Below, in pieces: positions 1 through 64,000 of a DNA stretch of 64,000 bases. The notes below the pieces were generated by a model. The model did no database searches and was not told where the DNA came from. It saw only the letters and a list, made by a program, of their open reading frames with translations. This DNA is from Halarcobacter bivalviorum (GTDB lineage: Bacteria; Campylobacterota; Campylobacteria; Campylobacterales; Arcobacteraceae). Position 1 is the stretch's first letter; each line of letters begins with the position of its first letter. The DNA is taken from assembly GCF_003346815.1 (NCBI RefSeq), contig NZ_CP031217.1, forward strand, positions 2,170,001 through 2,234,000, in the 5' to 3' direction. Position numbers and translations under genes: made by a program.

Positions 1-1244
1 TAGTAAGACATGAAGATACATCATCTGAAGTTTTTAAAGAGATGTGGCACACAATAAAAATTGAGAAAAAACCTTGGTATGGGAAAATAAAAAATAAGAA
101 AAAAGATGGTGGTTCTTATTATGTTAAAACAGTAATTAATCCTATTTTAGATGAAGATGGAAATATTTTAGAGTTTATTGCTGTTCGTTCTGATATTACA
201 GAACTTGAAGAGACTAAGCTAAAACTAGAAGATGCTTATAAAGTAACTGCTGAGAAATATACCCATGCCTCTTCTTTATCAAGAATTTATGAAGATGCCT
301 TTGACAAAAGTAGTATTATTATAAGAGTTACAAGTGATATGAAAATAAAATATGTAAATGACATGTTTTGTGAGCTTACAGGTTACTCAAAAGAGGAGTT
401 AATTGGTGAATCTTATTGGACAATTAAACATCCAAAAACTCAAAAAAACCTTCTTGAAAAAGCCTTTATCTCGGCAAGAGAAGATGGTATTTGGAAAGGG
501 CAATTAAAAGGGATTACAAAAGATAAAAAAGATATTCATTATATTTCTACTATTGTTAGTATAAAAGATATAAATAACAATCTAATTGAATACCTTGGAA
601 TTAGATTAGATATTACAAAAGTAATTGCTTTACATGAAGAGTTAGAAGAGACTCAAAGAGAGATAATCTATACAATGGGTGAAATTGGAGAAACAAGGTC
701 AAAAGAGACAGGTTTCCATGTAAAAAGAGTAGCAGAATACTCTAAACTTTTAGCTTTAAAATATGGTTTAAGTGAGAGTGAAGCAGAGACTTTAAGATTA
801 GCAAGTCCTATGCATGATATTGGAAAAGTAGGTATTCCTGATTCTATTTTAAACAAGCCAGGAAAACTAACAATTGAAGAGTATGATAAGATGAAAGAGC
901 ATACTCAAATAGGATATGAACTTCTTAAAAATTCAACTAGAGATATCTTAAAAGCTTCAGCTATTGTTGCTTATGAACACCATGAGAAATGGGACGGAAG
1001 TGGTTATCCTAGAGGTTTAAGTGGTGAAAATATTCATATCTTTGGAAGAATAACAGCTATTTGTGATGTTTTTGATGCTTTAGCACATGAAAGACCTTAT
1101 AAAAAAGCTTGGGAACTAGATAGAATTATTGCTCTATTTAAAGAAGAGAGAGCTAAACATTTTGACCCTACTTTAATTGATTTATTCTTAGAAAACTTAG
1201 ATGAGTTTTTAGAAATTCAAAATGCTTATGAAGGAAGATTTTAA
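1..1244 (+). CDS. PAS/HD-GYP domain protein (5' truncated by window edge)
   Basis: Probable cyclic-di-GMP phosphodiesterase that lowers c-di-GMP in response to a PAS-sensed signal. The open frame runs in from position 3 without a start, so the gene begins upstream. Visible parts are the end of one PAS domain, ending in a typical SDITELEE linker, a second complete PAS domain (about positions 280-630), a short coiled linker, and a C-terminal HD-GYP domain with the HD pair in MHDIGK, the HHEKWDGSGYP motif and the later ICDVFDAL motif. No membrane segment is visible in the part present. It converges on the AraC gene across a short hairpin. The HD-GYP assignment is firm; the signal is unknown. Confidence 0.9.
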   Translation, partial: VRHEDTSSEVFKEMWHTIKIEKKPWYGKIKNKKKDGGSYYVKTVINPILDEDGNILEFIAVRSDITELEETKLKLEDAYKVTAEKYTHASSLSRIYEDAFDKSSIIIRVTSDMKIKYVNDMFCELTGYSKEELIGESYWTIKHPKTQKNLLEKAFISAREDGIWKGQLKGITKDKKDIHYISTIVSIKDINNNLIEYLGIRLDITKVIALHEELEETQREIIYTMGEIGETRSKETGFHVKRVAEYSKLLALKYGLSESEAETLRLASPMHDIGKVGIPDSILNKPGKLTIEEYDKMKEHTQIGYELLKNSTRDILKASAIVAYEHHEKWDGSGYPRGLSGENIHIFGRITAICDVFDALAHERPYKKAWELDRIIALFKEERAKHFDPTLIDLFLENLDEFLEIQNAYEGRF

Positions 1245-1250
1245 TTTAAT

Positions 1251-1273
1251 AAAGCTAAGAAACTCTTAGCTTT
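1251..1273. terminator. Bidirectional hairpin between convergent genes
   Basis: A perfect 10-bp stem (AAAGCTAAGA / TCTTAGCTTT) with loop AAC lies between the stop of the HD-GYP gene and the stop of the AraC gene. The arms end in A and T runs, so it could terminate in both directions, but the T tracts outside the stem are short. Confidence 0.5.
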
Positions 1274-2249
1274 AATAATACTTCCTTTTTTTGATTAAAT
1301 CTTTAGGAAGAACTCCATAATGCCTAAAAAAAGCAGTAGAAAAACTTTGTTGATACTTATATCCTACTAAATTTGAAACTTCTGCAATATTATATTCCCC
1401 ACTACTCAATAAAATTTTTGCTTTATCCATTCTAGTTTTTAAAACTAAAGCCCCAGGTGTTGTATCAAATAATTCTTTAAAGCCAAGCTTTAGTTTAAAC
1501 TCATTTATTGCTACTTTTTTACAAAGTTGTTCTAAAGTATAAAAAGCATCTGCTTTTTCTATTAACTCTTTTGCTTTATATAAAGCTATTCTATCTTCGT
1601 GATTTATTTTTGAACATCCACAAGTGCATAAATTATTATGTTCATTTACAATAGTAGTTAACTCTTCATATATTAATTCAAAAACTTTACTTTGTGTATA
1701 CAAATCATTTAATTCTCCCTCAAAAGGGGAATTGTATAATTCCTTTGCAAGAGAAACAACCTTATAATTTTCAAACCTTTTTTCAAAATCTGTTGAGATA
1801 TTATTCTCATAGTTACTAAATAATTCATCTCTATTCTCAATTTTATTTAAAAAGTATTTTTCTAAAAATTCATCCCTTAAAATTAGACATAAATTACTAC
1901 TTTTAGAATTCTTATCAAAATTCATAACAGAATCATATTTATTTACATATTTAGTAATTACACTATTCTTTCTCACATTTAATGCACTTTTATTACTTTT
2001 ATCAAAATATTTGAACTCTCCTTCTAAATTAATAATAATTGAAAGCCCTGAAACAAATGATTTTGAATTTAGTGTTAAACTCTCTTTTATATTGGTATTT
2101 GTTTTAAAAAGAAGAACATCTTTATTTATTATCTCTTTTGTACTTGAAAAACTTCCCATATTTTTTGGTAATTTAAAATTGATAGTTTCAGAATCATCTG
2201 TTTTAAGCATAAACTCATCAAAATTTTTTAAATCTACTTTATATGACAT
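1272..2249 (-). CDS. AraC-family regulator of iron/siderophore uptake (PchR/YbtA-like)
   Basis: Transcription factor of 325 residues with a divergent N-terminal sensing half and a C-terminal AraC double helix-turn-helix (about residues 220-325, ending KDLIKKRKYY). I place the start at the second ATG, 2249, because AAGGG lies 6 bases before it; the upstream ATG at 2279 has no ribosome binding site. Residues C208, C210 and C212 with H217 form a Cys-x-Cys-x-Cys cluster at the junction of the two halves. It is divergent from a TonB-dependent receptor across a Fur box, the arrangement known for PchR and YbtA, which activate receptor genes when the cognate siderophore is bound. Regulation of the neighbouring uptake genes is inferred from position. 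Confidence 0.85.
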   Translation of the reverse strand: MSYKVDLKNFDEFMLKTDDSETINFKLPKNMGSFSSTKEIINKDVLLFKTNTNIKESLTLNSKSFVSGLSIIINLEGEFKYFDKSNKSALNVRKNSVITKYVNKYDSVMNFDKNSKSSNLCLILRDEFLEKYFLNKIENRDELFSNYENNISTDFEKRFENYKVVSLAKELYNSPFEGELNDLYTQSKVFELIYEELTTIVNEHNNLCTCGCSKINHEDRIALYKAKELIEKADAFYTLEQLCKKVAINEFKLKLGFKELFDTTPGALVLKTRMDKAKILLSSGEYNIAEVSNLVGYKYQQSFSTAFFRHYGVLPKDLIKKRKYY

Positions 2250-2304
2250 TAAATACCCTTTTATTAAAAAAAAATCCATATTTCTTAAAAATTGATTTGT
2301 TTTT

Positions 2305-2323
2305 AATTATGATTATCATTATA
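2305..2323. promoter_or_regulatory. Fur box
   Basis: AATTATGATTATCATTATA matches 15 of 19 positions of the classical Fur consensus GATAATGATAATCATTATC. It sits midway between the divergent AraC and TonB-receptor genes. Iron-dependent repression of both genes is the natural reading. Confidence 0.85.
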
Positions 2324-2325
2324 AT
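2318..2325. promoter_or_regulatory. Overlapping divergent -10 boxes
   Basis: TATAAT occurs on the plus strand at 2320-2325 and on the minus strand at 2318-2323, both overlapping the right end of the Fur box. The plus copy would give a leader of about 40 bases before the receptor start at 2370; the minus copy would serve the AraC gene. A further TATAAT at 2351-2356 is too close to the receptor start to be its promoter. Confidence 0.6.
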
Positions 2326-2369
2326 TCTAACATTTTAAAGCATAAGCTTTTATAATGAAGGACAAAATA

Positions 2370-4457
2370 ATGAAAATAAATAGAAAAATTATTCTACTTT
2401 CTTTAATTTGCAGTACATTTATCTATGCTGATAATAACTCAAATAAAAAAACTACTAGCTTAGATAGTATTACTGTTACAGCCAACAAAGTAGAAGAAAA
2501 TATAAAAGATGTTCCCCAAAGTATTACAGTTATGGATGAAACAATAATTGAAGAAAAAGGATTAAAAAATGTAATTGATATTATTAATCAAGTTCCAGGA
2601 ATGTATGCGGCTACAGATAATGGTACTTCTATAAATTTTAGAGGCTTAAATACTTCATTATTTACAAGAAATAATCCTGTAGTTATTTATATAAATGGTA
2701 TTCCTTCTTCAAATAAATTTGATTTTGACCCTTCTTTAGCAAATATTGAAAGAGTGGAGATTTTAAGAGGTCCTCAAAGTACTCTTTATGGAAAAGATGC
2801 AATTGGTGCAGTTATAAATATAATTACAAAAGAAGACTACGATTACTGGATGGGAGCAGTAAATTTTGAATTTGGTACAGATAAATATAATCTTACAAAA
2901 TTTAATATAAATGGCCCTCTAATTGAAAACAAACTTTTTTGGGGATTGAATGGAGAGTTAGAAAGAGATGATGGTTGGATTACAAATACTGCTTCTAATA
3001 TGGATGATAATGCAAACAGAAATAAAAAAAGAAAACTAAATACTTATTTTACATTTAAACCTACAGATAGATTAACAACTAAACTATCTATCTCTTCAAA
3101 TAAAGAAAATGTATATTGGCAAGATGGCTATGTTACTGATACACAAACAGCACTTAAAGATATAAAAAGAGATAAATATGATAATGAAGTTAGGTATGAT
3201 GATGAAACCTTTGAAGAGTATACAAACAACTCTCAAAGTATAACTCTTAAATATGCTTTTGATAATTTTGATCTTACATCAGTCTCTACACATAAAAAAT
3301 ATGAAACCGAAGCAGAGTTTGATGGAGACTATACAGATAACCCATTAAACAGAAATTTAATGTTTGACTATAAAGATACAAAAAGTTTAACACAAGAAAT
3401 TAGATTATCAAGTTCTTCAAGTGATTCTTTTAAATGGGTTACAGGATTATATTATGAGAATGAAGAAGAAAAATCATCTTTTTATGGAATGGATTTTGGA
3501 GCAATGAGACAAAATATTCCTTCTGTTTTAGATAATAATACTTATGCTTTATTTGGTCAAGTAATGATTCCCTTTGCAGAAGATTTTGAATTTACCCTAG
3601 GAGGAAGGTATCAAAAAATTAAGAAAAAAGCGGATATTGATGTTTTTATGTATCCTAAAACATCATCTCAACCAAATACTCCAATTGCAAGTTCAAAAGG
3701 AGATAAAACATGGACAGAGTTTATTCCAAAAGTTGCATTATCTTATAAAATAAATGATAATTGGTCTTCTTTCATCTCTTATTCAAAAGGTTATTTACCA
3801 GGAGGATTTAACTTTTATAATAACTCAAATAATATTAATGATGCACTTTTTGACCCACAAAAATCAACTAATTATGAAGTAGGTATTAAAGGAAATTTTG
3901 GGAATACAAATTTAATGCTATCAGCTTTTAGAATGGATATTACAGATATTCATATCTATAAGGTTGAAGGAGCAAGATGGCTTACAGACAATGCAAAAAA
4001 AGCTATTTCTCAAGGTATTGAATTAGAAGCTACTCATTTTTTAAATGATAATTGGGAATTAAATGCAAGTCTAGGTTTTATTGATGCAGAATATAAAGAT
4101 TATGATAATGGTACAGCAAAACTTGATGGACAAAAAATTCAACATACTCCAGAATATATGGCAAGAATAGGTCTTGCTTATTATGGAAATGATGGTTTCT
4201 ATGGACGAACTGATTTAAACTTCCAAGGAGAAACTGCTTATTTTAATAGTGATAGAAATATCATGGATAAAGCAAACTCATATTTCACAGCAAATTTGAA
4301 GCTTGGTTTTAAAATCAATAAGTGGGATATCTATGCTTATGGGAAAAATCTCTTTAATGAAGATTATATAAAAGCTTATAGTGGTGCTTATAACTTAGGA
4401 AGAGTTCACTTTGGAGATCCTAGAAAAATTGGAATTGGCTTTAAATATAGCTTTTAA
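2370..4457 (+). CDS. TonB-dependent siderophore receptor (FyuA-like)
   Basis: Outer-membrane ferric-siderophore receptor of 695 residues. The start at 2370 is chosen because GAAGGA lies 7 bases upstream and because it gives a clean signal peptide ending in STFIYA; the ATG at 2355 lies before that ribosome binding site. A TonB-box-like DSITVTA follows the signal peptide, then the plug domain with ERVEILRGPQSTLYG, then the beta-barrel, ending in an aromatic residue (KYSF) as outer-membrane barrels do. Motifs such as SKGYLPGGFN resemble the yersiniabactin/pesticin receptor FyuA. It heads an uptake gene run and has a Fur box upstream. The exact ligand cannot be read from the sequence. Confidence 0.9.
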   Translation: MKINRKIILLSLICSTFIYADNNSNKKTTSLDSITVTANKVEENIKDVPQSITVMDETIIEEKGLKNVIDIINQVPGMYAATDNGTSINFRGLNTSLFTRNNPVVIYINGIPSSNKFDFDPSLANIERVEILRGPQSTLYGKDAIGAVINIITKEDYDYWMGAVNFEFGTDKYNLTKFNINGPLIENKLFWGLNGELERDDGWITNTASNMDDNANRNKKRKLNTYFTFKPTDRLTTKLSISSNKENVYWQDGYVTDTQTALKDIKRDKYDNEVRYDDETFEEYTNNSQSITLKYAFDNFDLTSVSTHKKYETEAEFDGDYTDNPLNRNLMFDYKDTKSLTQEIRLSSSSSDSFKWVTGLYYENEEEKSSFYGMDFGAMRQNIPSVLDNNTYALFGQVMIPFAEDFEFTLGGRYQKIKKKADIDVFMYPKTSSQPNTPIASSKGDKTWTEFIPKVALSYKINDNWSSFISYSKGYLPGGFNFYNNSNNINDALFDPQKSTNYEVGIKGNFGNTNLMLSAFRMDITDIHIYKVEGARWLTDNAKKAISQGIELEATHFLNDNWELNASLGFIDAEYKDYDNGTAKLDGQKIQHTPEYMARIGLAYYGNDGFYGRTDLNFQGETAYFNSDRNIMDKANSYFTANLKLGFKINKWDIYAYGKNLFNEDYIKAYSGAYNLGRVHFGDPRKIGIGFKYSF

Positions 4458-4494
4458 TCAAAAAACACTTTTATAAAAACCCTTAAAAAAACAG

Positions 4495-4526
4495 GATAGA
4501 TATTGATAAAAACATCAATATCTATT
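4495..4526. repeat. Inverted repeat between receptor and ABC genes
   Basis: GATAGATATTGAT and ATCAATATCTATT form a 13-bp stem (one G-T pair) with a 6-base AAAAAC loop. No T tract follows, so it is not a standard terminator. It may be an RNA processing or stabilising hairpin, an attenuator that sets receptor expression above that of the transporter, or an operator. Confidence 0.55.
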
Positions 4527-4554
4527 CAGCTCAAAATAATCTTAGGAATTAATA

Positions 4555-6345
4555 ATGAAAAAACAAAAAGAAAAAAAATATGGTCTTTGGGCTATTATGA
4601 AACCTGTAATGTTTGAAATACGTTTAGCAATGCTTTTAGCAGCAATTGGAAGCTTATCTTTAATCACAACTCTTATAGTTTTATCTTTAACCTTATCAAA
4701 TATTATGCAAGATACTCCCTTAGAAATCTTTGGTATAAAACTTGACCTTGTAAATACAATTATATTATTAGCAATTATGACAGTTATCGCTTTTCTATCA
4801 AGATTTTATGCTTTTGTAGTTTCTCACTTAGGAGCATTTAGATTAGAGCAAATTTTACGTACTAATTTAGCCCAACACTTAGCAGAAGTTCCTTTAGGAT
4901 ACATTATTTCAAATGGTTCAGGAACACTTAAAAAAGTAATGCAAAATGATGTAAGAAGTCTACACACTTTTGTAGCAGACAGTGTTCCTATGATAGCAAA
5001 AAGTATAGTAGCCCCTTTTACAACCTTGATAGTACTTTTTATTATAGATTTTAGATTAGCTCTTGCTAGCATCTCTATTTTAATTCTTGGTTGGCTTACT
5101 ATGGCTTACGCTATGAGAGATTCAAAAGAGTTAAGAGAAAAATATGACCAAAGCCAAAATGATATAAATAAAGCAGTAATAGAATTTGCACAAGCTATGC
5201 CTGTAGTAAGAACTTTTGATGATGGAACAAGCTCTTTCAAACGATATAACAATGCACTTCATGCCTATAAAGAAAACTTAAATAATTGGATGAGAACAAG
5301 TGCAATTCCTGCAAAACTTGGAATGATAATATTAAGTCCTTTACCTACTCTTTTAGCAGTATTATTTACAGGAGTCATTCTTTTAAATAATGATTCAATG
5401 GAACTTTTTGCTTTAATTACTGCACTTTTTTTAAGTACAGGCATGGCTGATTCTATGATGCCAATAATGTGGCTTCAAAATTTCATTAAAAAATCTCAAG
5501 CCTCTGCATTAAAGATTCAAGAAATATTAGATATCCCTACTCTAAGTATTTCTAAAAATGGACAAACTCCAACAAGTTTTGATTTAGAGTTTAAAAATGT
5601 ATTTTTTAAATATGAAAATGTAGAAAAAAACTATGCTTTAGAAAATATAAACTTTAGAATAGAAAGTGGAAGTGTCACAGCTTTAGTAGGTCCAAGTGGT
5701 GCAGGAAAAAGTACTATCGCAAAACTTATTCCTAGATTTTGGGACGTAAATAAAGGAGAGATTTGTATAGGTGGAGTAAATATTAAAGAAATAGAACCAC
5801 AGATTTTAATGAACACAGTCTCTTTCGTATTTCAAGATACCTTTCTTTTTCAAGACACAATTTACAACAATATAAAAATGGCAAACCCAAAGGCAACAAA
5901 AGAAGAAGTAATAAAAGCAGCAAAAGCGGCACAAATACATGATTTCATAGAGAGTTTACCAAAAGGATATGAATCTAAAGCAGGAGATAGAGGAACAAAT
6001 CTTTCAGGAGGTCAAAAACAACGTATCACAATAGCCCGTGCTATTTTAAGAGATACTCCTATTATAGTACTTGATGAAGCAACCGCTTTTGCAGATCCAG
6101 AAAATGAAGAAGAGATAGTAAAAGCTTTGGCAAATTTAACTGTAAACAAAACAGTTATTATGATAGCTCACCGTCTTTCAACTATAAAAAATGCCGACCA
6201 AATAGTAGTATTTGACCAAGGAAAAATAAGTGAAATAGGTAAACACGAAGAGTTGTTAGAAAATAAAGGTATCTACAAAAAACTATGGGAAAACTATGAA
6301 AAAGCAAGTCAATGGAATTTAGAAAAAGGAAAAACAAATGAATAG
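4555..6345 (+). CDS. ABC transporter, fused permease-ATPase (YbtP-like)
   Basis: Inner-membrane half-transporter of 596 residues. The N-terminal six-helix exporter-type domain covers about residues 20-320, followed by an ATPase with Walker A GPSGAGKST (379-387), signature LSGGQ (483-487), Walker B IIVLDE (503-508) and the switch histidine in IAHRLST. The sequence after Walker B, ATAFADPENE, is to my memory characteristic of siderophore importers with exporter fold such as YbtP and IrtA, which form heterodimers to import ferric siderophores. AGGA lies 7 bases before the start. It overlaps the next ABC gene by 8 bases, consistent with a heterodimer. Import rather than export is inferred from the family and the receptor context. 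Confidence 0.87.
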   Translation: MKKQKEKKYGLWAIMKPVMFEIRLAMLLAAIGSLSLITTLIVLSLTLSNIMQDTPLEIFGIKLDLVNTIILLAIMTVIAFLSRFYAFVVSHLGAFRLEQILRTNLAQHLAEVPLGYIISNGSGTLKKVMQNDVRSLHTFVADSVPMIAKSIVAPFTTLIVLFIIDFRLALASISILILGWLTMAYAMRDSKELREKYDQSQNDINKAVIEFAQAMPVVRTFDDGTSSFKRYNNALHAYKENLNNWMRTSAIPAKLGMIILSPLPTLLAVLFTGVILLNNDSMELFALITALFLSTGMADSMMPIMWLQNFIKKSQASALKIQEILDIPTLSISKNGQTPTSFDLEFKNVFFKYENVEKNYALENINFRIESGSVTALVGPSGAGKSTIAKLIPRFWDVNKGEICIGGVNIKEIEPQILMNTVSFVFQDTFLFQDTIYNNIKMANPKATKEEVIKAAKAAQIHDFIESLPKGYESKAGDRGTNLSGGQKQRITIARAILRDTPIIVLDEATAFADPENEEEIVKALANLTVNKTVIMIAHRLSTIKNADQIVVFDQGKISEIGKHEELLENKGIYKKLWENYEKASQWNLEKGKTNE

Positions 6346-8116
6346 TGAAAAAGTATCTTCATTTAAAGAGTCTTATAAAACAACTCTAAATATTGCAGGC
6401 AAAAGTTCCAATTTAGTAAAAAGAAGTTTTTTATATTTTATTATTGCTTATATCTTTCAAGGTATAGCTTTTGCTCTTTTTTTCCCTCTTTTAAATAATA
6501 TTTTCCAAATAGAATTTAATTTAAAAGAGACTCTTTTTTGGCTTGGAGCAATTTGTATATTTAGTCTATGCTCTTTCTTTTTTCGATGGCTAGGTTCTAA
6601 TTTTCAATATTCAAAAGAGATTGTTCAAATAACCCATAACCTAAGAGTTAAACTTGGAGAAAAGATAAAAACTATGCCTCTTCAAAGCCTATATAGATAT
6701 AGAACAGGAGAATTAAACTCTATCTTAGCACAAAATGTTGATGAGTCAATTTTACATATGGGAATAGTTTCTGGAATGTTTTTTGAAGTAGCTATTGTGC
6801 CTCTTGTAATAATCATTGCAACATTTTTTATAGACCCAAGCATGGCAATAGCTCTTCTTATTGCTTTTCCTTTTGCAATTCCTATTTATAATTGGAGTAG
6901 AAAGAAAACAAAATGGGATAAAACAGAAGGAATAAAAGCCCACGCAAACCTTGAAGCAGATACTATTGAATATATTCAAGGTTTACCTATTTTAAGAGCA
7001 GTAAATCAAGTAGGTGAAAATGCACAGAACCTTCAAAAATCAATTGCTAATTTAAGAGAAGTACAAAAAAAAGGTCTTTTTGCTTCAACCTTTCCAATGA
7101 TTATAATGAATACTCTTATTGAGTTTCTATTTCTATTTATTCTTGTTTTAGGAAGTATATATATTACTAAAGGAGAGTTTAGTATAGGAGCTTTAATTGC
7201 CTTACTTATAATTTTAGGAAGATTATCTGAACCATTAGCAAACTTCTTAGCAGTAGCAAGTGTTTTAGATATTATGGAGGCTTCTTTTAAAAATATTCAA
7301 AAGCTTTTGGAAGTAAAAGAGTTTTTTGTAAAAGAGCCAAAACAAAGACCAAAAGAGTTTAATATTAATTTTGAAAATGTAGATTTTGCATATGAAGGAA
7401 ATACAAAAAATAGTTTAGAAAACTTAAGCCTTGAAATCAAAGACAAATCACTTACTGCAATAGTTGGTCCATCTGGAAGTGGTAAAACAACAATTACAAA
7501 ACTAATTATGAGATATGATGATCCACAAAAAGGAGTGGTTAAAATTGGTGGTGTAGATATTAGAAAAATGAAACAAACTACTTTAATGAGTTATATCTCT
7601 GTAGTATTTCAAGATGTCTATTTATTCGATGATACTATTTTAAATAATATTCGTATGGGAAAACCAAATGCAAGTGATGAAGAAGTATTAGTAGCTTCTA
7701 AAGCTGCATTTTGTCATGAGTTTGTTTCAAGACTTCCCCATGGATATGAAACAAAGGTTGGAGAAATTGGTGGAAGTTTAAGTGGAGGAGAACGTCAACG
7801 TATTTCTATAGTAAGAGCAATTTTAAAAGATGCACCTATTGTAATACTTGATGAACCTACCTCAGCACTAGACACCGAAAGTGAAGTAGCTGTTCAAAAT
7901 GCTTTAGACAAACTTATTAAAAATAAAACTGTAATTGTAATAGCCCATAGACTTTCTACTATTTCCCATGCAGATAATATTTTAGTAGTAGAAGATGGAC
8001 AAATAAAAGAGTATGGTACACACCAAGAACTAATTGAAAAAAAAGAGAAATATTATTCAATGTTTCAAGCTCAACAAAGAGTAAAAGAGTGGGATGTAAA
8101 GAGTAATATAGAATGA
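6338..8116 (+). CDS. ABC transporter, fused permease-ATPase (YbtQ-like)
   Basis: Second half of the presumed heterodimeric siderophore ABC importer, 592 residues. It has six predicted membrane helices in residues 25-310 and an ATPase domain with Walker A GPSGSGKTT (377-385), signature LSGGERQR, Walker B IVILDE followed by PTSALD, and the H-loop IAHRLST. AAGGA stands 7 bases before the ATG at 6338, inside the end of the upstream gene. The last bases overlap the next MFS gene by an ATGA junction. Fe release in the cytoplasm by known YbtPQ systems needs no periplasmic binding protein, and none is encoded here. Confidence 0.87.
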   Translation: MNSEKVSSFKESYKTTLNIAGKSSNLVKRSFLYFIIAYIFQGIAFALFFPLLNNIFQIEFNLKETLFWLGAICIFSLCSFFFRWLGSNFQYSKEIVQITHNLRVKLGEKIKTMPLQSLYRYRTGELNSILAQNVDESILHMGIVSGMFFEVAIVPLVIIIATFFIDPSMAIALLIAFPFAIPIYNWSRKKTKWDKTEGIKAHANLEADTIEYIQGLPILRAVNQVGENAQNLQKSIANLREVQKKGLFASTFPMIIMNTLIEFLFLFILVLGSIYITKGEFSIGALIALLIILGRLSEPLANFLAVASVLDIMEASFKNIQKLLEVKEFFVKEPKQRPKEFNINFENVDFAYEGNTKNSLENLSLEIKDKSLTAIVGPSGSGKTTITKLIMRYDDPQKGVVKIGGVDIRKMKQTTLMSYISVVFQDVYLFDDTILNNIRMGKPNASDEEVLVASKAAFCHEFVSRLPHGYETKVGEIGGSLSGGERQRISIVRAILKDAPIVILDEPTSALDTESEVAVQNALDKLIKNKTVIVIAHRLSTISHADNILVVEDGQIKEYGTHQELIEKKEKYYSMFQAQQRVKEWDVKSNIE

Positions 8117-9324
8117 AAAAGAAATTAACTTGGAATACTTTATTCTTATTATTTAGTCTTTATACAACTCAATTTCTAGGATTAGGCTTCTTTATAGAAG
8201 CCTTTATTGGAATTTTAAGGCAAAACGGAGTCTCTTTAGAAAATCTTGGTTTTATATATATGCTAGGTCTTTTTTGGGTATTTAGATTTTTGTGGGCTCC
8301 TTTTATTGATAAAATCTATTTTAAAAAAATAGGACATTATCGAGCTTGGATTCTTATTTTCCAATCATTAATGGTTCTTACACTTTTTTTTATAGCCTTA
8401 TTACATATAGATAGGAATCTACTTTTAATAATAGTTCTATCCATATTTTTTGCTTTTTTTGCAGCATCACAAAATATCGCTTTAGATGCCTTTGCTATTA
8501 AAATAACTTTTAAAAAAGAACGTTCTTTGATAAATGGAATTAAAGCTGCAGGTGGATTAATTGGAATGATTTTAGGTGGAGGATTTGGGTTAATTCTTTA
8601 TTCTAAAGTAGGTTGGCACTCTACTATGTTTGTGATGACTATTTTTACAGCAATATCTCTTATTCACATATTTTTTTATACAGAACCAAAGATGAAACAT
8701 GCAAACTTTGTTGAAAAAGTGGATTACAAACAATATCTTACCTTTTGGAAAACAAAAGAGAAAAAACTATGGTTTATTTTACTTTTCCTTTATCCAATAA
8801 CTATCTCCTCAGCATTTGGAATAACTACCCCTTTATTAGTTGATTTAAATTGGAGTTTAGACAAAATAGGTTTTGCTGTTCACATTGTAGGTTATGGAAT
8901 AGGTTTTTTAGCCTCATTTGCCACTTCATTTCTAATAAACAAATTTGGAAGAAAAATTATTCTGATAGTTGCAGCAATAGGACAAATAATTGGTATCTTA
9001 ATGCTATTTTTAATTTTCAAATATCATGAAAATGAATTCCTTGTTATGTTTGTTGTAGGATTTATATTTCTATTTTATACTCCTTCACAAGTATTAATGA
9101 CAACTTTAATGATGGATTTATCTTCAAATAAATCTCCTGCTTCACAATTTGCAATACAACATAGTATTTATATGTTTTCAGGAATTTTCTTTAGTTCAAT
9201 GTCTGTTTCCTTATCTGGTATTTTAGGATATGAAAAGATAATTCTAATTTGTGCCTTTATAGGCTTATTTTCAATCTATTTTTCAACAAAAATTGAAACT
9301 ATTATAAAAGGAGAAAAAAGATGA
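8113..9324 (+). CDS. MFS transporter, RhtX/FptX/YbtX-like
   Basis: Major facilitator superfamily protein of 403 residues with about 12 hydrophobic segments. The FRFLWAPFIDK motif in the first cytoplasmic loop resembles the AmpG-like branch of MFS that includes RhtX and FptX, single-subunit permeases for siderophores, and YbtX of the yersiniabactin locus. The start overlaps the stop of the upstream ABC gene by 4 bases. In this setting it would move a siderophore, or its remnant, across the inner membrane, but the direction and substrate are inferred only from neighbours. It has no visible extra domain. Confidence 0.75.
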   Translation: MKKKLTWNTLFLLFSLYTTQFLGLGFFIEAFIGILRQNGVSLENLGFIYMLGLFWVFRFLWAPFIDKIYFKKIGHYRAWILIFQSLMVLTLFFIALLHIDRNLLLIIVLSIFFAFFAASQNIALDAFAIKITFKKERSLINGIKAAGGLIGMILGGGFGLILYSKVGWHSTMFVMTIFTAISLIHIFFYTEPKMKHANFVEKVDYKQYLTFWKTKEKKLWFILLFLYPITISSAFGITTPLLVDLNWSLDKIGFAVHIVGYGIGFLASFATSFLINKFGRKIILIVAAIGQIIGILMLFLIFKYHENEFLVMFVVGFIFLFYTPSQVLMTTLMMDLSSNKSPASQFAIQHSIYMFSGIFFSSMSVSLSGILGYEKIILICAFIGLFSIYFSTKIETIIKGEKR

Positions 9325-10487
9325 AAGAGATTAAACCTTTAATGCTCATTACTATCTTGTGTGCTTCATCAATGATGGCTTTTTTAGCTGTTGTTGGTCC
9401 AATAATTAGAGAACTAAAGTTACAAGAGTGGCATGCTGGGCTTATGGTCGCACTTGCAGGAGTTGCATGGTTTATATTATCAAGATTTTGGGGTAAAAAA
9501 AGTGATTTCTATGGAAGAAAAAATATCTTAGTTTTCGCAAGTATTGGATTTTTCTTTTCATACTTATTACTTGCTCTTTTTGTAAATTATGCAATTATTA
9601 CACCACCAACTATTATCCTTTCTCTTAGTATATTAATTTTTACAAGAGTTATGATTGGAGTATTTTATTCTGCTATTCCACCTGTTTCAAATGCATTAAT
9701 TGCAGATAAAGTGGAAATAAAAAAAAGAACTTCTTATATGGCTAGTTTAGGAGCTGCAAATGGTATTGGTATGGTTTTAGGACCAATTATAGGAGGAGCA
9801 CTAGCAATTTATGGTTTAGCAGTACCGTTATATGTTGCTGCAATTTTACCTTTGCTTGCAGTTTTTATATTAATAATATTTTTAGAACCAAATAAAAAAA
9901 TAGAAAAAACTGAAACTTCAGTACTTAAATTTTTTGATAAAAGAATTAGAATACCAATGCTTGCTTCTTTTTTTACTATGTTTTGTATTGTTACTTCTCA
10001 AGTTTGTTTGGGTTTTTATATTTTAGATAAATTTAATATCTCTTCTATTGATGCAGCAAAAGTAACAGGTTATATCTTAGCTATTACAGGTATAGTTTTT
10101 ATTATTACGCAAATAATAGTTTCTAAACTAAAAAATATAAACCCTTATAGCTGGTTACTTATAGGTTCTATTTTGACAACAATAGGTTATTTTTTTATTA
10201 GTTTTATATCAACAAAAATTGAATTAACTTTGGGTCTTGCAATTGGAGTTGCAGGTTTAGGCATGGTCATGCCTGCTTTTATGGCAATTACTGCAAATAG
10301 TGTAGAAGCTCATGAACAAGGAGTTGCAGCAGGTACAGTATCTGCTTCACAAGGTTTAGGTATTATAATTGGTCCACTTTTTAGTACTATACTTTATGAG
10401 ATAAATCCTACTTATCCTTTCTTATTTTCAGCTTTTCTTTTTTCTGTATTGACTATAATTGCGTTTTTATATAAGAAAGGCTTATAA
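9321..10487 (+). CDS. MFS efflux-type transporter
   Basis: Second MFS protein, 388 residues, 12 hydrophobic segments. It carries the drug-efflux type motifs: SRFWGKKSDFYGRKN in the loop between helices 2 and 3, and GPIIGG in helix 5. This places it nearer drug:H+ antiporters (TetA/Bcr type) than the preceding MFS. AAGGAG lies 7 bases before the start and it overlaps the upstream gene by 4 bases, so it belongs to the same transcript. Possible roles are export of the stripped siderophore or of a toxic by-product; the sequence alone cannot decide. Confidence 0.75.
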   Translation: MKEIKPLMLITILCASSMMAFLAVVGPIIRELKLQEWHAGLMVALAGVAWFILSRFWGKKSDFYGRKNILVFASIGFFFSYLLLALFVNYAIITPPTIILSLSILIFTRVMIGVFYSAIPPVSNALIADKVEIKKRTSYMASLGAANGIGMVLGPIIGGALAIYGLAVPLYVAAILPLLAVFILIIFLEPNKKIEKTETSVLKFFDKRIRIPMLASFFTMFCIVTSQVCLGFYILDKFNISSIDAAKVTGYILAITGIVFIITQIIVSKLKNINPYSWLLIGSILTTIGYFFISFISTKIELTLGLAIGVAGLGMVMPAFMAITANSVEAHEQGVAAGTVSASQGLGIIIGPLFSTILYEINPTYPFLFSAFLFSVLTIIAFLYKKGL

Positions 10488-10488
10488 A

Positions 10489-11040
10489 ATGTTAGAAGTT
10501 GTTATTTTAGCAATTGCACTTAGTATGGATGCTTTTGCTGTTTCAATTGGTTTAGGAATAAAAAATAAAGAAAAAATAAAAAGTCTTGCAATTATTGCTG
10601 GTCTTTATTTTGGTATTTTTCAAGCTCTAATGCCTTTTATTGGTTATGCAGGTGGAGTAGGATTAAAAGATATAATTGGTGGTTATGACTATTGGATTGC
10701 CTTTGTTCTACTTCTTTTAATTGGTGGGAAAATGATTTATGAAGCCTTTGGTGAACCTGTAGAAGAGGAAATTACAAAGGTTTCTCATAAGATTTTATTA
10801 ACTCTTGCAATTGCTACAAGTATTGATGCTATGGCAGCAGGATTTACTTTACATCTATTTAACCTAAATGTTTATTTATCTTTAGCAATTATCGGTATTA
10901 CTACATTTATCTTCAGTATTTTTGGTGTATATCTTGGTTCTAAAGGTGGAGCAAAATATGAAAGCAAAGCTGAAATTCTAGGTGGAGTTATTCTAATCAT
11001 TATTGGATTTAAAATTCTTTTACAAAATCTACTAGTATAA
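10489..11040 (+). CDS. mntP: Manganese efflux pump MntP
   Basis: Small inner-membrane Mn(II) exporter of 183 residues with six hydrophobic segments in two repeats, including the paired motifs SMDAFAVSIGLG near the N terminus and SIDAMAAGF in the second half, whose Asp residues are conserved in MntP. An open frame exists from 10459, but the start at 10489 fits the family and is one base after the stop of the upstream MFS gene, with AAGAAAGG upstream. It is followed by a clear terminator. Its place behind an iron-uptake operon suggests that Mn export is linked to iron status, although no separate Fur or MntR site is visible. Confidence 0.92.
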   Translation: MLEVVILAIALSMDAFAVSIGLGIKNKEKIKSLAIIAGLYFGIFQALMPFIGYAGGVGLKDIIGGYDYWIAFVLLLLIGGKMIYEAFGEPVEEEITKVSHKILLTLAIATSIDAMAAGFTLHLFNLNVYLSLAIIGITTFIFSIFGVYLGSKGGAKYESKAEILGGVILIIIGFKILLQNLLV

Positions 11041-11075
11041 AGAGGTTTCTGCCTCTTTATATTTTTGTTTTTCTA
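11039..11075 (+). terminator. Rho-independent terminator after mntP
   Basis: AAAGAGG / CCTCTTT stem with a 6-base loop is followed by ATATTTTTGTTTTT. It probably closes the iron-uptake and mntP transcript. Confidence 0.85.
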
Positions 11076-11078
11076 AGT

Positions 11079-11084
11079 TATAAT
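11079..11084 (+). promoter_or_regulatory. -10 box for the TAXI protein gene
   Basis: TATAAT lies 28 bases before the start of the next gene and directly after a terminator. No clear -35 box is seen, as usual in Campylobacterota. Confidence 0.55.
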
Positions 11085-11111
11085 AAAAGAAAATAATAAA
11101 AAGAGAAACAA

Positions 11112-12389
11112 ATGAAATATAAATTTTTTACAATATCTATTCCTATTTTACTCCTTGTAATCGCTTCATTTTATATCACTTCAAAATTTATAAAACCTGC
11201 TCCAAAAAAAGAGATAACTATTGCAACAGGCACAAAAAATGGGAACTACTATAAAACAGCACTAATTTATAAAGAACTTCTAGAAAAAGAGAATGTAAAA
11301 GTAAACCTTTTAACTTCAGAAGGTTCTATTGATAATATAAAACTACTAAAAGAAAATAAAGCTGATATTGCTTTTTTACAAAATGGAACAATTAAAAGTC
11401 ATCAAGAAGATATTAAATCTTTAGCCTCTATTTATTATGAACCTTTATGGGTTTTTTATAGAAATGAAGGTTTTTCAATAAACTATGTTATTCAACTAAT
11501 TTCTAAAAAAATATCTATTGGAAAAGAAGGTAGTGGAACAAAAGATTTAGCATTAAAAGTTTTGGAAGATAATGGAATAAATAAAGAAAACTCTCAAATT
11601 TTCAATTATGATGCAAATAGAGCAAAAGATGAACTTATAAAAGGAAATATTGATGCTATGTTTGTAGTCTCTTCACATAATTCAGAGGCGATAAGAGAGT
11701 TACTTTCTAATCCTAAAATAAATGTTTTAAGTTTTAAAAGAGCAAAAGCCTATAGTAGAAAATATCCATTTTTAGAGGCTTTAACTCTATATGAAGGTAC
11801 TTTAGATTTATATAAAAACTTACCAGATGAGAATATAAACCTCTTAGCTACAACTGCAAATTTAGTTGTAAAAAGTGATTTTTCAGAAGAACTTATTAGA
11901 TTAGTTTTAAAAAAAGTAAAAGAAGTACATGAGAAAAAAGACCTATTTGCAAAACCACAACAGTTTCCAAATAATATAAATATGCAACTTGAAATGCATG
12001 AAGAAGCTCAAAGGTATTTTGAGTATGGAGATACTTGGTTAGAGAAGATATTTCCCTATTGGATTGCTTCAAATATTGATAGATTAAAGCTTTTAATTAT
12101 TCCCTTATTAACTCTACTTTTCCCTCTATTTAAAGGATTTTTCCCACTTTACACTTGGACTATGCGTTCTAAAATCTATAAATGGTATGAAAAAGTTAGA
12201 AAATTAGATAATAATATAGAAACTTTAGAGAAAAAACAGTTAGAAGAAGAGCTATTAAATATTCAAAACCTAAAGAGTGAAATACAAAAAGAGACAAGAG
12301 TTCCACTCTCTTTTATGGGTGAATATTACAATCTACAGCTACACCTCGATTTAATCGAAACCAAGATAGAGAAAAAGCTTTCTTCATAG
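11112..12389 (+). CDS. TAXI-family TRAP solute-binding protein, membrane-anchored
   Basis: Protein of 425 residues related to TAXI-type TRAP substrate receptors. An N-terminal membrane helix (about residues 5-25) leads into the binding domain, which opens with TIATGTKNGNYYKTA and contains GKEGSGTKDLA. Unlike ordinary TAXI receptors of about 320 residues, it adds a second membrane helix near residues 320-345 and a C-terminal charged coiled segment of about 70 residues. No TRAP permease gene is nearby. It may therefore act as a sensor or accessory protein rather than a transporter subunit. It has its own promoter and lies ahead of trpS. Confidence 0.75.
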   Translation: MKYKFFTISIPILLLVIASFYITSKFIKPAPKKEITIATGTKNGNYYKTALIYKELLEKENVKVNLLTSEGSIDNIKLLKENKADIAFLQNGTIKSHQEDIKSLASIYYEPLWVFYRNEGFSINYVIQLISKKISIGKEGSGTKDLALKVLEDNGINKENSQIFNYDANRAKDELIKGNIDAMFVVSSHNSEAIRELLSNPKINVLSFKRAKAYSRKYPFLEALTLYEGTLDLYKNLPDENINLLATTANLVVKSDFSEELIRLVLKKVKEVHEKKDLFAKPQQFPNNINMQLEMHEEAQRYFEYGDTWLEKIFPYWIASNIDRLKLLIIPLLTLLFPLFKGFFPLYTWTMRSKIYKWYEKVRKLDNNIETLEKKQLEEELLNIQNLKSEIQKETRVPLSFMGEYYNLQLHLDLIETKIEKKLSS

Positions 12390-12406
12390 TTTAAAAACTC
12401 TTTAGA

Positions 12407-12412
12407 TATAAT
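12407..12412 (+). promoter_or_regulatory. -10 box for trpS
   Basis: GATATAATGC contains TATAAT, 31 bases before the TTG start proposed for trpS. Confidence 0.55.
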
Positions 12413-12443
12413 GCATCTTTAAAAAATTTTAAGGATGTATAAA

Positions 12444-13406
12444 TTGAGAATATTATCTGGAATTCAACCAAGTGGAACTTTACATATTGGTAACTACTTC
12501 GGAGCAATAAAAAGAATTATCGAATCACAAGATCAAGGTGATTTATTTGCATTTGTTGCCTCATATCATGCTTTAACAACAGTTAAAGAAAAAGAACTTT
12601 TAGAAAAAAATATCTTTGAAGCAGTAGTTAACTTTTTAGCTTTAGGAATGGACCCTGAGAAATCAACATTTTGGGTACAAAGCGATGTTAAAGAGGTACT
12701 TGAATTATACTGGATATTATCAAACCATACATCAATGGGACTTCTTGAAAGAGCTCACTCATATAAAGATAAAGTAGCAAAAGGTATTGTAGCAAGCCAT
12801 GGACTATTTTCTTATCCTGTTTTAATGGCTGCTGATATTCTACTTTACGATTCAAATCTAGTTCCTGTAGGAAAAGACCAAATTCAACACGTAGAGATGA
12901 CAAGAGATATTGCAAATAGCTTTAATCATCACTATAATACAGATATTTTTGTTTTACCTGAAGCAAAAGTTGATGAAACAGTAGCAACAGTTCCAGGAAC
13001 AGATGGAGCTAAAATGTCGAAATCATATGGAAATACAATCGATATGTTTGGAACAAAAAAAGGTATTAAAAAACAAGTTATGGGAATTGTGACTGACTCA
13101 AAAGAGTTAGATGAACCAAAAGATTATGAAAACTGTAATATCTATAAACTTTGTGAACTATTTATGAATGAGCAAGAACTAAAAGATTTACAAGGAAGAT
13201 ATGCTACTCCTGGAGAAGGATATGGACATTTCAAATTAACTTTACTTGATAAAATAAATGAACACTTTGCTCCATATCAAGAAAGAAGAGAACATCTATT
13301 AAATAATCCCAAAGAAGTAAAAGAAATTTTAGAGTTTGGTGCTAGCAAAGCAAGAAAAATTGCAAATGCAAAAATGGATAAAATTAGATCAATAGTTGGT
13401 CTGTAA
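12444..13406 (+). CDS. trpS: Tryptophanyl-tRNA synthetase
   Basis: Class I aminoacyl-tRNA synthetase that charges tRNA-Trp, 320 residues. It has the HIGH-type motif TLHIGN close to the N terminus and the KMSKS loop in GAKMSKSYGN. An ATG exists at 12435, but it overlaps the Shine-Dalgarno sequence AAGGA; the in-frame TTG at 12444 lies 8 bases after it and gives the family-typical N terminus MRILSGIQPSG. I therefore call the TTG start. The CBS-GGDEF gene follows after 9 bases and is probably cotranscribed. Confidence 0.95.
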   Translation: MRILSGIQPSGTLHIGNYFGAIKRIIESQDQGDLFAFVASYHALTTVKEKELLEKNIFEAVVNFLALGMDPEKSTFWVQSDVKEVLELYWILSNHTSMGLLERAHSYKDKVAKGIVASHGLFSYPVLMAADILLYDSNLVPVGKDQIQHVEMTRDIANSFNHHYNTDIFVLPEAKVDETVATVPGTDGAKMSKSYGNTIDMFGTKKGIKKQVMGIVTDSKELDEPKDYENCNIYKLCELFMNEQELKDLQGRYATPGEGYGHFKLTLLDKINEHFAPYQERREHLLNNPKEVKEILEFGASKARKIANAKMDKIRSIVGL

Positions 13407-13415
13407 GGATAAAAA

Positions 13416-14759
13416 ATGATACCTGAAGTATTAGATATAGCAATTAAAGATGTTGTTTCAATAGATGCAAATCAACCTTTAGAAGAGGCTGTAAAAATAA
13501 TGGCTGCTTCAAACTTAAGGACTATTGTTATAAAAGATACTTCCTCGTATAAGATTTTAACTACTGCTCAATTAATAGATTTTAAATTAGAAAGAGTAAA
13601 CTACTCTACAAAGTTAAAAGATTTAAAATTAAAAAGAGTAAAAGAGATTAGCAAGAATTTAAATCTTATAAACCTTCTAAATGAAATCAATTCTACAGAA
13701 GAGTACATGGTAGTGAAAGATGAAAATAATGAGCTGGCAGGTATTCTTTCATATACTGATATTATAAATAACATAGACCCTCAAATTTTAATGGAAAAAC
13801 AGACTTTAGGTAATTTAATTTTAAATTATCAAGCTGTTTTTACTTATGAAAATTCTTCAGCACTTCATGCTGTAAAACTTATAAAAAATAGTGGAACAGA
13901 TGCAGTTATAATCAAAGACAATGATGAAAAAGCAGTAGGGATTTTTACGTCAAAAGATTTTATTAACCTTATTCACTTAGATTGTGATTTAACTCAAAGT
14001 ATTTCAAAGTTTATGACAAGCCCAATTAAAACTTTAAATGAGCATTCAACTATTGCGGAAGCCTTAGCTTTTATTAGAAAACAAAAATTCAAAAGAATAA
14101 TAATTGAAAATGAACAAGGTTTTGTTACAGGGATAATCTCTCAAAAAGAACTTTTAAGAATTGTTTATAATAAGTGGATTGAACTTATGAAAAAAGAGGG
14201 AAATAAAATCTCTAAAACAAATGAAGAGTTAATCCAAACAAAAAGCCAACTTGAAGAAGTTGCAGCAACAGACTATTTAACTAAAATATACAATAGACAA
14301 AAGTTTGAATCTTTTTTAGAGTATGAGATAAATAAACTAAATAGATATGATAATGGAAGTTTTACTTTGCTTTTAGTTGATATTGACCATTTCAAAAGAA
14401 TCAATGATTCATATGGACATTTAAAAGGAGACTCTGTTTTAAAAGAGTTTGCAAAAATATTAAAACTTAGCTCACGACAAAGTGATGTTGTTGCAAGATG
14501 GGGAGGAGAGGAATTTGTTGTTCTTCTTCCTCACACAGGGGTTGAAGAAGCAATTTTAGTTGCAGAAAAACTTCGTTCTACAGTAGAAATCCATGACTTT
14601 AAAGATAATCTTGAATTGACTTGTTCTATAGGTATTTCTCAGTTTCATAAAGATGATACAAAAAGAGAAGTTTTTAATAGAGCAGATAATGCTTTATATA
14701 AAGCAAAAGCTTTAGGAAGAAATAGAATAGAGATAGAAGTTTTAACTTGTAATGTTTAA
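13416..14759 (+). CDS. Diguanylate cyclase with four CBS domains
   Basis: Cytoplasmic protein of 447 residues with no membrane helices. Four CBS motifs occupy about residues 1-270 as two Bateman pairs, followed by a short coiled coil and a GGDEF domain (about 280-447). The active-site loop is GGEEF at 363-367 with the inhibitory RxxD site (R354-D357) nine residues before it, so it should make c-di-GMP and be product-inhibited. CBS pairs commonly bind adenine nucleotides, which suggests control by energy charge; this is inference. The gene end carries a terminator stem shared with the convergent methyltransferase. Confidence 0.9.
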   Translation: MIPEVLDIAIKDVVSIDANQPLEEAVKIMAASNLRTIVIKDTSSYKILTTAQLIDFKLERVNYSTKLKDLKLKRVKEISKNLNLINLLNEINSTEEYMVVKDENNELAGILSYTDIINNIDPQILMEKQTLGNLILNYQAVFTYENSSALHAVKLIKNSGTDAVIIKDNDEKAVGIFTSKDFINLIHLDCDLTQSISKFMTSPIKTLNEHSTIAEALAFIRKQKFKRIIIENEQGFVTGIISQKELLRIVYNKWIELMKKEGNKISKTNEELIQTKSQLEEVAATDYLTKIYNRQKFESFLEYEINKLNRYDNGSFTLLLVDIDHFKRINDSYGHLKGDSVLKEFAKILKLSSRQSDVVARWGGEEFVVLLPHTGVEEAILVAEKLRSTVEIHDFKDNLELTCSIGISQFHKDDTKREVFNRADNALYKAKALGRNRIEIEVLTCNV

Positions 14760-14772
14760 ACTTCTATTTTTT
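14734..14772 (+). terminator. Terminator overlapping two convergent gene ends
   Basis: TAGAAGTTT and AAACTTCTA form a 9-bp stem with a 15-base loop, followed by TTTTTT. The hairpin lies across the stop codon of the GGDEF gene, and the T run lies inside the last codons of the minus-strand methyltransferase gene. Confidence 0.65.
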
Positions 14773-15459
14773 ACAAATATAGATTTGTTTATCTGCTTTT
14801 TCATCACTATGAAGATTGAAGTCTCTTAACTCTTCAACTTCAAAACCAACCTTTTTTAGCATCTTTTTTAATCTATCTTTACTATGATAATATTGAGTTA
14901 TAAAATCACTCTCTTTTTTAAAGTTTTCATTTTCTTGTTTTGTAAATAGTGTTAAGTTAGTAATTAATTTTTCATCTTCGTAAATTGCATCAATTCCTAT
15001 AAACTTATCTTCAAAATCTATAGTTATACAACCTTGTGCTATCTCTTCAAAACCATAAAGAGTATTTACATCAAAGATAAAATATCCTTTATCATTTAAA
15101 GCTTTGTAAATGTTCTCAAAAAACTCTTTTAAACTATCTTTTGGAATATAATTTATCACATCAAAAATAGCTGTTGCACAATCATATTTTTCTTTTACAT
15201 CTTTTAAGTCAATACATGCAACATTTTCTACACCTCTTTGTTTACAAGCTTCAATTTGTTCACTACTTAAATCAATTCCATATGCTTTTTTTTGATTTAG
15301 ATTAAGACTTTCAATAAAAAAACCTTGTCCACAACCTACATCTAAAATATTGTCTAACTCTTTATCAAAAACAATAGACATAAACTCATTATGTAAGTTA
15401 TAAACCTCATCTTGAAAGTCTAAAAAAGGCTCTATCTTAGAGTATAAATTTAATCCCAT
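14764..15459 (-). CDS. SAM-dependent class I methyltransferase
   Basis: Protein of 231 residues with the SAM-binding motif ILDVGCGQGFF near residue 40, an acidic end to the second strand (YGIDLSSEQ) and the motif-IV region CATAIFDVINYIP. The fold is clear but the substrate is not. It overlaps the end of hisG by 10 bases and lies last in a four-gene minus-strand run, so it is translationally coupled to hisG. A role in small-molecule or protein methylation cannot be distinguished. Confidence 0.8.
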   Translation of the reverse strand: MGLNLYSKIEPFLDFQDEVYNLHNEFMSIVFDKELDNILDVGCGQGFFIESLNLNQKKAYGIDLSSEQIEACKQRGVENVACIDLKDVKEKYDCATAIFDVINYIPKDSLKEFFENIYKALNDKGYFIFDVNTLYGFEEIAQGCITIDFEDKFIGIDAIYEDEKLITNLTLFTKQENENFKKESDFITQYYHSKDRLKKMLKKVGFEVEELRDFNLHSDEKADKQIYICKK

Positions 15460-16067
15460 TGAATAACAGCTTCTAACTTCTCTTTTAAATCAAAAATCTT
15501 ATCTTTTTTTGCATAATAAGAGTTTTTGTTTGCAATTAAGTGAGCAGAACTTTCCATAATTGTAGGCCCTACTTCTAACCCATTTTGCTTCATTGTTGCA
15601 CCAGTTTCTACAATATCAACGATACAATCAGCAAGATTTACTAATGGAGCTAATTCTATAGAACCATAAAGTTTAATAATATCGACTGCCATTGCTTTTT
15701 CTTCAAAATATCTTTTTGCAATTTTTTCATGTTTTGTAGCAACAGTAATTTTACTTTTTGTCATATCAAGTTCTTGTCCTTTGATAAGTCCAAAAGCAAC
15801 TTTACAAAAGCCTAGTTGTAAGTCAAGTAGTTTAATTAAGTCATACTCTTTTTCTTCTAATACATCAAGTCCAACTACACCTAAATCTGCTGCTCCATGC
15901 ATTACATAAGTAGGTACATCTTGATTTCTTACATTTAAAAATCTAAATCCAGCTTTTTCTAAAATAAGTTTTCTATCTTCAAAAATGAACTCTTCATCAA
16001 ATGCTTGTTCAAACTTAGAAAGAGTCTCTTGCGCAATTCTTCCTTTAGGTAATGCAATTGTTAGCAT
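15450..16067 (-). CDS. hisG: ATP phosphoribosyltransferase, short form
   Basis: First enzyme of histidine synthesis, condensing ATP and PRPP, 205 residues. The N terminus LTIALPKGRI and the motif DIVETGATMKQNGL (PRPP-binding loop) are diagnostic. Its length and the missing C-terminal regulatory domain make it the short HisG form, which normally needs HisZ as partner; hisZ is not in this window. A TTG at 16070 precedes the ATG at 16067; AAGG lies 7 bases before the ATG, which I prefer. The start overlaps the end of coaX. Confidence 0.95.
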   Translation of the reverse strand: MLTIALPKGRIAQETLSKFEQAFDEEFIFEDRKLILEKAGFRFLNVRNQDVPTYVMHGAADLGVVGLDVLEEKEYDLIKLLDLQLGFCKVAFGLIKGQELDMTKSKITVATKHEKIAKRYFEEKAMAVDIIKLYGSIELAPLVNLADCIVDIVETGATMKQNGLEVGPTIMESSAHLIANKNSYYAKKDKIFDLKEKLEAVIQWD

Positions 16068-16671
16068 CAATTATCCTTCTCATATTTTCAAAAATTATAT
16101 CTTTTTTATAGATGCTATTGTCAAAGAATTTACTTAAAAATTCCCCATCTCCACCAGTAAAAGTAATCTGCTTCTTTTTACTTACTTTTTTAATTGGTTC
16201 TATAATTGATTTTAATATAGCATAAGAGATTGCATCTTTAGTACAAAGGGGGATTTTATCTAAATTTACCTTTGTATTTAAATCAACATCTAGTTTATGT
16301 GAAATTTGAGGGTAAATATCTCTAAAAGCTTTAAGCCCAGGAAGTATAAAACCACCTTTATGTTTTTTCTTTTTCATAATATCAACTGTTATAGCACTTC
16401 CTGCATCTACTAAAATTGTATCTTCTAAAAAACAACAAGCAATTTTTCTATCTAATCCCATCCCCACGTATTTTGTCTTAAACTCTAAATATGGTTCTAA
16501 GTCTATAATATCATCATTTTTGTGTTTTAATTTTGCAGTTGCATTTTCATTTACAGAGATATAATAGATTCTCTCCTTAAAATCTGGTATTTCTGAGTTT
16601 ACTAAATATCTTTGTTCTTCTCCATTGATATTAAAATGAAAAGTTGTATTACCAATATCACATAAAATCAA
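16045..16671 (-). CDS. coaX: Type III pantothenate kinase
   Basis: Phosphorylates pantothenate in the first step of coenzyme A synthesis, 208 residues. The N-terminal phosphate loop DIGNT, the VGMGLDRKIAC segment, the catalytic-type VDAGSAITVD and the TGGDG motif near the C terminus mark the CoaX (type III) family. The start codon is TTG at 16671, overlapping the end of the upstream unknown gene by 14 bases; no in-frame ATG would keep the DIGNT motif. It overlaps hisG at its 3' end, so the minus-strand operon is tightly coupled. Confidence 0.92.
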   Translation of the reverse strand: MILCDIGNTTFHFNINGEEQRYLVNSEIPDFKERIYYISVNENATAKLKHKNDDIIDLEPYLEFKTKYVGMGLDRKIACCFLEDTILVDAGSAITVDIMKKKKHKGGFILPGLKAFRDIYPQISHKLDVDLNTKVNLDKIPLCTKDAISYAILKSIIEPIKKVSKKKQITFTGGDGEFLSKFFDNSIYKKDIIFENMRRIIDANNCIT

Positions 16672-16990
16672 CTCTTACACTCCACTTATTATCTTCTAAT
16701 AACTTTTTAGCTTTTGAACATAAAGCAGAGCTAATAAGTAACTCTTTTTTCTTAAAATTATGTTCTTTATATTGTGCTAAGTCAAACTCTAATTGCATTA
16801 AATCTTCTGCATTTTTTCTTATAAATCTACTCTTTGAATCAACAATAAATATTGCGTAATACTCTTTTTTAACAGATGTTGATACAAATATTTTAATTTT
16901 TTTTCTACTTTTTAACTCTTTGGGGCTAATCTCTTCTATCTCTTTAAATAGAATATCTTTGTCTAAATAATATCTTGTTATATCTTTCAA
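16658..16990 (-). CDS. Unknown protein preceding coaX
   Basis: Protein of 110 residues that I do not recognise. It has no signal peptide or membrane helix, is Lys-rich, and looks like an alpha/beta domain (strands KIKIFVST and YYAIFIVDSK followed by helices). The start is TTG at 16990, with AAGGG 5 bases upstream, and a -10 box lies about 30 bases further up. It is first in an operon with coaX and hisG and its end overlaps coaX. A housekeeping function linked to that operon is possible but unproved. Confidence 0.7.
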   Translation of the reverse strand: MKDITRYYLDKDILFKEIEEISPKELKSRKKIKIFVSTSVKKEYYAIFIVDSKSRFIRKNAEDLMQLEFDLAQYKEHNFKKKELLISSALCSKAKKLLEDNKWSVRVDFM

Positions 16991-17019
16991 TATATCCCTT
17001 ATTCTCTTATATTTTAGAT

Positions 17020-17025
17020 ATTATA
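17020..17025 (-). promoter_or_regulatory. -10 box of the coaX-hisG operon
   Basis: On the minus strand TATAAT stands about 30 bases before the TTG start of the first gene of the run ending at 14764. Confidence 0.55.
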
Positions 17026-17176
17026 TACAAAGCATATTTAGTATTTATTAAACTCCAATCATATATAATCCTAAAACAAATAATTAGATTTATTTTTTAA
17101 GTTATTATTTATAAATTAAATTTTATCTAAGCTTATTAAATAAACAATTACAAATTAAGTAAGAAACTTTTTTTGA

Positions 17177-17182
17177 TATAAT
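17177..17182 (+). promoter_or_regulatory. -10 box of the sensor kinase gene
   Basis: TTTTTTGATATAATATT contains TATAAT, 31 bases before the start at 17214. The 223-base gap between 16990 and 17214 otherwise holds only AT-rich sequence and the divergent minus-strand promoter. Confidence 0.6.
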
Positions 17183-17213
17183 ATTTTCACTTTGGCAACA
17201 ATTGGATTAATAG

Positions 17214-19985
17214 ATGTTAAAACTAAAGACTTTTATAATTTTTTTATTTTTTGTTAGCTTTTTATATGCAAAACCATTTAAAAAAACTTTCACTGTTTCT
17301 TATGACCCTAATTATGCACCTTTTTCTTATTTAGAAAATCAAGAACCTCAAGGTCTTTTGATTGATTATTGGAAACTTTGGGCAGAAAAAAACAACTATG
17401 AAATCAAATTTATAAATGGAAAACTTTGGGATAATTCAATTCAACTTTTAAAAGAAGGGAAAGTAGATTTTTTCCTTGGAACTGAAGTTTATAAAGATTG
17501 GATGCATGGCTCAAAAGTTTTTTATAAAAGAAGAACTGCTTTATTTACTCACAAACAAACAAGTAAAGATTTTACTAAAAATGCTTCTTATATTATAGGT
17601 ATCATAGGAAAAGATTACGAACAAGTTATAAAAGAGAACTTCCCTAATTCTGAGATTATAATTTACAAAGACTACGATAAGGCTATTAATAATCTTATAT
17701 CAAAAAAAATCGACCTTCTTTATGATGACAAAATTGCTATTGAATTTTATACTCTTCAAACTAGACATTTCCATGAAATAAAATCAATTGAACTCTTTTC
17801 AAAAATATCTGAAACAAGTGCTATTGCCTTAAATCAGAAATTAATTGATATTTTCAATAAAGGTTTTAATAAACTAACACCTGAAGAACTTTATGATATA
17901 GAGAGTAAATGGATTATCAATGATAAGTTTAAATATTATAATAGAATAAAAGAGTTTACTTTAAATGAAGAAGAAAAAGAGTTCATTAGAAAAAACGAGT
18001 TTAGACTCTCTATTTCAGAGGATTGGAAACCTTTCTCTTTTAAATCTTCTTCAAATATACCAATTGGTATTTCAACTGAAGTTTGGGAACTATTAAGTAA
18101 GAAACTAAACCTAAAAACTAAATATACTTTTTTTAAAACCTTTACAGGACAATTAAAAAGCATAGAAGATAAAAAACAAGATATTATTTTTAGTACGGGA
18201 AAAACAATAGATAGAGAAAGATATTCAATTTTCACAAAACCATATATCTCTTTTCCTATTTCGATAGTTACTTTAAAAGATGAAAACTTTATTGAAAATA
18301 TAGAACAAATCAAAAATAAAAAAATTGCGGTAGGAAGAAACTTTACTGCACATAAATTATTAAAAGAAAAATATCCAAAACTAGATTTCTTATTAGTTCC
18401 AAATATAAAAAAAGGTCTTCAAGCAGTTGAAAATAAACAAGCTTATGCATATATTGATATAAAACCAAATTTAACATACAATATAGGTAAACTTGACTTT
18501 GAAAATTTAAAAATATCTGGAAATACAGGGCTAAATTTCAATTTAACCATAATGATTAGAGATGATTATCAACTTTTACAAAGTGCTTTAAATAAAGCTA
18601 TAGATAATCTAGATGAGCAAGAGATACAAAATATAATAAACAAATGGGAAAATATACAGTTTGAAAATCATTTTGATTATGAAATGATATGGATTGTCCT
18701 TTCTATAATTATTTTAATAATAACTATTCTTGTTTATTTAAATCAGCTAACTATCAAAAGAAATAAAATTTTAAAAGAAAAAGTTGAAGAGAGAACAAAA
18801 GAGTTAAAAAAACTAAATGAATCTTTAGAAAGAAAAGTTGAGGAGAAAACAAAAGAACTAAAAAAAGCAAACTACCTTTTAGATGAAGCACAAAAAATTG
18901 CACATCTAGGAAGTTTTCAATATGATATAAAAAAAGATGAACTTTTTTGGAGTAATGAACACTTTAAAATCTTTGAACTATCAGCGGAAGAAGTTAAACC
19001 TTCAGTTGAGCTATTTTTATCTTATGTACACGAAGAAGATAAAAAACTTATAAAAAACCATATCAAAAAACTCTTCTCTTTTAGAAGTAAACTAATAAAT
19101 GAATTTAGAATAGTTCTAAAAAACAATACTATTAAATATCTGCAAATAAGTTCTAAGATTACGAAGGTTGATGAAAAAAGTGACCCTGTTTTAATAGTTG
19201 GAACAGTTTTAGATATTACAAAAATCAAAAAACTAGAGCAAGAAAAAAGAGAAAGAGATACTATTTTAGCTCAACAATCAAAAATGGCTGCAATGGGAGA
19301 GATGTTAGAAAATATTGCTCACCAATGGAGACAGCCTTTATCTGTAATCTCTACTGCTTCTACAGGAATGCAACTAACCTTAGAAATAGAAAATAAAATC
19401 TCTAAAGAGTTGGTCTTAGATAATATAAAAACAATAAATGAACATGCTCAATATTTATCAAAAACAATTGATGATTTTAGAAACTTTTTTAATCCAAATA
19501 AAGAGAAAACAACTTTTAAAATAGACTCTTGTATAAATAAATCACTCTATCTTATTACATCAAAAATAAACTCTTCAAAAATTGAACTAATAAAAGAGAT
19601 GGAAGATACAACTATCTCTACTTTAGAGAGTGAATTAACACAAGTTCTATTAAATATTTTTAATAATGCAATAGATGCTTTAAATCAAAAAAAGATTGAA
19701 AATAAACTAATTTTTATAGAAGCAAAAAAACAAGATGACAAGATTTTTATTAGTATAAAAGATAATGCAGGAGGCGTTCCAAAAGAGATAAAAAATAGAA
19801 TTTTTGAACCTTACTTTACAACAAAACATAAATCACAAGGTACAGGTATAGGATTATACATGTCTTCACAAATTATTACAAAACATTTAAATGGTTCAAT
19901 AAAACTTGAAAATGAAGAATTTACATTTAACAATAAAATATATAAAGGTGCAAATTTTAAAATCATATTTCCTCTTGTTACATAA
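17214..19985 (+). CDS. Sensor histidine kinase with two periplasmic binding-protein domains
   Basis: Membrane sensor kinase of 923 residues. A signal peptide (MLKLKTFIIFLFFVSFLYA) is followed by two SBP_bac_3-like domains, about residues 25-235 and 250-485, a membrane helix near 490-510, a coiled coil, a PAS domain (about 560-680), a HisKA domain with phosphoacceptor His703 in IAHQWRQP, and a HATPase domain with N-box NIFNNAIDAL, DNAGG and GTGIGL. The architecture recalls BvgS and EvgS but lacks the receiver and Hpt domains. Binding-protein domains suggest it senses an amino acid or similar solute. No response regulator is adjacent, so it is an orphan kinase. Confidence 0.9.
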   Translation: MLKLKTFIIFLFFVSFLYAKPFKKTFTVSYDPNYAPFSYLENQEPQGLLIDYWKLWAEKNNYEIKFINGKLWDNSIQLLKEGKVDFFLGTEVYKDWMHGSKVFYKRRTALFTHKQTSKDFTKNASYIIGIIGKDYEQVIKENFPNSEIIIYKDYDKAINNLISKKIDLLYDDKIAIEFYTLQTRHFHEIKSIELFSKISETSAIALNQKLIDIFNKGFNKLTPEELYDIESKWIINDKFKYYNRIKEFTLNEEEKEFIRKNEFRLSISEDWKPFSFKSSSNIPIGISTEVWELLSKKLNLKTKYTFFKTFTGQLKSIEDKKQDIIFSTGKTIDRERYSIFTKPYISFPISIVTLKDENFIENIEQIKNKKIAVGRNFTAHKLLKEKYPKLDFLLVPNIKKGLQAVENKQAYAYIDIKPNLTYNIGKLDFENLKISGNTGLNFNLTIMIRDDYQLLQSALNKAIDNLDEQEIQNIINKWENIQFENHFDYEMIWIVLSIIILIITILVYLNQLTIKRNKILKEKVEERTKELKKLNESLERKVEEKTKELKKANYLLDEAQKIAHLGSFQYDIKKDELFWSNEHFKIFELSAEEVKPSVELFLSYVHEEDKKLIKNHIKKLFSFRSKLINEFRIVLKNNTIKYLQISSKITKVDEKSDPVLIVGTVLDITKIKKLEQEKRERDTILAQQSKMAAMGEMLENIAHQWRQPLSVISTASTGMQLTLEIENKISKELVLDNIKTINEHAQYLSKTIDDFRNFFNPNKEKTTFKIDSCINKSLYLITSKINSSKIELIKEMEDTTISTLESELTQVLLNIFNNAIDALNQKKIENKLIFIEAKKQDDKIFISIKDNAGGVPKEIKNRIFEPYFTTKHKSQGTGIGLYMSSQIITKHLNGSIKLENEEFTFNNKIYKGANFKIIFPLVT

Positions 19986-20016
19986 AAAGTAGTACAAATT
20001 GTAATCAAAAAAAAAG

Positions 20017-20022
20017 TATAAT
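20017..20022 (+). promoter_or_regulatory. -10 box of the ATP-grasp gene
   Basis: AAAAAGTATAATAATAG contains TATAAT, 30 bases before the ATG at 20053. Confidence 0.6.
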
Positions 20023-20052
20023 AATAGATTGAATTTACTTAAAGGAAAAAAA

Positions 20053-21084
20053 ATGCATGTTGCGTTTATCATTGAACATTGGAACAATATAGAGCCAACA
20101 AAAAGTACTACACTTGCTATTATTAAAGAGTGTATGCAAAGAGGACATAAAGTTTCTGTTTTATATACAAATGATTTAACAGTAAGAAATAATATTGTTC
20201 ATGGTTTCGCTAAATCACTGAAATATGAAGGAAAGATTCCAGAATCTGTAGTCTCTTTTTATAAAAAATGTGAATATCAAATTAAATTAACTGCTTTACA
20301 CGCTTTTGATTGTATTATGATTAGAAAAGACCCTCCTATTTCTCCTATTGTTTTTAACTTCTTAGATTCAGTAAAAGATGAAACAATTATTATTAATGAT
20401 GTAGATGGAATTAGAAAAGCAAATAATAAATTATATACTACAACATTTCATGACCCAGGTAATACATATTTACCAAAAACACATGTTTCAGGAAGTAAGA
20501 AATATATTAAAAAAATTATTGAAGACTCAGAAGAAGAGAAGATGATTCTAAAACCTCTTGATGGTTCAGGAGGAAGAGGAGTTATCGTTTTAGAAAAAAA
20601 TGCAAAATCAAATATCAACTCTCTTTTAGATTTTTATATTGATAACTCTGGAGAAAACTATGTAATTTTACAAGAGTATATTTCAGGTGCAGAAAATGGG
20701 GATGTAAGAGTTATGATGCTAAATGGTAAAGCAATTGGAGCTTATCATAGAAAACCAGCAGAAGGAGAAGTTAGAGCAAATATCCAAACTGGAGGATCTG
20801 CACATAAATATACACTTACAGAATCACAAAAAAGAATTTGTAGTAAAATAGGTAAAAAACTTCTTTCTGATGGAATTTATTTTGCAGGTCTAGATATGAT
20901 TGGAGATAAAATATTAGAAGTAAATGTTTTAAATCCAGGTGGAATTACAAATATCAATAAACTTTCAAAACTAAAATTACATAAAAATGTAGTTGATTTC
21001 TTAGAAGAAAAAGTTCATGAGAAAGTTGAAAAAAGAGCTGAGTTAGAATATCTTCTAAAAAGACTTAGTGAGTTAAGAGAGTAA
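20053..21084 (+). CDS. Glutathione-synthetase-like ATP-grasp ligase
   Basis: Cytoplasmic enzyme of 343 residues with the GshB layout: an N-terminal domain opening MHVAFIIEHW, the RKDPP motif at 91-95, the ATP-binding loop KPLDGSGGRGV (167-177), and the distal motif GLDMIG...LEVNVLNPGG. Known GshB proteins have NVTSPT at that last position, so the substrate site differs. The start is ATG 20053 with AAAGGA 7 bases upstream; an in-frame TTG at 20029 has no such site. No gshA is in the window. It may be a glutathione synthetase or a relative joining other amino acids or peptides. A hairpin terminator follows. Confidence 0.8.
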   Translation: MHVAFIIEHWNNIEPTKSTTLAIIKECMQRGHKVSVLYTNDLTVRNNIVHGFAKSLKYEGKIPESVVSFYKKCEYQIKLTALHAFDCIMIRKDPPISPIVFNFLDSVKDETIIINDVDGIRKANNKLYTTTFHDPGNTYLPKTHVSGSKKYIKKIIEDSEEEKMILKPLDGSGGRGVIVLEKNAKSNINSLLDFYIDNSGENYVILQEYISGAENGDVRVMMLNGKAIGAYHRKPAEGEVRANIQTGGSAHKYTLTESQKRICSKIGKKLLSDGIYFAGLDMIGDKILEVNVLNPGGITNINKLSKLKLHKNVVDFLEEKVHEKVEKRAELEYLLKRLSELRE

Positions 21085-21108
21085 ACTCTCTCTTAGCTTA
21101 TTTTTTTT
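21076..21108 (+). terminator. Terminator after the ATP-grasp gene
   Basis: AGAGAG-TAAA-CTCTCT stem followed within 6 bases by TTATTTTTTTT. The T run overlaps the 3' end of the minus-strand 58-aa gene. Confidence 0.55.
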
Positions 21109-21274
21109 GCAAAATTTTATCAGCAAGCCTTGCTAACTCAATTTGCGATAATTTTAATGTTTGTTCAGAAAGTTTTGAAATAGTTAAATTACTTTGTATC
21201 ATCAAAGTTGCAGCTTGCTCATAGTCATCTTCTTTTTTTATTAAATATACTATCTTACTAACTGTTTCATTCAT
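21098..21274 (-). CDS. Small unknown protein, paralogue of its neighbour
   Basis: Open frame of 58 codons plus stop, starting MNETVSKIVYLIKKEDDYEQ and ending DKILQKK. It aligns by eye with the second half of the 92-residue protein encoded just upstream: both share KI-x3-L-IK, DYE-x-A, a central N, LS and LAD-x-IL spaced nearly identically. The two stop/start codons are 5 bases apart, and AAAGG lies 12 bases before the ATG. It is predicted to be all-helical and soluble. The similarity to its neighbour is the best evidence that this short frame is a real gene. The function is unknown. Confidence 0.7.
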   Translation of the reverse strand: MNETVSKIVYLIKKEDDYEQAATLMIQSNLTISKLSEQTLKLSQIELARLADKILQKK

Positions 21275-21279
21275 ATATA

Positions 21280-21558
21280 TTATTTACCTTTATTTAAAAT
21301 CATTAAGTCAGCTAATTTTACAAAGTCAACGAGAGATAATCTAACACTTCTTGAAACTATGTCTTCTAACTTAATATTATTTTGTTTAATTAAATCTATT
21401 GCCAATTCATAGTCGTGATTAGTTTTTATCAGGGAGATTATATTAAATATAATCTTATTAATAGGGTCTTCTTCTTTAAAATTAGATATAAAATTAGGCA
21501 TATCTTCTTGCATAATAGAATCCAAAAATAAATTGATTTTAATATAATTATAATCCAT
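21280..21558 (-). CDS. Small unknown helical protein
   Basis: Protein of 92 residues, acidic in its first half, with no signal peptide or membrane helix. Residues 32-90 are similar to the 58-residue protein encoded immediately downstream, so the pair arose by duplication. The repeated unit is a helix with DYE-x-A, then a helix-turn-helix-like stretch ending in LADLMILNK. I do not recognise the family. A DNA- or protein-binding role is possible but not supported by a known motif. Confidence 0.7.
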   Translation of the reverse strand: MDYNYIKINLFLDSIMQEDMPNFISNFKEEDPINKIIFNIISLIKTNHDYELAIDLIKQNNIKLEDIVSRSVRLSLVDFVKLADLMILNKGK

Positions 21559-21722
21559 AAATGAACTAAAGTATCTAAAAGATACCTTAAGTCAATGTTA
21601 CATTTTACAAAAGCTTGATTTTATCGACTCAGTACAAGGGTAACACTCCTGTTTTTATTTTCTATAATTAATTAATTCGTTATAAAAATTAGTATAAAAT
21701 TTCAAAAACAAGGCAAAATAAA

Positions 21723-22466
21723 ATGAAATACTCTTTTTTTCTACTAATTCTTTTTTTCTCTTTTCAAACTTTAATTGCTAAAGAGAAAGTAATAGCAAAA
21801 ATTCCCGAAGCTTCAGGAATTGTATATAGCGAAAACTCAAATACTCTTTTTGTGGTAAATGATGAAGGTACAATCTATGAATTAAGTTTAAAAGGTGAAA
21901 TAAAAAGAGAGTATAAACTTGGTACTTATGATTTAGAAGCTATTACAATAGATGAAGAAAAAAATCTTCTTCTTATTGCAAATGAAGAAAAAGATGAACT
22001 TTTAGTTGTAGATATTAAAGATTTTACTATTTTAAATAAAATAAAAATAAAAGGTACTTATCAAGGAAATAAGATAATTAAAAAAGGTAAAGATGGAATA
22101 GAAGGTCTGACTTTATATAAAAACAAAATATATGCCTCAAATCAATCAAATAAGCCTTATCCTAAAGAAGATTCTTCAGTTATTGTAATCTTAGATTATA
22201 AAATGAAAAAAAAACTTGAGATAGTTGATATTATAGACCACAAATATAAAGATATTGCAGGACTTACTTTTTATAAAGATTATCTGTATTTAATAAGCGA
22301 TGATGCTAATTTGTTAATAAAATATGATATAACTTCAAAAAAAGTTGTAAAAGAGTATAAATTATCAAAAAAATATGCCCAAGAGGGAATAACTTTTGAT
22401 AAAAAAGGTAGGCTTTATATAGCCGATGATAATGGACAAATTTTAAAGTTAAAAATAAATGAATAA
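21723..22466 (+). CDS. SdiA-regulated/YjiK-like beta-propeller protein
   Basis: Exported protein of 247 residues with a signal peptide (MKYSFFLLILFFSFQTLIA). The mature part has propeller-type repeats, with motifs EASGIVYSENSNTLFVVNDE, DLEAITID and a third AGLTFYKDYLYLISD, matching the SdiA-regulated (YjiK) family. These proteins are periplasmic and their role is not established. The last 8 bases overlap the ThrE-type exporter gene, so the three genes 21723-23705 probably form one operon. A weak -10 (TATAAA) precedes it. Confidence 0.75.
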   Translation: MKYSFFLLILFFSFQTLIAKEKVIAKIPEASGIVYSENSNTLFVVNDEGTIYELSLKGEIKREYKLGTYDLEAITIDEEKNLLLIANEEKDELLVVDIKDFTILNKIKIKGTYQGNKIIKKGKDGIEGLTLYKNKIYASNQSNKPYPKEDSSVIVILDYKMKKKLEIVDIIDHKYKDIAGLTFYKDYLYLISDDANLLIKYDITSKKVVKEYKLSKKYAQEGITFDKKGRLYIADDNGQILKLKINE

Positions 22467-23238
22467 CCTTAATTATGAAGAACAAACAAAAGTAACAAGA
22501 GCGATAATTAAAGCAGCCGTTTTAATGCTTGAGTTTGGAGCAGAAAGTAAACTTATAGAGGAAACAGCTCAAAGACTTGGTTCTGCTTTAGGTGTAGATT
22601 CCGTAGAAGTCTCTTTAATCCCTTCTGCAATCGTACTAAGTACGCTTAGTAATAATCAAACACAATCAGTTACTACAACAAGAAGAGCACACCATAAACC
22701 TATAAATATGTCAATAGTTTGTGATGTTCAAAAGATGTGCATTGATGTTGAAAAATATAAAAAAGATGTTGATTATGTTTTTGAAACTATAAAAAATATT
22801 CAACCAAACCAATATAATAGATGGCTAGTTGTTTTTATGGTTGGACTTTCATGTGCTTCATTTGCATATCTTTATGGAGCAGATTTAAATGGTTTTCTTA
22901 TAACCTTTCTTGCTTCAAGTGTTGCGATGTATGTAAGACATGAACTTGCTATTAGAAAATATGTACTTATTATTAGTTTTGGAATTACAGCTTTTATTGC
23001 AACTTTGATAGCTAGCATTTCTCAAATATATAATTTAAGTGCTACCCCAAATGTTGTTATGACTGCAAGTGTTATCTTATTGGCTCCTGGATTTCCTTTT
23101 GTAAACTCTGTTTTAGATGCAGTAAAAGGTTATCTCTCTATGGGTTGGGGTCGTTGGATGCAAGCACTTTTGCTTAGTGTTGCTACGTCTATTGGTATTA
23201 TTTTAGCTTTTGCTTTATTAAGTATGAAAGGTTGGTAA
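22459..23238 (+). CDS. ThrE-type exporter, large subunit (YjjP-like)
   Basis: Membrane protein of 259 residues with the ThrE N-terminal domain: a cytoplasmic first 110 residues containing MLEFGAESKLIEETAQRLG and TTRRAHHKP, then five hydrophobic helices. This is the large part of the split threonine/serine exporter family; in E. coli YjjP with YjjB is implicated in succinate export. The gene pairs with the small subunit just downstream, whose start overlaps its stop codon (TAATG). The substrate cannot be inferred from sequence. Confidence 0.85.
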   Translation: MNNLNYEEQTKVTRAIIKAAVLMLEFGAESKLIEETAQRLGSALGVDSVEVSLIPSAIVLSTLSNNQTQSVTTTRRAHHKPINMSIVCDVQKMCIDVEKYKKDVDYVFETIKNIQPNQYNRWLVVFMVGLSCASFAYLYGADLNGFLITFLASSVAMYVRHELAIRKYVLIISFGITAFIATLIASISQIYNLSATPNVVMTASVILLAPGFPFVNSVLDAVKGYLSMGWGRWMQALLLSVATSIGIILAFALLSMKGW

Positions 23239-23705
23239 TGGAAATTTTAACTCAATACTTAATAAATGCCCTATTTTCTGCTATTCCAGCAGTTGGTTTT
23301 GCGATGGTTTTTAATGTTCCAAGAAGTGCTTTAATTTTTTGTGCTTTTGGTGGAGCAATTGGATATTCAACAAGGTTTGCTTTAATGGAGTTTAATGTTC
23401 CAATAGAGCTTGCTACTTTTTTAGCTTCTACTTTAGTTGGAATAGTTGCACTTTATTGGTCAAGAAAATATATAGTTCCTAGACCTGTTTATACAATTGC
23501 TTCTATTATTCCTTTACTTCCAGGAACATATGCTTTTACAGCTATTATAAATCTTCTTCAAATGAATGCACAAGGTGTTTCACCTGAACTTATTACTATG
23601 TTTATAGATAATGGTTTAAAAGCAGTAATTATCCTAAGTGCAATTGGTTTTGGATTAGCTCTACCCTCTTTATTTTTAATGAGATATAATAGACCTATTA
23701 TCTAA
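23238..23705 (+). CDS. ThrE-type exporter, small subunit (YjjB-like)
   Basis: Membrane protein of 155 residues with four or five hydrophobic helices and the family motif IIPLLPGTYAF. I choose ATG 23238, which overlaps the stop of the large subunit and has AAAGG 6-7 bases upstream, over a TTG at 23232. Known members work only together with the YjjP-type partner. Its stop codon overlaps the stop of the convergent ATPase gene. Confidence 0.85.
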   Translation: MEILTQYLINALFSAIPAVGFAMVFNVPRSALIFCAFGGAIGYSTRFALMEFNVPIELATFLASTLVGIVALYWSRKYIVPRPVYTIASIIPLLPGTYAFTAIINLLQMNAQGVSPELITMFIDNGLKAVIILSAIGFGLALPSLFLMRYNRPII

Positions 23706-24466
23706 ACTTTTTTGTAAAAAGTGTTATAGAACTGTTTTGCTGTTCTTGCACTTTTACAGGCTCTACTTTGAGAAAATTGTAGGGCTAACTTATGTAAATT
23801 CTCTTTATCTCCTTGATACTCTTTAAAATAGCTATCTATAACTTTTAAATAATCATTTTGAGTTCCATGATAAAAAGATAACCATAACCCAAATCTATCA
23901 CTTAAAGAGATTTTTTCTTCAACACTATCAGAATAATGTATCTCTCCATTATTTGAAACTACTGTTCCTATATTATCCCTTTGATATTCTGTTATAAGGT
24001 GTCGTCTATTAGAAGTAGCATAGATTTTAATATTACTTGCAGGAGCTTCAATTGAACCTTCTAAAATTCTTTTTAGTCCTTTATAACCCTTTTCTCCTTC
24101 TTCAAAAGATAAATCATCACAAAAGATTATAAACTTATAAGGCTCTTCTCTTATTTGGTCAGAGATTTCAATTAAATCATCTAAATCATCTCTATCCATC
24201 TCAATAACTCTTAAGCCTTCATCTTTATATTCGTTTAGTAGTGCTTTTATTAAAGAGGATTTTCCAGTACCTCTTGCACCCCAAAGAAGTACATTGTTTG
24301 AAGGTAAATCTTCTAAAAATCTTTTTGTGTTTTCAATTATTGCCTCTTTTTGTTTTTCTATACCTACTAAATCAACTAAAGATATTTTATCTAAGTAAAT
24401 AACTGGTTTAAGTCTCTCTTTTCTTGCACGGTAAATACTTGCATAAGTGTTCTGCCAATCTATCAT
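23702..24466 (-). CDS. DUF815-family AAA ATPase
   Basis: ATPase of 254 residues with Walker A GARGTGKS (63-70), a Walker-B-like FIIFCDDLSF and an arginine-containing ATSNRRHL (sensor-type) segment; these features fit the DUF815 family of AAA+ proteins. Family function is not established. AAGGG lies 6 bases before the ATG. It follows a membrane-protein gene by one base and is probably cotranscribed with it. Confidence 0.82.
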   Translation of the reverse strand: MIDWQNTYASIYRARKERLKPVIYLDKISLVDLVGIEKQKEAIIENTKRFLEDLPSNNVLLWGARGTGKSSLIKALLNEYKDEGLRVIEMDRDDLDDLIEISDQIREEPYKFIIFCDDLSFEEGEKGYKGLKRILEGSIEAPASNIKIYATSNRRHLITEYQRDNIGTVVSNNGEIHYSDSVEEKISLSDRFGLWLSFYHGTQNDYLKVIDSYFKEYQGDKENLHKLALQFSQSRACKSARTAKQFYNTFYKKV

Positions 24467-24467
24467 T

Positions 24468-25298
24468 TTAAGCCCTTTTCATATTAAAAATAGATTTAAT
24501 AAACCAATATAAAACAAATAAAAATAGTATTGGTAAAAGAATAGTTTGAAAGATAAAAACTATAATCAAATCAATAATATATTCACTTGAATTATCAACT
24601 GCTTTGCTATAATCATCAACCTTTTTTGTATAATATTCACTATCAAATTTCTCTACAATCTTATCAAAAAAAGAGCTCTCTTTTTTCTCATTTAAAGTAG
24701 CTTCATTTACTTTGCTTACATCCTCTTTAACTTTTACAATACTCTCATTTAAGTTCTCAATATTGTATTGTGGTTTTACAAAATAGTTATATGAGATATC
24801 ATTTACATAACTTATCATAGGTATTGCAAAACGCAAAAAAAGTAAAATAAATACTATTTTAAAAAATATTTCTCTTAACTTATCATCTTTTCTAAAGCGT
24901 TTAAATAACCAGATATTTAAAATAATAACTCCAACTAATAGAATATAGTTATAAATATCATTTGTAACAAAATTTAAAAAGATTTTTTGAATTCCTAGTG
25001 AAGTCATACTTGCAAGCATTACAAGAGAAAATTGTTCTACTAAATCATTTATTGGATCAAGAACTTCTCCAATTGCTACTACAAAAAAAGGTAAAGATAT
25101 CTCCGTACCTTGTGCTAAAGAGATAACTGCATTTAAAGCCTTTGCACTCCCAAAAACAATAATTGCTTGAGAGAAAGAGTCATCTATAAGTTTTTTTGCA
25201 TTTGCATCTATTGTAAAAGTTATTGCACAAATAACAGCAATAATAGTAAAAGTAGATAATAAAAGTTTATTCCAGTTTTTTAAGATAAAAGTTTTCAT
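24468..25298 (-). CDS. Unknown multi-pass membrane protein
   Basis: Protein of 276 residues with a helix at residues 10-30, three more between about 90 and 165, a charged extramembrane stretch (about 175-235, containing KVKEDVSKVNEATLNEKK) and a final long helix near 240-270. No family was recognised with confidence. It has no Shine-Dalgarno sequence, and its ATG is paired inside a hairpin (25296-25323). It sits between an AAA ATPase and a short-chain dehydrogenase on the same strand, so a partnership with the ATPase is possible. Confidence 0.65.
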   Translation of the reverse strand: MKTFILKNWNKLLLSTFTIIAVICAITFTIDANAKKLIDDSFSQAIIVFGSAKALNAVISLAQGTEISLPFFVVAIGEVLDPINDLVEQFSLVMLASMTSLGIQKIFLNFVTNDIYNYILLVGVIILNIWLFKRFRKDDKLREIFFKIVFILLFLRFAIPMISYVNDISYNYFVKPQYNIENLNESIVKVKEDVSKVNEATLNEKKESSFFDKIVEKFDSEYYTKKVDDYSKAVDNSSEYIIDLIIVFIFQTILLPILFLFVLYWFIKSIFNMKRA

Positions 25299-25323
25299 TC
25301 TAAAAGTGTAGCACTTTTGAATG
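25296..25323 (-). repeat. Hairpin covering a start codon
   Basis: On the minus strand CATTC-AAAAGTG pairs with CACTTTT-(A)-GAATG, a 12-bp stem with a 3-base loop and one bulge. The ATG of the downstream membrane-protein gene is the last three bases of the stem. No T tract follows, so it is not a terminator. Confidence 0.6.
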
Positions 25324-25345
25324 AAAAAAAAGTTAAAGATTTAAG

Positions 25346-25978
25346 TTATTTCTTTTTTATTTCAAGTCTTTGTGGTCTTAAAGTTATATCAGTAATCACG
25401 CCATCAAATTGTACTATTTCAAGTACTTGTTTAGCTATATTATCTGGATTTAAATGTGCATTTTTGTTATTTGAAGGTTCAAAATTAAACTCTTCAAAAA
25501 AATTTGTTTTTGTAAGGTCTGGATTTATATTTGTAACTCTTACATCAGAACGTCTTAACTCCTCAAAAAGAGCAAGAGAAAAGTTTCTTAGTCCTGCTTT
25601 TGTAGCAGTATAAAGTGCTGAAAACTTTGAGTGTCTTGTTGCTTCTATTGAAGAGATATTTATAATATGCCCTTTTGTTTTTTTTAAACTTCTAAGACAA
25701 AGATTTGTTAAAACAATAGGAGCAGTTAAATTTACATCAATAAGTTCCTGAATTTTATCTAAGCTAATCTCTTCATGGGGTTTAAAAACACCTACTCCCG
25801 CACAATTTATAAGTAAATCTATCTCAGCTTTTTTAAGCTCTTGTTTTACTTCTTTTTCTAAGGCTTTTTTATCATTTAATCGACTATTTAACCTAATAAC
25901 TTCATAAGAGTTCTCTTCTAGAATTTTTGCTATTGCTTGCCCTATTCCAGAACTATAGCCTGTAACTATCGCACGCAT
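25346..25978 (-). CDS. Short-chain dehydrogenase/reductase
   Basis: NAD(P)-dependent oxidoreductase of 210 residues with the Rossmann motif TGYSSGIG, the NCAGVG motif, catalytic Ser in INISSIEA and YTATK as the catalytic Tyr/Lys pair. The length is slightly below the typical 240-250 and the C-terminal substrate region is short. The substrate is unknown. It overlaps the DedA gene upstream by 13 bases, indicating coupling. Only a weak purine stretch precedes the ATG. Confidence 0.85.
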
Positions 25979-26568
25979 GATTTTTTTCTTTTATAATACC
26001 AATATCCCATAGCTACAAGCCCTATAAGAATTGCAATTATGATATATCTTAGATACTCTTTTATTAAAGCTTCATTTCCACCAATAAAATATCCTAACAT
26101 TGTTAGAATAACTACCCAAATTCCTGCACCTAAAGTTGTATAAATAGAAAAAGTAATTAAATTCATTTTTGCTAAACCAGCAGGAAAAGAGATATATTGT
26201 CTTACAGCAGGAATAAGTCTTCCTGAAAAAGTAGAGATATGTCCATGCTCTTTAAAGAAACCTTCTACTTTTGCAATTGTATCTTCACTAATAAAAAAAT
26301 ATTTTCCATATTTTATTAAAAAGGCTCTTCCATATTTAATAGCTAAAAAGTAGTTAAAAAGTGCTCCCGCTAGACTTCCTGCAATACCTGCAAAAATAGC
26401 CATAAACATATTCATCTCACCTTTATAAACTAAATATCCTGCTGGAATCATAACTACTTCACTTGGAAAAGGGAAAAAAGAGCTTTCTAAAAACATCATT
26501 AAAAATATTCCAATATATCCTAAAGCACCAACAGTATCAACAATATAATTTATAATAGGTTCTAACAA
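25966..26568 (-). CDS. DedA-family membrane protein
   Basis: Integral membrane protein of 200 residues. It contains the DedA signatures [19 protein letters not shown] near the N terminus and [18 protein letters not shown] in the middle, which in known members include membrane-embedded acidic and arginine residues. DedA proteins are implicated in lipid flipping and envelope homeostasis. The start is TTG at 26568, with an AGAGAG Shine-Dalgarno-like run 5-6 bases upstream; no nearby ATG keeps the N terminus. Its end overlaps the dehydrogenase gene. Confidence 0.9.
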
Positions 26569-26693
26569 AACTACTCTCTTTTTAAAATTTTTAAAATATT
26601 AGCAAAAATTTTGTTAATGATGGATTTATACTTTTAAAGATTATTAAAAGAAAATAGTAGATAAGCTTATTTTATTAAATGAAAGGAATTTTT

Positions 26694-27059
26694 ATGGGAG
26701 GAATATCAAACGCAACAGCAGAAAGTTTGTTAAATTTTTTTTTACTTATTTTAGTAATCATAGTTTTAACTATTTGCATATTTATACTTATTTTAAAAGA
26801 ACGAAAACTTATAAAAATAAACCCTTTTTGGCTTTGGTCACAACTAATTCCTTTTTGGTCTTTTATTGCTATACCTATAACACTTATAAAAATAAACAAA
26901 CAACTAAAAAAAATAGAGAATTTCTATAAAGCAACTTATAGTTGGATATGGTTTTTTACTTCTATTTTAAGTATATTTTTTGCTCCTATATTGATTTTAA
27001 ATCTTATTAGTTTTATTCTATTTTACAAACAGTTACAAAAAGTAGGAAAAACTTTATAA
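26694..27059 (+). CDS. Small unknown membrane protein
   Basis: Protein of 121 residues with hydrophobic segments at about residues 13-35, 45-63 and 85-115, separated by Lys-rich loops. It resembles uncharacterised small membrane proteins with an NPFWLWSQLIPFW motif. ATG 26694 is preferred because AAAGGA lies 6 bases upstream; ATG 26679 lies before that site. It is a single gene between two transcripts. The function is unknown. Confidence 0.7.
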   Translation: MGGISNATAESLLNFFLLILVIIVLTICIFILILKERKLIKINPFWLWSQLIPFWSFIAIPITLIKINKQLKKIENFYKATYSWIWFFTSILSIFFAPILILNLISFILFYKQLQKVGKTL

Positions 27060-27121
27060 AAAATGAATAAAATTAATAGTTTCTAAATAGCAAATTTATG
27101 AACATATAACCCTTTATATTT

Positions 27122-27127
27122 TATAAT
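27122..27127 (+). promoter_or_regulatory. -10 box for the ABC-F gene
   Basis: TATTTTATAATTGC contains TATAAT, 42 bases before the ABC-F start. Confidence 0.5.
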
Positions 27128-27169
27128 TGCGCACTTAAAAAATGAAAAATCTCATATAAAAAGAAAATC

Positions 27170-28906
27170 ATGATAGAACTAATAAATATATCAAAAAGCT
27201 ATCCAACAAATGAACTTTATAGTGAACTTAATCTTAGATTGAATTCAGGAGACAAAGTTGGATTAGTAGGAAGAAACGGTACAGGAAAGTCAACTCTATT
27301 TAAACTTATTTTAGGTGAAGAACCAGCAGATAGTGGAGATATAAACTTTCCAAAAGGTTATAAAATTGGTGCTTTAAAACAGTACTTTAATTTTAGTGAA
27401 AAAACACTACTTGATGAAACAGCATTAGCCTTAAGTGAAGAAGATAAATATAATATTTATAAAGCTGAAAAAATACTATTTGGACTTGGATTTACACAAG
27501 AAGATTTAGAAAAAGACCCAAAATCTTTTTCAGGAGGTTATCAAATTAGAATTAACCTTGCAAAACTTCTTTTAACAGAACCAAATATGCTTTTACTAGA
27601 TGAGCCAACAAACTACTTAGATATCTTATCAATTAGATGGCTAAAAGCCTTTTTAAAATCTTTTAAAGGAGAAGTAATCCTTATTACTCACGATAGAGAT
27701 TTTATGGATAGTGTTTGTACTCATACTTTAGGAATTATTAGAAAATCAGCATTTATGATTCAAGGTGGAACTAGAAAATTCTATGAACAACTTGCAAGTA
27801 ATGAAGAACATTATGAAAAACAAAAAGTTGCTCAAGAGAAAAAAATTAAAGATCTAGAAGAGTTTATTGCAAAAAATAAAGCAAGAGCTGCAACAGCAAC
27901 ACTAGCTCAATCAAAAGTTAAGATCCTAGAGAAAATGGACATAATGGATGATTTAGAATATGATTCAAACTTAAAATTTGATTTTAACTATAAAGATACT
28001 GCTGCTAAGTTTTTACTTGAAGTTAAAGACTTAAGCTTTGGTTATACTCCTGAAAATATTTTATTTAAAGATATAACTTTTGCATTAAGTAGAGGAGAAA
28101 CTTTAGGAATCATAGGAAAAAATGGTAAGGGTAAATCTACACTTTTAAATGTAATAGCAGGAGAATTAAAACAATTATCTGGAAGTGTTGATTATCATCC
28201 AAGTTGTGTTTTTGGACACTTTGGACAAACAAATATCTCTCACTTAAATAAAAATAATACTATTATGGATGAGATATATAGTGTGAATAATAAACTTGCT
28301 GAGCCTGTAATTAGAAGTATTTGTGGGCTAATGATGTTTAGTAAAGATAATGCAAAGAAAAAAATCTCTCTTCTTTCAGGGGGAGAAAAATCTAGAGTAA
28401 TGCTTGGAAAAATCATTGCACAAGATGTAAACTTACTTTTCCTAGATGAGCCAACAAACCACTTAGATATTGACTCAATTGAAGCTTTAACAAATGCAAT
28501 AAAAGCTTTTGAGGGCTCTTGTATTATAGTAACTCACTCAGAAGAACTATTAAGAGCTGTTTGTGATAGATTAATTGTATTTACAAATGATAAAGCAGAC
28601 TATTTTAATGGAACTTATGATGAGTTCTTAGAAAAAATTGGTTGGGATGATGATGCAACAACGGAGAAAAAACCAGTTGCAAAACCAAAAGTAAATAAAA
28701 AAGAGAGCAAAAGATTAAGAGCTGCAATAGTTGCTCAAAAAAGTAAAGAAACAGCTCCAATAAAAAAAGAGATAGTAGAACTTGAAGCTTTAATTCCAAC
28801 ATTAAAAGCAACAGAAAAATCTCAAAAAGAATCACAACTACTTGAACTACAACTTAAACTAGAAAAAATGAATGCAGAGTTTGAAAAAAGGATGAAGGAA
28901 GTATAG
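27170..28906 (+). CDS. ABC-F family ATPase
   Basis: Soluble protein of 578 residues with two ABC ATPase domains and no membrane helices. Walker A motifs are GRNGTGKST and GKNGKGKST; the signatures are SGGYQIR and SGGEKSR; each Walker B is followed by DEPTN, as in ABC-F proteins. A charged linker with KARAATATLAQSK lies between the domains and a C-terminal coiled coil spans about residues 505-575, as in Uup/YheS-type members. ABC-F proteins act at the ribosome, resolving stalled translation or protecting from antibiotics. It converges on the radical SAM gene with 2 bases between stops. Confidence 0.9.
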   Translation: MIELINISKSYPTNELYSELNLRLNSGDKVGLVGRNGTGKSTLFKLILGEEPADSGDINFPKGYKIGALKQYFNFSEKTLLDETALALSEEDKYNIYKAEKILFGLGFTQEDLEKDPKSFSGGYQIRINLAKLLLTEPNMLLLDEPTNYLDILSIRWLKAFLKSFKGEVILITHDRDFMDSVCTHTLGIIRKSAFMIQGGTRKFYEQLASNEEHYEKQKVAQEKKIKDLEEFIAKNKARAATATLAQSKVKILEKMDIMDDLEYDSNLKFDFNYKDTAAKFLLEVKDLSFGYTPENILFKDITFALSRGETLGIIGKNGKGKSTLLNVIAGELKQLSGSVDYHPSCVFGHFGQTNISHLNKNNTIMDEIYSVNNKLAEPVIRSICGLMMFSKDNAKKKISLLSGGEKSRVMLGKIIAQDVNLLFLDEPTNHLDIDSIEALTNAIKAFEGSCIIVTHSEELLRAVCDRLIVFTNDKADYFNGTYDEFLEKIGWDDDATTEKKPVAKPKVNKKESKRLRAAIVAQKSKETAPIKKEIVELEALIPTLKATEKSQKESQLLELQLKLEKMNAEFEKRMKEV

Positions 28907-28908
28907 TT

Positions 28909-30153
28909 TTATAACTTCCTTATCTTATTCATATAAGACATCTTCATAAACTCTTCCATTTGATTATTGGAGATGTATTCATAACCAAAAACATCTTTCC
29001 ATAAAGAGACATCTTCCATACAAAGATAAAAATATACTTCACTATGCCAAGGTTTAAAAGTATCATAAGCTGACTTGAACATCTCTCTTTTTATCTCTAA
29101 AGGATAAGACTGCTTTCCATTTGCATCTTCAAAAGGCATTTGAAGTATTTTTGATTTAAAATTTCTACTTCTTATTTTTTGAATAACTGGTTTTATAAAA
29201 GTAAGTGTTCCAAAAGATACCAAAGCTACTTTTTTTGGATCAAAAGTAGCTATTAAAGTTTTATATACCTCTTCATACTCTTCTAAATAATTTTCATAAT
29301 GAACTATTGGATGAAAGTGAAAACCTACAAGTACACCCTTATCACTCACTTTTTTTGCAGCTTCAATTCTTTTTTCTAAACTTGCTGCTAAGTGTTCTTC
29401 ATTTTCAATAATTGTTGGCGTATTTAAAGACCAAGTACAAATTATATTTTTAGGAACTTCATTTTCTAAAAAGTATTTAATATTATTAGATTTTGTTTTG
29501 AATTCAAGTATCACATTTTGATTTTTTCTAGCAAAGTCAAAAAGAGCATCTAAAATTCCCTCTTTATTTCCCCACATCAAAGAATCAGAACTCTGCCCTG
29601 TTCCAATATGATAAATAAAATTTGAGTCAAGTTCTAAATTCTCTAAATTCTTTTTGAAATTAACATCAAAACCTATTTTATCTTGATTATAAAAAGATTG
29701 TATAGAACAGTAAGAGCAATCAAAACCACATGATTGGACTGCATCAAGAGTTAGAAGATTACAACACCTTGTATTAGGACTTGCAACGGGACATGAACCT
29801 AAAGCTGTTTTTTCTCCTTCAAAAGTTGTAAAAGTGAACTTTCTTACATCATCTTTATATAACTCTTTAGTAAACTTACTATATGAGTTAGGTCTATTTT
29901 TATACTCATTCCACTTGTTTCTAATATCATTAAAACACTCTTTTCTATTTGCATATTCATCTTTAAAAAGCTTTTCAAGTTCATCTTCATGCCACATCTT
30001 AAAGTCAATTGCAAAATCAATAAGTTGTTTTAACTCTTGATATGAGAACTCATACTCAAAAGCAACTTTTTTTATAAAGTTTTGATTTCTTTCATCTAGG
30101 TTTTTAAAATTTGTTTTTTCTATATTTGATTTAAATTTCTCTTCATAAGTCAT
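28909..30153 (-). CDS. SPL-family radical SAM protein
   Basis: Iron-sulfur enzyme of 414 residues with the radical SAM cluster motif C142-x3-C146-x2-C149 in CGFDCSYC. Overall layout and motifs resemble spore photoproduct lyase-like proteins (COG1533), but this lineage does not form spores. Additional cysteines C121, C130 and C131 precede the cluster and may bind a second metal site. The start overlaps the stop of the nucleosidase-like gene by 4 bases, so the two are translationally coupled. The reaction is unknown; photoproduct repair is only one possibility. Confidence 0.8.
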   Translation of the reverse strand: MTYEEKFKSNIEKTNFKNLDERNQNFIKKVAFEYEFSYQELKQLIDFAIDFKMWHEDELEKLFKDEYANRKECFNDIRNKWNEYKNRPNSYSKFTKELYKDDVRKFTFTTFEGEKTALGSCPVASPNTRCCNLLTLDAVQSCGFDCSYCSIQSFYNQDKIGFDVNFKKNLENLELDSNFIYHIGTGQSSDSLMWGNKEGILDALFDFARKNQNVILEFKTKSNNIKYFLENEVPKNIICTWSLNTPTIIENEEHLAASLEKRIEAAKKVSDKGVLVGFHFHPIVHYENYLEEYEEVYKTLIATFDPKKVALVSFGTLTFIKPVIQKIRSRNFKSKILQMPFEDANGKQSYPLEIKREMFKSAYDTFKPWHSEVYFYLCMEDVSLWKDVFGYEYISNNQMEEFMKMSYMNKIRKL

Positions 30154-30686
30154 AAATATATCTTTATTTTAGGATATACATTTTGTATAAGTGATATTAT
30201 AAAAGATTTCTTAGGAATTTCAATATCCAAGTGGTCTGAAACTACTTTAAAAATAAAGCAGTTATCACAATATTTTTTTGAAATTTCTAAAAAATATTTA
30301 GCTTCCATATCTACAAGTAAAGTCTCTAAATCTTCATCGCTTTCTAAAGGTGTATCAACCGTTGTAATAGAAGCAAAATTAATCTCTTTTAAGAGTTTAT
30401 TTGTACAAAAAAATGTTCCAATTTTTATAGAGCTATCACTACAACCAGCTATACCAATATTTATAGCCTTTGTTATATTATAGTTCTTATATACAAATTC
30501 TAAAGCTTCAATAGTTTTTTCTTTTCCTATTCCAGATACTAATAGGAGTATTTTCTCATCTTTATCTTCATATATTTTTGTACCAATTGGTAAGTTTTGA
30601 ATAGTGTTGTTTTGTGTTAGTTTTAAAAAGTTAATAAAAGTTTGTGCTTCTGAGAGTAAGGCACAGTGAATTAAAGTTTTACTCAT
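30150..30686 (-). CDS. Short MTA/SAH-nucleosidase-like protein
   Basis: Protein of 178 residues of the nucleoside phosphorylase superfamily. E13 (in LLSEA), the M127-E128 pair (in DMEAKYF) and D151 (in VVSDH) correspond to the catalytic and ribose-binding residues of MTA/SAH nucleosidase, so it is probably active, though it is about 50 residues shorter than MTAN. A futalosine hydrolase is an alternative. It has no clear Shine-Dalgarno sequence and starts 30 bases past a terminator hairpin. Coupling to the radical SAM gene suggests it clears 5'-deoxyadenosine or hydrolyses a nucleoside linked to that reaction; this is inference. Confidence 0.7.
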   Translation of the reverse strand: MSKTLIHCALLSEAQTFINFLKLTQNNTIQNLPIGTKIYEDKDEKILLLVSGIGKEKTIEALEFVYKNYNITKAINIGIAGCSDSSIKIGTFFCTNKLLKEINFASITTVDTPLESDEDLETLLVDMEAKYFLEISKKYCDNCFIFKVVSDHLDIEIPKKSFIISLIQNVYPKIKIYL

Positions 30687-30690
30687 ATAA

Positions 30691-30716
30691 GTAAAACTAA
30701 GGCAAAAGCCTTAGTT
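30691..30716 (-). terminator. Terminator of trmD-rplS
   Basis: AACTAAGGC / GCCTTAGTT stem of 9 bp with a 4-base loop, followed on the minus strand by TTTTAC. It lies after rplS and before the nucleosidase-like gene. Confidence 0.75.
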
Positions 30717-30719
30717 AAA

Positions 30720-31076
30720 TTACTTTTTAAGCTCTTTAATTCTTGCAGCTTTACCTTTTAGTCCTCTTAGGTAGTGAAGTTTAGCTCTTCTTACTCTACC
30801 TCTTCTGATTACCTCAAAAGATTTTAAAGACTCAGAGTATAGAGGGAAAATTCTCTCAACACCAACAGAGTTAGCTCCAAGTTTTCTTACTGTAAATGTT
30901 GCATCAACACCGTTTCCATGTCTAGCAATTACTACACCTTCGAAAGTTTGAACTCTTTTTTTCTCACCTTCTTTAATCTCTACACCAAGTCTTACTGTAT
31001 CTCCAGCTCTAAACTGAGGAATTTCTTTTTCAACAATTTGTGCTGCTTCAAAGCTTGCAATGTATCTATTTTTCAT
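30720..31076 (-). CDS. rplS: 50S ribosomal protein L19
   Basis: Ribosomal protein of 118 residues, the full family length. Recognisable segments are [47 protein letters not shown] and the basic C terminus [26 protein letters not shown] lies 7 bases before the start. It follows trmD across a GC-rich structured spacer. The usual partners rpsP and rimM are not adjacent. Confidence 0.98.
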
Positions 31077-31092
31077 GTGTTCCCTTTGGTGA

Positions 31093-31129
31093 AAGTGCCC
31101 GCCTTTGCAAGACGCGGGGTATCACACTT
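31093..31129 (-). promoter_or_regulatory. GC-rich hairpin in the rplS leader
   Basis: In the 54-base trmD-rplS spacer, CCCGC pairs with GCGGG around an 11-base loop, and AAGTG/CACTT can extend the stem across a one-sided loop. The GC content is far above the surroundings, which suggests a conserved RNA element, possibly a ribosomal protein binding site. Confidence 0.45.
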
Positions 31130-31130
31130 A

Positions 31131-31820
31131 TTATTTTGTTTTTTTATTTGTTATTAAACTTGGTCTAAAATATTTTGTCTTGCATATAGCCAAGTTATAT
31201 TTTAAGGTGGCAATTTTACTATGGTTTCCCTTTAAGAATTCTTTAATGACGCTTAAATCTTGAAAATTTTCTGGTTTTGTAAAAGAAGGTGCTTCTAAAA
31301 GATTATTTTCATAACTCTCTTCTACTAAAGAATCTGAATTGCCAAGTACTCCTTCAACATTTCTTGCGATTGCGTCAGCCATAACTAAAGAAGGTAATTC
31401 TCCACCAGTTAAAATAAATTCTCCAATTGAAAATACTTCATTTGCATATTTTTCAATAACTCTTTCATCAATTCCTTCATATCTTCCAGATACAAAAACT
31501 ATATTTTTCTTTTGTGCCAATCTTTTTGCATCATTTTGTTTAAAAGGTTTTGCAGCAGCAAGGGGAAAGATAATATAAGCTTCAGGATTTTTTCTTTTAA
31601 TCTCATCTAAACAATCAAAAAGAGGTTGAGGCGTCATAAGCATTCCTGCGCCTCCACCTATCATTTGTTTATCTACTTTTTTATGTTTATTTTTCGTAAA
31701 ATCCCTAGGATTATAGAACTCGTAAGATATGAAATTTGAATCTATTGCCCTTTTTAATATTGAATCATAAAAATATGGTTCTATTAAATTAGAGAATAAA
31801 GTTACAAAAGTAAATTTCAA
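31131..31820 (-). CDS. trmD: tRNA (guanine37-N1)-methyltransferase
   Basis: SPOUT-class methyltransferase of 229 residues that makes m1G37 in tRNA and prevents frameshifting. Diagnostic motifs are [22 protein letters not shown] and the knot region [20 protein letters not shown]. The start is TTG at 31820, with AAGG 6 bases upstream. Here it is first in the operon: rimM and rpsP do not lie upstream, since the next gene is divergent. Confidence 0.97.
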
Positions 31821-31878
31821 AATTGACCTTAATTATTTTTTGAAATATTAACCTAATTTCATTTAAATTACTTAGATT

Positions 31879-31884
31879 TATAAT
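31879..31884 (+). promoter_or_regulatory. -10 box upstream of the unknown GTG-start gene
   Basis: AGATTTATAATGTTT contains TATAAT on the plus strand, 63 bases before the GTG at 31948. It may drive the unknown gene and metE together. Confidence 0.5.
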
Positions 31885-31947
31885 GTTTATTACTTTTAAG
31901 TTTATATTAGCTATGTTTCTTTTTTAATTTTAAGAAAGGAGAAATAA

Positions 31948-32313
31948 GTGAAGTCGCCTAAAGGTTTTGGAAAAAACTATTTTACATTTGCTAGTATCTT
32001 AGCATACTCTGTTGAAGCAAAATTGCAAAACCTTGTAATAAAGGCAAAACATACATTACAGAAAAAATTATCTTCTGAAAATGATGAGTTTGATGAAAAT
32101 GACCCTCCACTAGAAGAGGTCACTTTATGTTTATCAATCAATTTTAATAAACCTTGTCACTGTGATTGTTTTTTTAAAAGAAAAACAAAATTAGCAGTTG
32201 CACTTTTCAAATTCATACCTCGTTGCCCTTTTTATTGCAAGTTTTTTGCATTTAGACGAACAGGGGTACATCCACCATTACATATTCTAAATATCACAAA
32301 TCATACTATTTAA
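31948..32313 (+). CDS. Unknown Cys/Lys-rich small protein
   Basis: Open frame of 121 codons with a GTG start preceded by AAAGGAG at 6 bases, an excellent ribosome binding site. The product is basic and has six cysteines in its second half, four of them as CHCDC and CPFYC, plus aromatic residues; there is no signal peptide. I do not recognise the family. The gene stands between divergent trmD and metE, and a -10 box lies upstream. A metal-binding role is suggested by the cysteines only. I cannot exclude that the region is a structured RNA with an accidental frame. Confidence 0.5.
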   Translation: MKSPKGFGKNYFTFASILAYSVEAKLQNLVIKAKHTLQKKLSSENDEFDENDPPLEEVTLCLSINFNKPCHCDCFFKRKTKLAVALFKFIPRCPFYCKFFAFRRTGVHPPLHILNITNHTI

Positions 32314-32325
32314 ATTTTACGCACG

Positions 32326-32391
32326 AAGATAATTATTTATCTTTATTTGTTTCTGCAAATGCAGAATGATATTTAGACACCATAACTGGTG
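32326..32391 (+). promoter_or_regulatory. Three-hairpin leader of metE
   Basis: Three short hairpins stand in tandem: AAGATAA-TTAT-TTATCTT (32326-32343), TTCTGC-AAAT-GCAGAA (32351-32366) and CACCA-TAAC-TGGTG (32378-32391). The first is followed by TATTTGTTT and might terminate. The arrangement suggests RNA-level control of metE; I could not match it to a SAM or cobalamin riboswitch. Confidence 0.45.
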
Positions 32392-32415
32392 CATGACTAT
32401 TGAGGATAAAAAACG

Positions 32416-34692
32416 ATGTCAAAATCATATGTAATAGGTTTTCCAAGAATTGGAGAACAAAGAGAATTAAAAAAAGTATTAGAAAACTATTGGTCAAAAA
32501 ATTGTTCATTTGAAGAAGTAGAAAAAGAGGCAAAAGCTTTAAGAAAAAGACATTGGAAATATCAAAAAGATGCAGGTATAAAATATATTTCATCAAATGA
32601 CTTTTCATTTTATGACAATGTTTTAGATACTTGTATTTTATTAAATGCTATCCCAAAAAGATTTAAAAACTTAAAAGATGAAGAACTATACTTCTCAATG
32701 GCAAGAGGAAATAAAAATAGTGTTGCTATGGAGATGACAAAGTGGTTTAATACAAACTACCACTACATAGTTCCAGAAATTTCATTAGAAGATGACTATA
32801 AATTAAATGCCTCAAAAATTATAAATGAGTATAAAGAGGCAAAAGAGTTAGGAATAAAAACAAAAATCAATCTTATTGGACCAATTACCTTTCTAGGTCT
32901 TTCAAAAAGAGTTGATAGAAAAGATACCTATGAACTGCACTCTAAAATTCTTCCAATCTATGAAGAACTTCTAAAAGAGATATCAAAATTGGATGAAGAA
33001 CTTATAGTTCAAATTGATGAGCCTATCTTCGTAAAAGATAATGAAGAAAAAGTATTAAGCCTAATCAAACCAAGCTATGATAAATTAGCAAATGTAAGTA
33101 AAAATATCAAAATTGTTGTTGCAACATATTTTGAACACTCTAATGAAGCTACTAAAGTATTAGTAAATACTCCTATTTTTGGTTTAGCCCTAGACTTTTT
33201 ATATGGAAAAAAGAATTTAAATATCTTAGAACTTATTGCAAACAGTGATAAAAAACTAATCGCAGGGGTAGTTGATGGAAGAAATATTTGGAAAAATGAT
33301 ATTAAAAAAAGCCTTGCTCTTTTAGATGAGATTTCAAAAAAAGTAGAAAAAGAGAATATCTTAGTATCTTCTTCTTGTTCATTACTTCATACACCTTTTA
33401 CTTTAAGATATGAAGATAAACTAGACAAAGAGATAAAATCTTGGCTAAGTTACGCAGAAGAGAAACTTGATGAGATTCATCTACTTTCAAAACTATTTTT
33501 TCAAGGTAAATCTAGTCTAAATGAAATAGAAGCAAAAGATTTAGAAAAAAATATAGAAGCAAATAATAATAGAAAAACTTCACCTTTAATCCATGATGAA
33601 AAAGTAAAACAAAAAGTTGAAACCTTTACAAAATTTTCAAGAGAAAAAAGCTTTGAGCAAAGAATTAAAATACAAAAAGAGCTTTTAAAATATGAAGATT
33701 TAGCTACTACAACAATTGGTTCTTTCCCTCAAACAGCAGAGGTACGAAAAGCAAGAAGAGATTTTAAAAATAAAGAAATCTCAAAAGAAGAGTATGAGAA
33801 GCAGATGAAACAATATATTGATGAGTGTATTGCTTTTCAAGAAGAGTGTGAGCTTGAAGTACTTGTTCATGGTGAACCAGAGAGAAATGATATGGTTGAA
33901 TATTTTGGAGAACAATTAAATGGCTTTGCTTTCTCTCAAAATGCTTGGGTTCAATCATATGGAAGTAGATGCGTAAAACCACCATTTATTTATGGAGATA
34001 TAAGTAGACCAAAAGCTATGACAGTAGATTGGATTACTTATGCACAAAGCAAAACAAATAAAATTATGAAAGGGATGTTAACAGGTCCAGTTACAATTTT
34101 AAACTGGTCATTTGTTAGAGATGATAAAGCAAGAGATGAAGTTTCAAAACAAATTGCAGTAGCATTAAGTGATGAAATAGATGATTTACAAAAGAGTGGA
34201 ATCAAAATAATACAAGTTGATGAAGCTGCTTTTAAAGAGGGTTACCCTTTAAGAGAGGAGAATATTAAAGCCTATGAATCTTGGGCAACAAGAGATTTTA
34301 AAATCTCAGTAAGTAGTGCTTATCCTGAAACTCAAATTCATACACATATGTGTTATAGTGAGTTTAATGACATTATAAAAACTATTGAAGCTATGGATGC
34401 AGATGTTATTTCTATTGAAACAGCAAGAAGTGGAAATGAGTTATTAAAAATATTTAAAGAGGTTGGTTATAAACAGGAAGTTGGACCAGGAGTTTATGAT
34501 ATTCATAGTCCTCGAATTCCAAGTGTAGAAGAGTTAAAAATACAAATAAAACTTCTACTTGAAGTTCTTCCAAAAGAGCAGTTATGGATAAATCCAGATT
34601 GTGGACTTAAAACAAGAAAATGGGAAGAGGTAATTCCTAGTTTAAAAAATATGGTTCAAGCAGTAAAAGAAATAAGAGAAGAAATTAGATAG
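32416..34692 (+). CDS. metE: Cobalamin-independent methionine synthase
   Basis: Transfers a methyl group from methyltetrahydrofolate-polyglutamate to homocysteine, 758 residues, full family length. The N terminus (YVIGFPRIGEQRELKK) and the C-terminal catalytic half (TTTIGSFPQT, HGEPERNDMVEYFGEQ, zinc ligands in THMCYS and NPDCGLKTR) are clear. AGGA lies 9 bases before the ATG. It is preceded by a hairpin-rich leader and followed by a strong hairpin. Cells with MetE do not depend on B12 for this step. Confidence 0.97.
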   Translation: MSKSYVIGFPRIGEQRELKKVLENYWSKNCSFEEVEKEAKALRKRHWKYQKDAGIKYISSNDFSFYDNVLDTCILLNAIPKRFKNLKDEELYFSMARGNKNSVAMEMTKWFNTNYHYIVPEISLEDDYKLNASKIINEYKEAKELGIKTKINLIGPITFLGLSKRVDRKDTYELHSKILPIYEELLKEISKLDEELIVQIDEPIFVKDNEEKVLSLIKPSYDKLANVSKNIKIVVATYFEHSNEATKVLVNTPIFGLALDFLYGKKNLNILELIANSDKKLIAGVVDGRNIWKNDIKKSLALLDEISKKVEKENILVSSSCSLLHTPFTLRYEDKLDKEIKSWLSYAEEKLDEIHLLSKLFFQGKSSLNEIEAKDLEKNIEANNNRKTSPLIHDEKVKQKVETFTKFSREKSFEQRIKIQKELLKYEDLATTTIGSFPQTAEVRKARRDFKNKEISKEEYEKQMKQYIDECIAFQEECELEVLVHGEPERNDMVEYFGEQLNGFAFSQNAWVQSYGSRCVKPPFIYGDISRPKAMTVDWITYAQSKTNKIMKGMLTGPVTILNWSFVRDDKARDEVSKQIAVALSDEIDDLQKSGIKIIQVDEAAFKEGYPLREENIKAYESWATRDFKISVSSAYPETQIHTHMCYSEFNDIIKTIEAMDADVISIETARSGNELLKIFKEVGYKQEVGPGVYDIHSPRIPSVEELKIQIKLLLEVLPKEQLWINPDCGLKTRKWEEVIPSLKNMVQAVKEIREEIR

Positions 34693-34714
34693 AGCTTTAG
34701 GCTCTATCTATTTA
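34686..34714 (+). terminator. Hairpin at the metE stop
   Basis: TAGATAGAGC / GCTCTATCTA, a perfect 10-bp stem with a 5-base loop, overlaps the stop codon and is followed by only TTT. Confidence 0.6.
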
Positions 34715-34751
34715 AAAAGAGTCTTTATTTATCAATCTAAAAACTCTTTTT
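34714..34751 (+). terminator. Second hairpin between metE and ilvA
   Basis: AAAAAGAGT / ACTCTTTTT, a 9-bp stem with a 20-base loop, ends in a T run. Together with the previous hairpin it probably separates metE and ilvA transcripts. Confidence 0.45.
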
Positions 34752-34774
34752 AGATAGTATTGCAAGGAAATTAA

Positions 34775-35995
34775 ATGAAAAGAAAAAAGATGGTTACCCT
34801 AGATAATATAAAAGAAGCAAAAGAGAACTTAAAAGATGTTGCACAAAATACTCCTTTAACTTTAGCTCCAATATTAAGCGAACTTTTTAGAAGTGAAATC
34901 TACTTCAAAAAAGAGAATCTTCAATTAACAGGAAGCTTTAAACTAAGAGGAGCATACAATAGAATTGCAAACTTATCTCAAGAAAAAAGAGATAAAGGTG
35001 TAGTTGCAGCAAGTGCAGGAAATCATGCACAAGGTTTAGCTTATGCAGCAAAACAGTTTGGTTGTAATGCAACAATATTTATGCCTGAAGCAACACCTCT
35101 AACAAAAGTAAGTGGTGTTAAATCTCATGGAGCAGAAGTTGTTCTTACAGGGGAAAATTTCGATGAAGCTTATGCAGCTGCGATGAAATATAAAGAAGAA
35201 AATGGAGTTGAATTTATTCATCCTTTTGCTGATGATGATGTAATTGCTGGGCAAGGAACAATCTCATTAGAACTATTAGAAGAAATTCCTGATTTAAAAC
35301 AGATTATTGTACCAATTGGTGGAGGTGGTTTAATTGCAGGTATTGCAATTGCTGCTAAAGCTATCAATCCAGATATTAAAATTATTGGGGTTGTTGCAAG
35401 TGGTGCAAGAGGAATGAAAGAATCTTATAAATCACAATCTCCTATTGATAGTGCAAGTGTTAGAACAATTGCGGATGGAATTGCTGTAAGAGATGTAAAC
35501 CCAAAACTTTTAGATATTATTATTGATTATGTAGACCACATTGTAGAAGTAACAGATAATGAAATTGCAAATGCAATTCTATTTTTACTTGAAAAACACA
35601 AACTTGTAGTTGAAGGTGCTGGAGCAGTTGCAACAGCTGCTATTATGCATGATAAAATTGAGATAGAAGACTCAAAAGTTTGTGCAATTATTTCAGGTGG
35701 AAATATCGATGTAACTATGCTTTCTCAAATTATTGAAAAAGGTTTAGTGAAGTCATATAGAAAAATGAATCTAATTATAAAACTTATGGATAAACCTGGT
35801 TCTTTAACTAAACTAAGTGAGATTTTTAAAGAATGTGGTGCAAATATTGTACAAATAGATTATGATAGAGACTCAGTTAAATTAGAGTTCGGAGAAGCCC
35901 AAATTACTATATCTTTAGAGACAAAAGGTGAAGAACACCAAAGAGTAATTGGGGAAAAATTGAAACAGAATGGTTACAGATTTAAACAAATTTAG
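34775..35995 (+). CDS. ilvA: Threonine dehydratase
   Basis: PLP enzyme of 406 residues converting threonine to 2-oxobutanoate for isoleucine synthesis. The PLP-binding lysine lies in TGSFKLRGAYN; the glycine-rich phosphate-binding loop is PIGGGGLIAGI. A C-terminal ACT-like domain (about residues 330-406, NLIIKLMDKPGSLTKL) suggests allosteric control. The length is that of the shorter, single-ACT form. AAGGA lies 6 bases before the start. Confidence 0.93.
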   Translation: MKRKKMVTLDNIKEAKENLKDVAQNTPLTLAPILSELFRSEIYFKKENLQLTGSFKLRGAYNRIANLSQEKRDKGVVAASAGNHAQGLAYAAKQFGCNATIFMPEATPLTKVSGVKSHGAEVVLTGENFDEAYAAAMKYKEENGVEFIHPFADDDVIAGQGTISLELLEEIPDLKQIIVPIGGGGLIAGIAIAAKAINPDIKIIGVVASGARGMKESYKSQSPIDSASVRTIADGIAVRDVNPKLLDIIIDYVDHIVEVTDNEIANAILFLLEKHKLVVEGAGAVATAAIMHDKIEIEDSKVCAIISGGNIDVTMLSQIIEKGLVKSYRKMNLIIKLMDKPGSLTKLSEIFKECGANIVQIDYDRDSVKLEFGEAQITISLETKGEEHQRVIGEKLKQNGYRFKQI

Positions 35996-36036
35996 TTTTC
36001 TAATTAACATTTATAAAAAATTTAGTAAACAAAATA

Positions 36037-36042
36037 TATAAT
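36037..36042 (+). promoter_or_regulatory. -10 box of atpB
   Basis: AAAATATATAATGTGCG contains TATAAT, 41 bases before the atpB start. Confidence 0.6.
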
Positions 36043-36083
36043 GTGCGTTATATTTTAGTCATCAATGAAAAAAAAGGAAGAAA

Positions 36084-36770
36084 ATGGAAGGAAGACTGTT
36101 TACATTCTTGGGTTCGATCGGTGGTCACGGACAAGAGTGGATCATTTTATCACACTTCGTACTAGTAGTAGGAGTTATCTTTTTACTAGCTAGAGCATCT
36201 ACTAAAAAAATGCAACTTGTTCCAACTGGAACACAAAATGTTTTAGAAGCGTACATCCAAGGTGTTGTATCTATTGGAAAAGATTCAATGGGAGAAGAAA
36301 ACGCTAGAAGATATTTACCATTAATTGGTTCATTAGGTTTAGTAATTTTCTTAAGTAACATGACTGGTGTTATTCCAGGTTTTGAATCACCAACTGCGAA
36401 TATTAACTTTACTTTATCTTTAGCACTTATCGTATTTATTTACTATAACTATGTAGGTATTAAGAAAAATGGTTTTGTAAATTATTTCAAACACTTTATG
36501 GGACCTATGCCAATCTTAGCTCCATTAATGTTCCCAATTGAGATTATTTCTCACTTTTCAAGAATTATCTCATTATCATTCAGACTTTTTGGTTCTGTAA
36601 GAGGGGATGACATGTTCTTAATGGTATTATTAATGCTAGTACCATGGTTAGTTCCATTAGCTGGTTTCTTTATGTTAGCTGCTTTTGGTGTTTTACAAGC
36701 ATTCATTTTCATGATTTTAACTTACGTTTATATCGCAGGTTCAGTTATGATGGAGCATGAAGATCACTAA
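36084..36770 (+). CDS. atpB: ATP synthase F0 subunit a
   Basis: Membrane subunit of 228 residues that forms the proton half-channels with the c ring. It has five or six helices; the essential arginine lies in ISLSFRLFG and the conserved FLSNMTGVIPGFESP segment is present. AGGAAG precedes the start at 6-7 bases. The other F0F1 genes are not adjacent, as usual in Campylobacterota where atpB is separate. A strong terminator follows. Confidence 0.97.
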   Translation: MEGRLFTFLGSIGGHGQEWIILSHFVLVVGVIFLLARASTKKMQLVPTGTQNVLEAYIQGVVSIGKDSMGEENARRYLPLIGSLGLVIFLSNMTGVIPGFESPTANINFTLSLALIVFIYYNYVGIKKNGFVNYFKHFMGPMPILAPLMFPIEIISHFSRIISLSFRLFGSVRGDDMFLMVLLMLVPWLVPLAGFFMLAAFGVLQAFIFMILTYVYIAGSVMMEHEDH

Positions 36771-36793
36771 ATAAGTCTTCAAAAAATATAAAG

Positions 36794-36827
36794 AGGAAGA
36801 GTTTTTTTGACTCTTCCTTTTTTTTTG
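36794..36827 (+). terminator. Terminator after atpB
   Basis: GGAAGAGT / ACTCTTCC stem of 8 bp, flanked by A and T, with a T-rich 7-base loop, is followed by nine T residues. Confidence 0.92.
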
Positions 36828-36845
36828 TCTAAATAAGAGGAAAAC

Positions 36846-37412
36846 ATGAGAGATGATTTGATTAGTTATTTAATAACTGATCCTAAGTATTATTCAAATG
36901 ATGTAATACTTTTTGAAAAAAACTTAAGTAAAATTTTAAAAACAAAAAAAGTTGATATGGCTTGTTTTAGAGATAAAGAGTCTTCAAACTATGAAGAGTT
37001 AGCAGAAGTTTTTGTAAGAGTTTGTAAAGATTTTAATATAGGAAGAATCTTATTAAATGAAAACTACAAACTGGCAAGTGAATTAAATGCCCATGGTGTT
37101 CATTTGACATCTAAACAGTTTGATGAGATAAAAAATGCAAAAGAGTTAGACCTTTATACTATTATCTCATGTCATAGCTTTACAGATGTAGAAAATGCAC
37201 AAAAAAAGCATGTTAATGCAGTTACATACTCTCCAATCTTTGATACACCAAATAAGGGTGAACCAAAAGGTATAACAAAGTTAAGAGAAGTAATTAGATC
37301 TTATGAAGATTTAGATGTAATTGCCTTAGGTGGAATTGTTAATGAAGACAATTTAAAACTAATTTCAAATACAAGAGCTTATGGTTTTGCATCAATTAGG
37401 TATTTTCTTTAG
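36846..37412 (+). CDS. Thiamine phosphate synthase-like protein
   Basis: Beta/alpha-barrel protein of 188 residues of the ThiE/TenI superfamily. Recognisable parts are CFRDK near residue 40, NAHGVHLTSKQ, the YSPIFDTPNKGEPKG loop and the phosphate-binding IALGGI. In authentic ThiE the corresponding segments are HLGQED and GPIFPTxTK, so substrate specificity may differ. Its stop overlaps that of the convergent helicase gene by 4 bases. It may couple thiazole and pyrimidine moieties or be a TenI-like accessory protein. Confidence 0.72.
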   Translation: MRDDLISYLITDPKYYSNDVILFEKNLSKILKTKKVDMACFRDKESSNYEELAEVFVRVCKDFNIGRILLNENYKLASELNAHGVHLTSKQFDEIKNAKELDLYTIISCHSFTDVENAQKKHVNAVTYSPIFDTPNKGEPKGITKLREVIRSYEDLDVIALGGIVNEDNLKLISNTRAYGFASIRYFL

Positions 37413-40138
37413 ACCTTTTTGAGCTTAACTCCCTTCTCATTTAAATATATAATAAAAGAATAAACCTCATCATTTACTAATATATTTTTAATAGCTTTTT
37501 CATAATGGCTTACTTGTTCTATATGCTCTTGCAGTTCATCTCTTGTAGTTTTATAATCAAAGATAAAATATTTACCCTCTTTTTCAACTAATAAATCAAT
37601 TATCTTTAACTCCCCTTTATAAATTAAAGATTGCTCTTTACTATAATTTGCATTTGAAGTTAAAGCTAAAAACTCTTCATGGGCTATTAATTGAAATACT
37701 CTAGCTTTTATGTTTGCTATATCACTCTCATCTAAGTAGTTTGAATATCTATTTTTTACAAGATTTATTGCTAAATGTAAAGATTTCTCATCAAAGTTAT
37801 TCATCATCTCTAAGCAAAAGTGAGTTGCTATACCAAAATATTTTGCATGAAGAGTATATGCATTATCATTATCCTCTTCTACTTTTATTGGTTTCTCTTG
37901 TTTTCCTAAATCTAAAGCTTTATATATTACTTTTTCACTTTTTTCATAATTTTTAGTTTTATTATCACTTTTAATAACCTCACCTAAAGCTGCTATTTTT
38001 AAATCAAGTAAATCAAAAACTGATTTTTCTTTCTTTTTAAAGATTATCATATTCTTTTTAGCTCTTGTCATTGCTACATATAAAATATTTAACTCATCTT
38101 CAAACTCTAAAGCCTTCTCTTTTTTTAAAGCCTCTTTATACTCTATACTATAGTTATCTAAACCACCAATTTTATAGTAGATATTTTTTAGATTAACATT
38201 ATCATATTCAAATAATAAATAATCTCTATTTGCTACTTTTTGTTTTATTCTATCTAAGAGTAAAACTGTATGAAACTCTAAACCTTTTGATTTAAATATT
38301 GTTAATATTTGTAACCCTACTTGTTCAGAGTTTTCAATTGAAGCATCTAACTCATCTATCTCATAAACAAAATCAACAATATTTTTATAAGAAGAACAAA
38401 GTTCTACAAACTTCATAACATTATCATCTGTTACATTTAAAAATTGTGCTATTTTTAAAACTGACTCTTGTACACTTCTATATTTTAAATCTATATTTAA
38501 CTCAAAAGAACTCTCAGGGGCTTTACCTATAATTGCATTTAAATTCTCTTTATAAATACCTTCTTGAAAATATAGATATTTAATTGCATTAATAATAGCT
38601 TTTACATTCTCTTGATTTATAAGTTTTGAAGTCATCTCTGTACTAATTTTAAGACTTGGAAACATCTTTTTTAAATATGAATAAAGATTTAACACATCAT
38701 CATTTGTATAGGTTAAAATTGCAATATCATTACTATTTACACCCTTTTGCATAAGCTCAGATATTTTCTTAGCGATGTTCTCATATTTCTCTTCACTTAA
38801 TAAAGCTTCATCTTCAAAAACCTCAACATAACCATCTTTATGAACAGATATTTGGTCATGGTATTCATAAGAGTTCAACTTATTAAAAGCCTGATTTACA
38901 TAGTTTACCACTTGCTCACAAGACCTATAGTTTGTATTTAAAACCTCAACATTTACCATGGGGTTTGTTTTTAATACATAATCAAAAAGTTCTCTTTTCC
39001 CACCTCTAAATCTATAAATAGATTGTTTTGTATCTCCAACATAAAAAAAAGTTTTAAATTCAGAACTTGAAAGTATCTCTTCAATCAAAGGTTTTAATAT
39101 TTTATATTGTAAAAGTGAAGTATCTTGAAACTCATCTATCAAAATATGAGAGAAGTTAGAATCTAATCTAAAATATAGAAACTCTTTATCAATTTTAGTA
39201 CTTAATAACTCATAACAAATATTTGAAATATCATCAAAGTGTAAATAATTTTTAGAGCTGTTATATCTTCTTTTGTACTCTTTAAAAAGATTATATAACT
39301 CAAACAATCTACTAAGAGAGAAAGCTGACCTAAGTTTATAATAGTTTCCTACTTCCTCTTTTGTTTTAGAAAAAAACTCTTCTAAGAGTTCATTTGAACA
39401 TTTTTTAAAATATGAGTACTCTTCTGCCCTATCCTTTTCTAACCATTTTTTAGAAATCAACTCTTCAAAGTTTTCATAATCAACTGCTTTTATAGCACTA
39501 TTTGAAGCATTTGGGCAGTTTAAGATGAACTCTTTTATTTTTAAAGCTTCTTGTAAAGCCTCTTTTTTTTGTATCTCAATTAGGGATAAATCAATATTAA
39601 CAACATCAATAGTTTCTGCTTTTTCAAACATATTTTTAAAAACTTCAAAAATAGAGTTATATTTTTTATTTTCAAAAAGTGAAAAATCAATCAACTTATC
39701 AAACTCTTCTAAAGATAAAGACTCTAAAAACTTGCTACTAAGTTTTTCTACATCATCCTCTTTAATTTCAAAGTCATCATTTATTCCTGCATATCCACTA
39801 AACTCTCTTAATATTTTATTTACAAATTTATCAATAGTAAAAATTGAAAGAGCTGCATTACTAAAAAGATTAACTAAATATGATTTTTTTGAAAGAATTT
39901 GCTCTTTTGATAATTCAGACTCTAAAGCAATAGCGTTTAAATAGGCTTCATCTTCTCCCAACGAAAGAAGTGTTTTATAAATTCTTTCACTCATTTCATT
40001 TGCTGCTTTATTTGTAAAAGTTAAAGTTAGAATCTCTTTAGGAGTTGCACCTTTTAATAATAAAGTTATATATCTTACTGTTAAGGCAAAAGTTTTACCA
40101 CTTCCTGCACTTGCTTTTAATGCTAAATATTTTTTCAT
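37409..40138 (-). CDS. AddA/RecB-like helicase-nuclease
   Basis: Double-strand break repair enzyme of about 909 residues. The N terminus has Walker A KASAGSGKT followed by FALTVRY, then UvrD-type motifs (LTFTNKAANEM, LIDEFQDTS, VGDTKQSIYRFRGG, IFKSKGLEFHTV, YVAMTRAKKN). The C-terminal nuclease domain carries IDLLVEKEGKYFIFDYKT, the PD-(D/E)XK signature. Start 40138 gives the family-typical MKKYLALKASAG; an ATG at 40162 is possible but neither has a good Shine-Dalgarno sequence. The partner AddB gene is not adjacent. In Campylobacter and Helicobacter AddAB replaces RecBCD. Confidence 0.9.
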   Translation of the reverse strand: MKKYLALKASAGSGKTFALTVRYITLLLKGATPKEILTLTFTNKAANEMSERIYKTLLSLGEDEAYLNAIALESELSKEQILSKKSYLVNLFSNAALSIFTIDKFVNKILREFSGYAGINDDFEIKEDDVEKLSSKFLESLSLEEFDKLIDFSLFENKKYNSIFEVFKNMFEKAETIDVVNIDLSLIEIQKKEALQEALKIKEFILNCPNASNSAIKAVDYENFEELISKKWLEKDRAEEYSYFKKCSNELLEEFFSKTKEEVGNYYKLRSAFSLSRLFELYNLFKEYKRRYNSSKNYLHFDDISNICYELLSTKIDKEFLYFRLDSNFSHILIDEFQDTSLLQYKILKPLIEEILSSSEFKTFFYVGDTKQSIYRFRGGKRELFDYVLKTNPMVNVEVLNTNYRSCEQVVNYVNQAFNKLNSYEYHDQISVHKDGYVEVFEDEALLSEEKYENIAKKISELMQKGVNSNDIAILTYTNDDVLNLYSYLKKMFPSLKISTEMTSKLINQENVKAIINAIKYLYFQEGIYKENLNAIIGKAPESSFELNIDLKYRSVQESVLKIAQFLNVTDDNVMKFVELCSSYKNIVDFVYEIDELDASIENSEQVGLQILTIFKSKGLEFHTVLLLDRIKQKVANRDYLLFEYDNVNLKNIYYKIGGLDNYSIEYKEALKKEKALEFEDELNILYVAMTRAKKNMIIFKKKEKSVFDLLDLKIAALGEVIKSDNKTKNYEKSEKVIYKALDLGKQEKPIKVEEDNDNAYTLHAKYFGIATHFCLEMMNNFDEKSLHLAINLVKNRYSNYLDESDIANIKARVFQLIAHEEFLALTSNANYSKEQSLIYKGELKIIDLLVEKEGKYFIFDYKTTRDELQEHIEQVSHYEKAIKNILVNDEVYSFIIYLNEKGVKLKKV

Positions 40139-40205
40139 AAAAGAATAATACAAAAATATCATTTAGATTAATTAATAAATATAAGATATTTTATATTTTT
40201 ACTGT

Positions 40206-40211
40206 TATAAT
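40206..40211 (+). promoter_or_regulatory. -10 box of the heme-motif diguanylate cyclase gene
   Basis: ACTGTTATAATGT contains TATAAT, 38 bases before the ATG at 40250. Confidence 0.6.
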
Positions 40212-40249
40212 GTATTTTTAAATTATTATCAGCGAAGAAGAGTTACCAA

Positions 40250-42073
40250 ATGCCAACAAAAAACAAAATCATACTACTTGTAATTTCGATAATCTCTTTT
40301 ACCTTTTTTCTAATAACTATAGATATGGTTTATAACTTTAGAAATTATGGTATTCAATCTATTGATGATAAAGCAAAAGCAGTTGCTAAAACAATTGAAC
40401 ACTCCTTAACTTCACAAATGGTAAGTGGAGTAATTGATGATAGAGAACTTTTTTTAAGTCAACTAGAAGATATCCCTAATATTGATAAAATTTGGTTAAG
40501 CCGAGGTCAAAAAGTTATTGACATGTATGGAAAAGGTTTTAATAATGAAACAGCTAGAGATGAAGTTGATAAAGAAGTATTAAGAACAGGAGAAACTAAA
40601 AGAGTTGTTAATGATCAAATCTTTTCTCAAAGTACTTATAGAATTACTATTCCATATAATGCAACAAGCAAAGGCAAAATTAATTGTATGTCATGTCATA
40701 CAAATGCAAATGAAGGTGATACCTTAGGTGCTATTTCTATTGAAATGTCTATTGATGATTCAAAACAAATTGGTATGAGAACAATTACAGATACTCTATT
40801 AATCGCTTTAGTTCTTATGATTGTTATTATCTTTTTACTTAACTTTATAATCTCACCTTTTCTTTCACTATTTGATTCAATTAAAAAAGTTATGAATAAA
40901 GCACAACAAGGGGATTATTCATATAGAATTCAAAATCCTAAAGGAAAAGAAGCAAAAGATGTTGCTCTTTGGATTAATGGTTTACTTGAAAAACTTGAAA
41001 TTACCCTTGAGGCTATTGACTCAAAAATATCAATCTTCTTATCTGAAAATCATAAAGTTACGGACAAAGACCACTTAATCAATGTAAAAAATACAGTAGA
41101 TAGATTATCAGATGTTTATAAATTTAGAAAAACTATTGAATATGATGAAACTATTGATGATGTATATAATAGACTTGCAGAAGTTCTAAAAATAAAACTT
41201 GGTATCACTAAATTTAATTTCTTCGAAATAAATACCATTACAAATGAGATAATCTTAGTTCATAGTGAAGCAAATGTTATTTGTAATATTTTTGAACAAG
41301 GATGTCGAGCAGATAGAACAAATACAACAATTGACTCAACACAATTTAAAGATATTTGTCCAGCCTGTCCTTCTTGTGATAAAACAAACTATTTTTGTGT
41401 TCCTTATGCTATTTCAAATGAACTTGATTTAATTATCTCAATTTATACTGAAACAGTAAATCAAACAATTGAAGTAAGAGAAATGATTCCTTATATTCAA
41501 GATTATGTTGATGCAGCTAAAACAGTAATAGTAAGTAAAAAGCTTATGAATATTCTTGAATATAATGCTCAAACAGATGCACTAACAGGCTTAAAAAATA
41601 GAAAATATTTAGAAGATGCTGTTTCTAAAATAACTTCTCAGACAAAAAGGTCAGGAATCTCTTATGGAGTACTTTTACTAGATATTGATTTTTTTAAGAT
41701 GGTAAATGACACATATGGACATGATGTGGGAGATAATGCAATAAAATTAGTTGCACAAACATTAAATGAAAATATAAGAGAATCAGATATGGCTGTTAGA
41801 TATGGAGGAGAAGAGTTTATTGTCTTATTATATAACTGTGATGAAAAAGGTGCTTTAGATGTTGCAGAAAAAATAAGAATCAACTTCTCTAAAAAAGATA
41901 TTCCTACAGGTGGAACAACAACAATTAGAAAAACAATGAGTATTGGAGTTTCAATGTTCCCTGAAGATGCTCAAGATTTAGAAGAGTGTATTAAATACTC
42001 TGACCTAGCCTTATACAAAGCTAAAAATTCAGGAAGAAACAAAGTTATAAAGTTTGAGAGAACACTTCTTTAA
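40250..42073 (+). CDS. Diguanylate cyclase with periplasmic CxxCH heme motif
   Basis: Membrane protein of 607 residues. A helix at about 6-26 and another at about 178-200 flank a periplasmic domain with C146-M-S-C149-H150, a c-type heme attachment motif, near its end. A HAMP-like segment follows, then a cytoplasmic GAF-like region (about 280-430) with a cysteine cluster (CNIFEQGC, CPACPSC, YFC), then a GGDEF domain with GGEEF at 519-523 and the inhibitory site RESD at 510-513. It should make c-di-GMP in response to a heme-sensed signal such as oxygen, NO or redox state; a second metal or thiol sensor may sit in the cytoplasm. Confidence 0.87.
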   Translation: MPTKNKIILLVISIISFTFFLITIDMVYNFRNYGIQSIDDKAKAVAKTIEHSLTSQMVSGVIDDRELFLSQLEDIPNIDKIWLSRGQKVIDMYGKGFNNETARDEVDKEVLRTGETKRVVNDQIFSQSTYRITIPYNATSKGKINCMSCHTNANEGDTLGAISIEMSIDDSKQIGMRTITDTLLIALVLMIVIIFLLNFIISPFLSLFDSIKKVMNKAQQGDYSYRIQNPKGKEAKDVALWINGLLEKLEITLEAIDSKISIFLSENHKVTDKDHLINVKNTVDRLSDVYKFRKTIEYDETIDDVYNRLAEVLKIKLGITKFNFFEINTITNEIILVHSEANVICNIFEQGCRADRTNTTIDSTQFKDICPACPSCDKTNYFCVPYAISNELDLIISIYTETVNQTIEVREMIPYIQDYVDAAKTVIVSKKLMNILEYNAQTDALTGLKNRKYLEDAVSKITSQTKRSGISYGVLLLDIDFFKMVNDTYGHDVGDNAIKLVAQTLNENIRESDMAVRYGGEEFIVLLYNCDEKGALDVAEKIRINFSKKDIPTGGTTTIRKTMSIGVSMFPEDAQDLEECIKYSDLALYKAKNSGRNKVIKFERTLL

Positions 42074-42085
42074 AAATTAATACCT

Positions 42086-42131
42086 TAAGATTATTTTAGG
42101 TAAAATATTTGCCTTAAAAATAATAATCTTA
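42086..42131. repeat. Long dyad in the argB promoter/leader
   Basis: TAAGATTATT and AATAATCTTA form a 10-bp dyad with 26 bases between, which include a TAAAAT -10-like box. The two imperfect half-palindromes CCTTAA...TTAGG stand on each side. It could be an operator or a leader hairpin; no known regulator motif was recognised. Confidence 0.4.
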
Positions 42132-42141
42132 GGGAACTTCT

Positions 42142-43047
42142 ATGCAAAAAAAACAACACAAAGTACAAACCCTTCTTGATGCAATTCCTCATATTAAAAA
42201 ATTCTATGGAAAAACTATTGTAATTAAATATGGTGGCTCTGCACAAACTTCTCCTGAATTAAAAGAAAAATTTGCAGAAGATATTGTTTTACTTTCACTT
42301 GTTGGAATTAAGCCTGTTATTGTTCATGGTGGTGGAGCAAGAATTTCAGAATTACTTGAAAAACTTGAAATCCATTCAGAATTTGTTGATGGACACAGAG
42401 TTACCTCTGAAGAGACAATGAGAATTGTAGAGATGGTACTAAGTGGAGAAATCAACAAAAATATCACATCTTTATTAAATCATCACGGTGCTAAAGCAAT
42501 TGGTATTTCAGGGAAAGATTCAGCTATTATCAAAGCTACTCCAAAAGATAATGGTAAATTTGGATATACAGGTGTTATAACTGAAGTTAATGGTGCAATG
42601 ATTAATAATCTTATTAAAGAGGGATTTATTCCTGTAATTGCTCCTATTGCAGATAGTGCAACACCAAATCATCCAGGATTTAACATCAATGCTGATGTTG
42701 CAGCAAGTAAAATTGCTCAAGCAATTGGAGCACAAAAAGTTCTATTTTTAACAGATACAATTGGTGTTTTAGATAAACAAGGAGAACTTTTAAACTCTTT
42801 AGATAAAAAAGATGTTGATGGATATAAAGCAGATGGAACAATAGCAGGAGGAATGATACCTAAAGTTGATTCATGCATAGACGCAATTTATAATGGTGTT
42901 AATAAAGCACACATAATTGATGGAAGAGTTGAACACTCTATTTTATTAGAATTATTTACAAGTGATGGAATTGGAACACAATTCTTAAGAAAAGATAATC
43001 CTAATAATGGTATCGATATGGAAAAACTATTAAATGATGAAGGATAA
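42142..43047 (+). CDS. argB: Acetylglutamate kinase
   Basis: Second enzyme of arginine synthesis, phosphorylating N-acetylglutamate, 301 residues. Motifs are VIKYGGSA near residue 30, VIVHGGGARI, the FNINADVAAS segment and the KVLFLTDTIGVLD nucleotide site. An N-terminal extension of about 25 residues (LLDAIPHIKKFYGKT) is typical of the arginine-inhibited hexameric form, so feedback inhibition is expected. thrC follows after 4 bases. Confidence 0.96.
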   Translation: MQKKQHKVQTLLDAIPHIKKFYGKTIVIKYGGSAQTSPELKEKFAEDIVLLSLVGIKPVIVHGGGARISELLEKLEIHSEFVDGHRVTSEETMRIVEMVLSGEINKNITSLLNHHGAKAIGISGKDSAIIKATPKDNGKFGYTGVITEVNGAMINNLIKEGFIPVIAPIADSATPNHPGFNINADVAASKIAQAIGAQKVLFLTDTIGVLDKQGELLNSLDKKDVDGYKADGTIAGGMIPKVDSCIDAIYNGVNKAHIIDGRVEHSILLELFTSDGIGTQFLRKDNPNNGIDMEKLLNDEG

Positions 43048-43051
43048 AAAA

Positions 43052-44527
43052 ATGTTTATAGAAACTAGAGGAAATGATGGAGTAAAACCACTTGAGGTAA
43101 GCTTTTCAGATGCAATTTTAAATCCAAGTGCATCATTTGGTGGATTATATGTTCCAAAACAATTACCAAAATTAGAAGAAAACTTTTTACAAAATCACAT
43201 TAACTCTTCGTATAAAGAGCTTGCATATGATATTTTAAAAGCTTTTGAAATTGATATTGAAGAAGAGGAAATCAAAAAAGCCCTTGACCTATACGATAAT
43301 TTTGATGATGCATCAAACCCTTGTCCAGTAGTAAAAGTAAAAGAAGATTTATTTGTACATGAACAATATCATGGACCAACAAGAGCTTTTAAAGATATGG
43401 CTTTACAACCTTTTGGTTCAATTCTTTCTTCAATTGCTAAAAAAAGAGATGAAAAGTATTTAATTCTTGCTGCAACATCAGGAGATACTGGTCCTGCTGC
43501 ATTAAATACTTTTAAAAATAAAGAGAATATTCAAATTGCTTGCTTATATCCAGATGGAGGAACTTCTGATGTTCAAAGACTTCAAATGGTATGTGAAGAT
43601 GGAGAAAATCAAAAAATTATTGGAATAAAAGGAAATTTTGATGATGCACAAACGGCATTAAAGAATCTACTTAGTTCTCAAACTTTTAAAGATGAATTAG
43701 AAAAAGATGGTATTAAGTTAAGTGCTGCAAACTCTGTAAACTTTGGAAGAATTATTTTTCAAATAATTTATCACTTCTGGTCATATATAGAACTTCTTAA
43801 GCAAGAAGAAATATCTTTTGGAGAAAAAATTTATTTAGTAGTTCCTTCGGGTAACTTTGGAAACGTTCTAGGTGGATATTATGCAAAACATATGGGTGTT
43901 CCAGTTGAAAAGCTATTAGTTGCTTCAAATGAAAATAATATTTTAACTGAGTGGATTAATACTGGTGTTTACGATATTAGAAATAAAGAACTTATTCTTA
44001 CAAAATCACCAGCAATGGATATTTTAAAATCTTCAAATATTGAAAGAGTTATGTTCTCATTATATGGGGCAAAAAGAACAAAAGAGTTATTTGATGACTT
44101 AAATAACAATAATATTTTTACTCTAACAGAAGATGAAACAAAACTTTTACAAGAAGAGTTTTCTGCAATTAACTCTGATGATGCATATGGAGCAAAAATT
44201 ATTAAATCATATTTAGATGATGGATATTTAATGGACCCTCATACTGCAACTTGTATAAAAGCGTATGAAAACTTAAGAGAAAAAGATTTAAAAACAGTAA
44301 TCTACTCAACTGCGGAGTGGACAAAATTCTCTCCAACAGTTTTAAATGCTTTAAATCAAGATAATAAAACTTATGCAGATAAAGAAGCTTTAGAAGAGAT
44401 TTCTTCTAAATTTAATGCAACATTACCTCAATCTATATCTTCACTTTTTGAGGCAAAAGTAATGCATAATATTATCATAGAAAAAGAAAAAATTGAAGAA
44501 GAAATCATAAAATTTATTAAAGACTAA
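43052..44527 (+). CDS. thrC: Threonine synthase
   Basis: PLP enzyme of 491 residues converting phosphohomoserine to threonine. The PLP lysine is in GPTRAFKDMALQ, with ATSGDTGPAA and VPSGNFGNVLGGYYA as the phosphate-binding parts. Two earlier ATG codons exist at 43034 and 43037, but GAAGGA lies 7 bases before ATG 43052 and the family N terminus MFIETRGND starts there. It follows argB by 4 bases, so both are cotranscribed although their pathways differ. Confidence 0.95.
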   Translation: MFIETRGNDGVKPLEVSFSDAILNPSASFGGLYVPKQLPKLEENFLQNHINSSYKELAYDILKAFEIDIEEEEIKKALDLYDNFDDASNPCPVVKVKEDLFVHEQYHGPTRAFKDMALQPFGSILSSIAKKRDEKYLILAATSGDTGPAALNTFKNKENIQIACLYPDGGTSDVQRLQMVCEDGENQKIIGIKGNFDDAQTALKNLLSSQTFKDELEKDGIKLSAANSVNFGRIIFQIIYHFWSYIELLKQEEISFGEKIYLVVPSGNFGNVLGGYYAKHMGVPVEKLLVASNENNILTEWINTGVYDIRNKELILTKSPAMDILKSSNIERVMFSLYGAKRTKELFDDLNNNNIFTLTEDETKLLQEEFSAINSDDAYGAKIIKSYLDDGYLMDPHTATCIKAYENLREKDLKTVIYSTAEWTKFSPTVLNALNQDNKTYADKEALEEISSKFNATLPQSISSLFEAKVMHNIIIEKEKIEEEIIKFIKD

Positions 44528-44560
44528 AATGTCTTTAATAAGTTTATCTTATAAAACTAC

Positions 44561-44579
44561 TGTGTAGATTAACTACACA
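44561..44579. repeat. Inverted repeat in the thrC-petA gap
   Basis: TGTGTAG-ATTAA-CTACACA, a 7-bp perfect stem with a 5-base centre, is not followed by T residues. It may be an operator ahead of petA or a transcript-end hairpin for thrC. Confidence 0.45.
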
Positions 44580-44637
44580 CCTCTCAATAAATCGGTATTA
44601 TTTGACCTTAATCATAATTTTTTAAGTAAATTAACTA

Positions 44638-44643
44638 TATAAT
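44638..44643 (+). promoter_or_regulatory. -10 box of petABC
   Basis: AACTATATAATGTG contains TATAAT, 32 bases before the petA start. Confidence 0.65.
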
Positions 44644-44675
44644 GTGTAGATTTAATTTTAAAATAAGGAAGCTAA

Positions 44676-45179
44676 ATGTCTAACGAAACAAATAGACGGG
44701 ATTTTCTAGGTTATACATTTGCAGCTGTTGCGGCAGTTGGTGGAGCTGCTTCACTTGTTGGTATGAAACAAGTGTGGGATCCATTACCAAGTGTATTAGC
44801 TAGTGGATTTACGAATGTTGAGCTTAATGGACTTAAAGCTGGTGAACCAATCACTGTTATGTGGAGAGGTAAACCAATTTTTGTTCTTAAGAAAACTGCA
44901 GATATGGAAAAATCAGATAGAGATTTAATCATCGGTGAAGATAGATACACTGTTGCTATTGGTCTTTGTACTCACTTAGGTTGTATTCCAGCATGGAAAA
45001 AAACACAATGGAAATGCGCATGTCACGGTGGTGAGTTTGATGCAAGTGGTAAACAAACTTTTGGACCTCCTCCAAGACCTCTTGATTTACCTCCATTCGC
45101 TGTTCAAGGTTCTCAGCTTGTTCTTGGTGAAGAAGGACCTGAATACAAAAAAATCGCTGCTGCGATGGCAACGGCATAA
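44676..45179 (+). CDS. petA: Rieske iron-sulfur protein of cytochrome bc1
   Basis: Subunit of ubiquinol/menaquinol-cytochrome c reductase, 167 residues. A twin-arginine N terminus (NRRDFLG) leads into a membrane anchor, so it is exported folded by Tat. The [2Fe-2S] ligands are C98-T-H100-LG-C103 and C114-A-C116-H117. AAGGAAG precedes the start. petB follows after 10 bases with its own Shine-Dalgarno, forming the petABC operon. Confidence 0.98.
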   Translation: MSNETNRRDFLGYTFAAVAAVGGAASLVGMKQVWDPLPSVLASGFTNVELNGLKAGEPITVMWRGKPIFVLKKTADMEKSDRDLIIGEDRYTVAIGLCTHLGCIPAWKKTQWKCACHGGEFDASGKQTFGPPPRPLDLPPFAVQGSQLVLGEEGPEYKKIAAAMATA

Positions 45180-45189
45180 GGAGTAGTTT

Positions 45190-46437
45190 ATGGCAAAATT
45201 TGAAAAAGCTAACTCTGTAGGTGAGTGGTTAGACCAAAGACTTAATACTACAGCATTAACTAAAGTTTTAATGACTGAGTATTGGATTCCAAAAGATATT
45301 AACTTCTTATGGGCAATGGGTGTTCTTTTAGCAGTAACATTTAAAATCTTAGTTATTTCTGGTTTATTCTTAATGATGTACTACAAACCAGATGTTGCAT
45401 TAGCATTTGATTCTGTAAACTATACAATTATGCAAGAAGTTGCTTATGGTTGGTTATTTAGACATATGCATGGTGTTGCAGCTTCGGTTGTATTCTTAAT
45501 TATCTATATTCACATGTTTACAGGAATCTACTATGGTTCTTATAAGCAAGGTAGAGAGATGATCTGGATTTCTGGTATGTTATTATTCATGACATTCTCA
45601 GCTGCTGGTTTCTCTGGATATATGTTACCATGGGGACAAATGTCTTACTGGGCTGCAATGGTTATTACAAACTTATTTGGTGGTGTTCCAGTTATTGGTG
45701 ATGCATTAGTGGTATGGATTAGAGGTGACTTTAACGTTGCTGATGCTACATTAACAAGATTCTTCATGTTACACGTATTCTTATTACCAATCGTTATTAT
45801 GGGTATTATTGGATTACACTTCTATACATTAAGAATTCCTCACGTTAACAACCAAGAGGGTGCTGATATTGATTATGATGCAGAAGCTGAAAAATATTTA
45901 GCAGGAAATAAAAAAGAAGCTAAAGTTATTCCTTTCTGGCCTATCTTTATCTCTAAAGACTTTGCTATTTTAGGTATTTTCTTAATTTTCTATTTCTACT
46001 TAGTATTCTTCCATTATAATTTTGCAATGGACCCAGTAAACTTCGACCCAGCTGATGCAATGGTAACTCCTGCGCACATTTACCCAGAGTGGTATTTCTT
46101 ATGGTCATATGAAGTATTAAGAGGTTTCTTCTTTGATGTTGGTCCAGTTAAAGCATTTGATATTGGTTTAATGGCATTTGGATTTGCAAACGTTATTTTC
46201 TTAGTATTACCATGGTTAGATAGAGACCCTGCAATTTTACCAGCTCACAAAAGACCTGGATTTAGAGTATGGTTCTGGATTTTAATGGTTGACTTAATTG
46301 TATTAACTGTTTATGGAAAATTACCTCCAACAGGTATTAATGCTTGGGTTGGATTTGCTTCAGCTTCAGTATTTATTTTATTATTCGTAGCATTACCATT
46401 CATTACGAAAGCAGATGCTAAAAAGAGAGGTGCATAA
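45190..46437 (+). CDS. petB: Cytochrome b of the bc1 complex
   Basis: Core membrane subunit of 415 residues carrying two b hemes and the quinol oxidation site. The heme histidines lie in RHMHGVAASVVFLIIYIHMF and in the pair FMLHVF / GLHFYTL, and the quinol-site PEWY is in HIYPEWYFL. It is the full-length (fused b plus subunit IV) form. The stop overlaps the petC start as TAATG. AGGAG precedes its start. Confidence 0.98.
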   Translation: MAKFEKANSVGEWLDQRLNTTALTKVLMTEYWIPKDINFLWAMGVLLAVTFKILVISGLFLMMYYKPDVALAFDSVNYTIMQEVAYGWLFRHMHGVAASVVFLIIYIHMFTGIYYGSYKQGREMIWISGMLLFMTFSAAGFSGYMLPWGQMSYWAAMVITNLFGGVPVIGDALVVWIRGDFNVADATLTRFFMLHVFLLPIVIMGIIGLHFYTLRIPHVNNQEGADIDYDAEAEKYLAGNKKEAKVIPFWPIFISKDFAILGIFLIFYFYLVFFHYNFAMDPVNFDPADAMVTPAHIYPEWYFLWSYEVLRGFFFDVGPVKAFDIGLMAFGFANVIFLVLPWLDRDPAILPAHKRPGFRVWFWILMVDLIVLTVYGKLPPTGINAWVGFASASVFILLFVALPFITKADAKKRGA

Positions 46438-47321
46438 TGAGAGAATTAAAAATATTAGCAGTAGTAGTAGCATTTACTCTTGTTACTTACTGGGGTGTTG
46501 AGCCATTCGCACACTCTCAAATGCATCCACATGTAGATCCAGCGGATTATAAATTCACTGATGTACAAGAAGATGTAAAAGATGTTAATGCTTTAACTGG
46601 TGATGCTCAAAATGGTGCAGCATTAGTTCAAGCAAACTGTACAGCTTGTCACTCTATTGAAAAAGAAGGTTTCCCTCAATTAATGGATAACGCAAGTGCA
46701 GCAGCAGCTTATGGTGTTGTTCCACCAGATTTAAGTTCTGCAGGTAAAATTTATAGTGCTGATTATTTAGCAGCATTCATTAAAGATCCTGTAAAAGCTT
46801 CAAAAGTTGCTCACAAGTTCCAAGATGGTAGAGTTCATCCAATGCCAGGTTATGGTTGGATGCAAGCACAAGAGATTGCAGATATGGTAGCATACTTACA
46901 ATCTATTTCTCCAAAAGAGATGACAAACAAAGAAGTTTTTGTTGACGCATGCCAAAGATGTCACGGTATCAAATATGGTGATATGAAAGGTGGTTCAATG
47001 GCAGCTAAAACTCCAGATGAAAACATTAAAGCTTATATGGGTAAATTACCTCCAGATTTATCACAATACATTAGATCAAGAGGTGAGTCTTACTTACATA
47101 CATTTGTTAATGATCCTCAAAAACATTTAGAGGGTACAGCAATGCCTAGAGTTGGATTAACTGAGGAAGCTGAAACACAAGTAATTAAATATATGCAAGA
47201 AGTTGGTGATTCTAAAAAAGCTGAAAGAGAAGCTTTAGGACCTAAATTCTTAATTTATCTAGTTATTTTCGCAATTTTCGCTTGGTTATGGAAAGCAAGT
47301 AAATGGAGAGAAGTTCATTAA
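46437..47321 (+). CDS. petC: Diheme cytochrome c of the bc1 complex
   Basis: Cytochrome subunit of 294 residues that accepts electrons from the Rieske centre. It has two c-type heme motifs, C68-TA-C71-H72 and C172-QR-C175-H176, rather than the single heme of typical cytochrome c1; a diheme form is usual in Campylobacterota. An N-terminal membrane helix and a C-terminal helix (FLIYLVIFAIFAWLW) anchor it. The start overlaps the stop of petB. Confidence 0.95.
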   Translation: MRELKILAVVVAFTLVTYWGVEPFAHSQMHPHVDPADYKFTDVQEDVKDVNALTGDAQNGAALVQANCTACHSIEKEGFPQLMDNASAAAAYGVVPPDLSSAGKIYSADYLAAFIKDPVKASKVAHKFQDGRVHPMPGYGWMQAQEIADMVAYLQSISPKEMTNKEVFVDACQRCHGIKYGDMKGGSMAAKTPDENIKAYMGKLPPDLSQYIRSRGESYLHTFVNDPQKHLEGTAMPRVGLTEEAETQVIKYMQEVGDSKKAEREALGPKFLIYLVIFAIFAWLWKASKWREVH

Positions 47322-47361
47322 GAACTTCTTTTCTAATAATTAAACTCATAGGGGCTTATAA

Positions 47362-47757
47362 ATGAAATTATTAAATATTTTAGCAGCAGTGGCACTAACT
47401 GTTACTATCTCTTCTGCACAAGATGTTATGCAAAAATCTATGAATATCATGGAAAAAGGAATGAGTGAAATTCAACAAGGTTTCTTAAATAACAATGTAG
47501 ACTTAATTAAAAGTGGTACTGAAAAAGTTAGAAAAGGAAATGAACTTTTTTCTGACAAGAAAGTAATTGCTCAATACTTACCGGAGAACAAAAGACACAT
47601 GGTTAATATTGCAGCAAATGCAGCAGAAAGAATTAAACTTGATGCTAACGTTTTAGAATTAAATCTAGAAAACAAAGCATATATTGACGCAGCTAATGCA
47701 TATTCTGATATGATGAATGCATGTGCTAGATGTCACTCAATTGTTAGAAGTTGGTAA
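47362..47757 (+). CDS. Cytochrome c'-like monoheme protein
   Basis: Exported protein of 131 residues with signal peptide MKLLNILAAVALTVTISSA and a C-terminal heme motif C121-AR-C124-H125. The rest is helical with Met- and Lys-rich repeats, in the manner of a four-helix cytochrome c' or c-556. It lies 40 bases after petC with AGGGG before the start and a terminator after the stop, so it is likely cotranscribed. An electron carrier for the bc1 complex or an NO-binding function are both possible. Confidence 0.82.
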   Translation: MKLLNILAAVALTVTISSAQDVMQKSMNIMEKGMSEIQQGFLNNNVDLIKSGTEKVRKGNELFSDKKVIAQYLPENKRHMVNIAANAAERIKLDANVLELNLENKAYIDAANAYSDMMNACARCHSIVRSW

Positions 47758-47764
47758 TTAAAAT

Positions 47765-47792
47765 AAAAAGATAAACTTTTGTTTATCTTTTT
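47765..47792. terminator. Bidirectional terminator
   Basis: AAAAAGATAAAC / GTTTATCTTTTT, a 12-bp stem with a 4-T loop, separates the convergent cytochrome and rsmE genes. A runs and T runs in the arms allow use in both directions. Confidence 0.85.
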
Positions 47793-47799
47793 ATTACTC

Positions 47800-48471
47800 T
47801 TAAATTATAATTTTAGAAACTGCACTAATCGCAGCTGTTTCACTCTTTAAAATCAAACTAGAATCAAAACCTACAATCTTATCTTCTTGAAAAAGTTTTC
47901 TTTCATCTTTTGAAAAACCACCTTCACAACCTAGAAGTAAAGTTTTAATTTCACTCTTTTTATCTTCAACATTTAAAGTTGAAAAATCTAATAAATATAC
48001 CTCATCATTTAATGATAAAAACTCATCTAAACTCTTGCAAACTTCAAGTTTAATAATTGAACTTCTCCCACATTGAGAAGAAGAGTTAATAAGTATTTTT
48101 TCTAACTTTTCTAAATTTTGTTTAAAATTCTTTTGAGAATATTCACAATAAATAAAAGTAATTTTTTCTAAACCTAATTCATTTAAAGAGGCAATACTCT
48201 TCTCAACTGTTTTAGGGTCAACTACACACCAAGCTAGATGTAAACTCTTTTTATTTTCAACTATTTTTTCTTCAAAAGATACAAGTTCTAATCTTGCATC
48301 CTTTCTATTTATTTCAATAACTTTATAAAGATAGATATTTTTATCATTTAAGTTTCTAAAATATATCTCATCATTTAATTTTTGTCTTCTTGCTTTAAAA
48401 AGATATTTATAAACCTCATTATCTACAGTTAAAAACTGTTCAGAAGCATTTTCATGATAGGTAAATTGCAT
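47800..48471 (-). CDS. rsmE: 16S rRNA (uracil1498-N3)-methyltransferase
   Basis: SPOUT methyltransferase of 223 residues, close to the 240 typical of RsmE. Motifs include QCGRSSIIKLE and the SAM knot LLLGCEGGFSKDE with LKSETAAISAVS. A TTG at 48504 gives a longer frame, but ATG 48471, one base after the upstream stop, fits the family N terminus MQFTYHENA. It is coupled to the upstream small membrane-protein gene. Confidence 0.92.
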   Translation of the reverse strand: MQFTYHENASEQFLTVDNEVYKYLFKARRQKLNDEIYFRNLNDKNIYLYKVIEINRKDARLELVSFEEKIVENKKSLHLAWCVVDPKTVEKSIASLNELGLEKITFIYCEYSQKNFKQNLEKLEKILINSSSQCGRSSIIKLEVCKSLDEFLSLNDEVYLLDFSTLNVEDKKSEIKTLLLGCEGGFSKDERKLFQEDKIVGFDSSLILKSETAAISAVSKIII

Positions 48472-48472
48472 T

Positions 48473-48877
48473 TTAGAAAATCTTTGAGATAATATATACT
48501 GCAACTAAAACAGAAATTTCAATTGTATATATCTTTTTTGCATATACCATAAACTCTTCTTGTAATTGGATATCAGTAGTTTTAATAACTCTCATTTTTT
48601 TATATCTTTTAATCTCAATTACAAGTAAAAAAATTGCAGCAGCAATCATTAAAACAACAGTAAAAGAGAAATGCTTAGCATAAGCAGAAACTATTGCACC
48701 AGTATACATTACAATTGCATTTGTTAAATGGTATAAAGGTGTCATAAACTTTAATCTTTTTGCAAGGGGTAAAAACTCTTTTGCAGTTGAAACAGAGTAT
48801 AAATTAAAAATCATAACTGCTAAAAAGAAATATATTGCAAATACGTGTGTGACTACGGCATCACTCATTAAATCCAT
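48473..48877 (-). CDS. Unknown four-helix membrane protein
   Basis: Protein of 134 residues with hydrophobic segments at about 10-28, 45-65, 70-87 and 115-132 and short charged loops. Histidines in the first and second helices (THVFAIYF, YHLTNA) recall small heme-related or oxidase-assembly proteins, but I do not recognise a family. No strong Shine-Dalgarno is seen before the ATG at 48877; a second ATG lies at 48868. The stop is one base before rsmE. Confidence 0.7.
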   Translation of the reverse strand: MDLMSDAVVTHVFAIYFFLAVMIFNLYSVSTAKEFLPLAKRLKFMTPLYHLTNAIVMYTGAIVSAYAKHFSFTVVLMIAAAIFLLVIEIKRYKKMRVIKTTDIQLQEEFMVYAKKIYTIEISVLVAVYIISKIF

Positions 48878-48949
48878 GTTAAACTCACTTTTAAAAAATT
48901 TGGGTATTATAGCTTAATTGTCATAAGGTATTAGTAAAAAAGGAACTAC

Positions 48950-50176
48950 ATGGCATTAAGTGTAAATAATGCATTAAAAACTATCATAGAATTAAATATT
49001 GAACCTAATTTTGAAATAATTCCAATTGAAGAGTCTACAAATAGAATTTGCGCAGAGACAATCTATGCAAAACTTCCCTTACCAAGATTTAACAATTCTG
49101 CAATGGATGGATATGCTTTAAAATTTGAAGATATAGATAAAGAGATTAAAGTTATAGATACAGTATTTGCTGGAGATAATAAAGATATAAACTTAGAAGA
49201 AGCAAACTGTGTAAAAATCATGACAGGTGCTGTTGTACCCCAAGATGCAACTTTAGTTGTTCCAAAAGAAAACTGTATTGAAATAAGTAATGAAAAAATA
49301 AAAATAGAAGATAAAGAGTTAAAAAAATTTTCTCATATTAGATTTGTAGGAGAAGATGTAAATAGTGGAGAGGAAATACTTAGCAAAGGAGATGAAATAA
49401 ACTTTGCAAATATTACTCTACTTAGTTCTCAGGGTATCTCATATATAAAAGTTTATAAAAAACCTAAAGTTATTGTTTTTGCAAGTGGAGAAGAGCTAAA
49501 ACTTCATTATGAAAAAATTGAAGATCACCAAATTTATAACTCAAATACTCCTACTCTTCTTACAAGATGTAAAGAACTAAATTGTGATGTAACTTTTATA
49601 GGTCAAGCAAGAGATAGTGTTGAATCTTTAGAGAGTTTAATAAAAAACTCACTTGATGCTGATTTAATTATCACTTCAGGAGGAGTATCTGTTGGGGATG
49701 CTGATTTTACAAATGAAGCTTTTTTAAATTTAGGTTTTGAAGAGATTTTTAAAGGAATTAAGATAAAACCAGGTAAACCAACAATATTTGGAAAAATCAA
49801 TAATACCTATATTTTAAATTTACCAGGTAATCCTCTTGCTTCAGCTTTAATTTTTGAATTTTTTGGAAAAGTTCTAATTCAAAAACTATTAGGTTCAAAT
49901 CTACTTTATCCTAATTGCATAAATGCAAAGTTAGGTGTAGATTTAAAAAATAAAAAAGGAAGAATTACTATAATTCCAGGTTGGTTTGATGGAGAGTTTT
50001 TCTTTCCAGAAGATAAACGTCTACCAGGAATGGTTGCAACATTAAGTAGAAGTAATTGTATTATAGTATTAGATGAGAATGTTGCTCTATTAAAAAAAGA
50101 CTCAAATGTAAAACTTCTACCAATTAATTGGAAATTTTTTAGAAAAGATTATAAGGACTATTTAACATATGAATAA
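48950..50176 (+). CDS. moeA: Molybdopterin molybdenumtransferase MoeA
   Basis: Inserts molybdate into adenylated molybdopterin, 408 residues, full family length. Motifs are [15 protein letters not shown] near the N terminus, [22 protein letters not shown] and [13 protein letters not shown] lies 6 bases before the start. Its end overlaps queC by 8 bases, joining molybdenum cofactor and queuosine genes on one transcript. Confidence 0.96.
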
Positions 50177-50846
50177 AACTATTAAAAAAGCAGTTTGTAT
50201 TCTAAGTGGAGGGATGGATTCTACTTTAGCTTCATATATGGCAAAAAATGAAGGATATGAGATAATTGCTGTTCACTTTAATTATGGTCAAAGAACAGAA
50301 AAAAGAGAGTTACAAGCTTTTAGAGATATTTGTGCTGACCTACAAATAAAAGAAAAATATGAAATTGATATACCTTTTTTTACTCAAATTGGAGCAAGTG
50401 CATTAACTGATTCATCAATTGATGTACCAACAAATGGTGTAGAAGAAGGTGTTCCAGTTACTTATGTTCCTTTTAGAAATGGTATCTTTCTTTCAATTGC
50501 AAGTGCAATTGCAGAAAAAGAAGAAGCAAATGCTTTATTTATTGGAGTTGTAGAAGAGGATAGTTCAGGTTATCCTGATTGTACTGATGAATTTATCTCT
50601 AAAATGACAAATGCCATAAATCAAGGAACAAAAGAGTCAACTAAGATAGAGATTAAAACTCCCCTTGTACATTTAATGAAAAATGAGATTGTTGAAAAAT
50701 CTTTAGAATTAAATGTTCCTCTGGAGCATACTTGGTCTTGCTATAAAGAAGAGAGTGAAGCTTGTGGAGTTTGTGACTCATGTAGATTAAGATTAAATGG
50801 TTTCAAAAAAGCGAATGCTACAGATCCAATAAAGTATAAGGAATAA
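50169..50846 (+). CDS. queC: 7-cyano-7-deazaguanine synthase
   Basis: Makes preQ0 from 7-carboxy-7-deazaguanine and ammonia with ATP in queuosine synthesis, 225 residues. The PP-loop [11 protein letters not shown] lies near the N terminus, and four zinc-binding cysteines are in [15 protein letters not shown]. The gene order queC-queD-queE is contiguous. queF and tgt are not in this window. Confidence 0.96.
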
Positions 50847-50849
50847 GTT

Positions 50850-51383
50850 TTGACTTGGAAAATTTCAAAATCTTTTGATTTTTGTTATGGACATAGAGTT
50901 TGGTCTCAAACTTTAAATAGTGAATACTCTTTAGACCCTTGTTTAAAGTGTAGACATTTACATGGACATCAAGGACAAATTGTTATCTTTTTAGAAGCAA
51001 ATGAGTTAAAAGATGGGATGGTAACAGATTTTAAACACTTAAACTGGTTCAAACAATTTTTAGATGATGTACTAGACCATAAATTTATTATCGATATAAA
51101 TGATCCTCTTTACCCTACTTTACTTCCACATTTTAAAAAAGAAGATTTAATCTACTTTGAACAAGGTTATTATATTCCTGATATGAATAAAATCAAAGAA
51201 GAAGCACTTCATATTAAAGAGATGTATGAAGGATATGTAATAGTTGATTTTGTACCTACAAGTGAAAATCTATCTGCTTGGTTTTTAAAAATTGCAAGTG
51301 AAAAGATGAAAAATCTTGGTATAAAAGTTTCAAGTGTAGAGTTTGCAGAAACTCCAAAAAGTAAAAGCCATGTCTTTGCTTGA
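50850..51383 (+). CDS. queD: 6-carboxytetrahydropterin synthase (QueD)
   Basis: Converts dihydroneopterin triphosphate to carboxytetrahydropterin, 177 residues. Zinc histidines are in FCYGHRVW and CRHLHGHQG, with the catalytic Cys-type CRHLHGH and DHKF motifs. It is longer than the usual 120-residue QueD because of an insertion in the middle (about residues 80-125). The start is TTG at 50850, 7 bases after AAGGA. It overlaps queE by 14 bases. Confidence 0.93.
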   Translation: MTWKISKSFDFCYGHRVWSQTLNSEYSLDPCLKCRHLHGHQGQIVIFLEANELKDGMVTDFKHLNWFKQFLDDVLDHKFIIDINDPLYPTLLPHFKKEDLIYFEQGYYIPDMNKIKEEALHIKEMYEGYVIVDFVPTSENLSAWFLKIASEKMKNLGIKVSSVEFAETPKSKSHVFA

Positions 51384-52125
51384 AGTAAATGAGATATTTG
51401 GGCCAACAATTCAAGGAGAAGGAAAATTAGTTGGTACTCCCTCTATTTTTATAAGACTGGGTAAATGTAACTTTAAATGTGAAGGTTTTAATGTAGAGTA
51501 TGAAACTCCTAGTGGGATAAAAAAATGCTCTTGTGACTCATATTATGCAGTTGATATGGCATTTAAAGAGCAGTGGCAACAAATGAATGCACAGCAGATT
51601 ATAAAAGAGGTTTTACTCCTTGAACCAAACTATAAAATTGATATTGTTATCACTGGGGGAGAGCCACTTTTATATTGGAAAAATGAAGAGTTTCAAAAAC
51701 TTTTAAAACACTATATTGAGAATAATTATAAAGTAACTATTGAAACAAATGGGTCATTAAATATTGATTTAACAGAAACTTATCAGAAACAAATTCTATT
51801 TTCAATGAGTGTAAAACTATCAAACTCTTTAGAACCACTAAAGAAAAGAGTTAATGTAAATACTCTAACAAAAATCATAACTGAAACAGAGGGTTCATAC
51901 TTAAAATTTGTTATAGATGAAGGCTTTAAAGAAGAAGCAAATATAGAGATACAAAATATTCTTTCTTCTATACCAAAAGTTGATGTTTTCCTTATGCCAA
52001 TGGGTGATACAGCGGAACAAATAAATAAAAATAGTGAAGCAGTAATTAACTTAGCTATTGAAAATGGATATAAATATTGTGATAGATTGCATATTAGAGT
52101 TTGGGACAATAAAAGAGGTGTTTAA
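51370..52125 (+). CDS. queE: 7-carboxy-7-deazaguanine synthase (radical SAM)
   Basis: Radical SAM enzyme of 251 residues in queuosine synthesis. The N terminus LLEVNEIFGPTIQGEGKLVG is diagnostic. Cysteines C33, C37, C53 and C55 surround the cluster site; the spacing differs from the standard CX3CX2C, as in other QueE proteins with an insertion. ITGGEPLL is the SAM-binding GGE motif. ATG 51370 is preferred over 51343 because the family N terminus starts there. Confidence 0.93.
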   Translation: MSLLEVNEIFGPTIQGEGKLVGTPSIFIRLGKCNFKCEGFNVEYETPSGIKKCSCDSYYAVDMAFKEQWQQMNAQQIIKEVLLLEPNYKIDIVITGGEPLLYWKNEEFQKLLKHYIENNYKVTIETNGSLNIDLTETYQKQILFSMSVKLSNSLEPLKKRVNVNTLTKIITETEGSYLKFVIDEGFKEEANIEIQNILSSIPKVDVFLMPMGDTAEQINKNSEAVINLAIENGYKYCDRLHIRVWDNKRGV

Positions 52126-52136
52126 CAAACTTTAGA

Positions 52137-52142
52137 TATAAT
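52137..52142 (+). promoter_or_regulatory. -10 box of the fatty-acid genes
   Basis: TTTAGATATAATATATG contains TATAAT, which would give a leader of about 85 bases before fabG. Confidence 0.6.
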
Positions 52143-52159
52143 ATATGCTTTAACATGAA

Positions 52160-52213
52160 TTTAATGTGTTATTTCATTAAAGAAATAAAATACTAAGGTT
52201 TCTACAAAGAAAC
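52160..52213 (+). promoter_or_regulatory. Two hairpins in the fabG leader
   Basis: TTTAATG / CATTAAA (52160-52181) and GTTTC / GAAAC (52198-52213) are short stems between the promoter and the fabG ribosome binding site. They may affect stability or regulation, but both are AT-rich and could be chance. Confidence 0.3.
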
Positions 52214-52232
52214 TATTTTAAGGACTAATTGA

Positions 52233-52976
52233 ATGAAATTTAGTGGATCAAATGTACTAGTAACTGGTGCAAGTAGAGGAATAGGTGCTGAAATTGCAAA
52301 AACTCTAGCTTCTTATGGTTTAAAAGTTTGGATTAACTATAGAAGCGGTGCTGAAGCTGCAGAAAAAATTAAAGAAGAGATTGAAGCAGCTGGTGGAACT
52401 GCTGCGATTGTTAAAGCTGATGTAACAAAAGAAGATGAATTTACTGCTGCTATTAAAACTATTGTTGATGCTGATGGAGAACTTTCTTATTTAGTAAACA
52501 ATGCTGGTATTACAAAAGATAAATTAGCACTAAGAATGTCAGTTGAAGATTTTAATGATGTAATTGCTGCTAACTTAACATCTGCATTTATTGGATGTAA
52601 GGGTGCTTTAAAAGTTATGGGTAAAAAGAAGTTTGGTTCTATTGTAAATATCTCTTCAATTGTTGGAGAAATGGGAAATCCAGGTCAAACAAACTATTCT
52701 GCTTCTAAAGGTGGCTTAAATGCAATGACTAAATCATTTGCTAAAGAAGCAGCAGCTAGAGGAATTAGATATAATGCTGTTACTCCTGGTTTTATTCAAA
52801 CAGATATGACTGATGAATTAAAAGAGGAAGTTAAAGCAGAATATGAGAGAAATATCCCTCTTAGTAGATTTGGTCAACCTAAAGAAATTGCGGACGCAGT
52901 AGCATTTTTATTGAGTGATCATTCATCGTATATTACGGGTGAAATACTAAAAGTAAATGGTGGATTATACGTTTAA
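52233..52976 (+). CDS. fabG: 3-oxoacyl-ACP reductase
   Basis: NADPH-dependent reductase of fatty-acid elongation, 247 residues. It has the Rossmann motif TGASRGIG, NNAGIT, catalytic Ser in NISSIVGEMG, YSASKGG and the C-terminal YITGEILKVNGGLYV. AAGGA precedes the start by 8 bases. A 10-bp hairpin follows, then acpP with its own promoter. Confidence 0.97.
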   Translation: MKFSGSNVLVTGASRGIGAEIAKTLASYGLKVWINYRSGAEAAEKIKEEIEAAGGTAAIVKADVTKEDEFTAAIKTIVDADGELSYLVNNAGITKDKLALRMSVEDFNDVIAANLTSAFIGCKGALKVMGKKKFGSIVNISSIVGEMGNPGQTNYSASKGGLNAMTKSFAKEAAARGIRYNAVTPGFIQTDMTDELKEEVKAEYERNIPLSRFGQPKEIADAVAFLLSDHSSYITGEILKVNGGLYV

Positions 52977-52998
52977 AAAAGATTTATTAAATCTTTTT
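52976..52998. terminator. Hairpin terminator after fabG
   Basis: AAAAAGATTT / AAATCTTTTT, a 10-bp stem with a 3-base loop, begins at the fabG stop and ends in a T run. Confidence 0.75.
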
Positions 52999-53002
52999 AT
53001 GG

Positions 53003-53008
53003 TATAAT
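53003..53008 (+). promoter_or_regulatory. -10 box of acpP
   Basis: ATGGTATAATTTGG contains TATAAT, 31 bases before the acpP start. Confidence 0.65.
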
Positions 53009-53038
53009 TTGGCGATAATTTTAAAAAAGGAAAAGAAT

Positions 53039-53269
53039 ATGGCATTATTTGATGATGTAAAAGAAGTAGTAGTTGAGCAACTTGATTGTGATCCTGCAGA
53101 AGTTAAGGAAGAGTCTAAATTTATTGAAGATTTAGGTGCTGACTCACTAGACGTTGTTGAATTAGTTATGGCGTTAGAAGAGAAATTCGATATCGAAATT
53201 CCAGACGAAGATGCAGAAGGTATCTTAACTGTTGCTGATGCTATTAAATACATCGAAGATAACGCGTAA
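53039..53269 (+). CDS. acpP: Acyl carrier protein
   Basis: Carrier of growing acyl chains, 76 residues, highly acidic and helical. The phosphopantetheine serine is in [20 protein letters not shown]-started frame begins at 53009, but ATG 53039 lies 7 bases after AAAGGA and gives the standard N terminus [10 protein letters not shown]. It has its own promoter and a very strong terminator, suited to the high expression usual for ACP. Confidence 0.98.
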
Positions 53270-53292
53270 TTTCTACGCTATTCTTATAGTAT

Positions 53293-53321
53293 AAGCCAGT
53301 ATTCTATACTGGCTTTTTTTT
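53293..53321 (+). terminator. Terminator after acpP
   Basis: AAGCCAGTAT / ATACTGGCTT, a perfect 10-bp stem with a 3-base loop, runs directly into eight T residues. Confidence 0.95.
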
Positions 53322-53405
53322 AATAAAAATTATTTGAATTGTTGAATTTTTAATATTTATTTTAAGAATTGAATTATTTAAATACTTAATTTTGGAGCAT
53401 ATTTA

Positions 53406-54665
53406 ATGAGAAGAGTTGTTATAACAGGTTTAGGAACAATCAATTCAGTAGGACATAACGTAGAGGATTCATTCAATGCCGTTTTAGATGGTAAATGTGG
53501 TGTAAATAATATCACTCTATTTGATGCTAGTGAATATTCTGTGCAGTTTGCAGCAGAAGTTAAAGATTTTGATCCTACAACTGTAATGGATAAAAAAGAA
53601 GTAAAAAAAGCTGATAGATTCATTCAATTAGGAATCAAAGCAGCAAATGAAGCTATGAATGATGCAGGATACATCAATGCAGAGAATAAAAGAGTTGATG
53701 AATCAATTTGTGAAAGATTTGGAGTTATCTCAGCTTCAGGAATTGGTGGATTAGCAACAATTGAAAAAAACTCTGTTACTTGTGAAATAAAAGGACCAAA
53801 AAGAATTTCTCCTTTCTTTATTCCTTCATCATTAGTTAATATGTTAGGTGGATTTATCTCAATTGAGCATGGATTAAAAGGTCCTTCATTATCTCACGTA
53901 ACAGCTTGTGCAGCTTCAACACACGCTTTAGCAGATGCAGTAAAAACTATTGCTACAAATGGTGCAGATAGAGTTTTAGTTGTTGGTGCAGAGAGTGCAA
54001 TTTGTGGAGCAGGAATCGGTGGATTTGCTGCAATGAAAGCATTATCTACAAGAAATGATAGTCCGCAAACTGCTTCAAGACCATTTGATAAAGACAGAGA
54101 TGGTTTTGTTATGGGAGAAGGTGCTGGAGCACTTGTTCTTGAAACATTAGAATCAGCACAAGCAAGAGGAGCAAGAATCTATTGTGAAGTAATTGGTTTT
54201 GGTGAGTCAGGTGATGCTAACCATATTACAGCACCAGTTATTGATGGTCCATTAAGAGCAATGAAAGCAGCACTTGCAATGGCAAAAGCTAATACAAATG
54301 AAGATATTAAAATTGATTATATCAATGCACACGGTACATCAACTCCTGTTGGAGATGTTAATGAATCAAAAGCAATCGTTGAATTATTTAATGGTCTTGA
54401 AAACTGTCCTCCTGTAACTTCTACAAAAGGTCAAGTTGGTCACTGTTTAGGTGCAGCTGGTGCGATTGAAGCAATTTTTACAATTAAAGCATTAACAGAA
54501 GGAATTATTCCTCCAACAATTAATATTGAAAACCAAGATGAAGAGTGTAAATTAGATTACGTTCCAAATACTCCTAGAAAAGTAGAATTAAATACTGTAA
54601 TGAGTAATAACTTTGGTTTTGGTGGAACTAACGGTTCTGTAATTTTTAGAAAATTAAAAGACTAA
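53406..54665 (+). CDS. fabF: 3-oxoacyl-ACP synthase II
   Basis: Condensing enzyme of fatty-acid elongation, 419 residues. The catalytic triad residues are Cys in TACAASTHA, His in NAHGTSTPVGD and His in GQVGHCLGAAGA. The N terminus MRRVVITGLGTINSVG is typical. GGAG lies 8-9 bases before the start. accA follows after a weak hairpin. Confidence 0.97.
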   Translation: MRRVVITGLGTINSVGHNVEDSFNAVLDGKCGVNNITLFDASEYSVQFAAEVKDFDPTTVMDKKEVKKADRFIQLGIKAANEAMNDAGYINAENKRVDESICERFGVISASGIGGLATIEKNSVTCEIKGPKRISPFFIPSSLVNMLGGFISIEHGLKGPSLSHVTACAASTHALADAVKTIATNGADRVLVVGAESAICGAGIGGFAAMKALSTRNDSPQTASRPFDKDRDGFVMGEGAGALVLETLESAQARGARIYCEVIGFGESGDANHITAPVIDGPLRAMKAALAMAKANTNEDIKIDYINAHGTSTPVGDVNESKAIVELFNGLENCPPVTSTKGQVGHCLGAAGAIEAIFTIKALTEGIIPPTINIENQDEECKLDYVPNTPRKVELNTVMSNNFGFGGTNGSVIFRKLKD

Positions 54666-54669
54666 GACT

Positions 54670-54688
54670 AGAGTTTAAACTCTTTTTT
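54670..54688 (+). terminator. Weak hairpin between fabF and accA
   Basis: AGAGTTTAAACTCT is a perfect palindrome followed by TTTTTT. The stem is short and the spacing to accA small, so it may only attenuate. Confidence 0.4.
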
Positions 54689-54703
54689 AAAAAGGAATAA
54701 TAT

Positions 54704-55642
54704 TTGGCAACTTATTTAGATTTTGAAGACAAAATAAAAAAAATTGAAGAAGATATCACAGTTGCAAAAACAAGAAATGATGAACATGCAGTAGAGATAC
54801 TAGAAAAGAAGTTAGAAAAAGAGGTTGAAAAAACATTTAAAAACCTTAGTGATTATCAAAAACTTCAATTAGCTAGACACCCTGATAGACCATATGCGAT
54901 GGATTATATCAAGGGATTAATGACTGATTATTACGAAATTCATGGGGATAGACATTATGATGATGACCATGCAATTGTATGTTTCCTTGGTTACATTGGA
55001 AATGAAAAAGTTGTAGTAATTGGAGAACAAAAAGGAAGAGGAACTAAAGATAAGTTAAAAAGAAACTTTGGTATGCCCTCTCCTGAAGGTTATAGAAAAG
55101 CTTTAAGAGCAGCAAGATTAGCTGAAAAGTTTAACTTACCGATTCTTATGCTTGTTGACACTCCAGGTGCATATCCTGGAATTGGTGCAGAAGAGAGAAA
55201 TCAAAGTGAAGCAATTGCCAAAAACTTATATGAATTTTCTGAACTTAAAACTCCAACTGTTTCAGTTGTAATTGGAGAAGGTGGTTCAGGTGGAGCTTTA
55301 GCTATTTCAGTGGCAGATAAATTAGCAATGATGAGATACTCTGTTTATGCAGTAATCTCTCCTGAAGGTTGTTCTGCTATTTTATGGAATGACCCTGCTA
55401 AAGTTGAAACTGCTGCAAATGCACTTAAAATTACTGCTGAATCATTAGAAGAATTAGGTCTAATTGATGATGTAGTAAATGAGCCGTTAATTGGTGCTCA
55501 TAGAAAAAAAGAAGAAGCAATCAAAGCTTTAGGTGACTATTTTTTAACTTCATTAGCTGAATTAAAACAATTAACACCTGCGCAAAGATATGAAAAGAAA
55601 TATGAAAAACTTATGAACTTAGGAAAGTTCGAAGAGAAATAA
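54704..55642 (+). CDS. accA: Acetyl-CoA carboxylase carboxyltransferase alpha subunit
   Basis: One half of the carboxyltransferase that makes malonyl-CoA, 312 residues. A charged N-terminal coiled region precedes the crotonase-like core with [45 protein letters not shown] and [10 protein letters not shown]. The start is TTG at 54704, 7 bases after AAGGA. Placement with fabF, acpP and fabG groups chain initiation and elongation. Confidence 0.97.
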
Positions 55643-55654
55643 AAAAAGGATAAG

Positions 55655-55680
55655 AAGTTGTAGAAACTCTACAACTTTTT
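55655..55680. terminator. Terminator between accA and the HIT gene
   Basis: AAGTTGTAGA / TCTACAACTT, a 10-bp stem with loop AAC, is followed by TTT on the plus strand. It separates convergent genes. Confidence 0.8.
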
Positions 55681-56011
55681 AATCTCTTACTAATCTACCA
55701 ACTGGTTCTCCACCAATCATATGAAAATGTAAATGATGTACTTCTTGTCCACCATCATCTCCAATATTAGTAATTAATCTATATCCACTCTCTCTAATAC
55801 CTAATTTAGAAGCAACTTTATGCATAAATTCTGTCATTGCCGCCATAATTTTTGGAGGAACAACATCAAATGAATCATAGTGCTCTTTAGGGATAATTAA
55901 AACATGAATTTTTCTAGCTGGATTAATATCATTAAATGCTAAAAAGTTTTCATCTTCTAAGATAGTTTGATTAGGGATTTCACCTTTAACTATTTTGCAA
56001 AAAATACACAT
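55679..56011 (-). CDS. HIT-family nucleotide hydrolase
   Basis: Histidine-triad protein of 110 residues. The catalytic motif is HHLHFHMIGG near residues 92-101, and an N-terminal CIFCKIVKGEIPN supplies the conserved zinc-type cysteines. Family members hydrolyse nucleoside phosphoramidates or acyl-AMP. AAGG lies 7 bases before the ATG, with a -10 box at 56039-56044. The same protein lies next to pheS in Helicobacter, as I recall. Confidence 0.93.
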   Translation of the reverse strand: MCIFCKIVKGEIPNQTILEDENFLAFNDINPARKIHVLIIPKEHYDSFDVVPPKIMAAMTEFMHKVASKLGIRESGYRLITNIGDDGGQEVHHLHFHMIGGEPVGRLVRD

Positions 56012-56026
56012 ATATTCACCTTTTTT

Positions 56027-56052
56027 AGTTTGGAAAATATTATAACCAAACT
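56027..56052. repeat. Dyad over the HIT gene -10 box
   Basis: AGTTTGG and CCAAACT, 12 bases apart, flank the minus-strand TATAAT at 56039-56044. The position suggests an operator; no regulator is recognised. Confidence 0.45.
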
Positions 56053-56068
56053 CTAATAAATTTTAAAG

Positions 56069-56074
56069 TATAAT
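56069..56074 (+). promoter_or_regulatory. -10 box of pheS
   Basis: TAAAGTATAATCC contains TATAAT, 35 bases before the GTG start of pheS. Confidence 0.6.
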
Positions 56075-56109
56075 CCATACCTTTATAAATAAACAACAGG
56101 AGAATAAAA

Positions 56110-57102
56110 GTGAAAGAATGGCTTGATAAAATAGATAATGCTGATTCACTTGAAGTTCTAGAGAATTTAAGAATTGAAACTTTAGGTAAAAAAGGTATTA
56201 TCCCTGCAGAATTTGCAAAAATGAAAGATGTTCCAGGGCCAGAAAAGAAAGCTTTTGCTGAAAATTTAAATAAGCAAAAAACAGAAATTACAGAGGCTCT
56301 AGAAAATAAAAAAGAGATTTTAGAAAAGCAAGCTCTTGAGGTAAAACTACAAGAAGAGACTATTGACGTTACAAAGTTTAATAATGAATTAACATGTGGT
56401 GCAGCTCACCCAGTTGCTTTAACAATGGACAGAATTATTACATATTTTCAAAACCTTAACTTTGCAGTTGAAGAAGGTCCATTAGTAGAAGATGATTTTC
56501 ATAACTTTGAAGCATTAAATCTTCCTAAACACCACCCAGCAAGAGATATGCAAGATACATTCTATAATAAAGATTATACTCTATTAAGAACGCACACTTC
56601 TCCTGTACAAATTAGAACAATGTTAAGTCAGCAAACACCTATTAGGATGATTGCTCCAGGTACTGTATTTAGAAGAGATTTTGATTTAACTCATACTCCA
56701 ATGTTCCATCAAGTTGAAGCATTAGTAGTTGATGAAGCAGATAAAGTTTCTTTTGCAAACTTAAAACATGTATTAGTAGAATTTTTACATCATATGTTTG
56801 GAGATGTTGAAGTTAGATTTAGACCTTCATTTTTCCCATTTACAGAACCATCAGCAGAAGTAGATATTTCATGTGTATTCTGTAAAGGTGATGGATGTAG
56901 AGTTTGTTCACAAACAGGTTGGTTAGAAGTACTTGGTTGTGGTGTTGTTGACCAAAATGTATTCAAAGCAGTAGGATATGAAAATAAATCAGGATATGCT
57001 TTTGGATTAGGTGTTGAAAGATTTGCAATGCTAATTCATAATATTGGTGATTTAAGATCTCTTTTTGAGAGTGATTTAAGATTATTAGGACAGTTCAAAT
57101 GA
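56110..57102 (+). CDS. pheS: Phenylalanyl-tRNA synthetase alpha subunit
   Basis: Catalytic subunit of 330 residues that charges tRNA-Phe with PheT. A coiled N-terminal arm of about 90 residues precedes class II motifs: [29 protein letters not shown] (motif 2) and GFGVER-like [11 protein letters not shown] (motif 3). The start is GTG at 56110, 7 bases after AGGAG. No leader peptide or T box is visible upstream. It overlaps pheT by 4 bases. Confidence 0.97.
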
Positions 57103-59420
57103 TTATTACTAGATCGTGGATTCAAGAATATATAGATATTTCAAAAATATCAACTGAAGATATTTGTAAAACTTTTAACTCAATTGGTCTAGAAGTTGAT
57201 AGTGTAGAAAAACAAAGAATAGCTCCTAAAGTAGTAGTTGGAAAAGTATTAGAGAAAGAGAAACATCCAGATGCAGACAAATTAAATGTTTGTCAAGTTG
57301 ATATAGGAACTGAAGTTGTTCAAATTGTTTGTGGTGCTAAAAATGTAGCGGCAGGTCAATTTGTACCAGTTGCTGTAGTTGGATGTAACTTAGGTGAAGA
57401 TTTTAAAATCAAAAAAGCAAAACTTAGAGGGTTAGAGTCAAATGGTATGATTTGTTCTTCTACTGAATTAGGACTTGCAAAATTAAATGATGGAATTTTA
57501 GAACTTGATGAATCAATTGGAAAATTAGAAATTGGTAAAGAGTTAAGCGAATATCCAGCATTAAATGATGATATTATCGAAATTGAATTAACTGCAAATA
57601 GAGGGGACTGTTTAAGTATAAATGGTGTAGCAAGAGAGTTATCAGCATTTTATTCTATTCCTTTTAAAGAGCAAGAATTTAAAATCAATTACAATGACTT
57701 AGGTATTGGTCAAGTATTAGAAGTAGAGAGTTTAAGTACAATTGAATCTAAATATATTTATACAGTAATTAATTCAGAAAACTTCTCATTACCAGTTTTA
57801 CAAAGATTAAGAGTAGGAACAATTGATAAATTTAAAGAGAATGATTTAGTTGATACTTTAAGTTATATTACGCACTCAACTGGTGTAATTTTAAATGCTT
57901 ATGCAAAAAAAGATGCTGAAGATATAAAAGGTTTAGCAACAATTCACATCCAAAAAGATAAACAAGGTTTTGATGTAATCATTGGAGAAAAAAAGCTAAG
58001 CACTGTTGGTGTTGAGCACTCAGAAGTAGAAAAAGATACTAACAATGAATATATCATTGAAGCTTCTTATATTAATCCTGAACTTTTATCAAAAAAAGTT
58101 TTTGAAACAAAAAAAGAGACAGGAGAAATTTATTATAGAAGTTCAAGAGGTAGTGAACCAGATATTGAATTAGGTATGAAATCTTTTTGTTCTTTAATTT
58201 CTCAATATGGAGCTGAAGTTTATAATGGAAATGAAGCTTTAATTGATTATGAAGAGAAAATCACAATAGATGCAAGTGTAAATAAAATCAATGCAATTAT
58301 TGGTGAAAATATTGAAAAAGTTAAAATTGATAAAATTTTAAGTGACTTAGGTTTTGAAGTAAAAGATAATTCAACTGATGTATTATCAATTAAAGTTCCT
58401 CACTATAGACATGACATTAAAAATATAGCTGATGTTACAGAAGAAGTTGTAAGAATTATTGGAATTGATAATATTAAAGCAAAACCTTTAGCAATTGATG
58501 AAGTAAATAGAGTAAATAAAACTTCAATTGACTTAATTAAGAAAAACAAATTAAGAGCAAAAGCTATTGAAAATGGTTTCTTTGAAACAGTTACATATGT
58601 ATTCTCAGATAGAGATAAATTAACTAAATACTCTTTACCAACTGTACAAGAAGGACTTGACCTTCTAAACCCTATTGTAAAAGAGTTAGATACATTTAGA
58701 ACAACTATTTCATTAAATCTAATTGAAGCTTGTGCAAATAATGCAAAACTTGGATTTAAAGCAGCTGCATTCTTTGAAATTGGAAAAATTTTCAATATGA
58801 AAAGGGAAGAAAAAACTGTTGTTTCTTTTGTATTCTCTGGACAAAAAGAGTTAGAAGAGATTTCAAATGCAGGAAAACCTGAAAATATTGATTTTTTCAA
58901 CTTTGCAAAAAGAGTATTAAATAGTGTTGGAAAATTTGATTTAGAACCAATGAAAAAAATCTCAAATGATTTAATTCATCCATACCAAAGTGCAGATATT
59001 ATTATTGATGGTAAAGTTGCTGGATATATCTCTAAACTACACCCAAGTGTAGCAAATGAGTATGACTTAAGTGATACTTTTATTGCAGAAATTGATTTTG
59101 ATTCAATTTCAAATGATTTAATAAAAGTTGATAGTTATTCAAAATTCCAAGCATCAAGAAAAGATTTAAGTTTAATTGTTCCAAAAGATATGGAATTTAA
59201 TAAAATTAAAGAAGTAATTAACTCTTTAGATAATAAAAATATCAAACAATATAACTTAATAGATATCTATACAGATGAAAAACTTGGAGATAATGAGAGT
59301 TTAACAATTAGATTTATTCTGCAAAACAATGAAAAAACATTAGAAGAAGAAGATATTACTTCTACAATGAGTAGTATTTTAGAAGCATTAAAAGAAAAAT
59401 TAAATATTGAATTAAGATAA
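57099..59420 (+). CDS. pheT: Phenylalanyl-tRNA synthetase beta subunit
   Basis: Beta subunit of 773 residues with an N-terminal tRNA-binding domain ([31 protein letters not shown]), B3/B4 editing region, B5 domain and a C-terminal anticodon-binding ferredoxin-like domain ([13 protein letters not shown]). The ATG overlaps the end of pheS. aroA follows after 10 bases. Confidence 0.97.
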
Positions 59421-59430
59421 GGAAAATAAA

Positions 59431-60708
59431 GTGGAAACATTTAACATTAAAAAACTGTCTAAACCTTTTAACATAGAGATTGACTCAATTGCAAGTGATA
59501 AATCTATATCACATAGATGTGCAATGTTTTCACTATTTTCAAATGAAACTTCATATATTAAAAATTACCTTACAGCAGAAGATACATTAAATACTTTAAG
59601 CATAGTAGAACAATTAGGTGCTAAAATCACACGTAATGGTTCTACTGTAGAGATTACACCTACAGATAAGTTAACTGAACCTAAAGATATTCTAGATTGT
59701 GGTAACTCAGGAACGGCAATGAGACTATTTTGTGGTTTACTTGCTTCAATTGATGGAGCATTTACTCTAACTGGGGATAAATATCTTAGAGAAAGACCTA
59801 TGAAAAGAGTAGCTGACCCTTTAAGAAGTATTGGTGCAAATATTGATGGAAGAGAAAAAGGTAATAAAGCTCCACTATTTATTCGTGGAGTAAAAGAATT
59901 AAAACCTTTTACTTATCACTCTCCTGTTGATTCAGCACAAGTTAAATCTGCAATGATTCTTGCAGCACTTAGAGCCAATGGTATTTCAAAATATAAAGAA
60001 AATGAGCTTACACGTGACCATACAGAAAGAATGTTAACAGGTATGGGAGCTAAATTAGAAATAGATAATGAAGGGTTTATAAATATTCATCCTTTAGAAG
60101 GACATTTAAAGCCATTAAATATTACAGTTCCAACAGACCCTAGTTCTGGATTCTTTTTTGCAGTTGCAGCTGCAATTACTAAAGATTCAAGAGTTGTAAT
60201 AAAAAATGTATCTTTAAATCCAACTAGAATTGAAGCCTATCAAGTTCTTAAAAGAATGGGTGCAGAAGTTAACTTTATTGAAAAAGAGAATATTTATGAA
60301 CCTATTGGAGATATTGAAGTTAAATACAAAGAACTAAATGGAGTTGTTGTTGAAGATAATATCTCTTGGTTAATTGATGAACTTCCAGCTCTTTCAATTG
60401 CTATGTCAGTCGCAAATGGAAAGTCATTAGTAAAAAATGCAAAAGAGTTAAGAGTTAAAGAATCAGATAGAATAGAAGCTGTTGTTTCAAATCTAAAAAA
60501 ATGTGGTGTCACTTATACTGAATTTGAAGATGGATATGAAATAATAGGAGGAACTTTAAATAAAGCCTCAATTGATTCTCATGGAGACCATAGGATTGCA
60601 ATGAGTTTTGCAATTGCAGGTACTTTATGTGATATGGAAATAAATGATGTTGAATGTATTTTAACATCATTTCCTAACTTCAAAGAAATCCTTGATTCTT
60701 TATATTAA
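59431..60708 (+). CDS. aroA: EPSP synthase
   Basis: Shikimate-pathway enzyme joining shikimate-3-phosphate and PEP, 425 residues. Motifs are [33 protein letters not shown] and RVKESDRI with DHRIAMSFA. The LLASIDG segment after GTAMRLFCG lacks the Gly of class I GNAGT..., so it resembles class II. The start is GTG, 7 bases after AAGGA. ispH follows after a regulatory-looking hairpin region. Confidence 0.96.
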
Positions 60709-60727
60709 AAAAGAAATTAATTGATTA

Positions 60728-60758
60728 GTCCCCTTTTTTGATGGGACATCAAAAAAGG
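60728..60758 (+). promoter_or_regulatory. Alternative hairpins sequestering the ispH ribosome binding site
   Basis: GTCCC (60728-60732) can pair with GGGAC (60743-60747). Alternatively CCTTTTTTGATG (60732-60743) pairs with CATCAAAAAAGG (60747-60758), a perfect 12-bp stem whose 3' arm contains the AAAGG of the ispH Shine-Dalgarno sequence. The two foldings exclude each other, so this looks like a translational switch. Confidence 0.6.
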
Positions 60759-60767
60759 ATACATTTT

Positions 60768-61601
60768 ATGAAAGTAAAACTAGCATCAAGCTATGGTTTT
60801 TGTTTTGGAGTTAAAAGAGCAATTGAAATTGCAGAAAAATATGAAAATTCTGCAACAATGGGACCACTAATACACAATCAAAATGAAATTGATAGACTAA
60901 AAAATGATTATAATGTAGGGTTATATAATAATCTTACAGATGTAAAACCTAATGATACAGTTATTATTAGGACACATGGTATTCCAAAAAATGATTTAAA
61001 AGACTTACGTAAAAAAGATGCAAAAGTTATAAATGCAACTTGCCCTTTTGTTACAACTCCTCAACAAATTGTAAAAAAAATGTCTGCAGAAAAATACTCA
61101 ATTTTAATATTTGGAGATGAAGATCATCCTGAAGTTAAAGGTGTAAAATCTTATGGTGAAGACCAAGATGATGTACATGTAGTTTTAGATATAGATGAAC
61201 TTAAAAATATCAACTTTAAATATGACAAAATTGCTACTGTTGCACAAACAACAAAAAAGAAAGAGACTTACTTAGAAATTGTAAATAATCTTATTTTAAA
61301 GAATAAAGAAGTAAGAGTTTTTAATACAATTTGTGATGCTACTTTTGAAAATCAAGATGCAGCAAGAGAACTCTCAAAAGAAGTAGATGTAATGGTTGTA
61401 ATTGGAGGTAAAAACTCTTCAAATACAAAACAATTACACTCCATTTGTGTAGAAAACTGTATAGATTCTTATTTAATTGAAAATGCCAAAGAACTTGATT
61501 CTACTTGGTTTAAAAATAAACACTTATGCGGTATAACTGCTGGTGCAAGTACGCCTGATTGGATTATTCAACAAGTAGTCAATGAAATAGAAAAATATTA
61601 A
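60768..61601 (+). CDS. ispH: 4-hydroxy-3-methylbut-2-enyl diphosphate reductase
   Basis: Last enzyme of the MEP isoprenoid pathway, 277 residues. Cluster cysteines lie in SYGFCFGVKRAIE, INATCPFVTTPQ and FNTICDAT; HGIP and the C-terminal TAGASTPDWI are also typical. A TTG-started frame runs from 60738, but ATG 60768, 8 bases after AAGGA, gives the family N terminus. It lies between aroA and rpsA, the order I recall from Helicobacter. Confidence 0.97.
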   Translation: MKVKLASSYGFCFGVKRAIEIAEKYENSATMGPLIHNQNEIDRLKNDYNVGLYNNLTDVKPNDTVIIRTHGIPKNDLKDLRKKDAKVINATCPFVTTPQQIVKKMSAEKYSILIFGDEDHPEVKGVKSYGEDQDDVHVVLDIDELKNINFKYDKIATVAQTTKKKETYLEIVNNLILKNKEVRVFNTICDATFENQDAARELSKEVDVMVVIGGKNSSNTKQLHSICVENCIDSYLIENAKELDSTWFKNKHLCGITAGASTPDWIIQQVVNEIEKY

Positions 61602-61672
61602 ATTCTTAGTTTAAGTAAAATTTAGATAGAATCATAGCCATTTATAAAAAACGGTTAATACGAAGGAATAAA

Positions 61673-63325
61673 ATGGGTATCGATGATATTGAATTAGGTG
61701 AAGACTTTGATTTTGAGAAAATGCTTAATGAGTCTTTTGAGAATGCTGAGAATAACTCTGTAGTTGATGGTGTAATTGTTGAAATTACTAATGATAGTGT
61801 ACTTGTTGATGTTGGACAAAAAATTGAAGGTAAATTAAACCTTTCTGAAATCACAATCGGTGGTGAAGTTCAATTTAAAGCAGGTGATACAATTTCTGTA
61901 ATGTTAATGGGAAATAAAGGTGAAAGACCAAATATTTCTTACAAAAAAGTATTACAAAAAGAAAAATTCGATGCTTTTGTTAAAGAGCACGGAGAAAACG
62001 TTGAAGACGTTACAATTGAAGGTAAAATTGTTTCTGTAAAAAACAGAGGTGGTTTTATTATTGAAGATGATTCTGGATTAGAATACTTCATGCCAATGGC
62101 ACAATCTTACTTAAAAGCTCATGGAGCAATTGGTAAAAAAGTTAAAGCTAAAGTTTTAAAAGTAAACGAAGCTCAAAACTCTATTATTGTTTCTAGAAAA
62201 AAACTTATTGAAGAATCTAAAGTAGAAAAAGATTCTAAAGTAAATGAAATCTTAGAAAAAAATGAACCAGTAATTGGTACAGTTAAAAAAATCACTTCTT
62301 ATGGTATGTTCATTGATTTAGGTGGAATTGATGGTTTAGTAAACTACAATGAAATCTCTTATAAAGGACCAGTTAATCCGGCTAATTACTATAGTGAAGG
62401 TGATGAAGTATCTGTTATTGTATTATCTTATGATAAAGCAAAACAACACTTATCATTATCAATTAAAGCTGCATTACCAAATCCTTGGGATGAAATTAAA
62501 GATGAATTAGAAGTTGGTGATACAATTACTGTTACAGTTTCTAACTTTGAATCTTACGGTGCATTTGTTGATTTAGGAAATGATATTGAAGGTTTATTAC
62601 ATATTTCTGAAATTTCATGGAATAAAAATCTTAAAAATCCAAAAGATTTATTAACTTTAGGTGAAGAAGTTAACGTTGAAGTTATCGAACTTGATGTTGA
62701 TAAAAAAAGATTAAGAGTATCTTTAAAGAACTTACAAGAAAAACCATTCGCTAAATTTACAAAAGAAAACAAAGTTGGAGATGTAATCAAAGGTAAAATT
62801 GCTACATTAACTGATTTTGGTGCTTTCGTTACAATTGGTGAAGTTGATGGTTTATTACACAATGAAGAAGCTTCTTGGGAATCTAATGCAAAATGTAAAT
62901 CACTTTATAAAAAAGGTGATGAAGTAGAAGTTAAGATTATTAAAATTGATAGAGAAAAAGAGAACATCTCTTTATCTGTAAAAGAAATTTCTGAATCTCC
63001 TGCTAAAAAATTCCAAAATGAGCACAAAATTGGTGATATTGTAAAAGGTGCAGTAAAAGATAAAAAAGATTTCGGAATTTTCATTAAACTTGATGATAAT
63101 TTAGATGGTCTAATCAGAAATGAAGATTTTGGTCCATTAAATGTTGAAGAAGTTAATATTGGTGATGAATTAGAAGCAGTAGTAGTAAATATTGACACTA
63201 AGAAAAATAGAGTAAGATTATCAGTAAAAAGATTAGAGCAACAACAAGAAAGAGAAGTTTTAAAAGCTGTTAATGATGATACATCTATGACTTTAGGTGA
63301 TTTACTAAAAGATCAAATTAAATAA
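61673..63325 (+). CDS. rpsA: 30S ribosomal protein S1
   Basis: RNA-binding ribosomal protein of 550 residues with six S1 repeats. The repeat core is seen several times as YGMFIDLGGIDGLV, YGAFVDLGNDIEGLLH, FGAFVTIGEVDGLLH and FGIFIKLDDNLDGLI. An acidic N terminus and the C-terminal tail MTLGDLLKDQIK are present. GAAGGA lies 6-7 bases before the ATG. serA follows after 12 bases. Confidence 0.97.
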   Translation: MGIDDIELGEDFDFEKMLNESFENAENNSVVDGVIVEITNDSVLVDVGQKIEGKLNLSEITIGGEVQFKAGDTISVMLMGNKGERPNISYKKVLQKEKFDAFVKEHGENVEDVTIEGKIVSVKNRGGFIIEDDSGLEYFMPMAQSYLKAHGAIGKKVKAKVLKVNEAQNSIIVSRKKLIEESKVEKDSKVNEILEKNEPVIGTVKKITSYGMFIDLGGIDGLVNYNEISYKGPVNPANYYSEGDEVSVIVLSYDKAKQHLSLSIKAALPNPWDEIKDELEVGDTITVTVSNFESYGAFVDLGNDIEGLLHISEISWNKNLKNPKDLLTLGEEVNVEVIELDVDKKRLRVSLKNLQEKPFAKFTKENKVGDVIKGKIATLTDFGAFVTIGEVDGLLHNEEASWESNAKCKSLYKKGDEVEVKIIKIDREKENISLSVKEISESPAKKFQNEHKIGDIVKGAVKDKKDFGIFIKLDDNLDGLIRNEDFGPLNVEEVNIGDELEAVVVNIDTKKNRVRLSVKRLEQQQEREVLKAVNDDTSMTLGDLLKDQIK

Positions 63326-63337
63326 GGATTTGTGCAA

Positions 63338-64000
63338 ATGAGTAAACATACAATCGTAGTTTGTGATCATATTCATGAAGATGGTTTAAACATCTTACAA
63401 AACACTGAAGACATAAACTATGTATATGCAGCGGATATTGATAAAACAGCACTTTTAGATGTAATTAAAGATGCAGATGTTGCTATTACTAGATCTTCAA
63501 CTGATGTTGATGAAAAGTTTTTAAATGCAGCAATTAATCTTAAAGCAGTAATCAGAGCTGGAGTAGGATACGATAACGTAGATATGGAAGGATGTAGCAA
63601 AAGAGGAATCATTGCTATGAACGTTCCTACTGCAAATACAATTGCAGCAGTTGAGCTTACTATGGCTCATATGCTGTCTTGTATGAGAAAATTCCCTTAT
63701 GCACACAACCAATTAAAACAAGATAGAATCTGGAAAAGAGAAGATTGGTATGGAAATGAACTTTATGGTAAAAAACTTGGTGTTATTGGTTTTGGTAACA
63801 TAGGTCATAGAGTTGCACTAAGAGCTAAATCTTTTGAAATGGATGTAGTTACTTACGATCCTTATATTCCTTCTACAAAAGCAACTGATTTAGGTATTAA
63901 ATATACTACAAACTTTGAAGATATCTTAGCTTGTGATATTATTACTATTCATACTCCAAAAAATCAAGAAACAATTGATATGATTGGAGAAGAAGAGATT
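63338..64000 (+). CDS. serA: D-3-phosphoglycerate dehydrogenase (3' truncated by window edge)
   Basis: First enzyme of serine synthesis. Only the first 221 residues are in the window; the frame is open to the last base. The N-terminal part has AITRSSTDVD and IRAGVGYDNVDM, and the NAD-binding motif GFGNIGHRVA starts near residue 150, consistent with SerA or a closely related D-2-hydroxyacid dehydrogenase. AAGGA lies 9 bases before the ATG. It follows rpsA directly, as in Helicobacter, which supports serA. Confidence 0.88.
   Translation, partial: MSKHTIVVCDHIHEDGLNILQNTEDINYVYAADIDKTALLDVIKDADVAITRSSTDVDEKFLNAAINLKAVIRAGVGYDNVDMEGCSKRGIIAMNVPTANTIAAVELTMAHMLSCMRKFPYAHNQLKQDRIWKREDWYGNELYGKKLGVIGFGNIGHRVALRAKSFEMDVVTYDPYIPSTKATDLGIKYTTNFEDILACDIITIHTPKNQETIDMIGEEEI

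Follow-up and report, generated by a model that had tools for sequence, protein, structure and literature searches.

The junction of aroA and ispH in Halarcobacter bivalviorum raises the question of whether two overlapping hairpins in front of ispH control the last step of isoprenoid synthesis, as a translational switch or an RNA thermometer, which was the proposal of a sequence-only reading of this DNA. The window, the whole stretch of 64,000 nt that was analysed, carries the genes pheS, pheT, aroA, ispH and rpsA around this site. On the plus strand, aroA (59431..60708; TIGR01356, 409 bits at a cut-off of 287) is followed by a short spacer (60709..60727), the hairpin region and ispH (60768..61601; TIGR00216, 318.6 bits at a cut-off of 188). 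The hairpin region consists, on the same strand, of the 5′ arm of stem A, GUCCC (60728..60732), the 5′ arm of stem B, CCTTTTTTGATG (60732..60743), the 3′ arm of stem A (A′), GGGAC (60743..60747), and the 3′ arm of stem B (B′), CATCAAAAAAGG (60747..60758). Stem B, here referred to as the lock, has 12 perfect pairs closed by the loop GGA (60744-60746), which is the core of arm A′; stem A is the alternative, open hairpin. C60732, G60743 and C60747 are common to both stems, and these three shared bases bear out the earlier statement that GTCCC/GGGAC and the perfect 12-bp stem are mutually exclusive. Burial of the ispH Shine-Dalgarno (SD) sequence by the 12-bp stem was likewise confirmed: AAGG lies inside the 60747-60758 arm, and the complete SD, AAGGA (60755..60759), is located 8 nt upstream of the ATG at 60768.

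The stem at 60732-60758, which is the stem B hairpin, was also recovered by a terminator-like scan. RNA folding of these 27 nt gave −12.2 kcal/mol, a value equalled by none of 200 shuffles, with z values of −2.36 in a 60-nt context and −2.81 in an 82-nt context. When the 64-kb window was shuffled 20 times by dinucleotides, no perfect stem of at least 12 bp with a loop of 3-7 nt arose; the real window contains four, of which only the ispH stem sits on AGG followed by a start codon. The feature is regarded as more than chance decisively because the A-B-A′-B′ pattern recurs in all 16 genomes of the genus. A search for this pattern returned 108 matches in these 16 genomes (16/16), and the reversed-pattern control returned 1. 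Thirty of the 108 matches were made into loci, and 29 of these 30 lie 5′ of a start codon.

Most copies of the pattern form the end of a unit of about 111 nt, which comprises the hairpin P1 (its loop reading CUCG in 94 of 169 copies), the motif CUUUAGRRUUUG, the stem P2 (GCUWCUUU pairing with AAAGWAG), the variable hairpin P2b, an A-rich linker and the 3′ module P3. Conserved among copies is the arrangement GU(U)CCC-B-GGGA(A)C-B′-AAGG, and B and B′ diverge widely between loci. The loop of stem B is GGA in 104 of 143 elements, and the SD reads AAGGA in 133 of 137. A covariance model of the full element, R1, matched 25 of the 30 examined loci (no match at L039, L040, L047, L053 and L059). In the genome of the window it gave 14 matches at E ≤0.1, 12 of them at ≤2.4e-9. 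At E 1e-5, copies were found in 77 of 104 genomes of the Arcobacteraceae, representing 15 of 20 genera, with a maximum of 25 in one genome. Of 397 genomes sampled across the class, 63 matched, namely 35 of this family and 28 of other families, the matches in the latter being weaker than those in Arcobacteraceae.

For the counts given below, 100 further copies (94 family-wide and 6 from the class sample) were taken among the matches listed, and they therefore lean to strong matches. Removal of identical 3′ ends left 169 of 182 elements, 151 obtained with R1 and 18 with the P3 pattern. Energies, SD exposure, loop-A counts and mismatches were determined for the 137 elements fitting GU(U)CC...GG(G)A(A)C...AAGG, degenerate copies being left out. 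Gene names other than aroA, ispH, rpsA, pheS and pheT are tentative assignments based on the starts of the proteins. When the window segment 60300-61000 and nine element loci were searched with Rfam release 15 (4227 models), the element exceeded no gathering score; the sole match above threshold was 5_ureB_sRNA at positions 1059-1348 of locus L037, outside the element at 1501-1611 of that locus.

Some individual copies show peculiarities. In the leaders of cbpA-like genes (L175 in G004 and L172 in G009) an extra hairpin is nested in P2b, and this hairpin itself includes a lock-like unit ending in TTTAAGG. The ddl leader L183 (G004) has a degenerate P3 with stem A seemingly rebuilt as GCCU/AGGC, as judged by eye. 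On the minus strand of the window, positions 6487-6531 form a weak P3-like hairpin (model R2, 20.0 bits, E 0.0028) that resembles a long AU hairpin.

At ispH, R2 matched positions 60728-60758 (20.5 bits, E 0.002) and R1 gave a weak match (29.3 bits, E 3.6e-4); the P1-P2 part is missing from the short spacer behind the aroA stop. The ispH copy of the window is the truncated 3′ end, P3, of the larger dispersed element, a point that escaped the sequence-only reading. Full-length elements are present at ispH of the relatives L005, L006 and L011. Among the ispH leaders of the 16 same-genus genomes, a clear copy was found in L003 (the window's own), L004, L005, L006, L008 and L011; L009 and L016 hold degenerate copies by eye, and the remaining genomes are empty or ambiguous. 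Control specific to isoprenoid synthesis was thus not supported, since only 6 of 16 ispH genes of the genus carry a clear copy and the same element lies 5′ of about 100 unrelated gene families.

In 152 of the 169 unique copies the modelled element terminates in AAGG, and in 151 of the 169 the end is located 6-10 nt 5′ of a start codon. Some start codon was located for 163 of the 169 copies, with the element in sense orientation, and none for 6. Among 81 copies with long flanks, 47 start no more than 20 nt 3′ of the stop of a same-strand ORF and 68 within 400 nt; because these stops sit so close 5′ of the element, most copies are considered intercistronic. The downstream proteins (184 items) fell into 101 clusters, corresponding to the roughly 100 gene families, and no common pathway connects the target genes.

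Compensatory change in relatives had been named beforehand as the test by which the proposed switch could be refuted, and it was found: both stems covary. In a full alignment of 12 elements, 96.4% of pair cells were paired vs 79.2% in shuffles, the covariation was 0.491 vs 0.143 ± 0.020 (0/500 shuffles as high) and 15 of 30 pairs had changed on both sides; slid controls were 45-63% paired. For the P3 lock alone, in 16 copies, 92.0% were paired vs 77.4% (0/500 shuffles). Within loci the lock score was 8.35, and it fell to 5.69 ± 0.14 when each arm was combined with one from another locus (highest value in 200 swaps 6.07; 147 of 151 copies segmentable by stem A). Stem A, counted in 142 of 143 elements, was UCC/GGGA in 103 and UUCC/GGAA in 21, with 5 + 5 crossed combinations and 8 others. 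Orthologous copies were compared in 134 non-independent pairs, 62 being left out (41 with a different loop, 21 with a different arm length). Two-sided pair changes remained paired in both copies in 143 cases and were broken in one or both in 28; of 146 one-sided changes, 113 were broken in one or both and 33 kept pairing. Part of the two-sided changes may represent independent insertions instead of compensation in place. Because of these pairing and covariation counts, the family is taken to preserve both exclusive stems, with a clearer signal for the lock than for stem A and with breaks and decayed copies existing alongside. An H-type pseudoknot of A and B was set aside, as it would have zero linker bases and the loop-adjacent pairs covary.

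Energies were predicted for the isolated hairpins of the 137 elements, with medians of −6.9 kcal/mol for A and −6.2 kcal/mol for B. In the 106 copies with arms of equal length, 59 of 70 mismatches of stem B fall at pairs 4-7 from the SD end, and repair of the mismatches in silico shifted the median of stem B from −6.2 to −9.9. A and B are thus near-equal in predicted energy because the lock has mid-stem mismatches, and the lock looks, in these models, weakened down to the level of stem A. The ispH copy is an outlier in this prediction, with no mismatch and −12.2 for B vs −6.6 for A. Because P1-P2 was lost or never present and the lock is free of mismatches, the ispH copy is predicted to be static, keeping ispH translation low instead of switching.

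The history of the element was followed at orthologous sites. For twelve genes compared across five close relatives, filled, partial and empty sites were observed; three genes, glnB, trx and the L070 gene, have the element in the genome of the window only (filled in one of five close relatives each). The full element at glnB spans 2395369-2395481 of this genome. P3 without the rest was found at ispH (G000, G008), sucC (G008, G004) and gidA (G008), P3 remnants at tal of G009, together with a piece of P2, and in decaying form at ddl of G010, and P1-P2 without P3 at trx of L073. The empty orthologous sites show that gain and loss affect the element as one unit. These sites retain SD and spacer without B′, and B is therefore not a copy of the target. 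Head-to-tail copies with a period of 110-112 nt occur among the matches listed for the family and the class sample; in the ispH leader of G009 (L006, 1201-1500) three such copies follow each other at about 110 nt, the first cut at its 5′ side. The inner tandem copies of this leader are without the AAGG end. No target site duplication was detected in 79 elements, where the longest common flank was 5.53 vs 5.46 ± 0.12 between loci. For L095, a tandem copy, a direct repeat had hinted at such a duplication; this did not generalise to the 79 elements.

In other Campylobacterales (G114, G119, G358), relatives of P1-P2 occur as dispersed repeats and are devoid of P3. They were also found directly 5′ of 16S rRNA (L223, L228 and L229 in G221 and G302) and in antisense orientation beside the 3′ end of what, from its sequence, we take to be 23S rRNA (L221, L227, L233 and L238 in G299, where the four copies are identical, and L220 in G302). 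In a survey of one or two 16S copies per genome in 25 genomes, the 16S leaders of G221 and G302 carried the relative and those of the other 23 did not; an origin of P1-P2 from rRNA leaders (boxA-like) was rejected as general on these 23/25 genomes. The occurrence of these relatives as repeats and beside rRNA outside the family points to a mobile ancestry. G-U pairs and A-C mismatches were counted in alignments A4 and A5, which have a few loci in common. P1 and P2b together gave 53 G-U vs 5 A-C, as expected under selection on the sense RNA, an excess that is possibly slightly favoured by the model alignment. P3 gave 19 vs 25, and stem A, in the count over 142 elements, 5 vs 5. P3 therefore lends no independent support to action as RNA, and this lack of an RNA-strand bias leaves room for a DNA hairpin recognised during mobility.

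In the most likely reading, to which we give about an even chance, the dispersed element of the Arcobacteraceae is a mobile or formerly mobile, mostly intercistronic leader with a bistable translational switch. Its architecture, recurrence, placement, the covariation of both stems, the predicted energies and the gain and loss of the unit are established by the analysis. In this family the element occupies, in sense orientation, the gap from the stop of one gene to the SD of the following one, and it would act as RNA. Fold A (GUCCC-GGGAC) would arise first during transcription and leave AAGG free, so that translation would be on; fold B, the 12-bp AU-rich hairpin with the GGA triloop, would capture AAGG and shut initiation off. 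As A and B are near isoenergetic in typical copies, P1-P2 or a trans-acting factor could conceivably tip the balance and would then provide the trigger. In a riboswitch, P1-P2, which covaries and stands with the conserved CUUUAGRRUUUG 5′ of P3, would be the candidate aptamer; the ispH copy is without this part, and the targets are unrelated. More tentatively, the element may be a mobile RNA cassette that equips genes inside operons with a bistable, tuned switch at the SD. A single post-transcriptional signal, read by way of P1-P2 and the loop GGA, would then be shared by many unrelated genes of a genome, and the ispH copy would be a derivative frozen in the off state.

A purely mobile DNA repeat, MITE- or REP-like, whose end hairpins P1 and P3 are recognised as single-stranded DNA by a transposase, is conceivable and in our view rather unlikely. 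Mid-stem mismatches would then be recognition features, and the position at the SD would reflect surviving insertions. The gain and loss of the unit at orthologous sites, the head-to-tail copies at their 110-112 nt period, the P3-less P1-P2 relatives, dispersed as repeats in other Campylobacterales and also placed beside rRNA genes in both orientations, the missing GU bias of P3 and the clustering of mismatches in mid-stem are all consistent with such a repeat. Random insertion in two orientations, however, would not yield the 163 of 169 unique Arcobacteraceae copies that are in sense and directly 5′ of a start codon, and the absence of target duplication, the GU bias in P1 and P2b and the two-sided changes that stay paired at orthologous loci argue in the same direction. 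Complementarity of B and B′ as a by-product of insertion, by an inverted copy of the target made 5′ of the SD, would account for arms particular to each locus; it was rejected at five empty sites without B′ (glnB, the L068 gene, the L070 gene, a hemE-like gene and sucC) and is highly improbable.

Repression by CsrA on the model of C. jejuni flaA, with the protein contacting both the AAGGA SD and the GGA that closes stem B, is improbable as the function of the leader. According to PMC4894983, CsrA of C. jejuni recognises AAGGA/ANGGA, a motif that frequently sits in a hairpin loop and occurs between operon genes as well, and the high frequencies of GGA in the loop and of AAGGA as SD agree with it. 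The A two bases 5′ of the loop GGA, however, is present in only 20 of 137 elements and absent in 117, and stem B base-pairs the GG of the SD. From the C. jejuni work CsrA may be named as a candidate binder, in a reading that the loop sequence weakens. Heat could also melt stem B and free the SD, and the AU-rich hairpin that sequesters it resembles the czcD thermometer of C. jejuni as described in PMC7592916; the median predicted SD exposure of the 137 elements is 0.15 at 5°C and climbs to 0.39 at 42°C. Against this stand the shallowness of the trend, the many unrelated kinds of targets and the ispH copy, whose SD has a predicted unpaired fraction of 0.0 at 5°C that reaches 0.014 at 55°C. With an exposure of at most 1.4% the lock is predicted shut from 5 to 55°C, simple melting is therefore unlikely at ispH, and the earlier suggestion of a simple RNA thermometer there found no support; for the family as a whole a thermometer is very improbable.

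If the bistable switch is real, the Arcobacteraceae hold a dispersed post-transcriptional regulon and, with it, a natural experiment on the path from mobile element to translation regulator, whose material is as many as 25 copies in a genome, orthologous sites that have or lack the element, and copies with and without P1-P2. If the element is a mobile repeat only, it provides a clean case of a repeat that settles at ribosome binding sites and leaves them intact. In both cases, the hairpin at ispH calls for study as a family member and not as an isoprenoid-specific control.

A literature search found no description of the element. The supplement of PMC6429828, a study in which Arcobacter sp. 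L was analysed and whose accessible part leaves most of its novel regions and motifs unnamed, lay outside the scope of this search, and an earlier sighting is possible. Apparently, the element represents an unrecorded family that would act like known SD switches and resembles interspersed repeats, its belonging to either being unproven. In the expression platforms of translational riboswitches, alternative pairing sets the access to the SD. This principle would be common to both; the element differs in its approximately 100 unrelated target families and in matching no Rfam riboswitch. With the C. jejuni flaA leader bound by CsrA, as presented in PMC4894983, it shares a loop GGA and an AAGGA SD, but here ANGGA is absent from most loops, the GG of the SD is paired and a second, exclusive stem exists. 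The C. jejuni czcD thermometer is likewise an RBS-sequestering hairpin in Campylobacterales; in PMC7592916 it is described as one stem loop at one gene, whereas the element described here has two exclusive covarying stems, many genes and a dispersed distribution, and no melting is predicted at ispH. Finally, the BOX, RUP and SPRITE repeats of pneumococcus (PMC3049150) are comparable in being short and structured, in occurring in many copies and in allowing transcription together with genes; the Arcobacteraceae repeat differs from them in that its 3′ end is the SD of the gene that follows and that it carries covarying alternative stems and keeps a fixed orientation to that gene.
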